Assembly: GCA_003707065.3 (NCBI GenBank)
Contig: PPXM03000015.1
Span: forward strand, 22,976 to 86,975
Source of the DNA: Trigonopsis variabilis
Taxonomy: Eukaryota; Ascomycota; Trigonopsidomycetes; Trigonopsidales; Trigonopsidaceae
Length of the DNA stretch: 64,000 nucleotides
Direction: 5' to 3'
Part shown: positions 1 to 64,000 of the stretch, piece after piece
Position numbering within the stretch: the first letter of the stretch is position 1
Layout: each line of letters opens with the position of its first letter
The notes under the pieces: generated by a model
Seen by the model: the letters and a program-made list of their open reading frames with translations, nothing else
Database searches by the model: none
Told to the model about the DNA's origin: nothing
Position numbers and translations under genes: made by a program

Positions 1-1710
1 AAATTGTTCATCAGTTTGAGACGAAGCAGGTCTCACCCGACGAATATCGGCCGCGTAGTATGCCTTTTGATGAGAAATTTCGTTCCACAAAGCAAAAACA
101 CGATGGGGAGCCACGATTTCTCCATCCGCTTCCGTGCTCTCTATATTAGTGTTCGAGGGTTTAGATCCAAGAAGACTATCGTGCTTAATCAATGAGAGAT
201 CCACGTCTGATAGCGAGCTTTCAGAAGGGCTATCAGGTATCCATTCTCCTCCCTCCTCATCTGACAAGACTCGTCCAGTATCCCGGAACCGACGAGTGGA
301 AGGAAAAGAGTCAGAGGTTGACAAGGAACCGTTTTTACCTTTAATTAATGAAAAAGTACTTTGATTTTTCTGAAAGGGATCAGTACCTGATCTCTCATCT
401 TCAGCATGCATCTGAGAATCGTGGTCGTTTTGGCCGTCTGAAAGAGGAGACCGAGGCGGCCGCCGAACATTTTCGGCAGATTTTTGAGAATTGAGTATCT
501 TACTATTTCGCAGGGGAGTCTCTTGAGTCCGTTTTGTTGAGAATACATCCGAAGGAGAGGATTTAGGATGAGTTTTGCGCGTTGGGTATAACGAGGGAGA
601 AGTATTTGGAACAAATTCCACTTTTTCACTAGGTCGACTATATCCGTTTCCATTCTGAGATGAAAGGATATGATCTTGAGAGAGGCTGATGGAATGATCG
701 GTGTGATCAGTGGGACTAGGAGCAGGATAAGCGGAAAGGGCAGTTTGAGATTTCCCACGTTCATCTTCATTGGGAGAAGACGAAGATATAGGGATATTAT
801 TACGGATCACAGTCCTAGGCACATCGACGTATTCTTCTTGTAAATGTTGAATTACTTGGGTATCATTTGTATCATGAGTACTTTGCGAAGGTCGAAGATC
901 GCCGTCAGGGCTGCTTTCGATAGTGGCTCGAATAGCTGTTTCTTTGTTGAAGTCAAAAGCTAGAGATAGGGGGTCAGATTTAGGTTGAGAATAACTCTGA
1001 TGGGGATCTTGAGAAGGAAGGCTGCTCTTAATAATGTCCAGAGAAAGAGAATTAGTCAATTGGGTGTCATTGCCCTGGTTCGAGTCATCTAAATGACCAG
1101 GTGTTCCTGGTTCATATATGATCCCTTGACTCGAATCGACTAAATCAAGAGCACCTTCATTCTCTCGTAGTCTTTTGATCACTCGCTGGCTCTCATCATG
1201 AGATTCTTCAATGTTCTGGGTATCTTGGTTGGCTATCGTAGGTAAAGTGTCCTCTAAGGTCTGAGAGAAAGGGCTATTTGAGCGATCCAACACTCCGACA
1301 GAGTCGGATTGAGACCTTCTTATATTCGAGGATAAGAACTTTATCGATTTCGCATCTGCTGCTGTGGGGTGAGCCTGAGTCATGAACTGACTGAATCCCT
1401 CGTGAATATCCTCTGCATCCAAGTTTTCAAATTCGAAGGGACCGCTTTGTGACGATCTATAGTGCTCTCTACTATCACTAAGGTGTCTCAGGACCCCCTT
1501 CGCCTCTTGACCGGATCCTTCAGTCGACCCACATGTACTGAATAGAGAAATGGTCTTTCGAACAGGCGACGAGGCCTCGAATTTTAATGATCCTAGAGAC
1601 TGTGTTCCATAATGATCAACAAGTTGAGTATCTGCCTCCGTAGTATCAGTGGTCCCAAGATATGTCTTCAACAGCAGACTCTCTGATTGCCCCGCGCTAG
1701 GAGGAGACAT
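1..1710 (-). CDS. Rad9/Crb2/53BP1-like DNA-damage checkpoint mediator, 5' part
   Basis: An uninterrupted 570-codon frame starts at the ATG at 1710 and runs off the left edge; every codon was checked and there is no stop. The translation is polar and low in complexity, with about 22 SQ or TQ dipeptides (for example DTQL, SSQSG, DTQV), the SQ/TQ cluster that ATM/ATR kinases phosphorylate. At about residues 531-555 the sequence GEIVAPHRVFALWNE followed by a YYAAD stretch resembles the start of the tudor domain of Crb2, Rad9 and 53BP1, which reads methylated histone. Known members end in paired BRCT domains, which here would lie outside the window. The role as a checkpoint adaptor recruiting effector kinase is inferred from this architecture. 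Another SQ/TQ-rich nuclear protein with a tudor-like fold is possible. Confidence 0.66.
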   Translation of the reverse strand, partial: MSPPSAGQSESLLLKTYLGTTDTTEADTQLVDHYGTQSLGSLKFEASSPVRKTISLFSTCGSTEGSGQEAKGVLRHLSDSREHYRSSQSGPFEFENLDAEDIHEGFSQFMTQAHPTAADAKSIKFLSSNIRRSQSDSVGVLDRSNSPFSQTLEDTLPTIANQDTQNIEESHDESQRVIKRLRENEGALDLVDSSQGIIYEPGTPGHLDDSNQGNDTQLTNSLSLDIIKSSLPSQDPHQSYSQPKSDPLSLAFDFNKETAIRATIESSPDGDLRPSQSTHDTNDTQVIQHLQEEYVDVPRTVIRNNIPISSSSPNEDERGKSQTALSAYPAPSPTDHTDHSISLSQDHILSSQNGNGYSRPSEKVEFVPNTSPSLYPTRKTHPKSSPSDVFSTKRTQETPLRNSKILNSQKSAENVRRPPRSPLSDGQNDHDSQMHAEDERSGTDPFQKNQSTFSLIKGKNGSLSTSDSFPSTRRFRDTGRVLSDEEGGEWIPDSPSESSLSDVDLSLIKHDSLLGSKPSNTNIESTEADGEIVAPHRVFALWNEISHQKAYYAADIRRVRPASSQTDEQF

Positions 1711-2360
1711 GATCTGCGATTAATGCCGCCGAATGATACTAGTCTTACATCAACATCGTATTTTTGTGACCGCTTCCTCGATCTCACTTTTGTTTGACAG
1801 TCGTTCGAGACCATCTCGATCAAAGGGGAGACGGTGCATCAGACAGTGCGGCCAACCTACAAGTACTCCCATGAAAAATGGATGCCAATCTTGAAGAGGT
1901 TATACGATGCTGTAGAGTTTTAATTGCAGTTTTAGCCAGCTTACATTCATTCAAATTCTACAAGGAGCTTCTCTACATCAATGTATAAATCGCTTGGTTT
2001 CATGAAGATGCCCGGCAAAATAAAATAGCGTACATTTTCTACCATTTGACTGGCTTGACAGCAGAGTATCCGATAGAATGATCTTCTCGATGTGAGTGAT
2101 AATGGTTGGTGATTCATCAATGAGTAGAAGGGATCTGTCTCGACTTATATTGGACTAATCACCGCACAACGTGAGTCTGCAAGAGACGGACAGTAAAGTA
2201 AGGAAAAGAAATAGAGCGAGTTGCTTCCTAGAGTCACTAATCAAGCAAAGAGACAGAAAGGATCGAATGCGAAACTCCTTCACATGGCTCAAGTGGACGC
2301 GACTCAGCAGCGCGTAGTAATCAAAACATTCTGGCTGTAAAACTGCCCCAATACTCATTC
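1711..2360. other. Intergenic region between the checkpoint gene and POP7
   Basis: This holds the promoter of the leftward checkpoint gene and the 3' flank of POP7. A short plus-strand frame beginning MDANLEEVIRCCR (from about 1878, 36 codons) and a minus-strand frame at 2155-2358 have no recognisable similarity. No RNA gene or repeat was seen. Confidence 0.4.
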
Positions 2361-2810
2361 TTAATCTATTGTGAAATGAGTAGGATCTGGTTTGGGAAAG
2401 ACGTGAAGCTTAATCTCACTTACAAACCGCTTTTCCACTTGGACGTCCTTATCTGGCTGATCCGTGTCCTCGTATTCGTCAGTCACCAACTTTGAGCCGG
2501 TAAAGATATCCACTTTATATGCATTCGCTTGCAAAATATGAGCCAATCGAACCATCTTATCGACAGTTTTTCCCATACCCATGACAATCAGATACTTCCA
2601 TTTTTTAGATCCTTTAACTTTCCCATCAACCATCTTATTGATCCGTTTTAAAGCCGACACGAAGGGTGTCGACCCTGATAGATAGACCTTTAATTCTCCG
2701 TTGGCTAATCGTAAAGGAGGCAGTCGCGTCCGTTTGCCTAATTAATTTGTTAAACTGACAAGTTCAGCATCAAGGATTGTCATACCTTTGATTCGTGGTT
2801 TGCCAGCCAT
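2361..2810 (-). CDS. POP7: Ribonuclease P/MRP subunit Pop7 (Rpp20), Alba-like
   Basis: Two exons, 2810-2786 and 2737-2361, joined across a 48-nt GT-AG intron, give 133 residues. The first exon encodes only MAGKPRIK, and the glycine codon is split by the intron. The protein has the basic N-terminal stretch of Pop7 (KRTRLPPLRLANG) and then the Alba fold, including KYLIVMGMGKTVDKMVRLAH and YKVDIFTGSKLVTDEYE. In yeast Pop7 pairs with Pop6 to bind the RNA of RNase P and RNase MRP in 5' tRNA maturation and pre-rRNA cleavage. The gene is divergent from the RbAp48-like gene, with 227 bp between start codons that presumably form a shared promoter. Length and motifs fit the family well. Confidence 0.85.
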
Positions 2811-3037
2811 AGGAAAAGGTGCTCTTCAATTTGCTGTCGCTGCTGTTCCGTGCTGTTTCCTGAGCACCTGCTTTTTCCCTCTCTGTTAACCACGGGTGCT
2901 ACATAACTAACAACCTTTCAACAGCTCCTGGTTGCTACCTACAGCAGTCGTGTCGTCTCTATTTGGAGTTCAGTCGTTGCTACTAATTATCACGGCCTTT
3001 TCCTCCCTTCCGTTTAATCTCTTTAGACGCGTCCAGA

Positions 3038-4537
<1,500 letters not shown>

Positions 4538-4712
4538 GCAGATAAAACGCCCAAGACATGGTCTTTGTATTTATAACCAATTTACGCGCAGCTTACATGT
4601 GATCTTTCGTAAAATCATAAAAATGCAACTATCCCCTGGACAACATAACGCAATACCTAGATAAACTTTGGAAAGTGTGTGATAAGAACACTGTTTTTAT
4701 TTCATCGTGGTC

Positions 4713-6249
4713 CTATCGTCCACTCATCCGCACCTTCTCCTTGTCCATTGACTTTGCTTTCTCCACTCGAGCCTGTTTTCGGGCAGTCCTGCCCGCAGCT
4801 TGAGCAGACTGTCGTCCAGAGTCGCTGTCGAAGCCACTGGCATACCCAACTGCATCGTCGACCTCGGTATCATAATCCGCTTCGGCAACTTTTCGCAGAA
4901 CGACCTTACCTTTGAACCCAAGGAATCTTCTTCGAACTGCTAAATTGGCAGCAAAGTGAACCTGGAACCCTTCACCAAATAACAGTCTCATTGAATCAAC
5001 TCGAACCTGCTTGTTCCATGAATCAATTATATACAAAGTGCGTCCAAACTTGAGGGTGGTCGGACTAAATGGTCCTCTCAATTTATCCTGGTCTTCATCA
5101 TCAAATTCTCTCTTTTCGGATTCAAGCTTAGTTCTCACGGTGGCCAAAACGTCACGGAAGACAGAATGCTGAGTCCTTCGTGCTGATTTAGAGAGGCGCT
5201 TTGACGACTCCGTCGACAGATCTTCCAATTTAGCCACAAGATCATCGATATCAGCTTTTTCTTCGGCGTCTTGGTTTTCTTGCTCATTAAAGGTTCTCTC
5301 ATCTTGATTATCACGGCTAGAGTCTTCATGGTCTTGAGTACATTCTGAGACGTGATCAGAGTTCTCCACGAGCAGGGCAATTGCTTCTCCAGCGGAGTTT
5401 CGGACATTGGGATCTCCTGACTCCAACTGGAGAGTCAGGCCAAACCCAAACCTCTGAAAAAGGTTCCTGGGAATCTTTGAGCTGTGGTGAGAATCATGAT
5501 CAAGTGGTATGATGGATGCGACCACCATAGCAAGTGCTTCAATAGCTCCATTTAGAACAACTGCATCACCCATTCGATTAACATCAAGTCCATCGGACTC
5601 GATTATAGGATAAAGGTATTCCAAGCTCTCTTGGGCTATGAAAAGAGACTCGGCGAAGACACTGAGAGTAGCATAGCAGAATAAAACGTCTGCAATGGTT
5701 TGACTGCTGGGAGCCAACTGCAGTTCGCCATCGTCATCACGAGATCCTTGAGCGACCGTTTTACGAATTGCGTCAGAGGCGGCGTTGAGGATATTAGGCG
5801 CATCGTCAACCGCAGTGGCGGAAAGGAGACCCAGGCACTTTGCCGCCAGACTGATTTCTCGATCAGAGCGTCCCTGTTTCAAGCTCTTCACTAATGCATA
5901 TTTGAGATTGGAGATACAATTCAGTTGCTCTAATAAGAAGAGACAGTACTTAGTCTGCAGCATCACCCTAAGATCTCCTAACGCCTGTTCCCTACTACTT
6001 GTAGACGATTTTTTATCATCCAAAATACGGTTTATCGTATTTTCAAACGTTGAGATAAATGTAGGGTGGTTTGGCCGAAGGTCCAAGCTGTCAAGGTCAG
6101 CTTCACTGGATGCCCTGGTAAGGTCAGTCTTGATCTCGTCATCTTACTCACGAAGACGTTTGCCCACCGGCATAAATTTCATCCTGAGCTTGAATATGAC
6201 TCTTGAGCGAATTTGCCACGGCGATTTTCTGCAATGGCTTTGAAGTCAT
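4713..6249 (-). CDS. IFRD (interferon-related developmental regulator) family protein
   Basis: Two exons, 6249-6152 and 6114-4713, flank a 37-nt intron with a CTGAC branch site and encode 499 residues. The N-terminal exon gives MTSKPLQKIAVANSLKSH. The body is an ARM/HEAT-like helical repeat region typical of the IFRD domain (EQALGDLRVMLQ, EISLAAKCLGLLSATA, NVRNSAGEAIALLVE), followed by an acidic linker and the conserved C-terminal block RVDSMRLLFGEGFQVHFAAN. A basic tail ends the protein. Animal IFRD1/2 are transcriptional co-regulators, and IFRD2-type proteins can bind inactive ribosomes; the fungal role is not established, so function is left open. The 3' end converges on the RbAp48-like gene with a gap of about 175 bp. 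Confidence 0.8.
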
Positions 6250-6328
6250 GGTGAGTCTGAAAGAAAGGTGACTATGACGTTTCTCCGCCTTTTGTGGGGC
6301 CATCTCTTTAACGTCACAACCGCCTGGT

Positions 6329-6604
6329 CTAGGAACTAAGGCTGAAATATCTCGAATGTAAGGTGATTGAGAGTCGTAGAATGGATTGAAAGAGTAGAGT
6401 AGTCAATCGAAGATTTGCACTATGCGTAGGAGCTATGTTTTCAATTTTAAAGTCTATCTCGTCAATCTGGACTAGGATCTGATACTCATCGACGTCTAGA
6501 CAGGATGACTTTTTGATAATTTTACCTTTGCCTACGAAATGAACGATAGACATCGTAGAGCTTCCAAGTAATCCAATGATTGAGTTAGAAGACAGTATAA
6601 CCAT
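6329..6604 (-). CDS. Small hypothetical protein, possible OB-fold
   Basis: From the ATG at 6604 an open frame of 91 residues runs toward the IFRD start. It contains alternating hydrophobic strands (STMSIVHFVGKGKIIKK, DEYQILVQIDEIDFKIE) that could form part of a small beta barrel such as an OB-fold protein of the Ten1 or Rpa3 kind. That is a guess from pattern only, and no diagnostic motif is present. The C-terminal third looks less like protein, so an unseen intron may change the end. It may also be a chance frame. Confidence 0.25.
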   Translation of the reverse strand: MVILSSNSIIGLLGSSTMSIVHFVGKGKIIKKSSCLDVDEYQILVQIDEIDFKIENIAPTHSANLRLTTLLFQSILRLSITLHSRYFSLSS

Positions 6605-6616
6605 TCTTCGAGTCAC

Positions 6617-7480
6617 CTATTTGCCCCAACCTTGGTAATCAATGCAGTTGGGACAAACAATGCGAATAATGCCTTGAATTCACCCTACGATGGTATCAAT
6701 TATTTGTCAAGTGAATGATAGGGCAGTGTTGCTGCAGCTATTATACCGTACTAACAACATGAATGTAGATATCTGAGAAACAATGCAGCTGCTTGAAAAG
6801 ACCCTACTCTAGTAGTCGCTCAAGACTCTTTTAAGCCGAATATTTTTACTCGCTACATCATAGAGTCCACTTTCATCAGAAGGTGAAAATAAAATATCGA
6901 AATAGGCATGAATGTTCACCCCAATAGATCGAGCTTGGAGCTTGCCAATGTCAGACAAAGAGATCATCGCTTTGTCACAGGGCCGATGCTGTCATCTGTC
7001 CACAGAAGCGTGTTGGATCATACTTATCTCTCCACTTGACAGAATTGTTAACAATCGAGCCCCTGAAAACTTCTGTCGGCAAGCAGCAACACAAGCGTAG
7101 CGTGTTTCACACTCACCCAACGGTACTAAAAATAAGCTTGCAAAATCAGTCCCAACGGTTTTTTCTAAGTGTACCCGCGACTTGAGCCTTTGCCACCTAT
7201 TCTTTACAATAACTATATTGGAAAACGTCTTGCTTGCAAGGCTCTTGTAGCAAGGCAATTCTAAATGAGTCATTTATCGCGCAATACAAGCATTCCTGAA
7301 ATGTTACAACCTCGGTAATGCGCAATAACCAGTGTGCGCAGCGCGTGCGGCGTTGCATGCCATCTCTGTGTCCTCGACGTGGCCTGATCGCAGTGTAACG
7401 GCCAGAGACAAGTATTTATAACAGGCACCATCTTCAGGGCTTCCTTGCTCTTTTACCTCCAAGCCAGATTACCTAGAACA
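6617..7480. other. Intergenic region, no supported gene
   Basis: Several frames of 60-93 codons occur on both strands, none with recognisable similarity. The right end carries the promoter of the small gene at 7481. No tRNA, inverted repeat or transposon remnant was seen. Confidence 0.4.
7413..7421 (+). promoter_or_regulatory. TATA-like element
   Basis: TATTTATAA lies about 60 bp upstream of the ATG at 7481, a plausible core-promoter spacing for the small gene that follows. Confidence 0.4.
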
Positions 7481-7691
7481 ATGTTTCGAACCCGAGTGAT
7501 TTCTCAAAAGTTTTGGATGATGTCCTACATTGCTCTGGGAGTCACTACTCCTTTCCTTCTTCCTTTACGGTCTTCATTGTCGGCTTCTCACAAGTCAAAG
7601 TACTGCGCGCGTTTAACATAAATCGTCTAACGCGTGTAGAAGACTCGAACCTTTCGAAGATGCGCCTGCTTTACCGGAAACAATACTATGA
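7481..7691 (+). CDS. Small single-span membrane protein candidate (56 aa)
   Basis: Too short to stand out as an ORF. Exon 1 (7481-7599) and exon 2 (7640-7691) join across a 40-nt GTACTG...CTAAC...TAG intron that matches this genome's intron style. The product starts MFRTRVISQKFW, has one hydrophobic segment (about residues 12-29), then a basic stretch and an acidic end (LEPFEDAPALPETIL). A basic N-terminus followed by one span is common in small mitochondrial inner-membrane proteins, but no family is recognised. Support comes from the TATA-like box, the purine at -3 (AACAATG) and the well-formed intron. It could still be a chance frame. Confidence 0.35.
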
Positions 7692-8002
7692 TCCTTCCCT
7701 AGCAAAGGCGACCGAAAGTTGCACCTAATGACTTTATGACACCTTGAATATACATCGTGTTTGGGCGGTTTTTTTTTTAATTTTTCCGGATACATTTACA
7801 AAGGAGTTGGATTGACTGCGATGCGGTTGATGCATCTGGGATTCAGGCTATTTCGCATACTAATGACTAATTCGTTTAATTGAGGCATCGTACATTCGTA
7901 GAGCTATATAAGCCGTTTTCACCGAGATCTGGGTTGTCTTCTCTGACCCAGGAAACATGGTGCCGACCTTGGTGGTTCAGCCATCTCGCACTCTTGAGGT
8001 AT

Positions 8003-8612
8003 TCATTGCTTGGCTCCGAATATGACACTTTCGACAGCCTTTCTGGGAGTTTCCCATGCAAGCCAGTCACTTGGCTTATTGGGTAATAAGCCCATAGTGT
8101 TGATTTTATATACCCCAATGGCCATGGTCAATAACTGAAAACCAATAAAGGCCAACTTAGCAAAGAAGATCTGAGTCCTGTTATTCGCAGTTTGGAATCG
8201 ATCGAAAATTGAACTTGTCGTGGGAATTGCTTTGAGTGGGTTCAGAAACAGCATTCCCACCATGATGATGGAGAAAATTTGTAAGGTGTTTCCACTGAAA
8301 TAGGCCATCAAAACATTCATAATAATACTATATATCTTAGCACATCCTCGCTAGGTATCTGCTCACGATTTGCCAGGAGCTGTTGCGGCCTCCCAAGCTT
8401 TCTATACATCTTAGGTACACGAAAGTAAAGTCATTAACAAACCCTCGTCTTTAATTCATCGTATTGCTCAAAATCAGCGTTATCCGCCTTTGCAACCTGG
8501 TACATTATTAATTTGGTTATAGCTCTTAGTGTACCTTCTTCTTTGACGAGATATCGAATCCTGGCGGATCATCTATATCTTTCGCTGGTTTTCTAGTCAT
8601 AAGTGACTCCAT
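8003..8612 (-). CDS. EMC4: ER membrane protein complex subunit 4
   Basis: Four exons (8612-8535, 8496-8443, 8401-8367, 8327-8003) separated by introns of 38, 41 and 39 nt give 163 residues. The first exons encode a polar cytosolic segment including DDPPGFDISSKKK and KAWEAATAPGKS. The last carries the two membrane helices with the family signature MNVLMAYFSGNTLQIFSIIM and the end YKINTMGLLPNKPSDWLAW. EMC4 is part of the ER membrane insertase that places tail-anchored and some multi-pass proteins; it is shorter than the yeast and human proteins but has all hallmark blocks. The gene diverges from OXA1, another insertase, over 286 bp. Confidence 0.88.
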
Positions 8613-8898
8613 CCTGCTCGTTTTCTTTACCTTATCTTCGGATTCAATTGATCCTCTAACCAACTAGGAGCGCTCATACTCTTTCACTGAATAATGCAGT
8701 GCCGCTATATCTAATGGTTGCTTCGTTATCCTCGTCGTCGTGCTCACCGCTACAGCGCTGACGACCACTAAATCTTTTGACTCACTCCTCGATCGATCTC
8801 ATTTGCCTGATTGGACTCGTCCCAGTTATAACAAGATACTCTAAACGCTCTTCTTGAGTAACTCTCATAGCTGGTTTAGTTTAATCTGGTTGCTCGTC

Positions 8899-10287
8899 AT
8901 GCTTTCTCGCTCACTACATCCGGGGATCCCTAGATCAACCTTGGCTAGATTAACTACAAGGTCGATTGTTGGAACTTCGAGTTCTTTTCGAATCTCGTCT
9001 CAGCTGGATCCCTCTAAGCGATTTTCTGGATGCCAAAAACGAAATCTTTCCATGCCCTCCTGGCCTTCTCTTGGTGGACTATCTTGGTGGAGAAAGAAAA
9101 AGGATCAAAATGCTGAGGCAATAGATAGTATAAGTAGCGATCCCGCAAGTAGTGGTCAAGGATCTGCAGCTACAAGTCAAGATCATGCTGAATCAATTTT
9201 GACGCACACAGAAGAGGTTGCCGAAAAGGCCTTGGAAAATGCCGAAGAAAAGATCGAGGAAGCGTACGAAGCTGCATCTGAAGCTGTCACCAACACTCTA
9301 GATGTTTTGACGGATCCTTCTGCACATATAGGATATCTTAAGTCTATTGGTCTAGCTGAAGGCTGGTCATGGCCATCACATTTCGCCCAAAATGTCCTTG
9401 AATATGTCCATGTCTATACTGGTATGCCATGGTGGGCTACGATCATCACTGTCACCGTCTTGTTCCGAGGCGTTTCTTTCAGCCTGATGAGAAAGTCCTC
9501 TGACTTCATGGCCCGCAAAACTTACATCAATAAGGAGCTTGACGCCCTTCAAGAAAAAGCTAAATCTCCTGAAATGGCAAACATGAATGGATTTAGAGAA
9601 ATCCAAGCTGAGCGAAAGCGAATCATGGAAAAAGCTGGCATAAGCTCTTCGGCAACTATTTTAACACCAATCGTGAATATGTACCTAGGTGTTGGTATGT
9701 TCCTTGGTCTCCGAGCAATGTGCAATCATCCAGTTGCTGGTTTTACTAATCAGGGTATCGCATGGTTCCCCGACCTTGCCGTATCCGATCCCTATCTTAT
9801 CATGCAGCTCCTCCTGGCTTGTACCATTAGCGGGAATCTCTTTGTTTCCGCCAAAACTCCTGGAAACATGCTTGATTCGCTCACTCCTTTTGCTCGCAGA
9901 GCACTTCTCGCCGCCCCGCTACTCTTTATCTTCCCAATGATGAACATGGGTGCCGGTGTTCTTCTGTATATGGTGGTCAATTCCAGCTTACTCCTCTTGC
10001 AGCATGCTCTTTTTCTTTCACCCAGGTTCCGGGAAATGACTGGTATGGTACAATTTAAGATTACTCCTCCTGAGGAAAAAGCCCCTTCGAAGCCTCTAGG
10101 CGAGCGGATTTCCGAGTACATCGAGCAACAGAAAAAACTGGCTGAGACTCAGGCTGAAGCTCGTCGAAAGAGTAAAGCTGCCAATGAGGGGGGAAAGACT
10201 GTGACTGTTGATCCTACTCCCACTATTCGGATTGTCAAGCCCTATGTTAAAGGGGGCTCAACGCGGTCTACAAAGCCTCGAGTATAA
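8899..10287 (+). CDS. OXA1: Mitochondrial inner-membrane insertase Oxa1
   Basis: One exon, 462 residues from the first ATG of the frame. The N-terminus is a mitochondrial presequence rich in Ser, Arg and Leu with few acids (MLSRSLHPGIPRSTLARL), followed by an acidic linker. The YidC/Oxa1 core (about residues 150-375) begins GLAEGWSWPSHFAQNVLEY and has five hydrophobic spans, including WWATIITVTVLFRG and LLFIFPMMNMGAGVLLYMVV. The C-terminal tail is a lysine- and arginine-rich helix (ISEYIEQQKKLAETQAEARR), as in Oxa1 tails that bind the mitoribosome. Oxa1 inserts mitochondrially made proteins such as Cox2 and imported substrates from the matrix side. Confidence 0.92.
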   Translation: MLSRSLHPGIPRSTLARLTTRSIVGTSSSFRISSQLDPSKRFSGCQKRNLSMPSWPSLGGLSWWRKKKDQNAEAIDSISSDPASSGQGSAATSQDHAESILTHTEEVAEKALENAEEKIEEAYEAASEAVTNTLDVLTDPSAHIGYLKSIGLAEGWSWPSHFAQNVLEYVHVYTGMPWWATIITVTVLFRGVSFSLMRKSSDFMARKTYINKELDALQEKAKSPEMANMNGFREIQAERKRIMEKAGISSSATILTPIVNMYLGVGMFLGLRAMCNHPVAGFTNQGIAWFPDLAVSDPYLIMQLLLACTISGNLFVSAKTPGNMLDSLTPFARRALLAAPLLFIFPMMNMGAGVLLYMVVNSSLLLLQHALFLSPRFREMTGMVQFKITPPEEKAPSKPLGERISEYIEQQKKLAETQAEARRKSKAANEGGKTVTVDPTPTIRIVKPYVKGGSTRSTKPRV

Positions 10288-10373
10288 ATGTACATATTCA
10301 ACCGAGGTTATTGAGACAAAGTGATGTTAGATATTGTACAGTGAAGAGAGTTTCTGAGGATACAAGTTGTAAA

Positions 10374-10941
10374 TCAGTCGAGAGATGCAGCGGAGGCCAG
10401 CTCGGTTTTTTCCAGTTCAGACAGCCGCGCCGATCGACTGTCTGCTTGTTTCTTGCTGTGTCTCTGAGGAGGATACACCTGGATGTCAGTCAGCTACATA
10501 GACACTAGAATATACGCACTCGGGCTCCAATCCATCCAAATCTGAATCCGATCTCATGAGCGAGCACTTCCCCAAACCCAAGCATCACACCGTTGACAAA
10601 TGGTAGAAGCAAATTTATAGCCAAAGTAGAAATAAATTGCCTAGTTGACCACGGTCGACCCACCGGAATTAGGTTAGTCTCTGGGACCACTTCCAAGTCT
10701 CTGGCCTCCAAAGCATTCTCGTCCAAATCATCATCAGACGTGTCTATTGATGGATCTAAGACAATTAGAAGGAAAATAAAACTAAAATTGTACCTTTTTC
10801 AGTCACATTATGGAGATATTCTTGATCGTTAAGGAGATCCTGAGCAGGTCGTGGGCTTTCCTGTTGTTCGGTTAGAGAATCAACCACGGAAAGAACATTC
10901 GAAGGATCAGGCGGCGCAATGTAATCAGGCACATCAGACAT
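10374..10941 (-). CDS. MIM1: Mitochondrial outer-membrane import protein Mim1/Tom13
   Basis: Exon 1 (10941-10794) and exon 2 (from 10755) join across a 38-nt intron. An acidic N-terminal domain is followed by the signature membrane helix of the TOM13 family, INLLLPFVNGVMLGFGEVL then HEIGFRFGW. Two ends are possible. Reading straight on stops at 10505 after GARVRIF. A 56-nt GTGCG...CTGAC...CAG intron (10519-10464) instead leads to exon 3 (10463-10374), which adds about 29 residues ending RLSELEKTELASAASLD; an acidic tail of this kind fits filamentous-fungal homologues, so this model is preferred (about 125 residues). Mim1 inserts alpha-helical outer-membrane proteins. The gene converges on OXA1. 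Confidence 0.82.
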
Positions 10942-11100
10942 CCTGAGAGAGCTATGCAATGTTAAATCTGTGGTTTGGGGCAGCTCCCTAGATAATTAGA
11001 GTCTCGAATATTACCACGCCGTTGAGTGATGGGGTTCCGACCGCGTGGTCGATGACAACGTAGAGCTTTCGTCATAGCCGTCCTTGTCTACGAGACCATA

Positions 11101-12525
11101 ATGACAAGTAGTATTTTTGCAGATGATGAGAACGAGGATTTATATGAAAGTGAATTTGAGTTCGATCCTTCTGCAGATTCTCCGGATCAGAATGATACCC
11201 AACTTACAATTCCATACCTGGATGGGGGACCTGATGATGCAGCTGAGAGTAGAAAAGATGACCAAGATGACCAAGATGATGATATTAATGAGAAGAGGAG
11301 TACGTGGGTTTTTTATCAGATTGAATACATGCTCAGAAAGGTGTTAGAGGATCTCGATCATAGGCGCCAGCTCTCTCTTACCCTATTGACTCCAAGCTAT
11401 CGGGATAACCGGGCGAGTAAAATAACTTTCATTCGATTCCCTGGAAAATCGGACTCGGAGAGTTTAAAGTTCGCCCAGATGCTTGAAGTTCTTGAAATCA
11501 TCTATCATAACTTGAAAGAGGGCCACCTTATCAGTCTGAGAGACATTTATTACCGAAATGTGGAATTGTTTATATCTCAGAATACGATTGAGAACCTAGT
11601 TAAGATTCTTAGTCGATCATTTGGGGTTTCTCGTCTGGACTTGGGTGTTGTGGCTGCTCAGAAAGGACTTGCTTTTGGAGAATTCACCATTAATTTAAAA
11701 AGCGGTCGAGTGGTTGATATGTCTCTGATCAAAACGGGCATCCTTATACCTCATATGAGTGAGATCCATGCTATTGCGATGCCGAATATCAGGTATGTTC
11801 TCGTTCTAGAGAAAGAGGTAAGAGAACTCTAAATAAGAACCAAAGAATTAGCTAAGATATCTAGGCAGTCTTTCAGTCCCTCTGTTCTGTCAACTTTACC
11901 AAGTTTCAACATCGCATCGGCAAAGGAGTCATGTTAACGGTACCTTGTTTATATCTGCTGCTCAGTCTAATTCCAGGGTAAAGGATTCCCTGATTATACC
12001 ACTCAGGAGTTCTTACGATACCTTTCTTCCAAGTTTTCTTCCATTCCAATTTTTCTTGCGGTGGATGCTGATCCTTATGGACTTGAGATCTTTGTAACTT
12101 ACAAGTACGGCGCAGCCACATCCCATACCGGTGAGACAACAATAAGAGGGACTAGAAATGTGCGGTATCTTGGAGTATCACTTGAAGATTTCACGGGAAA
12201 CAACTGTTCAGCACCTGCGCTGACTGATGGAGGGGCTTCTTTGCCCTTGAAACCAACCGACCGGTCAAAGATCCTCAGGATGCTCTCAAGAGAGATAGCT
12301 CAGGACAGGGACATGGAAAAATGGAAATTTGAACTTCAGAGAATGATGGTTATTATGCGCAAGGCCGAGATGAACGTTTTGTCCTCCACTTCTTCTCGCA
12401 CACTTGAAACCACGAGCTCGAATAATGGTACATCCAGTAGCAGCGTGTATTGGGACAAGAGTATTGCTGGATATCTCTCCTCAAAGTTGGCGTCACAACT
12501 TCAATTTGATCCAGATGCATCTTAA
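11101..12525 (+). CDS. SPO11: Meiotic recombination endonuclease Spo11/Rec12
   Basis: Three exons (11101-11817, 11865-11939, 11977-12525) with introns of 47 and 37 nt give 446 residues. The 5Y-CAP domain carries the motif SLRDIYYRNVELF, with the presumed DNA-linked tyrosine at about residue 151. FGVSRLDLGVVAAQKGLAFG follows, and then the Toprim fold, with the acid of VLVLEKEAVF and the metal motif AVDADPYGLEI completed by the splices. Spo11 makes the double-strand breaks that start meiotic recombination, via a covalent 5' phosphotyrosine as in topoisomerase VI. The long acidic N-terminal extension (about 65 residues) and the Ser/Thr-rich C-terminal stretch before DKSIAGYLSSKLAS are less conserved. 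An intact SPO11 indicates selection for meiosis. Confidence 0.92.
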
Positions 12526-12615
12526 AAGTTGCTACGTATTTTGTCCATCTCCAACGTCCAAACTTCTCATATTTAACGACCACACAAAGTTTTCCACCAC
12601 TGCACCAGAAAGTTT

Positions 12616-13401
12616 TCACACTGTCCGACGCAGCGCTTCGAAAAAGAGTTTAGCCTGAGTCTTTGTCCCTGCTGCCATCTGGCTAACCACATGTTGCACT
12701 GCTTCTTCGGGAAGCTCTGCGATGGGCTGACCGGTTGAGAGTGCGAGAACTTCGAGCTGGCAAGCGCGCTCGAGATAATAAAGATCATCATAAGCCAAGG
12801 CACAAGATTCTCCGCAAACAATGACGCCATGGTTGCCTAGAAATGCAATGTCACTATTTCCCATGGCTCTCGCTATTCTCGCTCCTTCTTGATAATCCAA
12901 GGCGAAGCCATTGTAATTCTCATCTACACCTACTCGGCCATGAAATCTAAGTGAGTTCTGAGAGAGCTTTGTGTTCAAAGCACGTTTCTTGAGGACCGTC
13001 AGGCTTGTGGCATAGGGCATATGTGTATGGAGCACACAAGCCTTACCACATATATTATGTACAGCAGCATGAATGTTCAACGCTGTAGCTTCGGCGTCAT
13101 GTTTGCCGACAAGAATATTACCATCGGAATCTAAGAGGACAATGTCGTCGGCATAAACTTCGGACCAGAGCAATCCTTGAGGATTCAATAGGAAGCGATC
13201 GGGTCTCCCTGGTAAGACAATGCTAAAATGGTTGCAAACGCCTTCTCCCAGGTCGTGGCTTGCAGCTGCCCGCAATGCGACCGCCAAGTCTTCACGAAGT
13301 TGTGTGACCTCAGGACTATAATACAGACTTTCATCGTCCGAAGCACCTGATAACTTGATTTTATCTAGAGCTGTCGAAACTGTCTCCGTAATAGATGACA
13401 T
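12616..13401 (-). CDS. Class II aldolase/adducin-fold protein
   Basis: An intronless frame of 261 residues. It has the class II aldolase fold: GEGVCNHFSIVLPGRPDRFLL near residue 52, the metal-binding pair HTHMPYA and the later GNHGV loop. The acid of GKHDAEATALNIHAAVH fits the fuculose-aldolase type of site. Fungal members of this group are poorly characterised and act on unknown sugar phosphates or hydroxy acids, or have lost activity; the metal histidines seen here suggest an active metalloenzyme. No neighbouring sugar genes help to define the substrate. The gene converges on SPO11 with 90 bp between stops. Confidence 0.82.
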   Translation of the reverse strand: MSSITETVSTALDKIKLSGASDDESLYYSPEVTQLREDLAVALRAAASHDLGEGVCNHFSIVLPGRPDRFLLNPQGLLWSEVYADDIVLLDSDGNILVGKHDAEATALNIHAAVHNICGKACVLHTHMPYATSLTVLKKRALNTKLSQNSLRFHGRVGVDENYNGFALDYQEGARIARAMGNSDIAFLGNHGVIVCGESCALAYDDLYYLERACQLEVLALSTGQPIAELPEEAVQHVVSQMAAGTKTQAKLFFEALRRTV

Positions 13402-13572
13402 TGATGACGCTGAGTTTAATGAAGCTGATAGCGAGTCTTATCGGGCAACTCTTATCGTTACAGTGACGGGTAAGCAATTTCGAGACTCGCACCGATGAAC
13501 AAGTCGTTCTGGCCTACATGAGGTTAAAATGGTCATTAATGTCCCCTTTACAGCAGGATCTAGAACAAGGGA

Positions 13573-14955
13573 CTAGTTTACCTTTGGTTTCTTTCTCACA
13601 AAGTCATTACCTAAAACTCGAACCTCGTTTGAAGGCTCAACCTTCCGCTTCACTAGCAGGGTGTTCACCTGAGCAGGCTGCGTTCCACTCTCCCGTGGTC
13701 CTATTTTAGATTGGACCAATTCACCGTGAACGTTTCCACTTATCCAGGGTTTGAATGACTCTAAACTCCGAATGAAGTCCACGGTTGCATTTTTAGCCTT
13801 GTCTCTGGTAGAATAATCGGTCCTAAGTATTGATTCAAAGATCATGTTGATCTTTTTCGGCTCAAGGACATTGCCAATGTAGTTGATTCGTTCATCAGCA
13901 GATTCGGATTTAGTGTTGGTATCGTCAGCCCTCGATTGGCCACTGGTCTCTAAATGGTCCTGACAAGACTCGTTTGTCGATAAGTTGACCATCCCTTGGA
14001 CGCCAACTACTGCAGTTCTTTTTCCAAGAAGAAACTCCTGGTTCACTTGAATTTCATCCCAAAACCTTTCGACGGTCACTTTATGTTTGCCCAGCTTGTT
14101 AATTTGATCGATGAACCGAATCTTGGGGTCATCAGGAAATAATGGAATCAAATTGATAGCATGAAAAGTCTGTGGGTCCTGCCACTTCATCTGGCCATCA
14201 ATTATTTTATTCTGTAGCTGTACTTCCTCTTCACTTTCAGGAACAAAAATATCTCCCTGCCGCCAAACCAATCGGCCATCTTTTGGGCTAAGTTCCAATG
14301 TCTTCCTTTTACTTTCTCCAGGAATTTCAATCCGGGCTTTGGTCCTTGTCTTATCCATTATCTGACTACCCAGTTGATCAAGAATCTTCGTCCACCACCG
14401 AATCAGCTCAGAACCGCCCAAGACATGTTTGAGTCCATTATCTGCACTCAGTGGAAAAAGATATTGAGGTTCAGACCTTGCAAACAAGCAGATCTGTAGT
14501 TGACTATGGTACCCTAACTCATATGCAAGCAATTCTACCAGATATGTCATGAACGCTAAGGTAACCTGTCTTATAGGGACACGTCCATCATGTGCATCTA
14601 TCCCATAACCACTGGTATCTGCCTTACTCACAAAAAGGACTCCTCGCAGCCACTCAGTCCTGCCATCCTGAACTTGTCCTATCTTGTAGTGTTCTGTCTC
14701 CAACATGAATATATTCACCTTATCATAACTCAGAGTCATAAGGTGTCTTTCTTTATATGTCATAATTCCATTTCTACTTTTGCTCTTATCTGTCTTTTTG
14801 TTTTCTCGTCCCTTTTTTGAAGCGCCACCGCCATATAACGATCCTATTTTCTCTCCTTTGCCTCGAAGGTGGTTGACTTCAAACTTAAACTTCGGCAAAC
14901 ATTGCCTCAGGCGCTGATCAAAGTCGTCGATAAGGCTCTTCAGTTGGCGATCCAT
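13573..14955 (-). CDS. RTT109: Histone H3-K56 acetyltransferase Rtt109
   Basis: An intronless frame of 460 residues. It has the fungal Rtt109/p300-like HAT core: HLMTLSYDKVNIFMLETEHY, VLFVSKADTSGYG, a helix QVTLAFMTYLVELLAYEL, then LFARSEPQYLFPLSADN and GSELIRWWTKILDQL. These cover the substrate loop and acetyl-CoA site; the aspartate in SKADTSG matches the position known to be important in yeast. The C-terminal third (FWDEIQVNQEFLLGKRTAVVG) belongs to the same domain, followed by a basic tail (VKRKVEPSNEV, VRKKPKVN) that may be a nuclear signal. Rtt109 works with Vps75 or Asf1 to acetylate newly made H3 at K56 (and K9/K27) for replication-coupled assembly. Confidence 0.9.
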   Translation of the reverse strand: MDRQLKSLIDDFDQRLRQCLPKFKFEVNHLRGKGEKIGSLYGGGASKKGRENKKTDKSKSRNGIMTYKERHLMTLSYDKVNIFMLETEHYKIGQVQDGRTEWLRGVLFVSKADTSGYGIDAHDGRVPIRQVTLAFMTYLVELLAYELGYHSQLQICLFARSEPQYLFPLSADNGLKHVLGGSELIRWWTKILDQLGSQIMDKTRTKARIEIPGESKRKTLELSPKDGRLVWRQGDIFVPESEEEVQLQNKIIDGQMKWQDPQTFHAINLIPLFPDDPKIRFIDQINKLGKHKVTVERFWDEIQVNQEFLLGKRTAVVGVQGMVNLSTNESCQDHLETSGQSRADDTNTKSESADERINYIGNVLEPKKINMIFESILRTDYSTRDKAKNATVDFIRSLESFKPWISGNVHGELVQSKIGPRESGTQPAQVNTLLVKRKVEPSNEVRVLGNDFVRKKPKVN

Positions 14956-15012
14956 AGGTTAAAAATAACAGGCCTCCTGTCTCTTTTCAATTACGAACAA
15001 AAGAAAAAGTTC

Positions 15013-15020
15013 AAAAAAAA
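15013..15020 (-). terminator. RNA polymerase III terminator of tRNA-Gly
   Basis: Eight T residues on the minus strand begin one base past the tRNA 3' end, the standard oligo-T terminator for polymerase III. Confidence 0.75.
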
Positions 15021-15021
15021 C

Positions 15022-15092
15022 TGCGCCAGCCCGGAATCGAACCGGGGGCTCATCGATGGCAACGATGAATTTTACCACTAAACCACTGGCGC
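15022..15092 (-). tRNA. tRNA-Gly (anticodon GCC)
   Basis: A 71-nt intronless cloverleaf. The seven-base acceptor stem GCGCCAG pairs with CTGGCGC and is followed by discriminator A. The D arm contains GTGGTTTAGTGGTAAAA (A box), the anticodon stem CATCG/CGATG encloses TTGCCAT with anticodon GCC, and the T arm is CCCGGTTCGATTCCGGG (B box). An oligo-T terminator follows directly. It decodes GGC and GGU glycine codons. It sits between RTT109 and the decayed kinase gene. Confidence 0.95.
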
Positions 15093-15319
15093 TTGTTATT
15101 GTAAATAGCTTAGCAAATGTGCTACAGGAGGTGGTGTGATTAAATCAGCCACAAGAACCAAGCATGATTTTTTTTTACGGTGTTGTGCTACAAGCACAAT
15201 GCTGCTAAGGACAACAGTGATCGGTCATTATGGTATAAAGAACGAGAATGTAATTGATCCTGAAAACACTAACGGATCTTAGCTTGATCAGGTGACAGCT
15301 ACCCAGATGCTTCAACCAC

Positions 15320-17241
15320 TAGAAATTTCTTTTAAGATGGCTGTGTCCAATATATCAAGTATAGCTTTGTATACTCTATCGTTGGTATCCTTGTCTGGCT
15401 GGTGCTCAAACTCTCGTGTCACAACTTGAGCCCAATCGAGGATCACTGGCTCAAACTGACAAAAACATTCCCTGAAAGGATATGGCGAATAAGCTTCTTC
15501 GAGATGTTTGGGTAACTGGCAAACGCTGGAACCTGATAGCTGGGCCAGACTTGCTACAAGTGTACCTTCATCTCAGGCATCTCTGACAAAAGTCGAGGTA
15601 ACAGCTTATCGGATTTTTCGTCGTCAACCTTGACAGGCTTGCTATCTCTAAGTTCAAAACCTGAGACAAGCCATAGAAAAGCAAACAAAAAATGATTCCA
15701 TTTCCGACAACACAGGATATTCGCCTTCACCTAATACGAAGTGGGAAATAAAAGGCACTGTTCCATAGATCCGGGATGCGTGTCTAAACGATGATCGCCT
15801 AACAGCGTTATCAAGGTCATCAGAGTCCCTCTTTCCGTCATGAGATCATAAAGAATGTTTGCGAGACTAATGTCCCTATGTAGAAAGCCAATGCGGAAAA
15901 GATTCCTGTGGCCTTCTGGTTCGAGTTAAGCCTGTTTGTATGCTTATCTTTAACCGCGTCACGGAATGCCACCAAGATGTCCGCTACGTTTCTGGCAGAC
16001 ATCAAGACAGGCTCACCGGCGTACTTCGTCAAAAACCTTTCTGTCACCCATATCGACGGAGGCTTTTCAGCACCATTATTGGTGAATTTTCCTCCATGGT
16101 GGATATTACCTGGAGTCACATTATAGCCCCTCAAATTAGCGAGTGTACTGTCTGGCCTCCTCGGCATCAATTCCACTAAATGAGGAACGTTGCTGCGGAT
16201 CTTTTTTCTCATGATTTCTTTCAAGATCGTCCCTTCCGAGTAACGATCAGACAAGACCCAGCTATCTTTAACGATGAAGGTCCTTTTTTGCTCGTCGCGA
16301 GTCTCATAAACAGCATTACCGCGGCCAAAGCAGTCTTTAGACACCTTGAGAATCTTTACGGTTTCGACGGTAAGGGAATCAACGTGGCAGGAAGGCTCCA
16401 TAACCAAGTCATCTCGGATCCCTAGGCTGGATATGTCGCTAAGCTAAGCTGGATGGCGAACAGTGTCTTTATCAGGTCCTCTGTTTGTCCGAATGTCAAA
16501 TGTCGTGAAGGCATATATGCCAGATCTATCGAGCACGAAACATGAAGCATCGGTACTCGTCAGGCAAATGAAGAAGACATAGCTGCGCCTTTTATCGCAG
16601 TTGAAAACTTGAGTAGCCACTTCAGCAGCCTGTTCGAGAGCAGGCTCCTTTAGTGAACGCCGTTCCAGTTCAAAAATCACCAAAGGATCTTTCACTTGCA
16701 AGAGATCTGACGAAATACCGTCCAAAGGAATCACTGCCAAATCAAGCTCCCGCTGCCCAAATGGGCCACTTAGCCTTGCTCTTCTCTGGAGCCAGTATAA
16801 TGTTCCAGTATTTCTCGCCACTAGCGTCCATAAGCTGGGGTTAATAGCTGGGGTTATATTGGCTGCAGTTGTTTCATCAGGTTTTTCACATCAAAGATTG
16901 TTCTGATAGAACGTTGTTCAAGACAGTGGAGTCGACTCTAGGAGCGGCGGAGTTTTCATGAGGATGCAGTGTGCACAGAAATTCAGCAAACGAGCAACCA
17001 AACTTATAGGCTGTGCCAACAATGACATGTTTAAAGGCTTTGCGAGAATCACTGGCCTCGATAGTAGAGCTGACAGTTTTGTCGACAAGATCCCTTGTGA
17101 CACCCATAATATGGCGTTGTTGGTTGGGAGTGTAAGATGGTACCGCAGAATGCGGATTGGTCCTTGTAAAATGAAAATGAAAGCGTGTGAATTATAGTGG
17201 TTCATATCATGCTTTTTTGAACCACTGTCTGATGCGGACAT
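15320..17241 (-). pseudogene. Decayed FunK1-family protein kinase
   Basis: Fragments of a FunK1 kinase follow one another in the right order but in different frames and with stops: MGVTRDLVDKTVSSTIEA... (16886-17107), a middle block ELDLAVIPLDGISS... (16444-16821), the N-lobe RTFIVKDSWVLSDRYSEGTI (15838-16407), then LHRDISLANILYDL, a frameshift, DDLDNAV and YPVLSEMESFFVC. The intron that should precede the catalytic loop has lost its donor: AAAG|ATAAG replaces the GTAAG at the same place in the intact copy at 50.2-52.0 kb, while its TTAAC branch and CAG acceptor remain. At least three frame changes are needed, so the gene is dead. The two copies align along their length but are strongly diverged, so they are old paralogues. 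Confidence 0.82.
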
Positions 17242-17455
17242 GACTTGAAACGAAGAAGCGGGCGCGCCCTTATTGTGAAGCTATGCGGCTGCAATGTAGC
17301 CAGATTTATTCTGATAGTGATATTCTTATGATTTCATTTGCTCGTAAGTGCCTCAGTTCAGATTGCTACATTTGTCCAGTCGCTCTCTACTCGACCATCG
17401 CTATTCGTAGCAACGAAGTGACCTTGCTTGGCCGGTCAGTCCCATCGATTCGAGG

Positions 17456-18842
17456 ATGAAAGACAGCACAGTTTGGTCTCCTGGAGATACAATCCATGAT
17501 GTCGGCGAATCGTTAGGATTATCCAATATCCCCGAGGAAGCAGCCAAAGCGTTGGCTATGGATGTGGAGTATCGCATTCACGAAGTTGTCGAACAAGCCA
17601 TAAAGTTCATGCGGCATTCCAAACGATCGACTCTTCAAACAGAAGATATATCGGAAGCACTACGGGTGTTGAACGTCGAGGTATGATATTCAAATGACTT
17701 TACTAAGGATGTAGCCTTTATATGGCTATGATAGCCCTCGTCCCGTCAGGTATCGGGAAACTGTCACGGCGGCAGGACAACATGTCTACTCATTGGATGA
17801 TGATGAAGTCGATTTTGAAAAGATAATCAATACGCCTTTACCCAAGATCCCAAAGGAGGTCAGCTTTTCAGCTCATTGGCTTGCCGTAGAAGGTGTGCAA
17901 CCCCAGATTCCTCAGAATCCAACGGCTGATGAAGTCGAAGCTCTCCCTTCAGCAATAAGAGGTTCGTCTATCAATAAATCCGCAATGGCGGCTGGGAACG
18001 GAGAGGTCCAAGTGAGACCTCTGGTCAAACATGTTCTTTCCAAGGAGCTACAGCTTTATTTCGACCGAATCGTGCGCGCTCTTTCCGACGACAGCGGAAC
18101 TGCAGATGCTGCATTAAGAACGGCTGCCTTAAATAGTCTTAGGCATGATCCTGGCTTGCACCAACTCGTTCCTTACTTTGTTCAGCTGGTGGCCGATAAA
18201 GTCACTCATAACCTACACAATGTACCTCTTTTATTCACAATGTTGGAGACAATCCACGCCCTTCTTTTGAATGAATCCATCTTCATCGAGCCTTACATTC
18301 ACGCCTTTGTTCCGCCGGTATTAACTCTGCTTTTGGGCCGGAACTTGGGAGATCCGGCTACTGCTGACAAGGAGATCGTCGATTTGCGCGACTTTAGTGC
18401 CTCTCTGCTCAAGTATATCTGCGAGCGCTACGGCCAGGTTTACCACAGCCTGCGCCCTCGAGTGACTCGCACCTTGCTCAAGGCCTTTTTAGATCCTAAA
18501 CGGACCCCAGGAACCCATTACGGTGCTCTGATTGGGCTCGAGACAATGGGACCCGAAGTAGTACGTACCATTGTCGTTCCCAACTTGGCCACTTGGGTGC
18601 CTAGCGCGGTGACCAATCTCCCGGAACCTGAGCGAATCTGGCTGTTTCAAACTATTGGCAGAATAGTCTCGACTATTGTAAATGACTCGCCCATCGATGA
18701 AAATCCAAAACCACTGACTGATGAAGAACGACAGAGGATTGATGAGGGCCTTGGAGCTCCAGACGTGACTAAATTTCTTCTAGAAGAGAAAAATGGCCTC
18801 GCTGCTGCGCATGATATTCTGTCTAATCGAGAAAAACTGTAA
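17456..18842 (+). CDS. TAF6: TFIID/SAGA subunit TAF6
   Basis: Two exons, 17456-17680 and 17715-18842, around a 34-nt intron, among the shortest here, give 450 residues. The N-terminus is the histone fold that pairs with TAF9 ([20 protein letters not shown], then [18 protein letters not shown]). The splice gives [20 protein letters not shown] and then the TAF6 linker signature [20 protein letters not shown]. The rest is the HEAT-repeat domain ([54 protein letters not shown]), which scaffolds TFIID lobes. The family is unmistakable and the length normal. TAF11, another TFIID subunit, lies 10 kb away. Confidence 0.94.
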
Positions 18843-19378
18843 ATTATGTATGATATGATGTTCCTTTATACCAATGTTTAAAGATATGGCTCACGTCCAA
18901 TAAATTTAACTGACTCTACTTGCGCCCAGGATCTGCGTATACAGTCGCCACAACCTGACAAGACAAGCCATTTAAATCTTGCCTTGCACTTTTCTAATTT
19001 GTTCTCGCGTTTTATTTAAAAATATAAACTGTTCATCACTTGCGTCATTCCGTATGGCCCCGGTGTATCATTACTACCGTTCGATGAATTCTTCGTTGGG
19101 AGAAAACCCGGCTGGGGTTGCCTCAGTACCAACAATCTTTAGCTGCGGACGGACCGTTGCTATCCAAGATCCCAAAGTTCTCCCAAGACATTCCTCACCA
19201 TCTTGTCTATCGGCTACGAATCTCTTAGGAACGTTGATTTGAAGTTGTTTTCATTGATCCTTACACCTTATCAACTGGATTATCTGTACGACAGCGATAA
19301 ATCGCTGTGTTCTCTAGAGTGGCACTATTGAGGTCTCTCAGTTCAGTGAGCATTTTGATCTCTGGGATTAGCAGTTCG
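18843..19378. other. Intergenic region upstream of GPD1
   Basis: Contains the TAF6 3' flank and GPD1 promoter. A TATA-like TTTAAAAATATAAA stretch lies near 19014-19027. Small frames here and an 87-codon plus frame at 18979 show no similarity. Confidence 0.4.
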
Positions 19379-20611
19379 ATGGCTACGCCGTATTCTGTTG
19401 CAGCACGACGTTTATCATTACTGGCTGGTTCTTTCAGCATGCAAGGGACTATGGGCCAAACAAAGCACCGGGTGACAGTCATTGGCTCCGGGAATTGGTG
19501 AGTTTGAAGATGGGCATGTGATCTAACGTCGAGGGGTTCAGTGATCGCGAAAATCGCGGCCGAAAACGCGGAAGAGTTGGGTGAATTTGATAGAGAAGTA
19601 CGCATGTGGGTCTACCAAGAACAAGTCGATGGGAAGAATCTCACCGATATTATCAATTCGCAGCATGAAAATGTTAAATACCTGCCTGGGGTGAAGTTAC
19701 CAGAGAATCTGGTTGCCGTTCCTGATCTGAAGGCAGCCGTGGAAGGGTCGAATCTTTGGGTGTTTAATATCCCTCACCAGTTCATGGGTCGGGTGTGTGC
19801 CCAGCTCAAAGATTCAGTCACGCCCAATGTTCGAGCAATTTCATGCATCAAGGGTGTCCAGGTGTCGGATAGTACAATTGAATTGCCATGCGACTTTATT
19901 GCTAATCAACTGGGCATTCCGTGTGGTGTTCTCTCAGGCGCGAATCTTGCGCCTGAAATTGCGGCCAAAAAATGGTCTGAAACCACAATCGCTTATCACC
20001 GAGAACAAGAGGCCGCTCGAAAATCTCCCCGGTGCAGGTTGGGTCCTGAGCTATTCATCGATTCCGACCCAGTAAACGCAAACACCTGGCGAAATCTTTT
20101 CCATCGCCCTTACTTTCATGTTCAAGTCACTGATGATATCTATGGCGCCAGTCTCGGAGGTGCACTAAAGAACGTCGTTGCCATTGGAGCCGGCTTTGTT
20201 GAAGGACGAGGATGGGGGAATAACGCCATCTCGGCCATGATGCGCCGGGGCATGGTTGAAATGGTAAAATTCAGCAAGATGTTCTTCCCCAAGTCTCGTC
20301 TGGAAACTTTAACCTGCGAATCATGTGGAGTGGCTGATCTAATCACCTCATGTCTTGGTGGGCGGAATCATCGAATTGGCGTTGCCGTGGCCGAGAGCGG
20401 CCGCCCGTTTGCTGAACTCGAAGCCGAACTGTTGAATGGTCAGAGCGCCCAGGGAACCTTGACTGCTCGCGAGATCCACGGATTCTTGACCGCCAGAGAT
20501 GTGGCCAGCGAGTTTCCTCTCTTTGAACTCGTCTACAGAGTCCTCTATGAGGGGGAAAATATCGATGATATTCCTACCATCCTGCAGCATGACCCTGATG
20601 CAGATCTATAG
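19379..20611 (+). CDS. GPD1: Glycerol-3-phosphate dehydrogenase (NAD+)
   Basis: Two exons, 19379-19497 and 19534-20611, around a 36-nt intron with a CTAAC branch, give 398 residues. The splice restores the dinucleotide-binding motif VTVIGSGNWGSVIAK. The body has NIPHQFMGRVC, the lysine motif SCIKGVQ, SGANLAPEIA and the catalytic region VHVQVTDD...GALKNVVAIGAGFVEGRGWGNN. The enzyme reduces dihydroxyacetone phosphate to glycerol-3-phosphate for lipids, redox balance and osmotic glycerol. The N-terminal extension (MATPYSVAARRLSLLAGSF) is not a perfect PTS2 as found in yeast Gpd1; it could be a weak mitochondrial signal. A second in-frame ATG (MQGTMGQTKHR) could make a cytosolic form. The start is the first ATG in frame. 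Confidence 0.93.
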
Positions 20612-20702
20612 ACAAGTATGACTTTATGCCCCTCCTAGAAACGCGTTCTTTCATTCCTGTTATGTGTCTAATTCAATTGAGCAAAATATCTTCTAAGCTC
20701 TT

Positions 20703-21506
20703 TTATTTGTTCTCGTTTACCATACCCATCTGACCATTGCCAATATTCGTTTTTATGAAGGAGCGTAGCGCCGAAAAAGTCGTGCTTGCAGATGTAGACG
20801 AGGGTTCATTAGTTAACGATGCAGTGTGGGAGAGAACGGTTTGAAATCGTTTGGTCTCCTCAGTAACAAGGAGTTCCTTTGTTTTCGATCTCATGGGACG
20901 AGAACGGCTCACGACGAAGTCTAAAGACTGGTTACCGTCCTTGTCTTCTGACCTCTTCTGCACTGTATATAATTGCTGGCACAACTGCAAGATTTTAACT
21001 TCCGGCCGATCGCCAAGTCCCGCCGCTAACATTTTCTTTGATCTTCCCTTTGGTAACTTAGGCATAACTACCTTTCTTCTAAATGAGGATTGACCCAAAC
21101 TCGTAGGCTTAAACTTCACTTCTGAGCGTTGAGATTTTATGATTTTCTTCTTGATCACATCAGAACTGTCCATATCCACATCCATAGCCGTATCAGATCC
21201 CTCCTCGATATCCTCATAATCACTTTCTACTGCCGGAAGGGCATCAAGAAGCGTCTGGAGAGTCCCACTTTTGAACGACTGGCGATCATTTTTCCTCCTT
21301 CGTTTCAAAGATGATTTCGATACTTTAGGAGCTAGTGCCTGCTGAGTCTCGCTCAATTTCGTCAGCAGCTTTCGTCGCTTTTGTTGTCGCTTCTCTACCT
21401 TTGAGAGTTTACCAGCCGACGTACTCAAAGCTGGATCGTCTTTGAAAACAGTAGCACGAGAACCAACCTTCGACTTAGTAAGTTAACTAACCATATGACG
21501 TACCAT
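20703..21506 (-). CDS. SLX9: Ribosome biogenesis protein Slx9-like
   Basis: The main exon runs 21473-20703. Its frame has no ATG at the 5' end, so the start is inferred as a bare ATG at 21506-21504 joined by a 30-nt GTACGT...TAAG intron, giving MSKVGSRATVFKDDPALSTS and about 257 residues. Thirty nucleotides would be unusually short, so the start is uncertain. The protein has the Slx9/FAM207 layout: basic N-terminus (KLSKVEKRQQKRRKLLTKL), an acidic middle, a basic central block (KLPKGRSKKMLAAGLGDRPE) and a C-terminal helix after RFQTVLSHTASL (FSALRSFIKTNI) resembling the Slx9 end. Slx9 acts in 40S pre-ribosome maturation and export. Confidence 0.6.
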
Positions 21507-21672
21507 AGCACGTAAAATACAATAACCGTAAGAACAAGAACAGAGAAGCAAAGATCTAGCGATTGATGCACGAAAAGAAAAAAAAGTCCTGATGGTCCCA
21601 ACGTAGTTGCCAGGACAACCGCGTCGTTAATTTTCATTGCCCGATGATTTCTACAGACCCATTCTATCATCG

Positions 21673-22281
21673 ATGCTTCGCTTTCCGACATTATCAACTA
21701 TCTCGCGTCCCCTCTTTTCATCACCGTGCGTTCGAATCAGCCCCAGACTTGGAATCTTTTCTTCTCAATTGTCGCTGGGTTTAGGGATTGGCGGACGGAG
21801 ACTGGTTCAGACCAGCACCCCACAAGCAAAATTGGGCTGGAATGAGTTCCTTAAGTTACGCCAGAGTCGACGCAAGGCGCAGTTTGTTTTTTCAGTTATT
21901 TGTGGTATGGTAGGCCCACTGATTTGTTACGGCTATGTCAGTAATATCGAGTTTGACTTGTCTCAGACATTCTTTGGTCTAGATATGATGCAATGTGCTA
22001 TTATCGCTTTTATTGGAGTTGCTGCGCTATCTTCTCTGGCAGGGCCTACTATTGGCAACAAATGGTTTCTGCTTACCCACCGCAAAGTGGCTTCTCAATT
22101 TCTGATTCGCGAGAGCGAATTCTTGGCACATATCAAGAAGAACAGAGTCGATCCTTCGTCGCAGTCGTTTTCGAATCCTGTTCCAGATTACTACGGTGAA
22201 AAAATTGGGTCTCTCAAAGACTATCGCCAGTGGCTACGAGACTGTGCCACCTACCGAAGGAAGACCAAGAACTTTCTTTAG
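21673..22281 (+). CDS. PAM17: Presequence translocase motor subunit Pam17
   Basis: Intronless; 202 residues from the ATG at 21673. A presequence (MLRFPTLSTISRPLFSSPCV) is followed by the Pam17 core: LGWNEFLKLRQSRRKAQ, two hydrophobic helices (VFSVICGMVGPLICYGYV and MMQCAIIAFIGVAALSSLAG), and the diagnostic C-terminal block HIKKNRVDPSSQSFSNPVPD then YYGEKIGSLKDYRQWLRDC. Pam17 helps assemble the Tim44-Hsp70 import motor at TIM23 on the matrix side. It is convergent with CCP1. Confidence 0.94.
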   Translation: MLRFPTLSTISRPLFSSPCVRISPRLGIFSSQLSLGLGIGGRRLVQTSTPQAKLGWNEFLKLRQSRRKAQFVFSVICGMVGPLICYGYVSNIEFDLSQTFFGLDMMQCAIIAFIGVAALSSLAGPTIGNKWFLLTHRKVASQFLIRESEFLAHIKKNRVDPSSQSFSNPVPDYYGEKIGSLKDYRQWLRDCATYRRKTKNFL

Positions 22282-22364
22282 AAAAAATTGATATTGTATA
22301 TATTCCACAAATCGAGGCTTTGCAAACAAAAGTATTGCTGCTTCAACCCCCCAGTAGTGCATTA

Positions 22365-23545
22365 TTACTCTACTACTGGGAATGTCCAGTAAGGAGTGTT
22401 AGGCTTGAATGGGACGCCCAATTCAATCAACTTTGTAAACGCAGCACTAAAGTCCTTAAAGAACCGATCGTTATCCTTGGCGTACAATTCGACGTATTTA
22501 TGGAAGTTGGGGTCGGTCAGGAAGGCCATATCGGTTGGAAGCATCATCAGCGACTTAGTCTTGTCATCTTCCCACTGACGCTCGCCGTCCCACTTTCGAA
22601 TATGCCATTTCTCATTCAAGAGTAATGTATAGAAATCATTGGTGAACGTAGTGGGCGAGAATGTCCAAGGGCCGTCGAAACCCGAGTATTGCTTATGGCA
22701 TCGTCCCAGACAATGGGCCCCCACTAGGGCGGTGATTTCTTGGTCATTGAACCCCATGCGGTAAAAAACATCCCGGACATGAGCGGCTCCTTTGGATCCA
22801 TCGGGGAGTCGTCCATCAGGGGTCTTAATCAGAGTGGAAATGGTGAAGTCAGTTCGTCCAGGACGCCATTTGATGGTGGGGCCGTAGGCCTGTTGGATCG
22901 CACACACGCCTCCGAGCGTATAAAGATCACCATAAGAAATCCAAGGAAATTGCTTTTTAATTGGCTCCAGGAAGTTGCGACCAACGTCGAGACCCTTATT
23001 TGCCCCGTAGCTCTTTTCGGGGTCAAAACGCATTGCACCACCGTTGGATCCACCAGTGCCATCGGCTTTAGAATAGGATCCCCTTGACAGTTAGCAACCA
23101 CATTAATCATGCGAATCTTACGAGCAATGCCAGGCCAATCTAGAAATGTTAGTCCATGCTTGCAATGAGAAACGCACCTAACCAACACGGGGCCATAAGA
23201 CCCATCATCGTGGTCGGTCTCATCGTCGAGCTTCTTCGCGATAGCCTTGTAGACGTCATAGTAGTCCTCATATCCGTGGTCTTGAAACGTAGCAGTTATC
23301 GGCTTCTTGCCATTCATATACCAATATGCTCCTCCAAGACCTGCTGCTCCAATAACTACCCAGAATAGCTTGCCCTTACCTCCCTTGGGAGAGGGAGGCT
23401 TGGGAGGAGGAGGAGCGCCAGGATTAGGACTGGTCGTCGAATTGGTCGAGTTCCACCGGACAGTCTTGACGTTTGTGCGTAGAGATCTCCAGTTGAGCCT
23501 GCCAGCACGACTGAGACTCGTTCTTGCTGAGTTAAGGAAGGACAT
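22365..23545 (-). CDS. CCP1: Cytochrome c peroxidase, mitochondrial
   Basis: Three exons: 23545-23178, an 18-nt micro-exon 23139-23122, and 23082-22365, with introns of 38 and 39 nt; 367 residues. The N-terminus is a bipartite signal: a presequence ([17 protein letters not shown]) and then a proline-rich stretch and membrane sorting segment ([19 protein letters not shown]), as in yeast Ccp1 sent to the intermembrane space. The distal haem site is RLAWHCSG, encoded across both introns, with the catalytic Arg and His split between exons 1 and 2. The proximal site is [20 protein letters not shown]. The enzyme uses cytochrome c to reduce hydrogen peroxide. Confidence 0.94.
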
Positions 23546-24461
23546 TGATTGGGTAGACAGGAATGGGCCCGATTATTTATACACGCTACCCCGAGTGTGT
23601 AACTATTAGGCAATAAGGTCCAAACGGTGTGGTACGATAATCGTCGTCGACCAATGGTCTTATACTTGCTGGTTTTACTATTCTGGACTGCCTTGTGTGG
23701 CTTTTAGTCAGCTTCGCGGGAACTGGACCCTACAGACTACTTGAGAGCATTAGACACTTTACGAAACTTGCTGCGTCATCACTTTGGCATCTCGACTCAA
23801 TCGCCGTGGAACCTACCAGATGGCCCCATTTGGGAAGGAGGACATAAATATAAGCTGATATTAGATATTATCCGCTTCTAATTGGTCTACAGTGACGGTC
23901 ATGTAATCAGCTGTTACTCTGCTATGGGGCTGAAAGGTGACAAGTGAGACGAGCTGACAATTATGACTTGAGTTGCAAGCGCCAGCGTTTTATTGGCTGA
24001 CTGTACAGCTGTTGTAGCGTGTATGTAGTTGTCTCTATCTTGCTGTCTGCCTCTCATTGTCCTGTTCTCATGTCATCGTGATGTCTTCGGTGGTCGCACT
24101 GTCTTGGTTGATCAAGTGGAGGAAGTAATCGCACTGACCGCAGTGCAGCATCTTGTCTAGTAGAAAAGGCTTCATATTGGACCAAAAATCTCCTGTTAGT
24201 TGGAAAATCTTATCAGAACGAAAAGCCCTATCCTCTGTGATTCCGTGGACGCTCACGGCGTTTCATAACTACATATCCTGCGCTGTCTGCTTGGTCGCCC
24301 TTGCAGTTTAAGATAGTTGGCAACAGTAGTGAGAAGCTTCCTGTTACCGGCCCCAGCTGCCTTGCTGCGGACCGACCGTTACTATCGGTGTCGCCGCACG
24401 AGATAAAGGAACTTGCCCGATAGGCCTTGCTTTCTCATTGTAGAGACATACCTCACGAACA
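23546..24461. other. Divergent intergenic region between CCP1 and the amidase
   Basis: No gene was found. Several GATAA/TTATC motifs occur (for example near 23636, 24207 and 24411), which could be sites for nitrogen-responsive GATA factors given the amidase downstream, but such short motifs are common by chance. Confidence 0.35.
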
Positions 24462-26153
24462 ATGACAAGGGAACAGAGCTTGAACGACTGGAAGACGGTC
24501 GCATCCGAGAAACAACAACAGGTTCTGGAGAAAATCCCCTCGAAGTGGAGGTTCACGAAGGTTCCTGTGGTCGACAATACCGCCGAGTATTTGGATACTA
24601 TTCTGCCTTCAGAGGAAAATGAAATCACGCAGTCCGATATTACAACACTAATTTCTTCCTTGGCGTCGGGCAAGTTATCAGCAATAGCTGTTTGCGAAGC
24701 GTTCTGTCACCGAGCGGCTCTGGCTCACCAGTTGGTACGGTGGTGTATGATGAAAAATAGCTAACTTCAGGTCAATTGCTGCTCAGAGATATTTTTTGAA
24801 GAGGCTTTTGCTCAGGCAGCGGCTTTGGATGATCATTTTTCTCGCACAGGCTCTCTTGTTGGGCCTCTTCATGGGATTCCTGTATCGCTCAAAGACCAGC
24901 ATAACATTGAAGGACAGCAAACTACAATTGGATACATCTCTCGAATTGGAACTGTTGCTACTAAAGATACAGAGTCGGATCTTGTCCGCATTCTCAGAAA
25001 GTCTGGCGCTGTCTTTTACGTGAAGACCACGACTCCGACCGCCATGATGTCTGGCGACACGGTATCCAGTATTTATGGAGTAACCCGAAACGCCATTAAG
25101 GCGTCTTTCTCAGCTAGTGGTTCTTCTGGAGGAGAAGGTGCCCTGATTGCCAGTCACGGATCTCTCCTAGGACTTGGCACTGACATTGGAGGCTCCGTCA
25201 GAGGCCCTGCCGCTTTTAATGGGATCTTCACTTTGAAACCATCCTCCGGTCGAATTCCTTACGCTAACGTCAGCAATTCTTACGAAGGCCAGACTGTGAT
25301 CCCTTCAGTCATAGGTCCAATGACGTCCCACTTCGACGATATGAGCTTGTTCATGAAGACCATACTCGACAACAAGCCTTGGCTGCAAGATCCGGCTCTA
25401 GTCCCACTTCCTTGGACTCCATATAAACTAGAGAATCGCCCATTGTGCATTGGTATCTTCTGGAATGACGGGTTTAGGACCCCTTTTCCTCCAGTGAGAC
25501 GAGCATTGGAGACATGCGCAAAGGCACTGGAGGCAGCGGGCCACAGGGTGATCAAATGGGAGCCCCCTAGCCACATTCTGGCTACAAAGCTGGTAAATGA
25601 CCTCTTCGTGGCCGACGGAGCCCAGGAAGTCATCGGCGAACACAACGACAGCGGTGAACCTATTTTAAAGCAGCTGGCTCTTATAAAAACCTGTGCAGAG
25701 ACAAGTCGCCCGTCGCTGTCGCTACATGGGTACTGGCAACTTACTAAAGATATTTACGCCTACCAACGAGAATATTATGCTTATTGGGATAGTACGGCCA
25801 AGTTGAATCCCGATGGAATCGCTGTAGATTGCTATATCAGCCCCGTCAACGCTACGCCAGTGTTCAAAATAGGAGACATGACGGTCGTTAATGGATCGTA
25901 CACTCGTCCTCAAAACTGTATAAACGCATCGTGCGTCGTGTTCCCGGCAACAAAATGTGATCAGACGGTCGACCAACCTTTTAGTGACGCCGAGCTCAGT
26001 CAGATGAAACCCGAGGATGCTGAAGCGCAAAAATATTACAATCCAGAGGAGTTTAACGGAATGCCTGTAGGGCTACAAGTGGTGGCCCGTAAAATGGAAG
26101 AAGAGAAAGCTCTAGCAGTCACTAAAGAACTGATGACACTATTAAGCAATTAA
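24462..26153 (+). CDS. Amidase-signature hydrolase (acetamidase / fatty-acid-amide-hydrolase type)
   Basis: Two exons, 24462-24734 and 24771-26153, around a 36-nt intron, give 551 residues, close to fungal general amidases. The Ser-cisSer-Lys triad is visible: Lys in GIPVSLKDQHN (about 132), the cis-Ser in SASGSSGGEGALIA (about 210) and the nucleophile in LGTDIGGSVRGPAA (about 233). The C-terminus has the family block GMPVGLQVVARKMEEEKALA. Such enzymes split simple amides or fatty acid amides to acid and ammonia and often serve nitrogen scavenging. A membrane transporter gene ends 127 bp away in the opposite direction. The substrate cannot be told from sequence. Confidence 0.9.
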
Positions 26154-26280
26154 CAGTGGACACAAGATCGAGAGTCTTCTGTCATGAATCGCGTATACCT
26201 ATTAAATAAATGATAGAAGGTCTTGGTTTCAGGGTTGTTAGAAATATATGAAACGGAAATCGGTCATTGTACCCGTAGAA

Positions 26281-27927
26281 TCAGGAATTCCTCTCTTCAT
26301 CTGGTACGCCTAGTTTCACCTCATCCGCCGCTTCGTCGGTTTCGAGTGTTTCGTGCTCAACGTTTGATAGCAAGAGATCAGCGTCGTGGTACTTCCGTCG
26401 ATCATACTTCTTTCCATAATATCCAAAGATGGGCAATAGCAATAGAAGAAAAGCCCCTATAGAGGTGATCTTGTACCCAAGGCTGAATTCTGGGGCATGG
26501 GAAGTAGGGAAGAAGACAATATTAGTCCAGATGTTCATTGCTTGTGAGACCGCGTCTGAAAAACCAAGTACGAAAGCTCTTTCATCCGCATCACGACGAC
26601 ACGTGAGGTTGATCCAGCCAGAAACAAGCGTTTGGTTAACAGAATCAAGGCCAATGATCAGAAAGCAAAACCACTTGAACCCAATAGGGATATTCCAGAC
26701 AGCAAGACTAACATAAGAAAGGATGAAAAGAGTCTGCGTGATAGTAAGGAAGGGATAAATACTCATCTGATCTGCTAGACCTCCGACAATGAATTGGGCG
26801 ACAACGCCAAAGGCAGCTTGGATTGAAGGATAGTTGTCCACATCCTGAGTTGAGTAGAGATCAGGCCGCGAATCAAGCCACAGTGGGAACCCTGTACCAT
26901 CAGGGAGAGCTACAACATTGAGGAGCACCCAAAAGGCCGTAAAGAAATGAACGTGCCAGTTGACAAAGACCCGACTGACAAGTTTCCAGCTAAGCTTGGT
27001 GGGCTCTTTGATGCCTGCTGCCAAGGTCCGGCTTCGGGCCAGATCCAAATCAGCTTGCGAGAGCCACCAGAGAGACTTGGCTTGAAATGGGGCACCAGGG
27101 AAGAACAAAAAGCCTATAAGAGCAATAGGAACGGTGAAAATGCCATCAATTATGAATCCCCACTGCCAGGCATCTAGGTTTCCTTTACCATTCAGATGAG
27201 TGTAAGCAGCTGCCTGAAGGTAGCCAGAAAACATGCCACCCAGGGATGAAGATACACTGAACGCCATCACTCGGCGGTAAAGCTCATCACGTTTATACCA
27301 GCTCCCCAAGATAAAAACAATGGAAGGAAAAATAGGACCTTCGGCTAAACCGACCAGAAATCTCAGCGCCAAAATTTGAGAAGGAGTCTTGCAAGCGGCT
27401 TGACAAAATGTGAGCACGCCCCAGACCAACTCCAAGGTGGGAAGTAAAAATCTTGCCCACTTCCTAGTGACGAACATGGTGCCAAAGGCCATACTCACTA
27501 TGTAGCCAGCCGAATAGAGAGATTTTGCATAGCTGAGGTTGTCTCCAGTGAATTCTATGGCCTCTTTCATCCCAGTGGTGTACGAATAAGTTATATTCGA
27601 CTTATCGAGCGATTTAGTGAAGTATGAAGCACAAATATATGTAAGGATCAGGAAATCCAGCTTGAGTAATAATGCCTTCTCAGGTTTGCTCAAAGTAGCA
27701 GGGTACCAATAAAATAGACGAACAAAGCCATCATACCACTTCTTAGGATGAGGATTTGCCTCCACGTTCGATGATGTCGCCTGTGTCAAATCATCTAAGA
27801 CTAGATCCTTGCTCTCTGATTGAGTATCTGATTGGATATGCTCTAAATCTTCCTTATAATTTACCTCAACCATGGGCGCTTCTAAATGCTCTCCGAAAGA
27901 TATTTCTGAAAAGTACTCTGTGTGCAT
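26281..27927 (-). CDS. Major facilitator transporter, anion:cation symporter type (Dal5/Vht1/Liz1-like)
   Basis: Intronless, 548 residues with about 12 membrane spans and a long acidic cytosolic N-terminus. The subfamily blocks are clear: YWYPATLSKPEKALLLKLD, YICASYFTKSLDKSNITYSY, GMKEAIEFTGDNLSYAKSLY and ALRFLVGLAEGPIFPSIVF. This set is characteristic of the fungal ACS family, which includes biotin (Vht1), pantothenate (Liz1/Fen2) and allantoate/ureidosuccinate (Dal5) carriers. The first blocks look most like the Vht1/Liz1 branch, from memory. The tail-to-tail pairing with an amidase could reflect uptake and use of an amide nutrient, but convergent neighbours need not be related. Confidence 0.88.
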   Translation of the reverse strand: MHTEYFSEISFGEHLEAPMVEVNYKEDLEHIQSDTQSESKDLVLDDLTQATSSNVEANPHPKKWYDGFVRLFYWYPATLSKPEKALLLKLDFLILTYICASYFTKSLDKSNITYSYTTGMKEAIEFTGDNLSYAKSLYSAGYIVSMAFGTMFVTRKWARFLLPTLELVWGVLTFCQAACKTPSQILALRFLVGLAEGPIFPSIVFILGSWYKRDELYRRVMAFSVSSSLGGMFSGYLQAAAYTHLNGKGNLDAWQWGFIIDGIFTVPIALIGFLFFPGAPFQAKSLWWLSQADLDLARSRTLAAGIKEPTKLSWKLVSRVFVNWHVHFFTAFWVLLNVVALPDGTGFPLWLDSRPDLYSTQDVDNYPSIQAAFGVVAQFIVGGLADQMSIYPFLTITQTLFILSYVSLAVWNIPIGFKWFCFLIIGLDSVNQTLVSGWINLTCRRDADERAFVLGFSDAVSQAMNIWTNIVFFPTSHAPEFSLGYKITSIGAFLLLLLPIFGYYGKKYDRRKYHDADLLLSNVEHETLETDEAADEVKLGVPDEERNS

Positions 27928-29128
27928 TTATACCACCCCATTTTCCTTAATAAAACGCTGGACTTGCTCAGTCATATTCAATCACGCAATCGCACTTCGT
28001 CTTGTTTAATCGTATGGTGCCCTCCTTGTGTGGCATCTCTCGGGTATAGATATAAATTATGACTCCTGTTACAGGGCACACAAGCTTTTCCGTTCTATTC
28101 GCTCGAAACACGACTAGACTAGAGAAACACAACTTCATTCTTTCAATAATTCATCTTCCCCTCATCTTCAGATATATTGTTTGCAAAAAAATCCTCTTTT
28201 CTTCCTTCTTGATTTGCTTTGCCTTTGTTCTTTCTGTCGCCAGTCACATATCTTCATCATCTTTGCCTGTTTAGAAAGGCGCCGTGGACAAAACTTTCTG
28301 CCGTGATGGGCCGCCATCCAACCGTATCGGGCGACTGTAATTGAAGCATTGACTATTGGGAGACGTAGTATTCCATTCTCCGAGCTAATTGTGTAATTTA
28401 TCCTTCCCGTCCACTCATCGTTCCATCTGGTCACCCTTTTGACTAATCGATCCTTGCTAATGGTAGCGCCAATTCGACGCTATCACGTAAAAGAGGAATG
28501 AAAAGCAAAACAATGGATTGATATGACACAAAGAGAGTAGAATTGAGATAAACAAGTGACAAATCTCATTGTAAAAGCGTTTCCGTTATAAATACGAAAT
28601 GCCTAGCATATTTTATGGTGTCCAGGTAATGAGGCCACCACAAACTCTCTCTGAAGTAACATTATGTTCGCTGGAAATCCTCGCCTTATTAGATCCAGGT
28701 AGGTCGACCCAATTCATGCATTCAACAGTATTAGCGTCTTCGGCAGATCTTGAGCGGAAACATGGTGAATTTCAACACAGCGTCTCTCCACTGCCAGGTT
28801 ATAAGCTAAGCCATATTTGAAGAGGAGAAAGAAAAACTAAGTTTTATTTTGCTGTATTAATTGTAACCCTACTCTGAATCGCCCACTCTACTCCGAATCA
28901 TAGGTGACTAGTGCCTCTTGAATATCAGAAATTTTAGGCACAAAACATCACCGGCTTGCTCCAAGCTTTATATAAAGACACGCCTGGCTAAAAGTTCATG
29001 CGATGATCGGCCATCTTTAATGGTTGCTGTTTCAGCACTCGACGCACAAGCATCTATCTTGCGAATGGTAGTGTATCGATCACTCTTGCTACCACTACTA
29101 CCATCTTGGTGTCCACCTACCTCTAGCC
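27928..29128. other. Long intergenic region
   Basis: A divergent promoter region of about 1.2 kb between the transporter and TAF11. Frames of up to 104 codons have no similarity. A TATA-like box (GTTATAAATACG) ends next to the ATG at 28599, so that 73-codon frame is unlikely to be translated from that box. No RNA gene or repeat was seen. Confidence 0.4.
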
Positions 29129-29854
29129 ATGGACATCACCAGTCCAGCACCGCCAGGACCTTCAGTCGACGATGGCCAAAGCCGGCAAAGTTCCGTGACA
29201 CCCAAACCCGAAGACTCTCCATTAGCAGATAGCTCAGCCAAGAAGAAGAAGAAAAGCAAGAGCAAGAAGGACAAGAAAGATAAAGATAAGGAGAAGGATA
29301 AAGAGAAGGAGAAAAATAAGAAACAAAAAGAAAGTAAAGACAAGACGGGAGCAAAGCCGGAAGGAAGTGACGAGGAAGAAGAAGATGAGATTGACGAGAT
29401 CTTCAACGATGATGACGCTGGGGCGGCCCGAAATGAGATCAACCAAGAGAAGCTCAAGTTTTTACTAGCGAATTTTAATGAGGACCAATTCTCCCGTTAT
29501 GTGGCTTATCGTCGAGCTAACATCAACCGACCAGGCACTAAACGCATTGCCAATCAAGCCTTGAACCAGTCAATCTCGGGCAACGTCGCCGTCGTCATCT
29601 CAGGTTTCGCCAAGGTCTTGGTCGGAGACATAGTGCAGTATGCCCGCGAAGTCCAGCAGCGAGAGTTCAGATCGGCTTTCTACGCTGATCCTGCTAATGA
29701 GGGCACCGAATACGTGGAACCGGACAACTATCCACCGCTGGATCCCAGCCACGTCCGCGAAGCGTGGCGTCTCTATCGTACCGAGAGTGGAGTTGTTCCG
29801 GCTGCAAATTGGAGGGTTTCAGAGGGAGGAAGGCAAAAGCGACTGTTTAGATGA
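29129..29854 (+). CDS. TAF11: TFIID subunit TAF11
   Basis: Intronless, 241 residues. A disordered N-terminus with a striking lysine/aspartate/glutamate repeat tract (about residues 37-75) and an acidic run (EEEEDEIDEIFNDDDAG) precede the TAFII28 histone fold: EKLKFLLANFNEDQFSRYVA, NQALNQSISGNVAVVISGFA, KVLVGDIVQYAREVQ, and the C-terminal HVREAWRLYRTESGVVP. TAF11 pairs with TAF13 and contacts TBP/TFIIA. The start has a good context (GCCATGG). The charged tract also produces long meaningless frames on the other strand. Confidence 0.93.
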   Translation: MDITSPAPPGPSVDDGQSRQSSVTPKPEDSPLADSSAKKKKKSKSKKDKKDKDKEKDKEKEKNKKQKESKDKTGAKPEGSDEEEEDEIDEIFNDDDAGAARNEINQEKLKFLLANFNEDQFSRYVAYRRANINRPGTKRIANQALNQSISGNVAVVISGFAKVLVGDIVQYAREVQQREFRSAFYADPANEGTEYVEPDNYPPLDPSHVREAWRLYRTESGVVPAANWRVSEGGRQKRLFR

Positions 29855-29916
29855 TGTATTATTTAATGACCCGTTTACGACTGACCTGCACTCGTTCGTA
29901 CTCTTTTACTCACGTT

Positions 29917-31151
29917 CTATATCCATTTTTGCACAATCGTAGCACCCACAACTCCTGCATCTTTCAAATTTTGTTCCCGGTCCGTGAGCTCGCGATTGGG
30001 AAAGGTCGTCTGAAGCACGTAAGACCGCTCGCTCGGATATCTGGAATCAACGTAGTCGTATAGTTGGGATACTGGGCCCGAGCCTGAGAATCTTTGACGG
30101 ACGCGCTGTCCATCACCTAGTCGAATCTGCACAAGCGCATCGCCTTCTTGCAGCGGTTCAGCCTCGCTCTTTGCTGAAGACTGGGCTTTATCGCTAGACA
30201 AAGAAGAAGTCGAAGCAACCGCGCTAGAATTAGTTGTTTCTCCGGCTCCCCTGATTTGAGGTCCAGTAGATCCCAACTTACGTCCTGAACCCGCATAGGG
30301 ATTGAATGGAGCAGCAGGGGGGACATAGTCCTGATCCAACTTGGGAGCCACTCGAACGTCCACAGGCTGACCAGGACGGACATTAAATAGAGAGAGCGGA
30401 GCCCTACCCAGGTCGAAAGCACGCAATATTTCTTTATTGGTAGGATCGTCATATCTCATCAAAGGGCCATCTTCAACCGTGAATCCATTCTTCCAGAACG
30501 TAAGTGTCCGTACAGCAGGCTCCGAATCCTCATCCATGTCTGGAGAAGTAATAAGTTGGTTTCTAGGAAGGTGAGACTCCTCGCTTTCATCCCCAAGCAT
30601 ATGGCCAGTACCTCGAAAATGATTGACTGCTCTAGGAGCTTCTTCAATTTCCCTTCCTCCTTGCTCAGCCTGACGGAGAATGCTATCTATCAGTGGATTG
30701 CGGTTGTTGTCATTATTATGAACAGCCAGACTGGACTTTTCTCCACCGGTGAACCAGTCGTCCTTATCATCTCGCTCAGGACGAGCAGAATCTCCTCTTA
30801 TATCATTCAATGTAGCAACACGGGGTCTCATGTTAGCAACAGTCATGTTTGTTCTTCATACCCTGATGTATTTTGTCGGGTCGATGACCGACTGCCTGAC
30901 GAGGCTTGTGGCGTTGAAGACCTCGACCGTTGATTGATGCTATTGTTTGACGATCCAGGAACCGAAGACTGATGAGAATAGTAAAATTCAATACTAGACT
31001 AGCTTGTTAGTACAAGAGAAGCCAAGAAAGCACCCACAGTAAGATCCCAGTCGCACTGATCTAGACACCATTTAGCGGTGATATCATCCGCTTGAGTGAG
31101 TTGCTTAAACGACTCCAAAACTGTGTCTTGGTTTCCAGATTGTGAGCTCAT
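29917..31151 (-). CDS. SHP1: p47/Shp1-type Cdc48 cofactor (UBA-SEP-UBX)
   Basis: Three exons (31151-31038, 30998-30862, 30826-29917) with introns of 39 and 35 nt give 386 residues. A short N-terminal UBA-like domain (SGNQDTVLESFKQLTQADD, then AKWCLDQCDWDLT) precedes the linker; the second splice gives TSGPRVATLNDIRGD. The SEP domain follows (VRTLTFWKNGFTVEDGPLMR, then RAFDLGRAPLSLFNVRPGQP) and a UBX domain at the end (QIRLGDGQRVRQRFSGSGPV, then YVLQTTFPNRELTDREQNLK). The family directs Cdc48/p97 to ubiquitinated substrates and membrane fusion; yeast Shp1 also regulates Glc7. Confidence 0.92.
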
Positions 31152-31717
31152 TTTTCGTGCGTTTAAGAAAAGTGATGAAGAGTCGATCTGGACCGAAGGA
31201 ATAAGAACACTCCAAGGACGTTACCAAAGTTGGGAAGACATCACACTACGCATTCAACTCAGGCTGTGTCACACAGTGGTGAGTAGCGAGAGGACAACTT
31301 ACGTAGAAGCCCGTGAAGATCAAACATAAGACCAGTTGATGGCTTGGAATTAGTCGCTCTGCTCCGAGTCATTATGCTCCTCGGTGGCACTGAGACTACG
31401 AGGATACATTGCAGGGTGACAGAACCTCTGAACGAATGAAATCACTTCAATGGCTAAGCTAATACATAATCCAAACACTTCCAATTCGTATCATCTTCGA
31501 CGTTGACCTTTTCGTGGTCGTTAAGTGGGAAGGGTCTTTCTCTGGGATCTTGGTACCTCTCTAAATTAGAGAGGGTCGATGGGTCAAGAGTATCGTTGCC
31601 TTTCTAGATTAGGTAGGGTAGGTCAATGGAGTTGACATGGCCGCAGCCCAGGTGCTTACCCGGCTCAAGCGTGTTAAGAAAATTTCGTCCCTCACCGTTT
31701 GCAATCAACTACCAAAA
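31152..31717. other. Divergent intergenic region between SHP1 and NOP10
   Basis: No coding or RNA feature recognised. Two upstream ATGs near 31626-31640 lie just before NOP10, one in frame with it, but the family start is the later ATG at 31718. Confidence 0.4.
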
Positions 31718-31949
31718 ATGCATCTCATGTATACTATTGGACCTGATGGCAAACGAGTTTACACTCTCAAGAAGCAGTTGGAAACCGGCGAGCTCACTAA
31801 GAGTGCTCATCCCGCCCGTTTCTCTCCAGATGACAAGTATTCTCGCCAGCGAGTGACTCTAAAGAAACGATACGGCCTCTTACTCAGTCAAAAACGTAAG
31901 TATTATATGGTAAATTTATCTGACTATTATAGCGGCTCCCCAGTGGTGA
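31718..31949 (+). CDS. NOP10: H/ACA snoRNP subunit Nop10
   Basis: Two exons, 31718-31895 and a terminal coding exon of only 17 nt (31933-31949), around a 37-nt intron, give 64 residues, the usual Nop10 size. [19 protein letters not shown] opens the zinc-less ribbon of eukaryotic Nop10, and [20 protein letters not shown] leads to the linker helix; the splice adds the end QKPAPQW. Upstream in-frame codons exist, but MHLMY is the conserved start. Nop10 binds the Cbf5/dyskerin pseudouridine synthase with Gar1 and Nhp2. It converges on NOB1, another ribosome biogenesis gene. Confidence 0.93.
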
Positions 31950-32094
31950 AAATGCTAGCCGTTCTACCAATCAAAGGCTGAGTGACTTTCAAGTGTTATT
32001 GTGTACCATAGTGAAAAGACTTCTATAGGGAAATTTTTACAGCTCTTGTTTTCAATAGCCATTCGCATTACTATCGTACAAGGAGCTAGGGTGA

Positions 32095-33573
32095 CTATCG
32101 CCTACGTCGAGCTACATTTGCGTTTCGACCCTTCCCCACATGAACACCGTCGCCATGATGCCTGAAAAGATCATTCTTTGCTCCCGAGATGGCAAAAGGA
32201 CTAGCTCCGACGTCCGCACCTCCTCCAAACCATTCGTTCATCATCTTGTTCATTTGTCGTTTCTTCCATTCTTCGTGTTTGACGGCCTTCTCGTACTCGC
32301 GCTCATCCTCTCGAAGATTCAGTCCGTCGACATAGTGGGACTGTCGGCGACTGGCCTTGCTCTGAGGATTGGTCATGCTATATCGATCTCCCCTGTGATG
32401 CCACTCCATATTCTTTTTGAGGTGGACGGTGAGTTTTCCAGTCTTGGATGACGTGGAAACAGTAACTCGAGTCAACGTAGCACCACCGCAGCTAGGACAG
32501 AACTTCCGAGGAATGGCAGTGTTAGAAGGTGGACAGAGCTTAAAACATCCATGACACCTTAGCATGTAGCTTTTGACAGTTTTGATCCGCAGTCCAGATG
32601 AAGAGTTAATCAGGTTCAAACCCATTTGGAGAGCAACATTCTGCATGGCAAAATCATTAGTAGCAACGGCTGCTTTCATTCGTGCCTTTGTACCTTCAAC
32701 CTCGTCTTGTTTCTCCTCCACTGTATCGCCCTGAGCAACTGAAGTGAAATTTTCAGGTGTGATCCAGCCTTCGGCATCATCATCGTCATCTTCCAAATCA
32801 ACGATCCCGCTGATCGTTCCAGACTCAGGTCGAGGTGTGCTGCTGGTTTCGTGGCTCTCTGCTTTCTTTGTAACATCAGCGTTTTCCTTAACCGCTCTCT
32901 TCTTGGCTCGTCTTGACTTTGCTCGAGTTTTAGTTGGTTTTCTAGCAACCTCTACCCAACCGTCATCTTCGTCTTCATCGTCGTCTTCCAAGCCTTCAGG
33001 ACTCGCATTTTGCTCGCTCCTGGCCAGTTCACCAGGCTTTTCTGTTACTTTTGAACCTTTATCAGAGGATAGATCAATATTTATGGTACTTTCAGGCCCT
33101 TTACTTTCCAGATTGAGATCCCTCATCAACTCTGCTGCTTCCTCAGGCGTGTCGACATTTTTTTCCTCTTCTTCTCGCTTTTCTAGCACCAAGTCAATGG
33201 TATCCTCCTTTTTAGGTGCTGGACCATTGATTCGACTGCCGGGAGAGCTTCGTAACCGCCAATCCCCCCCATTAAGTTCGACCTCCAGATCTCGACACAA
33301 CGCCAACACCCCCAAATCGGTAACTGACAAAACAGAATAATCTCCAGTCATGCGAGCAAAGTCTGAAACGGCTTTCACAGACTCAGTTGACGGCTGTCGT
33401 ACAACTAGGCGATCTCCCCATAGCTCGAGATTCTTTCGCGCTTGTTCGTCACGAATCTCCCCGTACACTAGTGGCGTCGTATAAAATTTGTCGGCAAGAG
33501 AGCTCAAAGATGAAAGGCCTTGTGTAATTAACGGCCCAGCATCCACTACCAAGGAATCTATAGAGTGCGCCAT
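32095..33573 (-). CDS. NOB1: 20S pre-rRNA endonuclease Nob1
   Basis: Intronless, 492 residues. The PIN nuclease domain starts at once (DSLVVDAGPLITQG, with Asp11 a metal ligand, and VYGEIRDEQARKNLELW, then TGDYSVLSVTDLGVLAL). A long acidic and low-complexity insert (EGLEDDDEDEDDGWVEV) is followed by the zinc ribbon LRCHGCFKLC...KFCPSCGGATLTRV and the C-terminal block KNMEWHHRGDRYSMTNPQSK and EWFGGGADVG. Nob1 cuts site D at the 3' end of 18S rRNA in cytoplasmic pre-40S particles. Confidence 0.94.
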   Translation of the reverse strand: MAHSIDSLVVDAGPLITQGLSSLSSLADKFYTTPLVYGEIRDEQARKNLELWGDRLVVRQPSTESVKAVSDFARMTGDYSVLSVTDLGVLALCRDLEVELNGGDWRLRSSPGSRINGPAPKKEDTIDLVLEKREEEEKNVDTPEEAAELMRDLNLESKGPESTINIDLSSDKGSKVTEKPGELARSEQNASPEGLEDDDEDEDDGWVEVARKPTKTRAKSRRAKKRAVKENADVTKKAESHETSSTPRPESGTISGIVDLEDDDDDAEGWITPENFTSVAQGDTVEEKQDEVEGTKARMKAAVATNDFAMQNVALQMGLNLINSSSGLRIKTVKSYMLRCHGCFKLCPPSNTAIPRKFCPSCGGATLTRVTVSTSSKTGKLTVHLKKNMEWHHRGDRYSMTNPQSKASRRQSHYVDGLNLREDEREYEKAVKHEEWKKRQMNKMMNEWFGGGADVGASPFAISGAKNDLFRHHGDGVHVGKGRNANVARRRR

Positions 33574-33694
33574 GGTGTTCTTGGGAGCAGACTGAAGAAA
33601 TTTTTCCCATGGATACGCCGCAGCAAAACTCCCAACGAGTCTGCTTGGTGCTACACTTGGTCAACTTGTATCCGTTTCAACTATCTTGACTAAA

Positions 33695-35454
33695 TTATTG
33701 TACATTTCTTAATAACGTCTTCTGTAACATGTCCGATCGATGTGCTCGAGCAAGCTTAGACACCTGCGAGACCATCATACCAAGACAGCGAACCTCGTCT
33801 GCAGTGCCGTCGCCGGCCACTCTCAGCTGTTGTCCGTAAAGGTTCTTGTGAATATCATTAGCAAAGTGCAGATACAAGTCTTCGGTCAACAAATGCCGTT
33901 TCAAGCCTTTGATTTTAGTCGGAAGCTGCGAGTAGCTTGTGCCAAGTTGGATACAGACATTCTAGTATGTTAGTCGGGAGCTGCCTAAGATGATACCTTT
34001 ATTGTATTTGCCAAGTCAACGTTGCCCATCTGATCGACCTTGTTCAGTTCAAGTTTTTCATATAGATCGGTTGGGCTCAATTTGGAAGCTTTAATAGTCA
34101 ATACCTTAAGTTGAAAGTTGATACTTACATGGAAGACTCTCTGGTGTTATCGGTTTTGAACTTCCTTTCAGCTGTGATAGCTCACGTTCGAGCTCATCAA
34201 TTCGTCTTCTCAAATCTTCGCTTGATTGATGCTGGGTTTCGTCGACATGGGATGTTGCCATTGGAGGGTGCGCACTGTTAGTGCTGCTAGAATCCGGAGT
34301 TGCAGGTGATGACACTTTGATATGATCGATGCCACTTGGAGAAGTTAATATTTCTTTATTTGGTTGATCTGTCTGCTCTCGAGATGTGGGAACTGGTTTC
34401 GAATGGTGTTGCAGGGACATGAGACTGTGCACCAGAGCCCGCAAGTTCTTGACGTCTAGAGAAGTCTCGGAAAGTTCCTTTTGAATTCGAGCGTTGGTGT
34501 TCATGGCGGCAGTGAAAGATTGAAGTAGAGCGGCATAATCAAGATTCGACGGGGCAGCCGTTCCAGGCGCGGGAGGTTCTTCAGGAGTGGGAAAGGGGAT
34601 CTCTCCATCTGAATTTTCAGACAGATCCAGAAGGTCTTCACTATGAAGGGATGACACGGGACTAACGTTGTCCGGTGTGCTGACCTTTGTCTCTGGAGCC
34701 TGCTGGGTTTGTCTGTCATCTTGCTTGCGGGTCTCGTTACCAGTAGGCTTGAAATACTTGTGTTCCATGTCAGCCCCGACGGCTGGCCCGACTGGAATCT
34801 CCAAAGCCTCGATTTGAGTCTGACTCGGCTTTGAAATTATTGGCTCGAGCTCGATGTCACTTTGGCTTGGTTTGGAAATAGGCTCGAGCTCAATTTGAAG
34901 CTTCTCTGGTACAGTCTTATCTCTATTTTCTTGGAAAGGTATGTTGCCGCTAACGTTTCGACTTGCAGTAGAAGAGAAGTGCTTTGACTTGACGTTGTTT
35001 ACTACCAGTGGATTCGTATCCTGTTCGTAATCGGTCGACGTAACATCAGCCAGTACATGAAATTTTTTTGGGAGTTTGGGCACGTTCAAGAATATCTCGT
35101 CCTCTTCAGCGGTTTGTTCTAGAGCAGGTTCTTTCATCGACTGCCGAGTAGTTGGCGATGCCCTGGGCTCATCCAAAAGCTGGGGCTCATCTTCCTGTTC
35201 TTTCGGCACTAATTGGGCAATTTTGTATTCTTTTTCTTTTGGCACAACCGGTGAGTCAGGAAACAAGGCCTTGTTATCGAATTCTTGCGCAACTTTAAGA
35301 AGTCGATCTATCTCAGTCGGATGCTCTTTGATAAGGTTAGGACACTTGTTTGGAGAAGATACCTACTTTCGTTGAGATAAAATGGCGAGCTATCAAAGAC
35401 GGAATCGCTCTGCCACCTAAAATCTGTAGATTCAGTGTGATCAGACACCGACAT
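33695..35454 (-). CDS. Unrecognised coiled-coil protein
   Basis: Four exons (35454-35367, 35325-34129, 34088-33997, 33961-33695) with introns of 41, 40 and 35 nt, each with a CTAAC/TTGAC-type branch, give 547 residues. The start at 35454 is the first ATG of an open frame that extends upstream without one, so an extra 5' exon is possible. The N-terminal two thirds are polar and low-complexity, with a near-repeat ELEPISKPSQ / ELEPIISKPSQ, several SQ/TQ sites and PTPEEPPAP. Two helical segments follow (LQSFTAAMNTNARIQKELSE and SEDLRRRIDELERELSQLKG), then a compact C-terminal domain of about 110 residues (LSPTDLYEKLELNKVDQMGN ... LLTEDLYLHFANDIHKNLYG). This resembles structural, microtubule or spindle-pole type proteins in style, but no family is recognised. 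Confidence 0.65.
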
Positions 35455-35781
35455 TGCTCTATTGCTTGTTGATGACCGTCGGTGAGCTGGGTTGTTTACA
35501 TCGGCGTAGCTGTAACGCTGGCGATTAGAGAGCAACGACTGATCTGGCAATGATCTGAATACCAGAGAGGATCTTTCCCGTCTGGTTTATTTACAAACGA
35601 AGGTGAGTGTTGATATGATAAGGCGACTGTATAAAGTAATCGAGCCTGACAGGCATAGTTGATAAAGAGCTACGATCCAATCACCGGCGCAAATAGTAGT
35701 CTATGTACAATAGTCTCCCCAAGACTCGCGTCCGAGCAAGAAGAATTCCAAGATATTGTTTTGAGCAAGGCCTCCAGTTGA

Positions 35782-36501
35782 TTATGACTTGTGAAGTTTT
35801 GCTTGGTTGAGAGGATTGGTGGGATACTTTTCAGCAATGGCGCGGAGTCCTCGGGGCCCAGAGATGATGCGGTCGATGACAAACTGTCGAGCAACATCAG
35901 CACCGCAGTGGAGCATGACAGCCCCGACAAGGGCTTCAATGGCGAGTGCCGTGATCTTGCGCTCCCCACTGGCATTGGGATCCAGTAGGCTTTTATCCCG
36001 CTTTGTCCAACGGACCTTATCCGCAATATGGTTTATTTCGGCAAAGATCCCAATTGTAACTCGAGAGAACATATCGTTGGTTGTCGTATCCACGATTTCT
36101 GATACGTTTTTATGAGGAAAGGAGGAAGGAGAGGAAGCTCGTGAAGATGAAACATAATCATAAATCACAAATCGTAAAAATGCAGATCCAACTATGGACA
36201 AAGTTTCGTTATAAGGACAGACGCCGGTCTTGAAACTTTTATGGGTCAGGCTCTGAAGAATCAGATCATTCGGCAATTGGATATTATCGCCCAAAACGTC
36301 CTGCACGCTCTTGACCATCACATCCTTAGACACCTTATTGAAGATCTGACTGGCCCGGAATTCTTCATCTGGTAATTGATCTTCTGCTGTTGGTCGGACG
36401 CCAGACGATAAACCCTTGAGTCTCCCTCCTTGAATATATACAACCGTCCTTCGGAACAACGGAAACGGACGCACGACGGCCCTTAATACCGTACGTGACA
36501 T
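35782..36501 (-). CDS. MRPL15: Mitochondrial large-subunit ribosomal protein mL57 (Mrpl15)
   Basis: Intronless, 239 residues: a presequence (MSRTVLRAVVRPFPLFRR) and then a catalytically dead RNase III-like fold: LPNDLILQSLTHKSFKTGVC, PYNETLSIVGSAFLRFVIYD, and ERKITALAIEALVGAVMLHC. The acidic catalytic residues of true RNase III (in LEFLGD and DxxEA) are absent: the first block reads LSIVGSA and the last ALAIEAL. Mrpl15/mL57 is the known fungal mitoribosome component with this fold. A mitochondrial RNase III-like enzyme is less likely for that reason. Confidence 0.85.
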   Translation of the reverse strand: MSRTVLRAVVRPFPLFRRTVVYIQGGRLKGLSSGVRPTAEDQLPDEEFRASQIFNKVSKDVMVKSVQDVLGDNIQLPNDLILQSLTHKSFKTGVCPYNETLSIVGSAFLRFVIYDYVSSSRASSPSSFPHKNVSEIVDTTTNDMFSRVTIGIFAEINHIADKVRWTKRDKSLLDPNASGERKITALAIEALVGAVMLHCGADVARQFVIDRIISGPRGLRAIAEKYPTNPLNQAKLHKS

Positions 36502-36908
36502 TCTTTAAGGAAGAATGAGCGGGCTGGTACTAGAAGCTGGCTGAAGGAAAAGTTTTTGGTGGTTGCCAGGCACCAATCCAACCGGGAGCGACAAGGTCGT
36601 CCTCGACTTGAAGAGCCAGTCAGGTCACTTACAGCGCTGAATATCGGCAAGTCACAGTGCTAGTGCACTTTGATTGACTATATTTTCTGTAGAAAGCGGG
36701 TGACTTCAAATGTCAGTCACGATAGAAAGTTCTCCTCCATTCTCGGTGCTGAATACTTTCAACCAGGCAATATACACTAGAAAGTCACTCGATATTGTCT
36801 AATTACTTCAATCCATTCTCCATTGCAGTATGTAGAAATCCTGTGTTCTATCACTTGACGTGTTTCTTGCACCCCATACAGAGCGTTGTGCATCCATCAT
36901 TTACATCA
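36502..36908. other. Divergent promoter region between MRPL15 and ERG7
   Basis: No feature other than presumed promoters was recognised. The ERG7 frame is open for 38 codons upstream of the chosen ATG, but that stretch does not resemble the family. Confidence 0.4.
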
Positions 36909-39128
36909 ATGGCCTTCGTCTCCGATAGATTTGGTCTTCCGAAGACAGATCTAACTCGATGGAGACTACATGCAGACGATGATGGTCGTCAATACTGGGT
37001 GTATCTCTCTCCTGAAGATTCAGCCCGGTCAGGCCAGTCTGTTTATGAACGATATACGCTCGGTCTGGATACTGTAAGAAGCCTAAATACTCGGAGACAC
37101 TGACATCAGGGGCTCCCTAATCTTCCCAGGGCGAGAAATAGTCTCGATGCGTGTCGCAATGGATTAAAATTCTTCAAAGAGCTGCAGCTTGAACCGGGGT
37201 TCTGGTCGTGCCTCTATGATGGCCCGATGTTTCTCACTGGCGGAGCTGTTATAGTCCATTACGTGACTAAGACGCCGATTCCGGAGCCAATGAAGATAGA
37301 AATGGTTCGATACCTTGCTAACAAAGCCAATCCTTACGATGGAGGCTGGGGTCTTCACACAGAGGACAAGTCGACTGTGTTTGGCACAGCTCTCAACTAT
37401 GTCATGTTGCGACTCTTGGGTGTCGATGCAGACCATCCTGTTGCTCGCAAAGCTCGAGGGACGCTTCATTCTATGGGCGGTGCTCTTGGATCTCCTCACT
37501 GGGGTAAAGTGTGGCTGGCCATCCTCGGAGTCTACGACTGGTCAGGCGTTAATCCCGTTCCTCCAGAGCTTTGGCTACTACCATACTTTATTCCAATTCA
37601 CCCTGGACGATGGTGGGTACACACGCGGGCGGTCTACTTGCCAATGGGATATCTCTATTCGAAGCGATTTTCTCCTCCAACTGATGACCTCCTTCGCTCG
37701 ATTCGACAAGAATTATACTGTCAGCCATACGAGACTATTGATTTTGCAAAGCATCGCAATACTGTGTCTGAGATTGACGTATATTATCCGCATACGAAAA
37801 TTCTTGATATTGCCAATAATTTCTTGAACGTCTGGAACAACAAGCTCGAGCCTCAGTGGCTTAAAGACAAGGCCAATGAGGAGGTCTGGAACCAGATAGA
37901 AATTGAGTTTGAGAATACAGGTTATGGCTGTATTGCTCCCATCAACTTGTCCCTAAACTGCTTGGTGGCGTATATAGAGAAAGGAAAGCAATCGGTCGAG
38001 TTTGAAAAGAGTTTGGATCGGTTCAAAGACTACATGTACATGTCACCTGAAGGGATGATGATGGACGGCACCGACGGAGTTCAGGTCTGGGATACAAGTT
38101 TTGCTTTGCAATGCCTTGTGGAGACTGGATTTGCAAAAGATGCAGAATTCAAAGATACTGTAGACAAGGCGTTTATGTTTTTGGAACGGTCTCAAATCAT
38201 GGACCCCGTCAAAGGCGAGTATCGGGATGAACGAATAGGTGCCTGGCCTTTTTCAAAACGATCGCAAGGATACACTGTCTCTGATACTACCTCGGAAGCT
38301 ATGAAAGCAGTCCTAATGGTGCAGAGCCTTCCCGAATTTTCACATTTCAAGGATGTTCTCCCCAAAGAACGTCTGTTCAAGAGTGTTGACTTGTTACTAT
38401 CTTTACAGAACGATAGCTTCTGCAAGGGCAGTTTTGCATCTTATGAAAGGATCAAGGCTCCTCCTGCCTTGGAAGCCATTAATCCTGCTGAAGTTTTTGG
38501 TAATATCATGACGGAATTCCCTTACGTTGAATGTAGCGATTCCGTGGTCATTGGACTTTCATATTTCACAAAGTTTTATGATTACCGATCAAATGAGATC
38601 AAGAACGCTATCAAAAAAGCGTGCGACTTTATCAAGCATACTCAAAGAGAAGACGGAGGTTGGTTTGGTTCCTGGGGGATATGCTTCTCTTACGCTCATA
38701 TGTTTGCAATTGAGGCGCTATCGTTCCAGGGAGAATCTTATGAAAATAGCGAATCTGTTCGAAAAGGCTGTGAATTCTTCATTTGGAGACAAAATTCAGA
38801 CGGTGGATGGGGTGAAAGCATCCGATCAAGTGAGGTGGCTTCATTTATCCCTGAAACCCACTCTCAAGTGGTCCAAACCTCTTGGATTGTCTTAGCGCTG
38901 ATGTATGCAAAGTACCCCGATACAGATGTGATTGGACGAGCCATAGATTTTATTAGAGAGCGGCAGTTAGCGGATGGATCCTGGGCTCAGGAGGAGATAG
39001 AAGGCCAATTCAACATGAGCTGCATGATTCGATATCCAAATTATAAGTTTTACTTTCCCGCGAAAGCTTTAGGAATCTACTCGAGGGAATATGAAAAGAC
39101 ACATGAGCACAGCCGCGATCGACGTTAG
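36909..39128 (+). CDS. ERG7: Lanosterol synthase (oxidosqualene cyclase)
   Basis: Two exons, 36909-37073 and 37110-39128, around a 36-nt intron, give 727 residues, normal for fungal Erg7. The N-terminal GLPKTDLTRWRL, DGPMFLTGGAVIVHY and QW-type repeats (NPYDGGWGLH, EDGGWFGSWGICF, NSDGGWGESIRSS, QLADGSWAQEEIEGQF) are typical. The enzyme cyclises 2,3-oxidosqualene to lanosterol at lipid droplets or ER. The catalytic-acid motif, DCTAE in textbook lanosterol synthases, reads SDTTSEAMK here (nt about 38281-38303): the proton-donating Asp is kept but the neighbouring Cys and Ala are Thr and Ser. MNGTDGVQ-type (MMMDGTDGVQVWDTSFA) and WGICF blocks argue it is still an active lanosterol synthase. Confidence 0.95.
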
Positions 39129-39220
39129 CGAGGCGAAGAGTCATTAATTGCGAGTTCTAATGAAAAAAATGTGATAGGAAAAGGATAAAGATCACGGTCG
39201 TAACTATATACAAATATGAA

Positions 39221-40405
39221 CTAGACGCTTTGATCACGTAGCTGCTTAAGATAGGCCACAAATTCGGCCGGCCCTAGTTTAGCTTGAGCACTTGTGCGTC
39301 CAGGCAAGTATTCGATTTTGCCATTGAGAGGGTTGAATTTCTTGATGAGACCAATCTTTTTTTCCTTAGCCAAGCGTAGTAGAGTGGGTCTATCTGTGAT
39401 AATGGAGGCCATTTCAGGCGTCATCATGCGGATGAAGCGAGAGGACAGGCTTCGTTTTGTCTTGACGGGAATTCGAACATCAGAGATGAGGGAGCGGATC
39501 TTTTCTATATCGGCATACGTTCCTGACTCGGACAATCTCGTTAGTTCGGGCAAGAGGGAGGAAACATAAGCGAAAAGTTCCTCGCCAGCAAGAGGTGTGA
39601 GTTCTTCACCGACCTCTTTCTCACGCAAGCCCATTACGGTCTTGTACTGACTAATCAACTCTTGAGCCTTGTCTGAGGTATATCTTCCGCCTGCCTTGTC
39701 AAACTCGACTTCTTCCACAAAGAGGAATTCAGCCTCTTTGAACGCCTCCAAAGGCTTCCGACCTGAATGCCGTAGTTTCGCTTCGATATCAAGCTGGGCA
39801 CCTGCAGCCTCTAAGAGAGAAGAGTCGGCTCCACTTTTAGAAATGAATTCTTCTCCTAGAGTCTTTCGTCGTTCTTGACGAGCAGCCTCTCGTTCTTCCA
39901 AAAGTTTAGTGACCCTATTCAACCCCAATTGCTCCTGTCGAAGCATTCGGCTCTTTTCTCTCTGTGCTTGTTCGGCTTGTTCTATGGGAGTCAATCCTAA
40001 TCGGCGTCTTCGGGGAGCAAAGTGAGGTGTCGGTAAATCGTATTCTTTTTTCAGTGCAACTCCCACAAATCTGCGCTTAGGATGGAACGGATCAAGATAA
40101 AACTTGACCCAACCAGGCTCTCGAGCATGGATTGTATGATCTCTCCCGATATACGTATTCTCTCCACAAAAGAACTTGGTTCCTCGTTGCCGCACAATGA
40201 TATCACCGACATTCACCTTGGAGTTCTGCCCTCGTTTGACGCCTAATCGCCGTCCGGCCGTGTCGCGAATATTTGATGTCGACCCTGCTCCATGCTTGGT
40301 GGCCGTTCGAACCAAGACCAACGACAGACTTGGCGACTCTGTCTTAGAAATGGACAAAATCGGCCGAGAAAACAAGTTTATCCGGCTCCAAAGTGAGGAT
40401 TTCAT
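39221..40405 (-). CDS. MRP7: Mitochondrial ribosomal protein bL27m (Mrp7)
   Basis: Intronless, 394 residues. A presequence (MKSSLWSRINLFSRPILSIS) and then the bL27 core TATKHGAGSTSNIRDTAGRR, VKRGQNSKVNVGDIIVRQRG and FFCGENTYIGRDHTIHA. The fungal mitochondrial form has a long C-terminal extension, here about 260 residues with a charged coil (EQAEQAQREKSRMLRQEQ) and MTPEMASIITDRPTLLRLAK. bL27 sits at the peptidyl transferase centre. Divergent from SWA2 over 209 bp. Confidence 0.93.
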   Translation of the reverse strand: MKSSLWSRINLFSRPILSISKTESPSLSLVLVRTATKHGAGSTSNIRDTAGRRLGVKRGQNSKVNVGDIIVRQRGTKFFCGENTYIGRDHTIHAREPGWVKFYLDPFHPKRRFVGVALKKEYDLPTPHFAPRRRRLGLTPIEQAEQAQREKSRMLRQEQLGLNRVTKLLEEREAARQERRKTLGEEFISKSGADSSLLEAAGAQLDIEAKLRHSGRKPLEAFKEAEFLFVEEVEFDKAGGRYTSDKAQELISQYKTVMGLREKEVGEELTPLAGEELFAYVSSLLPELTRLSESGTYADIEKIRSLISDVRIPVKTKRSLSSRFIRMMTPEMASIITDRPTLLRLAKEKKIGLIKKFNPLNGKIEYLPGRTSAQAKLGPAEFVAYLKQLRDQSV

Positions 40406-40614
40406 TATTACTCTGGCTCGTGACCAATAGCCAGCGTTTTATTCAGTCCTGATCTAGCCGAAGAATTGGTTGTCTTGCCAAATTTTGTTGCTCGCTGTCA
40501 CCACCAAACCCGTTACCCGGTTCGACGTCCAGTGAGGTAGCAGGGCAAGGCCTTGTATACGGAACCTGACCTCGCCTATATTAATAAGGCGATTTGCATC
40601 ATTGTTGCAGTATT

Positions 40615-42942
40615 ATGAAACCTGCTAGTCAGGATGCGTTTGCTGATCTGGTGTCATTTGGCTCCAAACGGAATAAACTGACCTTGGCTGAACAGCAACG
40701 TCAAAGTGCCGGGTTGAATGGAACAAATGGCCAGAAAAGTGGGAGTAATGACTGGACAGCTGACGGTTTGGACTTTCTAGCTAAATCTGGGTCTCCTACT
40801 CCCTCTCAGCAGACCAAATCAGCCGATAGTAGCGACCCCTTTGCTGTGTTTGCGTCGAATCCTTCGAATTTTGCGAAATCTGACATATCCTACTCTTCGG
40901 AATCGAGAGGTACCAATGATATTGATCTTCTCAGTGAGTTCACCAACCCCGTCAAGGCAGAAATAGTCAAGGACAAAGAACAAGCAGGGGCACGACAGGC
41001 TCGCACCCAGAGCATTGAAAGGCCTAGATCGGTGCAGGAACCTAATTCTACCTTACCTCGTCCGCATTCAGCATCCTCAACGGCCTCTTCTAGAAGAAAC
41101 GGCACTTCTGCTCATATATCTAGGCAAGGAACTCCAGTACCTACAGGCGATACTCGACGCGATGGAATCATTGCTGGAATTGTTGATATGGGATTCAGTG
41201 TGGAACAAGCTCGAGAGGCTATCAGGAAGACTAATGCTACGTCAGTGGACGAGGCGGTTGAGTGGATTCTTAGTGAAGCGCATAGGATAAGTACTGCGGA
41301 AGCCAGAGCTCGACAAAACCGCAAAGAACACGCCACGATGCAGCCTAGACGCGACAACCAAAGCTCGGACGAAGATGTGGATCTAACGCAGTTAGCGTCC
41401 GAATTTGGAACTCAGTTCATGTCGAAAGCCAACTCGATCTGGCAAGAGGGAAGGAAAATGATGGCTGAAGCAGTGAGGGAATACAACCAGGGAGGGCCAT
41501 CTGACGATAATACTCCTGCATGGATGAGAGAGGCAAAACTTTATGAAGAGCAAGGACGACGGATCCAGAAATTGCAGGAACAAAGCTTAAATAAGAAGAA
41601 GGCTGACTTGGAACATGTTCACTCGCGCGATTCGAGCCGAGATTCGGCAGCTTCTAATGGACGTCATGCTCGCGGATCAGCCGAGTATCAAAGACAGCAT
41701 CGTTATACTGAAAGAAAAACATCTTCAATAGACTCATTTTCTGAAGAACCGACTCCAAGAATGCCTCCTAGGCCATCTTCTCGAGAGACTAAGCAGCCGC
41801 CTCTTGTATCCCCCCTTGTTGATGTGAAGTCGACTCCTGCTCAACGATTCAAATCGGCTAATCTCCTTGGTGACGATGATGACTATATATCTTCAATGAA
41901 ACGACCGCAACGAACCAGCTCCACCCAGTCCAGTACCCTTCCTTCCAGAACCTCGACCCCTTCTAATGCGACACGACCTCCTTCGAATCCGTCAAAAGCT
42001 CGCTCTCCGCCAAGACCCGAAACTGATCTTCTTCCCTCTGTTAAACAGCAAGTAGCGGACTCACGATCATCTGGAAATGATGCGTTCAAACGTGGAGATT
42101 TTGGAGAGGCATACGAATTTTATACAAAGGCTCTGAATAGCATTCCTAAAGACCATCTTCTTCGAGCCGTTCTCTATTCAAATCGAGCCGCAACAGCTCT
42201 CAAGAATGGCGAAGCTCGAAAAAGCTTGGGCGATTGTGATGAGGGACTTGTTCTTATCGGCTCCAATAGAGGAGAAGGTGAAACAGTCGACGGTGGGAAG
42301 CCGATGAAGCAGTTCTGGATAAAGTTGGTCCAACGGCGGGCGGAGTCGCTCGAGCAGCTGGAAAGGTTCGACGACGCCCTCAATGCATACAGCGAGTTGA
42401 TTGAATCGGGAGTGTCTGACAAAGCAGTCATGAATGGAAAGCATCGCTTAGACCGGATCATCAATGGGCCAACTAAAAAGACGGAGACGGAACCTTCATT
42501 GTTTGATACCACTACAAAAACAGCTCCCGTTCGCTCTGCCGCCGATGATTTGGCAGCTATGTCGGCTCCACCTTCTGAAGCGGTTCAAAAGCTTCGCGAA
42601 TCAAATGAACGCCAGGAGCGAGAGAAATCTGAGCAGTTTGCCATTCAAGACAGGATCCAATCCAAGATAATATTGTGGAAGACTGGTAAAGAGGATAACC
42701 TACGTGCGTTACTGGGATCCTTGGACCAGGTGATATGGCCTGAATCTGGAGTGAAGAAGATGAGCATGGCTGATTTGGTTGACCCGAGGCGAGTCAAAAT
42801 CAACTACATGAAGGTTGTAGCAAAGGTCCATCCTGATAAAGTGCCAGCTACAGCGTCGGCTGAGCAGAAGTTGCTTTGTCAAGAGATTTTTGTTGTATTG
42901 AACTCGAGCTGGGATAATTTTCGCCAGGCCAACAATCTCTGA
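40615..42942 (+). CDS. SWA2: Auxilin-like J-domain protein (Swa2/Ucp7 type)
   Basis: Intronless, 775 residues from the ATG at 40615. An N-terminal disordered clathrin-binding type region with DPFAVF and WT/NDIDLL-like motifs is followed by a UBA domain (IIAGIVDMGFSVEQAREAIR, then SVDEAVEWIL, about residues 180-225), a Ser/Pro-rich linker, three TPR repeats (GNDAFKRGDFGEAYEFYTKA, AVLYSNRAATALKNGE, SLEQLERFDDALNAYSELIE) and a C-terminal J domain with the HPD motif (VVAKVHPDKVPATASAEQKL) ending SSWDNFRQANNL. This UBA-TPR-J order is diagnostic of fungal auxilin, which recruits Hsp70 to uncoat clathrin vesicles. Confidence 0.92.
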   Translation: MKPASQDAFADLVSFGSKRNKLTLAEQQRQSAGLNGTNGQKSGSNDWTADGLDFLAKSGSPTPSQQTKSADSSDPFAVFASNPSNFAKSDISYSSESRGTNDIDLLSEFTNPVKAEIVKDKEQAGARQARTQSIERPRSVQEPNSTLPRPHSASSTASSRRNGTSAHISRQGTPVPTGDTRRDGIIAGIVDMGFSVEQAREAIRKTNATSVDEAVEWILSEAHRISTAEARARQNRKEHATMQPRRDNQSSDEDVDLTQLASEFGTQFMSKANSIWQEGRKMMAEAVREYNQGGPSDDNTPAWMREAKLYEEQGRRIQKLQEQSLNKKKADLEHVHSRDSSRDSAASNGRHARGSAEYQRQHRYTERKTSSIDSFSEEPTPRMPPRPSSRETKQPPLVSPLVDVKSTPAQRFKSANLLGDDDDYISSMKRPQRTSSTQSSTLPSRTSTPSNATRPPSNPSKARSPPRPETDLLPSVKQQVADSRSSGNDAFKRGDFGEAYEFYTKALNSIPKDHLLRAVLYSNRAATALKNGEARKSLGDCDEGLVLIGSNRGEGETVDGGKPMKQFWIKLVQRRAESLEQLERFDDALNAYSELIESGVSDKAVMNGKHRLDRIINGPTKKTETEPSLFDTTTKTAPVRSAADDLAAMSAPPSEAVQKLRESNERQEREKSEQFAIQDRIQSKIILWKTGKEDNLRALLGSLDQVIWPESGVKKMSMADLVDPRRVKINYMKVVAKVHPDKVPATASAEQKLLCQEIFVVLNSSWDNFRQANNL

Positions 42943-43112
42943 CTTTCTCTGTTTTCTAGCAATTCTGGGGTATAGATATTTTTGCGTAACAACTAAGCTT
43001 GAAATGGGGTGGATGCACAGCGCCCAGTTGCGTTGCCGACTCGTAGCGACCCTTACTGATTTCCAGCACCTCTGGCAATTGGGACCCAAGACCGACGTAT
43101 AGATAAACTACA

Positions 43113-44248
43113 ATGGCGCCTGCATCATCGAGAAAGAAGTTATTGTTAATGGTGTGCAATGAGACTGGTGAAGAGACATAGCTAACCATAAAGGGCCGTT
43201 CTGGCTCAGGAAAGTCGTCGATGAGGAGCATCATCTTCAGGTAGGAAGGCTTGACGCCAGGAGCGATTATCAAGGAACTAATATCTCTAGCAATTATTCG
43301 GCCTTTGACACGCGACGATTGGGTGCAACAATTGATGTAGAGCATTCTCATGTGCGATTTTTGGGCAATATGACCTTGAACCTATGGGACTGCGGAGGGT
43401 ATGAATATTACGATGAGACGGGCGCTAACTCTCACTTAGTCAAGATGCATTTATGGACAACTACTTTACCACCCAGCGTGATCATATATTTCGTATGGTC
43501 GAAGTACTTATCTATGTCTTTGATGTTGAATCTGAAGAAGTCAGTAAAGACGTCGACACATTCGCTCGATGTCTGCAAAACCTGAGTGACTATAGTCCAA
43601 ATGCCAAAGTATTTTGTCTGTTGCATAAGATGGATTTAGTACAGACTGAGAAAAGAGACGAGGTCTTTAAATCTATGCTCAATACTATCCAAGATACAGC
43701 AAAGCCTTACAATATGTCTGTACATGCGTTTGCCAGTTCCATTTGGGATGAGTCCCTCTACAAGGTAAGATACACAGAAAAGTATGGCATCTAATTATTA
43801 GGCCTGGTCGAGTATTGTTTGCAGCTTGATTCCCAATATGAACTACTTCCAAAAGAGTCTCAAGTCGTTTGTTGATATTACTGAAGCCGAAGAAGTGATT
43901 ATGTTTGAAAAGACGACTTTTCTTGTGGTGTCTCATGTTTCTCCCGATACTCACGATTCTCCTCAGACAGATGTTACCGATCTCGATCCCAAGCGGTTTG
44001 AAAAGATCAGCAACATTATAAAAACTTTCAAGCAAAGTTGCACAAAAATGAGAGCACATTTTCAGTCCATGTATATCCAAGGCATCAACTGTGATGCCTA
44101 TATTGATACACTGACTGCCAATACTTTTATCATGTTGATCCTTCCCGCCGACTCCACAAACCCATCCACTCAGGAAGAGTCCTTGATCCTCCAGAATATC
44201 AAAGTTGCACGGAACCGCTTCGAAAAAATCGAATTGAATCAAAAATGA
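43113..44248 (+). CDS. GTR1: Rag-family GTPase Gtr1 (RagA/B)
   Basis: Five exons (43113-43151, 43194-43240, 43291-43398, 43440-43764, 43802-44248) with introns of 42, 50, 41 and 37 nt give 321 residues. The first intron interrupts the P-loop: MAPASSRKKLLLM is joined to GRSGSGKSSMRSIIF. DTRRLGATIDVEHSHVRFLG is the switch I region typical of RagA, then LWDCGGQDAFMDNYF (G3), LIYVFDVES and LLHKMDLVQ (G4). The C-terminal roadblock domain follows. Gtr1 with Gtr2 at the vacuole transmits amino-acid sufficiency to TORC1. The first ATG is close to SWA2, 170 bp downstream of its stop. Confidence 0.95.
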
Positions 44249-44525
44249 GCTGCGTTTACCAGCTACCTTTCTTCTTTGCCCTATACTCCACCAATTTTCT
44301 CTCCTTTTATTATTTCCTTACACTTATTAATTTAGCTCTCTCCTATTAATCTGCTGGCTCCAGCTTCGCTGCCAGTTACGCAACGTGGTCTTTGACCATC
44401 GCGGCCCAGCGCTACAGCATGTTTGCGGATGAAGACCAACTGACAACGGGGCTGACATAGAACAGTTACCCGGCTCCAATAGATTTCCTTGCGGCAAAAT
44501 TTTCTTTACACTTTCACACTTCACC

Positions 44526-45487
44526 ATGCCTTTCGGAGATCTTACTACCCCTTCTGGTGAGTTAAAATGCAGTGGAATGAGTGGTAATTCGAGTCAATGG
44601 TTGAATTATCCATTCATTTCTCACCATCCTGCAGCAGATCTGACGGTATAGGTCTTGCTACTCTTGAGAAACATCTTGCTGACAAGAGCTACATCGTTGG
44701 GTAAGTAATTGAATTGGATCCAAGCTATGCATAATTTTTTGCTTTTTATGATGATAACATTTTGGTCCGTGTTTATGAGCCGGATTAGACCCCGTGCTTT
44801 GAATTGAAGCCAAATTTTTGTTCACTTTTACCTGATTTAAAGCCATGACTTTGTTCCATAAACCATATCAGGGCCACTACTAACTGGTCTAGTTATGAAC
44901 CCTCTGCCAATGATGTTCTTGTCTTCACGACCCTAGGCGCTGCTCCTGAGGAATCAGCCTACCCCAACTCTGCCCGCTGGTACAAGCACATTGCCTCGTT
45001 TGACGGCGATGAACTCAAGGCCACTGGCGAACCTCTTGACATCAACAGCTTAGGCCCCGCTGAGGTCGTTGTTGTTGAAGAGGAAGCTGGTGATGATGAT
45101 GACGAAGACGTTGATCTTTTCGGATCGGATGAGGAAGAAGATGAGGAGGCTGAAAAGCTCAAGGCCCAGCGACTTGCCGAGTACCAAGCCAAGAAGGCTG
45201 CCAAAGGCCCTGGCCCTGCTGCTAAGACTTCGGTGACGCTGGACGTCATTCCTTGGGATGACGAAACTGATCTCGAAGAGATGTTGGCCAAGGTCAAGGC
45301 CATTGAGCTTGAGGGTCTGCAATGGGGTCAACATCAATGGGTCGAAGTCGGTTTCGGTATGTCCAAGCTTCGTTTAGCTATGATTGTCGAGGATGCCAAG
45401 GTCTCTATCGATGAGCTCCAGCAAATGATTGAAGACGATGAGGATCACGTCCAAGCCACCGATATCGTTGCCATGCAAAAGCAATAG
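44526..45487 (+). CDS. EFB1: Translation elongation factor eEF1B alpha (EF-1 beta)
   Basis: Three exons (44526-44556, 44652-44700, 44872-45487) give 231 residues. The introns of 95 and 171 nt are much longer than the 34-50 nt norm here. The N-terminal GST-C-like domain (ATLEKHLADKSYIVG, YEPSANDVLVFTTLG) is followed by an acidic stretch (DDDDEDVDLFGSDEEEDEEA) and the guanine-exchange domain (SVTLDVIPWDDETDLEEMLA, then GLQWGQHQWVEVGFGMSKLR, ending VQATDIVAMQKQ). It recharges eEF1A with GTP. The second intron carries a C/D snoRNA. Confidence 0.95.
44741..44843 (+). ncRNA. C/D box snoRNA, U51-like, in EFB1 intron 2
   Basis: The intron contains a C box (ATGATGA, 44748-44754) and a D box (CTGA, 44832-44835) bracketed by an inverted terminal stem, GCTTT (44741-44745) with AAAGC (44839-44843). 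Just after the C box is TTGGTCCGTGTTT, followed by an ATGA D'-like box. This 13-mer is complementary to AAACACGGACCAA, a universally conserved stretch of large-subunit rRNA (from memory), placing the fifth base upstream of D' opposite an adenine. In vertebrates SNORD51, hosted by EEF1B2, methylates this rRNA region. GTTCACTTT upstream of the D box could pair with a nearby AAAGTGAAC. The RNA would be released from the spliced intron. Confidence 0.72.
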
Positions 45488-45951
45488 ATGACTCTGTGGA
45501 AAAAAATGTACGCTTGGCTTAGTCGGTTATTTCTTCTAGAAACTAGTGTTCCGTAGACCTGCTGGTATATCTCTCTTCTGCTCGTGCATGTTAATAGCTG
45601 GGAGATGGCGTAGGGCTTACATTTCTTTGAACTGTCCATGCTATTAGTGTGCCATCATCAAGTGTTTTTTTCCTCTTTGCGTTTGCTCGGCCGGTCCAAT
45701 ATGACTTCCCCACAGCAGGTAGATAGCTCTTTGATGCGTTTTTCCTTTTTGCAGCATTTGAGGCTAATTGTTCTCATGGCCTCTCAGCACCAATAGATCC
45801 CTTTGTCGGCATGGAAAATGAATGGCATTTATCTGACCGATTTCATCGCATGCTTACCCAATGAGACTTTATGTTTTGCAGCGGTGCGATTTAACACATG
45901 GACTAAGACGCAATAATGATTCTGAAGAAACAGGAATTAAATGATAAACAA

Positions 45952-47622
45952 TCAGCCCAGATATTTTCCCGTTGCTGCCTCCGCGGCCCATTCACCTGAT
46001 CTCAATGCTCCTCCGACCGTTCCCAGCTCTCCCACGCCAGCTATGTACTCGCCGGCAAACCAAACGGCGCGTTCCGGCATTCCTTCACGGAGATATTGCA
46101 GATCGTCTTCACCGTGCAAACACTTTACGTCGAATTGAACATAGGACCCGTAGCCGGAGTGAGGGTCTCTAGACCAGCAAGTAGCGGCAACAGTGGGATC
46201 ATCGAGCTCAGTGGAGAAGCCAGGAATACGAGAATAGTATGGTCTAAACATTTCCACGATTTCATTGTCGATCACTTCCTGCGATTTGCCGGGCTGTTGC
46301 AACTCCGTCAAGGTTTTTGCCAACTTTCCATAAAGATAGAAAAGAATGATAGGACGATCTGTAAGAGCAAACCCAAGAAGACTTGAATGCATAGGGTTAG
46401 TCTCGTGCGCGTAGCAAGGTCTCAGGAAGAAGTAAGACGCGTGGGTCCAGAATCTCGAGGAAAATTTGATGTAAACCTTCTCTAGATGAGCAATTCCGAG
46501 GTCTTTGATAGCATTGGAGAGATGCAGAGGTAATGGAGGAGAGAACATAGGATGGTTAAGTTTCAGGCAACCAAGAGGAACCGCAATGATAGCCAGGCTA
46601 AACGAAGCCGAGTGTGAGACAGCGTCGTTCTTTGAGGTATATTTTACTTTTACAGGAACATTGGTGTCAAACCTGTCCCATATTATATCTGAAATAGTCG
46701 AATTTAAGCGCAGCTCCACGTTTGACAAACACTCGGTGCGGATTTGGCGAAGAAGATGGTCGTAGCCTTGTCCAGTTAGAAATACTTGTTTCGCCTGAGC
46801 GTTAGTTAACCAACCAACCGTAGTGTGACTAATACCTCGCCGTACTCTTCAAAGTACAAGTATTTCAGACTTTCGTTGTCAGCATCATTACCTACAACGG
46901 CACCCCAGAGTTCCACAGCATCAGCAATGATCTGCCTGGTATTTGAGTCATTAGGAAAGTCTTTGTCCAGTTGAGCGCAGATGTGTGACTTTACACTGAT
47001 ATGGGGGTCTATTTCGCCGTCTGGCTTGGCTTTTGAATATGCAATAGCCTTGTCTATATACCCATAGTAAGTAGAGAGTAAATCTGGAGGTACATTTGGT
47101 GATTTTGACTGGGTATCTCCAATCAATTGAGTAACTGCAGTGCCATCGGGTAAAACAAAGGTCACCTGGCTTTCACTTTCCGGGTCTCGGTATGTGATCT
47201 TTGAGGAATCTATGTAGTCCAATAATTTATTCGTCGCGACTAGACCGTGGATCCAGTTAGGCCCCATATCTAGGTTAACGCGCAATCAATTGATAGAGCA
47301 ATACCGAGAGAATCACCGAGACGGGTCGTAGCTTTGATCTGGAGGTCAGTTAGCCATTCGACATGCTTCTAAGAGGGACTCAGTAGAATTAAAACATCTC
47401 AAAAAGAGTAGGTAGCCAAAAAGCCAATCGTCAAGACATACAACTCTCTCGATAACCTACCCTTCCGCCAACTCGATCGGTCGCCTCAAACAACGTCACT
47501 GAAAAGTCATTAAGCGTGAGAACCCTAGCGGCTGCCATTCCTGCAGCACCTGCGCCTATTACACAGGCCGACCTTTTTGCTCGCTGATTGAGGCCAGCCA
47601 GCTGTCCTGATTTCGTCGCCAT
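45952..47622 (-). CDS. Flavin amine oxidase (polyamine oxidase / LSD1-like fold)
   Basis: Four exons (47622-47461, 47338-47305, 47269-46836, 46794-45952) with introns of 122, 35 and 41 nt give 490 residues; the second exon is only 34 nt. The N-terminal FAD dinucleotide motif is ACVIGAGAAGMAAARVL ending LFEATDRVGGR; splicing adds IKATTRLGDSLDMGPNWIHG, the standard second FAD/substrate block. The C-terminal FAD motif is VWFAGEYIAGVGELGTVGGA with AVPLGCLK upstream. It probably oxidises polyamines or another amine to an aldehyde and hydrogen peroxide. There is no SWIRM or tower insert, so it is not a histone demethylase of the Lsd1 type. No clear PTS1 tripeptide is present (it ends KYLG). Confidence 0.88.
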
Positions 47623-48718
47623 GTTAGGAAGTCACGACAGGTGGGAGATTACGATTCATGCGGGTGGATTGTTACAGCAATTAGAAGACCAATACACATG
47701 TTCAGCGCTATGATAATGATATTATAATTCTAGAGGATGCAGATGTCTGAATTGCCATCTACGCCGGAAATTAAACCCAAAGTTCTTCGCCAAGAAACGC
47801 TGGTCTATCAATGTTATGCACGCATTGTCGCTCGCAGTGAGTGATCTTTCGTTCAAGAAGAGCCAGCGTCGGGAGCGCCTAGGAAGGCAGGCCGTGTAGG
47901 AACGTGCGTGGAGAAATTATTTATCAGGTCATTTGAGCCAAATCAATGATTTCTCCATTGATTACTGCACAGTTATGATACTCATAGATCTGACCATTTT
48001 AGCCTACAAATAGGCATCATCTTGTTTCTACAAATGACAAGGCACTTAGGAAGAGACTACGAAATTATTTCTGTTCGAGACTGCCGTGCTTTGTAGGAAA
48101 CCTACGAGAAGATGGTACCGACCTGCCATGAACCTGCACACCATGTTTGTATTCCTTTTGTAATTGAAAACGAAATAAATCTCTGGATAACCATTGGACA
48201 AACTAAGGATAACAGAAACAATGTATGTCTAGCGCAAAACAGGCAGCCTCTCATCACAATAGTAGGTCTGAATGGATATATTCACTCTTAGACCAGTCCA
48301 GAACAAATAGGTTCAAGGAGAACATCTAAGTTTATCCCAAAAAAGCGACAGTTGAACATTTGGCATTTCTTCTTTCTAACATACTACAAGCAAATTTATT
48401 ATTATCCCACTTCACCACCTTTTTGTCTTCTGAAATGAGGTATAGTAGTGCAAGTGTCATCAACCTCATTGTCTCCTCCCAGCCAGTGGCATGGTTTAGT
48501 CGCCTTGAAAACTGGTATCTCTAAGAAATGCTGATCTTCAAACATTCACATATGATATATATATACTTCCGGCAAACTAAACTATTTCTTGAACTTTCGG
48601 TTCTCGACATCTTGAGATATGGGCAACTCGTATGTCACGAAAGTCGCCGGGATTAAGGACTTGCGATATGGATAGGTTGATATTTCCAACCTAAATAACT
48701 AATACAGTGGAATGGCCC
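47623..48718. other. Left end of an accessory island, no complete gene
   Basis: Contains one exon-like piece on the plus strand (47743-47836): an ATG followed by 31 codons, MSELPSTPEIKPKVLRQETL..., ending in a perfect GTGAGT donor. No matching second exon was found downstream, so it may be the 5' stub of a lost gene or chance. The rest is AT-rich with no clear feature. Confidence 0.35.
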
Positions 48719-49030
48719 GGCACAGTTACAAATACTCGTATATCAATTATGATGTACTCTATCGTTAACGCTGGTTCTTGAACGTGTCATATCGAGAGGC
48801 ATATAATACGTAGATTTCCGTGTATCTTGAGTTAGAATTGTTTTCAATCTGTACTTCACAGTGTGCAACTTTTCCATTGTCCTGATGGAGACTTTGGAAC
48901 TCTTTGATCCAACCAGGCGTAGCAATGCTAGTGATCGCCCTCGAACTGAGAAATGTATTGAAAAGTAACAAAGTTGGGCCAGAAACATACGTCACCATAG
49001 GGATATCACTGAGATGTATCAGTGAAATGT
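48719..49030. repeat. Direct repeat copy A flanking the FunK1 kinase
   Basis: Begins GGCACAGTTACAAATACTCG and aligns without gaps to copy B (52071 on) for the first 50 bp with four mismatches, then with lower identity, about 75 percent over blocks such as TGCAACTTTT...TTGATCCAACCA. On the minus strand copy A keeps an open frame (48765-49052) whose end reads like a real protein C-terminus (ITSIATPGWIKEFQSLHQDN, then NSRYTEIYVLYASRYDTF); in copy B that frame is broken. A third, weaker match lies near 53080-53160. Confidence 0.6.
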
Positions 49031-49539
49031 TGCTTATTCTTCTCATCTTCATCCGTCCAAAGGTAACCCACGCTTACATAGCCGAACCTTATTGTAAACA
49101 TGTATCAAGTGTCTCTTTTACAGTTAGTTATTCACGGCTGTCATCAGCTTGTCTCACAGCAACAATGCAAACAAGAGAGGCACGCGGCGTCGAAAGTGCT
49201 AATAGTGTTGACTAATGTATACTAATGGCAAGGGGCCGACGCGCGATCGTCAAGGCTGACTAGCTTTGGTCTTGAACGATAAAGGCTGAAACAGATTGAA
49301 ACAATGTATGATACGATGGCATGTGAGAGCCTAAGGAAGCAAAGTCAGGGACAAGGCAAAGACTCTGAGAATAAAGACAAGTAAGACATTCACCGTCATT
49401 GTGTAGCAAATCTTCGAGACCGGTCATGGGAGCATCAAAAGTGGTTCTTTGTGTTCTGATGCAGGTCATAGTGGCATCAATATCGTACGAAAGATGAATA
49501 TAAAGCCGCCTGCTTTAGCCTGATTCAAGTATATTCAAA

Positions 49540-49902
49540 ATGCAATCTTTCCAAGAACCATCTTCAGATGATTCTGCAATTAATGACCATGATGAACAGA
49601 CAAGTAAGATCACAACAACACTATTCACAGATTGCTAATGTGCAGACCTGTTAAGGCACTTATCAAAGTGCCTTTCAAAAAAACTAATAGAACAAGAACG
49701 TGCCCTTCTTGGGGCGTCAAACTCGTCTGTCAATACCTTCACCTCAGCCCGGGCTTTGCTAGTCATAGACTGCGTCCGCGACCGGGAAGAAAAGTTTTGC
49801 ATCTCTAGCAGTAGAGAAAGCCAGAAATGCTTTCCTAGAGATGGCACTCTAGAAGCATCTAGAGGCTCTCTGAGCCCTTCTGTTTTAACTGAGATTAATT
49901 GA
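49540..49902 (+). CDS. Small two-exon gene that enters the inverted repeat
   Basis: ATG at 49540 with a TATA-like ATATAAAG about 40 bp upstream. Exon 1 (49540-49603) encodes MQSFQEPSSDDSAINDHDEQ; a 42-nt GTAAG...GTGCAG intron (49604-49645) leads to exon 2, which begins NLLRHLSKCLSKKLIEQER inside the left repeat arm and then crosses into the 322-bp spacer, ending with TGA at 49900-49902 (106 residues). The part in the spacer (ASNSSVNTFTSARALLVIDC...) looks less protein-like than the opposite-strand reading of the same DNA, so the original gene may have had the spacer the other way round. No family recognised. Confidence 0.4.
49607..49716 (+). repeat. Left arm of a 110-bp inverted repeat
   Basis: Matches the reverse complement of 50039-50148 at 104 of 110 positions with no gaps. 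Both arms cover part of an intron and the start of a coding exon; four of the six differences are in the coding part and change K to E, A to V and L to F. Each arm contains a perfect 9-bp palindrome, AAGGCACTT-ATCA-AAGTGCCTT. Confidence 0.92.
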
Positions 49903-50148
49903 TCTTGCCCGAAAGCTTCTACTTACGTAGATTAATGGCGGCCTCCGTGGCAGCCCCCTCAGTGACTGCCACCCTGGAAAAGATGCCAGCAATAGCCATT
50001 TTAACCACCGTTTCCGGCTCGAGCTGATTTTCAAAGAGCGCCCCAAGAAAGACACGTTCTTGTTCTATGAGCTCTTTTGAAAGGCACTTTGATAAGTGCC
50101 TTAACAGGTCTGCACATTAGCAATCTGTGAATAGTGCTGTTGTGATCT
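49717..50148 (-). pseudogene. Headless coding exons on the minus strand of the spacer and right arm
   Basis: Read leftward from the right arm, the same exon start appears (LLRHLSKCLSKELIEQER) and continues as a convincing sequence, FLGALFENQLEPETVVKM then AIAGIFSRVAVTEGAATEAA, up to a GTAAGT donor near 49926. A further frame to the left (49635-49847) contains MTSKARAEVKVLTDEF. There is no first exon on this side, because the sequence to the right is the start of the FunK1 gene. It would become a complete gene if the spacer were inverted relative to exon 1 at 49540. Function unknown. Confidence 0.45.
50039..50148 (-). repeat. Right arm of the 110-bp inverted repeat
   Basis: Reverse-complement partner of the left arm, separated from it by 322 bp and ending 66 bp before the FunK1 ATG. 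Confidence 0.92.
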
Positions 50149-50214
50149 GCATCAGGCGAGGCCAAAAAGGCCTTACATTCGGGGCAACAAGAGGCCCACG
50201 ATAATTCCGTCAGA

Positions 50215-52006
50215 ATGTCTGCTGGCGAAACCAGCACAAACGCGGGCTCTCTTGCATTTAGGCAGACCGTTAACCTTACAAGACCCACTGTCCGAATGCT
50301 GATGGTGGGGCACCGATATAGGATTGATGAATCACTGTGGGCCTTTCTCCTAAAAGAACTTGGTCCTGATCGCAGCAACAGCATCCTTTCTGTTGATCAG
50401 GATGCTATCAAGCAGGAACTTGCGCCCCAAAAAACGCTTCCAGAGAAACCGCCTGAGAAAACGGTACGCGAGTATCTGCAACAGATTTGGACGTCTGCAT
50501 CCAACGCCAGTCCCCGCAATCCAGATATTCAGATGGTATCCAGTACGGTAGTATCAATTAACCACGGTCGTCGAGAAGTTGACTTTGGCGTCAAGATCGC
50601 GAAGGAGAATGGCAAAGATGCTACTAAACACCCTCTGTCGGATCTTGTACTCATCCTTGAGTTCAAACAAAACGAAAAAGCAGAGGTTGCTGAGATCGCT
50701 CTGGAGCAGGTGGTCGAGTTAGCCATGCAAGTCCTTGACCATGATCTCTCCCGTTTTTTCGTCTTAGCGGGCCGAATCAATGGCTGGAAGATGATGCCTC
50801 TTATGGTGGATAGAACCGGAATTTTCAACTTCTCTGAGGTTGATATAGCAAGAAACCCCTTTGATTTGTGGCGTATTTTTAGGTCAATACAATTGTCAAC
50901 ACTAGAGAATCTCGGCGTGATGATGAAGTGGTCGTTTCGTCCTCCTCAGATGGTGGGTGCGGTGTGGGTGATGGATGCAAAGTTAGTCTGCCAAAGAGCT
51001 CTCGAATTCCAGCTGAGTAGGACTGTATTCCAAGGATCGGACGCTTCTGGGCGAACCGTTTTCATAAAGGACCACTGGGTCCGAATTGACAGACCCTCCG
51101 AAGGTGAAATCTTAGAGGCCATCCAGATTCATCAGCCGTCTACCTATCTTCCTAGGCTTCTGACCATCGATCGACAAGAACGAACCACGACGCGAGCAAA
51201 TCTTCGCGGTTTGCTCATAAAGAAAGCTGTAGTTTACGCTGGTGGATTGTATAACATTGGCGCCCTTGACCTACCACCCGAGCTCCAACGGGAGCGCATT
51301 GTCACAGCTTGGGCGGGAGACCCTCTCCTCACGTCAGTATCTAATGTCCGAGACATGGTGACTGCTTTAAGAGACAGCATCATTGGTAAGAAAACGACAT
51401 TACTCTCTTGTCTAACATATAGGTCACCTTCATCTTTTTAAATTTGGTGTCTTACATCGAGATGTGAGTTTAGCGAATATTGTGTTCGATCCTCAGTTGA
51501 AAAGAGGAAGCCTGATTGACCTTGGGAATGCGGTCTTTTATAACACCACTCGGATGGGAGGTACTATTCTTGGAACGAGACTATTCATGTCACGTGAGGT
51601 CCTTTTAAAGGAAACCTACTCCGTTCTAAGTGAGCTTGAATCCTTTTTTTTTGTGCTAGTCTGGCTGGTCTATGGTCATGATTTTCACGATGGGAAATTG
51701 AAAGAGCTCAAGGATGATGATGAGGGCCGTAATTGGGCTTTTAAAAAGCTCTCCAGCAAAGAGTACGATGTAAAACTTAACCTAATCTTGCGCCTTATGT
51801 CTTCTCCCCCTGAGGGAATTATTGATCAAGCAAAACCCCTACGGCCATCTTTTGTGGGACTTCAATGTGTGATTAACAAATGGGCTGATCTTCTCATCAA
51901 ATATTCTGAACCTAGTGATATGCTGAACTGCTCTGATGAGCAGCTCTATGAAATGGTTCTTGGCTTGCTCGATGATTTCTTGACCTCTTCAGCTTCCGAA
52001 GAGTAA
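50215..52006 (+). CDS. FunK1-family protein kinase
   Basis: Two exons, 50215-51385 and 51423-52006, around a 37-nt intron with a CTAAC branch, give 584 residues. About 240 residues of poorly conserved N-terminal domain (LILEFKQNEKAEVAEIALEQ is typical of FunK1) precede the kinase lobes. The N-lobe has RTVFIKDHWVRIDRPSEGEI with the presumed ATP lysine; splicing yields GHLHLFKFGVLHRDVSLANI with catalytic Asp at about 404, then SLIDLGNAV (metal Asp about 423) in place of DFG, and YSVLSELESFFFVLVWLVYG. FunK1 kinases are fungal-specific, often multicopy, and their substrates are unknown. An in-frame open stretch precedes the ATG back to a TGA at 50143, so an alternative 5' exon is possible. All motifs are intact. 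Confidence 0.85.
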
Positions 52007-52070
52007 AAAGGGAAGACCGTGTACCATATGAATAAATACCGATATTTTGCATGTACTAGTGTTGTGTGAT

Positions 52071-52330
52071 GGCACAGTTACAAATGCTCTTATATCACTT
52101 ATGATGTATTCTATCGTTAAAGACGATGATGGCACGTTTCAGATCGACAGGTAAATAAAACGTAGAGGAGTTTTATTAAGTTGGATTTTATCTACAAGCT
52201 GTACCTAATATCTGCAACTTTTACTTTGTCTTGATGGAAACTTTGTAACCGCCTTAATCCAACCAGAAGTTGTAATACGATTGATCGTTCTAGTACAGTG
52301 AGATTCACTAAGGATCTCTGGTTGAAGTGA
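52071..52330. repeat. Direct repeat copy B, just downstream of FunK1
   Basis: Begins GGCACAGTTACAAATGCTCT, 65 bp after the kinase stop. Same orientation as copy A 3.35 kb upstream; the minus-strand frame kept in A is interrupted here, so B is the more decayed copy. Confidence 0.6.
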
Positions 52331-53851
52331 TTACCAGGGGAATCTTCACCCTTTCAAACCTGAAACATGTCTGAGGCAAGAACAGAGTCACGTCGCCAAT
52401 GAGAGATTGAGAGTCTTTACAGGCCAAGGCAGAGCATTCATTGGTTGGGAATAGTAAATGAAGCGAAAAAATTTTGAACGAGCCAGCACTAGTATATTAT
52501 TCACAAAGTGACGACATATCTGGCGATTTGAGCGACCGCTGATTCTCTCGCTTAGCGGCGTCCACCAGTGGCACCCACACGATGCCGCATTGGGTTTTGT
52601 TGTGTTTGTAATGACTCTTTAAGACAAAGGGAATCCCGTACTCAGCAAGAAGACGTGTTCACCAATGAAGCTCTATTACAAATATATTTTATTTCAGTGA
52701 GTGTAGATAATCATCTGTTCACCTTTTCAAATGACAGACCCAGACCGCTCAACAGAGGAGCGAAATCCATATTGTTGGAAGTAACATGCTGGGTCAGAAG
52801 TGTTTTAAAAGAACGCCGCCGAAGCCTTTGATTTTCGGGGACGCGAGATGACCATCTCCTCCTGACGTGTATTCACAAGCTTATATAAGACTCGGCAATG
52901 ACTTGAGAGCTACTGACAACAGAACTAGTCTAGAGCAATCAAATCAAGAATTCCATTATTCGGATAAGTTTGGCTACATACTTGACCTAGCCAGAAGCCA
53001 ACAGGTCTGTCATCGTCGCAGGTGTAGTCGCATGGCCTCGCGCTCTTTGTTTCAAGCCATCTTCGCACTAGACAATGGTCCAGAAAAGTATCGTATTATA
53101 AATGTTTTCAGAACATAGATCAGAAAACCATGTCACGATAGGACATCATTGAAGTGTCTCAATAAATCCTACTGAGGTAAGATATTGTCCACAACCTTTG
53201 AATGTAGATGATAATAAAATCACCTGAAAACCACTTGGCCATGTAGGGAAACACAAAGAGTACATAACTAGGGCTACTGGAAGGAGTTCCATGATTAGAA
53301 CAAGTCTGACAAGAATTATTCATCTTCAACGGGCAAAAACTCACCATAACTTGGTAAAGGTATATAATATTATTGACATCAAGACACTTTTAATTGGCCT
53401 CTAAAGGGCCAGGACGTTGTGTTGAACGTTTTTAGAAACGATATTGAGTCGAAGAAAAAGGATAAAAGCTCGGGGATAAGCTGATGTCTAGGTGAACCTT
53501 GGTTATTAAAATCTGTATTTTTTCCACTTGCCTGGAATCGCTCTTGTCGGGTGTAATATATGCGAGGTATTTTTCGAAATCATTCCTTATAGCGGTAGCG
53601 TACATTTAATAATTTGTTGATGTTCAGATAGTTAATATATGAAACGAGAATTATTATCATAGGGAAGTTAGGATGATGGAAATATAAACTTCGAAGACTA
53701 TACAAAGGTAACATGTAGGGCAGTTATTTTTAGTGTAAGCCTGCCTGCTACTGCTCCGGCTCGTTGGCAATCTCTTCTAAGAGCTGCTGATGTCTACGAG
53801 ACCATGCATGTTATGCCATTGTATGGCCCATTTGGTTGCAGCTGTTGCATC
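52331..53851. other. Accessory-island DNA without an intact gene
   Basis: AT-rich sequence with only short frames. Around 53080-53160 there is a weak further match to repeat copy A (a run like TCA-TGATGTCCTATCGTGACAT). Nothing else was recognised. Confidence 0.4.
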
Positions 53852-54360
53852 TCAGTGGCCCATGTAGAACCTTGCCAATAGCTTCAACAGCACAAAGGAA
53901 CTTAGTGACCTTCCTGTAATATAAACAGTCTGCCTCGATCTAGCAGCTCTTAGCTTCACAACGGTTCGAGGCTCTAGATTTGGAGTTGGCACCCCTTGCT
54001 TGTGGAGATGCCAGTGCCCGTGAAAACAATCAAGGTCGAGTATACCTCCTGGGTCTATGACTGTCTTAAGAGTGTGAGCACTTGGCAGCCCATGTGTTTT
54101 AGTAAACACGCCCCTACGGCGAGAAAGGGATTCTTGAGAACAAAAAAGTAGTTTTCTTTGCACTTCACCCTCCGAAGGGCATAATGAGTTACGAAACTCT
54201 GCATACTACCATATAGCTTTCTTAATAGTCGGTCGGAGTAGCACCTCTTGTTTTCCTTTGCTTGCGCGAAGCTCGATCACCTGCTTTACTGACGCCCGAT
54301 CTATAGCACTCCAAGCTATGAAGAGGTCCAAGTTATAGGTCCTACAGATTGAGTCGGAAA
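53852..54360 (-). mobile_element. Remnant of a MULE-like transposase C-terminus
   Basis: An open frame (53852-54163) contains GVFTKTHGLPSAHTLKTVID, then LDCFHGHWHLHKQGVPTPNL and EPRTVV. This order, a GLPC/SAH-T-L block, a short loop, an F.-HW.L block and a proline-rich EP tail, resembles the end of MULE/Mutator-type transposases, where the Cys of GLPC is usual; here it is Ser. Upstream on the same strand, broken frames continue plausibly (IELRASKGKQEVLLRPTIKK) but with a stop. No full transposase or clear terminal repeats remain. Assignment rests on memory of the motif pattern. Confidence 0.42.
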
Positions 54361-54374
54361 TAGTGTTCTGCTAT

Positions 54375-54455
54375 ACCGCTACAAGAGTGTCCAAACCCGT
54401 CCACCTAGGCGTTGCCAGGCCCCATGTAGCGTTACTTGGAAGGCCTTGTAGCGGT
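54375..54455. repeat. 81-bp foldback element
   Basis: Perfect 11-bp inverted termini, ACCGCTACAAG and CTTGTAGCGGT, enclose CCAAACCCGTCCACCTAGGCG and a reverse-complement version of CCAAGTAACGCT. A related copy lies 470 bp downstream. This is MITE-like in form. Confidence 0.65.
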
Positions 54456-54847
54456 CCATCAAACATTCGTCCCGACTCGATCTACGGGGTGGGCCGGGCG
54501 GTTTCTACCTCTTCAATCAATCTAACAGGGTAGTCTTGCATCCTACGTTCAATAATCCCTAACAGCTTATAATGCTAACTCTTGCATAGTTTTCCAATTG
54601 GTTTATTCTCGTCAATCATTCAACAATGCAAGAATTTCCTGCGGACTGCATGCCTCCTGAGGCCAGATCCCACTCGTGATGCTCTTTATAAGGCTATCAA
54701 TGGGTCTTCTCTTGGGCCTATGCCTTCACATCAGCAAGGTTGACGAAAGAGAAGGCAGAGATGCTAACCGTGACGTTTGTAAACCGTATCTGTTTAGGCA
54801 CAGTAAATGTTCATTTATAGTATCCGGGGAGAAAGTGTGAGTTTGTG

Positions 54848-54935
54848 CCGCTACAAGGCTGTCCAAACCCGTCCAAGTAACGCTGCACGGACCCGTCCAC
54901 CTAGGCGCGCCCGCCAGCTTGTACCGTGGAGCGGT
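54848..54935. repeat. Second, diverged foldback element
   Basis: Starts CCGCTACAAGGCTGTCCAAA and shares CCAAACCCGTCCA, CCAAGTAACGCTG and ACCCGTCCACCTAGGCG with the 81-bp element, with a degraded right end (GCTTGTACC...GCGGT). It ends only about 54 bp before the SEC28 ATG and so lies in that promoter. Confidence 0.55.
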
Positions 54936-54988
54936 AACGGTAACAACTAGCTCTTCACCACCCCTTGTCTCTACGCCAGTCAGTGAGA

Positions 54989-55953
54989 ATGAATCCATTT
55001 TCAGACGCTGGTGGTAAGTCTACCTTGATAACATGACTGAATTAACTTAGAATTATTCACCATTCGAAATCAGTTCTATCAGGGAGCGTACCACGAGGTT
55101 GCAGACACCTCAGTTGCCATTTTCTCTGAAACCAGCGTCATTGCGGCCAAGGTGTATATTTACCGGTCCATGATTGCGCTTGGAAGAGAACGGGATGTTA
55201 TCGATGGGCTGAAAGATGATTCTCAAAACGAGGAACCCGGGTTGAAGGCGGTTGGAGCACTGGCAGAATACAAGTTGGGTGAAAAGCACCAGGCGATCAA
55301 GGTGATTGATGATCTCGTGGAGAACTTCCCGGAAGATCCCAATGTCCAGGTTATTGGGGGCATTCTCACAGCGTTAGAAGGCCGCTATGAGGACGCCATC
55401 AAGATCCTAGAGGTCCATCAAAGCAACCTTGAAGCGGTTGCGTTGATTATCCAGATTCGACTGGTACAAGATCAAATCAGTGCTGCTCAGCGAGAGATAG
55501 CATTGGCGAAACCATGGGCTCAAGATAGCCTTGTGTTTAATCTTGCAGAGGCATGGCTGGACCTGCGATTGGTGAGCATAGATGAGGATCGACTGTCTGA
55601 CATTTTAGGGAGGTAATAAGTACCAAGAGGCTTACTATATTTACGAAGAACAAGCTCAAGCGCCTTCATCATCGGCAACCGCGCTAATTGGACAAGCCGT
55701 GTCTGAGATGCTCCTGGGTCGCTTCCCTGAGGCTGATGATGCCATTAACCAGGCTGTCGAGAAAGACCCTAAATCCAGCGACGCCCTGGCTACCGCTTCA
55801 GCAAGCGCTCTCCTTTCTGGGAGCGACAATACGAAATATCTGGAAAAACTCAAGCAACTTGATCCATCTCACCCCTTTCTTGTTGATTTGGAAGAGAAAT
55901 CCAAGTTGTTTGATTCTAGCGCTTCGAAATACCTGGCAAAACTCTCGGCCTAG
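54989..55953 (+). CDS. SEC28: Coatomer epsilon subunit
   Basis: Three exons (54989-55013, 55051-55571, 55609-55953) with two 37-nt introns give 296 residues, the same as yeast Sec28. MNPFSDAGELFTIRNQFYQG opens the TPR solenoid; later blocks include AAKVYIYRSMIALGRERDVI, IGGILTALEGRYEDAIKILE, the splice-made DLRLGGNKYQEAYYIYEEQA and SEMLLGRFPEADDAINQAVE. It stabilises alpha-COP in COPI coats for retrograde Golgi-ER transport. The start is the first ATG; a foldback element sits directly upstream. Confidence 0.93.
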
Positions 55954-56333
55954 GAGCCACCATCGCTGTCACTCGGTCTCCATGTCTAGGGACATGCTGT
56001 CTAGATACAAGTCTCGCCGGCAATCTTGTAATAAAACTCTATCAATGCGATCGTCGTATCTGAGCGTCATAATGTTACTTAACAATCGTATCATTGGCCT
56101 AGCCGTCATCCACTATAGCTCATTTCTGACCGGCGTATCAGTCGGGTAGCCGATACAAGGATCCGAGGGATGACATTTGTGCTAGTGGGGGCGGCATCTA
56201 TTGTCTACAGTTACACATCACCGCTTTCCCTCATCAACCATCCTTCTTCCTCGACACTTTAAACTCGTCCCTTCTTAGCTCTTATCGGAGACTGCTGTGA
56301 TTGTTCTTGTTGGCCTTACGCAATCTATTCACT
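55954..56333. other. Intergenic region between SEC28 and the HAD phosphatase gene
   Basis: No feature recognised beyond a presumed promoter. Confidence 0.4.
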
Positions 56334-57602
56334 ATGACAGATGAACCTGGATCAGGGTCGCTAGGCCATGACGTTAAGCTCCCCACCGAGAACACTGCAA
56401 CGATTACCCAGGGAGACTGGAAGCGGAACATTGCTGTATTTTCTGGTAAGTGATTTCGATGTTTTATCGTCTGCCTTAATTGCCTGAGGGCCTTTTGAAT
56501 GCCCGGTCTCATGACGCTTACAAACGCCTTCTATATACGAGGGTATTGAAATTGTGATGGACCGATTGAGTTTCATGGCGCTACCAATTTGAAAGTTGCC
56601 AGGAGTTGAAATAGTTTTATCTGTGCCGATCTCCTATCGGATGGGCAGTCGTTTTGGTGCTGATGCATTGTTGTCGTCCGATCGATCGGGAGGGGAAGTG
56701 TAGATCGCCCACGATAGAACAGATCAAGGGTAACGCTTATGTTGAAGTGGGCAGAGCGACATATATCGGTCGAATGACGGTAATGGATGCTGACATTTTT
56801 AGATTTTGACGGGACAATCTTTTTGCAGGATACCGGCCACGTGTTGTTTGACAACTTTGGATGTGGTCCCAAGCGTCGAGCGGAATTAGATCATGATATA
56901 GAGACGGGAGCCAAGTCGTTTGTTGAGGCTTCCGAAGCAATGTATGACAGTTTAAACTGCACTGTTCCGCAGGCATTCGAGGTTCTTAAGGAGAAACTGA
57001 CGATCGACCCTGGCTTTCAAGATTTCGTTGACTTCTGCATCGAGAAAGATATCCCGTTCAATATCATTTCGGCTGGCCTGAGACCGGTTCTTCGCCATGT
57101 CCTGAATGAATTTCTGGGCCAAGAGCGCTCAAATGAAATTGGCATCATTTCAAATGACGCCAAGATCTCCAAGGACGGGTCCAAGTGGAAGTGCATCTGG
57201 AGAAATCCCGGGAATCCTTTAGGTCACGATAAGGCCAAATCAATTGAAGAGTTTAAGAATCTAGCTGCTGACGAGAATGGGGTGCCTTTGCTGATCTTCA
57301 TTGGAGATGGAGTGTCCGATCTCCCTGCTGCTCGAGAGGCTGACGTTCTTTTCGCCCGCCGGGGATTCTTGCTTGAGAAATACTGTATCAAGAACCATAT
57401 CACTCACATTGCCTACGACAATTTCTTTGATATTTTGAAAGTGCTTCGGCCTCTGATTCAAAAGGAGTCTTCAAAGATCTACCGGACTCCCAAGAGCTTA
57501 TACGAGCAGCCAGAGTTTTTTCGTCGCTCGAGCCGCTCCCTTGTCGAGCAAATCTCTCAAAGCGGTCCCAAAGCCGACGACGACACCGTCGAGTCGGAAT
57601 AA
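56334..57602 (+). CDS. HAD-superfamily phosphatase (MtnX/phosphoserine-phosphatase-like)
   Basis: Two exons, 56334-56445 and 56803-57602, joined by a 357-nt intron, by far the longest here, give 303 residues. The splice rebuilds the catalytic motif I VFSDFDGTIFLQDT (nucleophile and acid Asp). Motif II is NIISAGLRP, motif III the lysine of LGHDKAKSIEEF, and motif IV IFIGDGVSDLPAAREADVLF. The four-helix cap between motifs I and II (AELDHDIETGAKSFVEASEA) is of the PSP/MtnX type. Related bacterial and fungal proteins act on 2-hydroxy-3-keto-5-methylthiopentenyl-1-phosphate or are uncharacterised; the substrate is not determined. The exon-1 sequence before the motif is poorly conserved. Confidence 0.85.
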
Positions 57603-57976
57603 ATCAAAACTCTAAGTGCTAGAACTACATGTTGCTGCAAGATGTAGCAACCTCTCATTAAAGAAATATTTGAAGTTCTCTCATCGTAGCTGAGCCTAAC
57701 CACTGGTCCCATCGTGCAAGTTAGAGCCCTGCCATGGTAAAACATTGCTCTCATTGCGACAAGAAGATTTCCTGATTAGATCAGAAAAGTCAGCCAGGAT
57801 TAATAGAGCCAGCTAAGCACTACGCACCCGTGCTCATCTTGGATAAGTTACGTATCGAGCACACGTTAGTTACGTCGCACTATATAGTCCGCCCTCCATG
57901 TCCCAATCTAGGTGCGGCGTCGTCGGTATTTGAAGTGAGCTTGACAATCAAACAATTTTCTTCAAGATCTCGCGCC
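57603..57976. other. Intergenic region upstream of GCV1
   Basis: The GCV1 frame stays open for 49 codons upstream of the chosen ATG at 57977, but without family similarity. No other feature was seen. Confidence 0.4.
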
Positions 57977-59208
57977 ATGTTGCGATCACGAATTAATGCA
58001 CGGGTTGCTATTGGAAAGCTTCGGCTCTACTCTACTCATGAGGGCTCGCTGTTCGAAACGCCATTGAATTCTCTGCACTTGGAGTACAAGGCCAAGATGG
58101 TGCCTTTTGCAGGGTACTCGATGCCTTTGGTGTATGGAGACCAGAGCCACATTGAATCTCACCACTGGGTACGAAAGAACGCGGGGATCTTTGATGTTTC
58201 TCATATGGTACGTCATACGTTTGAGGGACCTCAGGCGGTCGACTTCCTAGAGAAGATTACCCCCGCGGCGTTGAAGGAGCTGGGGTCGTATCAGTCGACA
58301 TTGTCTACGCTTCTTTTACCAAGCGGTGGGATCGTGGATGATACGTTGATCACCAAACTGGAGAGGCCAGATAAGTTTCTGATGGTGACCAATGGAGCGA
58401 CCAGAGACAAGGTTGTCGAGTATCTCGATCAGCACAAAGGCGGGTTTGATTTAAGTCATACTATTGGAGATCGGTCGGGTGCCATGATTGCATTACAAGG
58501 TGAGTGACATGACAGTAAAAGAGGTCTAATTCTCAAGGCCCCAAATCGGCCGAGGTGCTTCAGAAACTGACCAGTTTCGATCTTTCGAAGCTTGGATTTG
58601 GCCACTCTGCTCTGGCAACGATCGGAGACGGGGAGTATTTCGTCTCTCGAGGGGGGTATACTGGAGAGGACGGGTTTGAGATCATTATCCCTGGACATGA
58701 CAGCAATCCGGTTGACTTTGTCAAGAATCTGATCAACCAAGGGGAAGGAGTGGTCAAGTTTGCCGGTCTCGCCGCTAGAGACTCGCTGCGTCTCGAGGCA
58801 GGCATGTGTCTCTACGGCAATGACTTGAACGAAGATGTCAACCCCGTCCAGGCGTCGTTGGGCTGGGTCATTGGTAAGCGTCGAAGAGAAGAGGGAGGGT
58901 TTCTGGGAGACTCCAAGATCCTTCAAGATCTCAAAAACCTGAAAGCCGTCAACATCCGTCGGGTGGGCTTCATCACTGCGGTTCCTACTAGACCCGGCGT
59001 CGAGCTGTTTGATGGCGACAAAAACAAGATCGGCTACATCACATCTGGTGGCCCGTCGCCGACGCTGGGGAAAAACATCGCCATGGGCTACGTCAACCGC
59101 GGCTTCCACAAGTCGGGAACAAAAGTCGTTGCTTCTGTTCGGGGAAAGCCCAGAGATGCCGTGGTGTCAAAAATGCCGTTTGTGGAGACTCATTATTATC
59201 GGGTATAG
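57977..59208 (+). CDS. GCV1: Aminomethyltransferase, glycine cleavage T protein
   Basis: Two exons, 57977-58499 and 58538-59208, around a 38-nt intron, give 397 residues. A presequence (MLRSRINARVAIGKLRLYST) precedes the GcvT fold: ETPLNSLHLEYKAKMVPFAG, the catalytic-site HWVRKNAGIFDVSHM with the conserved Asp, GGIVDDTLI, and the C-terminal domain TGEDGFEIIIPG, GLAARDSLRLEAGMCLYGND and TSGGPSPTLGKNIAMGYV. It moves the aminomethyl group from lipoyl-H protein to tetrahydrofolate in the mitochondrial matrix. An antisense 217-codon frame here is a shadow. Confidence 0.95.
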
Positions 59209-59625
59209 GATGGAGTTTAATCAAGCCAGATTTGTCTACAGTCTCATTCATCGCCCAACCGTCTCCAAGGGGCCCAGACCCACCCTGGGACCCTGCGTAT
59301 CGACCGTCTGAGCTCTCTCGGGTCTCTTTCTATCCGCCACGGCAATTGCCATCTCCTGCTCCCACACCGGCCCTGTAACGATGAGGCTGACCAGGAAAAA
59401 TCCCATCCAGGATCTTAAACGTCATCGTACAAGCGTCCTGCTTCGTTCCAGTAGAATGTCCTGGATTCACTTCTGTACGAGAGCGTTGTAGTCAAGTAGA
59501 CCCACAGGCCATTTGTAGCTCTCAACCACTCCGCTTTGGGCGATCTGGCATTGCATATCTGGTGGTCACCGATGCTACCGTCTTGCGTTCCACTTGTCTC
59601 AACCCATAAAAAGTGAGGGACGGCC
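59209..59625. other. Intergenic region between GCV1 and PSD2
   Basis: Presumed GCV1 3' flank and PSD2 promoter; no other feature recognised. Confidence 0.4.
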
Positions 59626-62600
59626 ATGGCTGAAGCCTCTTATGAAGGCCCGACCTTGCCCAATGGCGCGAGAGAAGATAGAAGGAATATATTCGGGATT
59701 CCAGCCGACTATAACCGGAGAGGACTGGTGCTTATAGTAGCGATTCTGGGGGTACGGGCATACTTGACCGAGTGCGCAGGAGCTAATGATCTAGGCTAAA
59801 GGACTGCGATCGACGACGACTAAAAAGACGAGGAATGCCGTAAGTCCACTTTTCTTTGTGTGTCATGGTGTCTAATGTGTCCAGTTTGTCAGCCTGAGTG
59901 TCGATGGGTTTAATTTCTCGACGCAAGTGGTGCCAAATACGCTTGATCCTAACTGGGATACTTCTTTTGTGATTCCAATCACCAGCCACACTTGCCAATC
60001 AAAGTTACGAGTGGTTGTTTTGGACCAGGATCGGTACAGCAAGGTAGGCCTGGTTGGAATGAACCACAGCTGATTCTTATAGCATTATTTGGGGGAGATT
60101 AAATTCCCATTGAACCATTTCTTTTCCAAAGGTCACCTGTCGAAAGACGATCCTCTAAACGAAGTGAGAGTGATTAGTCGTGTCTCTTGCTAACGCTCCA
60201 GATCTACGAGCTTTCTCTGATATCCCCAAGTATCCGCAAACGGAAAGCAAAGGGCCGGTTTTTCTGTCGGTTTGCCGTCGAGGATCCTCGTGACCCTACA
60301 GCCTCATCTGAAGAATTAATGAAAGATATCCTTGCATTTGTGAACCCGCCTCTGCACAACCCCGATCCTTCTCTCACCGACTTTACCGACGACGGGATAT
60401 CTGATACAGAAGGAGGGATGGCCTCAGATACTGGGGGAAGCTCATTTACTGGGACTCAGACCTCTGCTCCTTCGACCGCTCGGCTACCTCCTCTAAGCCC
60501 AAAGAAGTTCAAATTCAAACCGCATCGACGGAAACTGCAAGGAAGAAACAAACGTACTACATTCGAATATGCACATACCGCGCGAGATAGCGTTATTGGC
60601 TTGATTTATTTTGAAGTCGTCAGTATCAGCGATCTACCTCCCGAGAGAAATATGACTCGCACAGGATTTGATATGGACCCATTTGTCATTGTTTCTCTAG
60701 GAAGAAATGTCTACCGCACGCGGGTGCAGCGACATAACCTCAACCCCGTCTTTAATGAGAAGATGATGTTTAAGGTCCGCCAGCACGAGCAGTTCTACGA
60801 TTTCTGTATCACAGTCATGGATCGAGACACCCTATCCAAAAATGACCTCGTGGCTATGTGCAAGATAAACGTCAACCCTTTCATCCAAGATGGGCCCAAG
60901 GCAGATCCGGTCATGGGGCTCTATCGCCCTTTAATTGATCCCAACGACCAGCCCTTGTCTCTGACTGTGCATCGTCCTTGGGCTCGCTTATTCAAGAAGC
61001 GTCCTAACCTGAAACGGTTTTCTTCCGCCGTTGCGTCTCCTCGACGCTCATTGCTGGGAGAAAGAGGGGGTCCTGACAGCGTCTCGCTGCCAAACCGAGA
61101 TTCGAGGCCTTCCTCTCGTGGCCACTCTGGTCCATCTTCTCGTGCCCACTCCTTTAGTGTCGTCGATCTTAGTGGTGAAAGCGACGTGCTTCTTTCTCGC
61201 GATGACATGGAATCAGATACGTTTAACGAAGCCGAAGAAGATTGCCATAACGGCCGGACAATAAACGGCTCAATCGATGAACTTTACGATCAGCTCTGTG
61301 GCTTATCAATTAAGGACCTGATTAGAGAGATTGAGATCCCTCTTAATCTCAAGCACAAGAGTCGTTATGAGGCTACTCATAGTCCTAAAATAACCATCCG
61401 TGCTTGTTACATTCCATATGAGGCTCTGAGACAGCAGTTTTGGCGGTCCCTTTTACAAATATACGATTCAGACGATAACGGTAAGATTAATCTAATGGAT
61501 CTGATGGGGATGCTGGACGTCCTTGGGTCTACTCTGCGATCAGATACCATAGTCAACTTATTTAAACGGTTTGGCGAAGATCTTGACGGTGAATTGAACT
61601 ATGACCAAGTCATTATGGGTCTTGAAGAGTTAATCACCAAATTCTCTCAACGAGAAGAACAAGAGTTAGCAAAGGAGGAACTGATCAAACGAGACAGTAG
61701 GAAAAAATATGACATGTTTAGCAGCTCTTCAAATCCATTTTCAAACTCGGAAAATGACTCGGACGACGAGTTCTCAGGGGGCTTTGACGATGACTTGGAT
61801 GTCTTTCCAGAAACAGCGACCAATTTGTTCTTTGAAGACCAGGAGAAGGACTACGAAAGTGATGTTTTCGGAGATAGTGATGAAGAGGTGGACAGGATCT
61901 TGGACACTTTTGGTAAGGAGATGTCGGATGCAGTGGAAGAGGAGGAGGACGACGAGGAAGAGTCCGAGTCGACTCATGGAGCCAAGGAGGAAGTTGATTC
62001 AGCAGATGAGCTGATTCAGCCTGAACGGGTTATATCGTTCAACGTCTGTCCTCTGTGTCACCAGCCTCGACTGTCTAAGAAAAGTGAAGGCGATATAATC
62101 ATTCATCTGGCCACTTGCATGAGTGACAACTGGAGAAACGCGAATAGGATTGTTATGAAACGGTTTGTCACCAGCCAGCAAGCTCAAAGGAAATGGTATA
62201 CCAAGACGTTTACCAAACTGCTGTCGGGAAGGTACAAGCTAGGGGCTAATTCGGCGAATATATTGGTGCAGGATCGGATCACGGGAGAAATCATTGAAGA
62301 AAACATGAATTTATACGTGCGCTTGGGCATTCGGTGGCTTTATAAAGGTCTCAAGAGTCGGGAGATGGAGAAGAAGAGGATCAGGCGATTATTGGAAAAA
62401 CTGAGTATCAAGCAGGGCAGGAAATATGACAGTCCAGCGTCGAGGAGGACTATTGTTCCTTTTATCAAGTTCCATCGGATCGATATGTCGGAAGCGCTCC
62501 TACCGGTATCCGAGTACAGGACCTTTAACCAGTTCTTTTACCGCAAGCTCAAACCGGGAGCGAGGCCATGTGCGCATGCTGGGGATCCTAGAGTCGCTGT

Positions 62601-63168
62601 CTCGGCGGCAGACTGTCGAGCAGTGATGTTTAGTCGCATCAAGCAGGCAACAGAGCTGTGGATCAAAGGCCGGGAGTTTACGATTACTCGTCTCTTTGGT
62701 TCTGTCTACCCAGAGTATGTGACGAGGTTTGAGCAAGGCTCGGTAGCGATTTTTCGCCTCGCTCCCCAGGATTATCATCGGTTCCACATGCCGGTAGATG
62801 GGGTGATTGGAGAGCCCAAGCTAATCAAGGGAGCGTACTATACTGTGAATCCGATGGCGATCAGGTCATCGCTGGACGTTTTTGGAGAGAATGTGCGTGT
62901 TGTTGTTCCCGTCAAGAGCGACGAGTTTGGTCTGGTCATGATTGTGTGCGTGGGGGCAATGATGGTAGGCTCGACTGTCATCACAGCCAAGGTTGGCGAA
63001 AAGCTGCGCCGAACGGATGAGCTTGGGTATTTTCAGTTTGGAGGCTCGACACTGGTGATCCTGTTTGAGAAAGGAAGGATTAGATTTGACGACGATTTGC
63101 TGCACAATTCCAGAGAGAAGCTGGAGACTCTAGTTAAGGTGGGCATGTCTATTGGGAGAACTGTATAA
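59626..63168 (+). CDS. PSD2: C2-domain phosphatidylserine decarboxylase (Psd2 type)
   Basis: Five exons (59626-59751, 59795-59839, 59885-60043, 60083-60163, 60202-63168) with introns of 43, 45, 39 and 38 nt give 1125 residues, close to yeast Psd2. A first C2 domain spans the small exons (AKGLRSTTTKKTRNAFVSLS, VVPNTLDPNWDTSFV, HYLGEIKFPLNHFF); a second lies at about residues 270-390 (ISDLPPERNMTRTGFDMDPF, RHNLNPVFNEKM). An EF-hand (DSDDNGKINLMD, DLDGELNYDQVI) and acidic linker follow. The PSD domain has RLAPQDYHRFHMPVDGVIG and the autoprocessing site GGST (Ser about 1086), where the pyruvoyl group forms. It makes phosphatidylethanolamine in the endomembrane system. Confidence 0.94.
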
Positions 63169-63373
63169 CGATCGCTGGGAGAGTTGGATGGGGATCGCAT
63201 CATTGAGAGTTTAGTTTACAATGCATTTGGGTGCTACCAAGTCCTGAAAATCATCACTGCGTAGACTGCAGCGAGCGCTCTAAGGGTATCCATGACTAAG
63301 CTGCGAGAGTACGGTAACGGCAAGTGAGCGCATGACTAAGCTCGAGCGACTGTACCTTACTACACTGACGACC

Positions 63374-63730
63374 ATGGCTACAAAGCAGTTCATAGCGATT
63401 CTTCCTGACGTTGCTGGAGTGGTGAGTGGCAATTGCGTATATTGAGGTCTGACAAGATAGCTAGAGAAGCGGGTTTCACTGCGATCCCAACATTTGGAAG
63501 CAGTCAAGGCCAACATTGCCAAGGGCAAGATTCTCTGCGCTGGTCCTCTTTTTCCGGCAGATACTGCTGCCGGTGCAGCTCCGGCCTTTGAAGGCAGCTT
63601 TGTCACCGGAGTCGCCGAGTCTAAGGAGGAGTTTGTCGAGCTTCTCAAGGGCGACATCTACACGGAGAATGGTGTGTGGGACTGGTCGAAGGTGACGATC
63701 TACCAGACCAAGACCTTCATGAAGGAATAG
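63374..63730 (+). CDS. YciI-like (YCII domain) protein
   Basis: Two exons, 63374-63421 and 63461-63730, around a 39-nt intron, give 105 residues. MATKQFIAILPDVAGVLEKR, SLRSQHLEAVKANIAKGKIL, AGPLF and AESKEEFVELLKGDIYTENG are the dimeric ferredoxin-like YCII fold; the usual His of the site is present (SQHLE). The role in fungi is unknown. A second in-frame ATG 42 nt upstream (MTKLERLYLTTLTTMATK) would add a short N-terminal extension; a near copy of its 5' context (CATGACTAAGCT) lies about 40 bp further up. Confidence 0.85.
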
Positions 63731-64000
63731 ACTAAAGTGATTTATGTATTAGATCCATGCAAATTCTCAAGCAAACAGTCTGTAATCGTTGATCAGGTGC
63801 AGTGCAGCAGAAACGGGAAAGCGCTAGATGTAGAGGGAACCTGACCACTGCGTGATGGAAGGGCAGCACTCATTAGACATGGCTATACGGCGACTCGGGC
63901 ACCTGTCATTGAAGCTATCTAGAGTGAATATCCTGGAAGTAGATGTATCTGCTCTATCATTTCACTCAGTTTGCGGGCGAGTCCCTAGTTGACCATGTCT
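63731..64000. other. Right-edge flank
   Basis: No feature supported in this short end segment. Confidence 0.35.

Follow-up and report, generated by a model that had tools for sequence, protein, structure and literature searches.

Whether an inverted repeat that appears to split one gene across both strands can act as a DNA switch is the question raised by a short locus in the genome of Trigonopsis variabilis. In a sequence-only reading of the 64-kb stretch of DNA analyzed in this study (64,000 nucleotides in total, referred to as the window), it was proposed that recombination between the two arms of the repeat flips the enclosed spacer and swaps two alternative C-termini behind a shared protein start, or else that one fixed rearrangement has broken a gene. 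The analyses described here favor, with roughly even confidence, an old event in which an inverted-repeat unit was inserted, or arose by inverted duplication, at the start of a FunK1 fungal protein kinase gene, most likely within the first intron of this gene. Such a unit is ordinary in kind, and what makes it interesting is its location.

The repeat itself, described earlier as two ungapped 110-bp inverted arms with six mismatches enclosing a 322-bp spacer, was confirmed by the repeat finder as well as by blastn (E 4e-43; Table 1). Both arms are 110 nt long and share 94.5% identity, the mismatches being located at positions 49618, 49681, 49683, 49686, 49703, and 49705. One of them falls into the intron part and five into the exon part of the arm, and three of these five alter the encoded residue. 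No recent homogenization of the arms is indicated, because they are 5.5% diverged. Among the inverted pairs of at least 40 nt with arms lying within 5 kb of each other, the pair 49607-49716/50039-50148 was the only one reported by the repeat finder in the window. Further copies of the arms were not found in the window, and exact arm patterns yielded no matches in viral contigs and prokaryote genome contigs. A search of the region 49400-50300 against Rfam at a relaxed threshold resulted in two matches scoring 18.6 and 19.2 bits, compared to cut-offs of 91 and 90, respectively. Each arm also contains a 9-bp hairpin (49653-49674 and 50081-50102), which reads AAGGCACTT-ATCA-AAGTGCCTT on the left-arm strand.

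Some amplification methods are known to yield inverted chimeras, and an assembly or amplification artefact was considered on these grounds. However, six mismatches within 110 nt appear to be many for a fresh chimera, which makes this explanation extremely improbable. Chance or artefact as the source of the repeat was rejected, given that the inverted pair was detected by the repeat finder and that its arms differ at six positions.

Table 1. Features of the inverted-repeat locus and of the FunK1 stretches in the window.
Feature	Position	Strand	Length, motif or basis
Left arm	49607-49716	+	Repeat finder, blastn
Right arm, inverted copy	50039-50148	-	Repeat finder, blastn
Spacer between the arms	49717-50038		322 nt
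TATAAA box	49499-49504	+	Exact motif, 35 nt before the exon-1 ATG; plausible position, inferred function
Exon 1, proposed first exon of FunK1	49540-49603	+	ATG, 21 codons plus 1 nt, phase 1
Proposed intron	49604-50155	+	552 nt, GTAAG..CATCAG, encloses the entire inverted repeat
Proposed start of FunK1 exon 2	50156-50214	+	Open in the FunK1 frame, before ATG 50215
Alternative intron	49604-49645	+	42 nt, ends inside the left arm; GTAAG, branch-like CTAAT, TGCAG
Coding-like stretch (LFENQLEPETVVKM...)	49928-50038	-	Joined to the right arm; codon score 0.170
Intron-like gap	49889-49926	-	38 nt, GTAAG..CTCAG; frame kept on removal
Second open stretch, in frame past the 38-nt gap	49717-49886	-	Codon score 0.013
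FunK1 fungal protein kinase ORF	50215-52006	+	PF17667 on both ORF parts
Second FunK1 gene, degenerate (copy 2)	about 15200-17300	-	PF17667 matches at 15.8-16.9 kb
Apparent third FunK1 5' remnant	52900-53110	+	ATG and short ORF; homologous to the copy-2 5' region

Overlooked in the sequence-only reading were the FunK1 open reading frame (ORF) that begins at 50215, only 66 nt past the right arm, and the in-frame acceptor at 50154-50155. The ORF contains a 37-nt intron (51386-51422) and resembles other FunK1 genes in that both of its parts match the Pfam profile Pkinase_fungal (PF17667), with E-values of 5.6e-16 and 4.5e-18 and scores of 58.7 and 65.6 bits against a curated cut-off of 24.1. The second ORF part produced three pattern stretches in viral contigs, none of which was confirmed, and the available excerpt of PMC2838846 does not mention FunK1. 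Coatomer epsilon, amidase, GCV_T, PS decarboxylase, NOB1, HAT_KAT11, and EF-1 beta were among the matches when ten proteins of the window were compared with Pfam, a gene content that marks the DNA as eukaryotic, while the PF17667 matches at 50.2-52.0 kb and 15.8-16.9 kb mark it as fungal. The kinase can also start at its own ATG, in which case it comprises 584 aa. Its frame is open upstream as far as 50146, and a splice from exon 1 to 50156 is in frame and encodes a kinase of 625 residues in either orientation of the spacer. Within the proposed 552-nt intron, the arm ends are located 3 nt from the donor end and 7 nt from the acceptor end. A CTRAY branch motif was not found in the 60 nt that precede 50155, and the acceptor at this position could be a chance occurrence, because YAG is present in 20.5% of 10-nt windows.

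The presence of a first exon with a promoter-like box outside the left arm, as claimed earlier, holds true (TATAAA at 49499, ATG at 49540, and donor GTAAG at 49604). The whole window contains 40 occurrences of TATAAA, both strands combined, compared to 26.9 expected from shuffled sequences, and none of 100 shuffles contained as many. The codon score of exon 1 was 0.132, and 3.3% of the wrong-frame controls and 2.6% of the inter-ORF controls equaled or exceeded this value, while 6.6% and 5.9% of the respective controls scored as high as the stretch 50158-50214 at the beginning of the proposed second exon (0.096).

To which gene exon 1 belongs can be assessed by means of two further FunK1 stretches in the window. 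Copy 2 is degenerate, its reading frame being interrupted by a stop codon at 16444-16446 and broken near 16888, and its 5' region aligned to the 52.9-53.1 kb stretch with a score of 86, which none of 300 shuffles reached. The exon-1 peptide aligned to the 5' end of copy 2 over 16 residues, eight of them identical (SFQEPSSDDSAINDHD / SFQVMSASDSGSKKHD). The corresponding score of 37, the best of three frames, was attained by 2 out of 4523 stop-free 21-residue peptides from the window and by none of 2000 shuffles in a post hoc test, the likeness having first been spotted by eye. The same match was not significant in tblastn (E 0.11). At the DNA level, 11 of 300 shuffles aligned as well, with the top match (49411-49447) lying outside exon 1, and a second alignment was likewise not significant (108 of 500 shuffles as high). 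Similarity between exon 1 and the 53-kb stretch remained at chance level (score 17, reached by 3963 of the 4523 controls), and the left arm showed no significant similarity to the part of copy 2 that follows its exon-1-like end (32 of 500 shuffles as high). Copy 2 and the 53-kb stretch are devoid of the arms, because no further arms were detected in the window; the FunK1 gene at 50215 differs from copy 2 by the inverted repeat at its 5' end. Taken together, the peptide match, the 5' conservation, and the codon scores moderately favor the view that exon 1 belongs with the kinase. One copy of a direct repeat of 75% identity (48719-48937) lies about 600 nt before exon 1 and the other (52071-52287) some 65 nt past the stop codon of FunK1; the two are perhaps the remains of tandem FunK1 units.

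Splicing of exon 1 into the left arm, as assumed in the sequence-only reading, is possible. The motifs GTAAG, CTAAT, and TGCAG are in place, whereas the exon that follows scores poorly as coding sequence, and exon 1 is more probably that of FunK1. When spliced to the left-arm acceptor, exon 1 encodes a 106-aa product that stops short of the kinase. As many as 27% of wrong-frame controls reached the codon score of the whole left-arm exon, which ranks within the lowest 0.8% of coding stretches; its arm part ranks within the lowest 1.4%. For the plus-strand 85-aa reading, Pfam returned one sub-threshold match (Pput2613-deam, E 0.082, 13.2 bits vs. a cut-off of 25), and the predicted fold had a mean pLDDT of 58.1. 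Automatic intron collection in the window provided 14 candidates, and the 8 that remained after filtering by length did not suffice for building a splice-site profile.

On the minus strand, a continuation attached to the right arm and equipped with its own donor (49926) does exist. Its first stretch, comprising 37 codons at 49928-50038, was the most coding-like among the eight stretches scored, with 1.0% of the wrong-frame and likewise 1.0% of the inter-ORF controls scoring as high. The second stretch is weakly coding-like (10% and 15% of the respective controls as high), and the arm part exhibits non-coding codon use irrespective of the arm from which it is read. The first part of the peptide, 61 aa including the arm, is predicted to be helical on its own with a mean pLDDT of 74.3, and the best Foldseek match to this model had an E-value of 3.2. 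Neither the peptide nor three versions of it, searched at E-values up to 10 with filters that drop most weak matches, hit a Pfam family. In collections of viral contigs and prokaryote genome contigs, which contain no fungi, 63 and 238 pattern stretches were obtained, respectively, and none was confirmed. The only PDB matches of the peptide encoded by 49928-50110 were two yeast Scc1 chains (E 0.09 and 0.22), and this likeness was treated as chance, because Pfam at E-values up to 10 listed no family. Homology searches for the minus-strand C-terminus therefore provided nothing firm in Pfam, PDB, viral or prokaryote contigs. The continuation, previously called convincing, is so with regard to its codon use, but lacks a firm homologue; it is plausibly a captured or broken gene fragment.

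Among the alternatives to be weighed, a small gene made up of exon 1 together with the left arm and the minus-strand sequence may have been disrupted by an inversion or inverted duplication that became fixed, with FunK1 being independent from 50215 onwards. This explanation is consistent with the strongly coding-like codon use of the continuation, with two introns of 42 nt and 38 nt that carry good motifs and are similar in size to the 37-nt FunK1 intron, and with the higher pLDDT of the helical 61-aa part as compared to the plus-strand 85-aa reading. Moreover, if the spacer is reversed, exon 1, the left arm, and both minus-strand stretches read through to give 166 aa. However, the minus-strand peptide has neither a Pfam match nor a confirmed relative in the non-fungal collections, the PDB and Foldseek results are weak, the arm part is non-coding in its codon use, and exon 1 bears a likeness to FunK1 copy 2. 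A broken gene is accordingly rated as rather unlikely, although it ranks ahead of the remaining alternatives. In one of these, folding of the intronic repeat in the pre-mRNA would render the left-arm acceptor inaccessible, and exon 1 would be spliced alternatively to the kinase (625 aa) and to the 106-aa dead end, a switch at the RNA rather than the DNA level. The transcribed region 49540-50214 is predicted to form a very stable fold (-298.6 kcal/mol, z -21.7 relative to 20 shuffles), in which the left acceptor is fully paired along with its branch motif (unpaired probability 0.00) and the donor is half free (0.51), and both products are in frame. Against this, the distal acceptor is mostly paired too (0.07) and has no branch motif, and the short exon scores poorly as coding. 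Since the hairpin also buries most of the right acceptor, hairpin-gated splice choice is regarded as a lead and considered unlikely.

The DNA switch yielding two proteins was not supported, since the arms are only 110 nt long and 5.5% diverged and a flip would be silent for the FunK1 product, provided that exon 1 is part of the kinase gene. In its favor, the arms are real and inverted, and splicing of exon 1 to either continuation is possible in principle: the left-arm splice results in 106 aa in the present orientation, and in 84 aa, or 166 aa after removal of the 38-nt gap, in the flipped one, and none of these products reaches the kinase. Divergence is also no absolute bar to arm recombination, as, according to the available part of PMC10164571, inverted-repeat instability in long single-stranded DNA of yeast is suppressed solely by heterology above 25%. 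Fungal flip-flop loci resemble the region 49607-50148 in that inverted repeats flank a unique segment. In the excerpts available for these loci, the repeats measure 4.2 kb on Saccharomyces chromosome XIV, where they are almost identical, gene conversion keeps them alike, both orientations occur, and one gene pair is 97.9% identical (PMC9731477), and 2 kb and upwards at yeast MAT loci, with 2 kb in Ascoidea rubescens (PMC6692504). The arms described here, in contrast to these kilobase-long repeats, measure 110 nt at 94.5% identity, are known from one sequence, and are not near-identical and homogenized as in flip-flop segments, differing at six positions. An invertible segment is hence very improbable. 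More generally, an inverted repeat viewed without its neighboring gene can mimic a protein-swapping DNA switch.

The preferred explanation, an old insertion or inverted duplication at the FunK1 5' end, would involve a single event, in which either a non-autonomous element bounded by 110-bp terminal inverted repeats (TIRs) was inserted or an inverted duplication arose by template switching. The resulting unit of about 542 bp (49607-50148) would most likely fill the first intron of FunK1 and may have brought along a piece of another gene. Transcription would begin close to the TATA box (49499), the first 21 kinase residues would be encoded by exon 1, and the hairpin-forming intron would be spliced out from 49604 to 50155. 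Non-autonomous TIR DNA transposons include MITE, foldback, and Pack-type elements. The unit is similar to TIR DNA transposons with respect to its length, its 110-bp terminal inverted repeats, and the coding-like fragment within, but differs from them by having neither a target-site duplication (TSD) nor a second copy in the window. In the search for a TSD, which covered exact words of up to 5 nt and allowed one mismatch at 6 to 12 nt, the sequences at the arm ends (25 nt on the outer and 8 nt on the inner side of each) shared no word longer than 4 nt. The transposon version is weakened, because no TSD was found, and a TIR transposon and a template-switch inverted duplication fit equally well as the putative origin of the unit.

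Introners, i.e., introns derived from transposable elements, offer a further comparison. As stated in the accessible portion of PMC9860276, TIRs are present and TSDs absent in one introner family, while TIRs or TSDs were reported to be absent from ascomycete introners. The unit at 49607-50148 is nearly coterminal with the proposed intron and shares the combination of TIRs without TSDs with that one family; it differs in carrying TIRs in an ascomycete and in that its intron status is predicted. A mobile TIR unit with a captured coding-like fragment could even serve as the first intron of the kinase, its hairpin deciding between the kinase and the dead-end product. This combination is very improbable, but, if true, it would represent a fungal introner that possesses TIRs and takes on a regulatory function, unlike the ascomycete introners described as TIR-less in the available text of PMC9860276. 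If the unit is a spliced intron, it would constitute a clear single case of inserted or inverted DNA turning into an intron within a family of fungal kinases.
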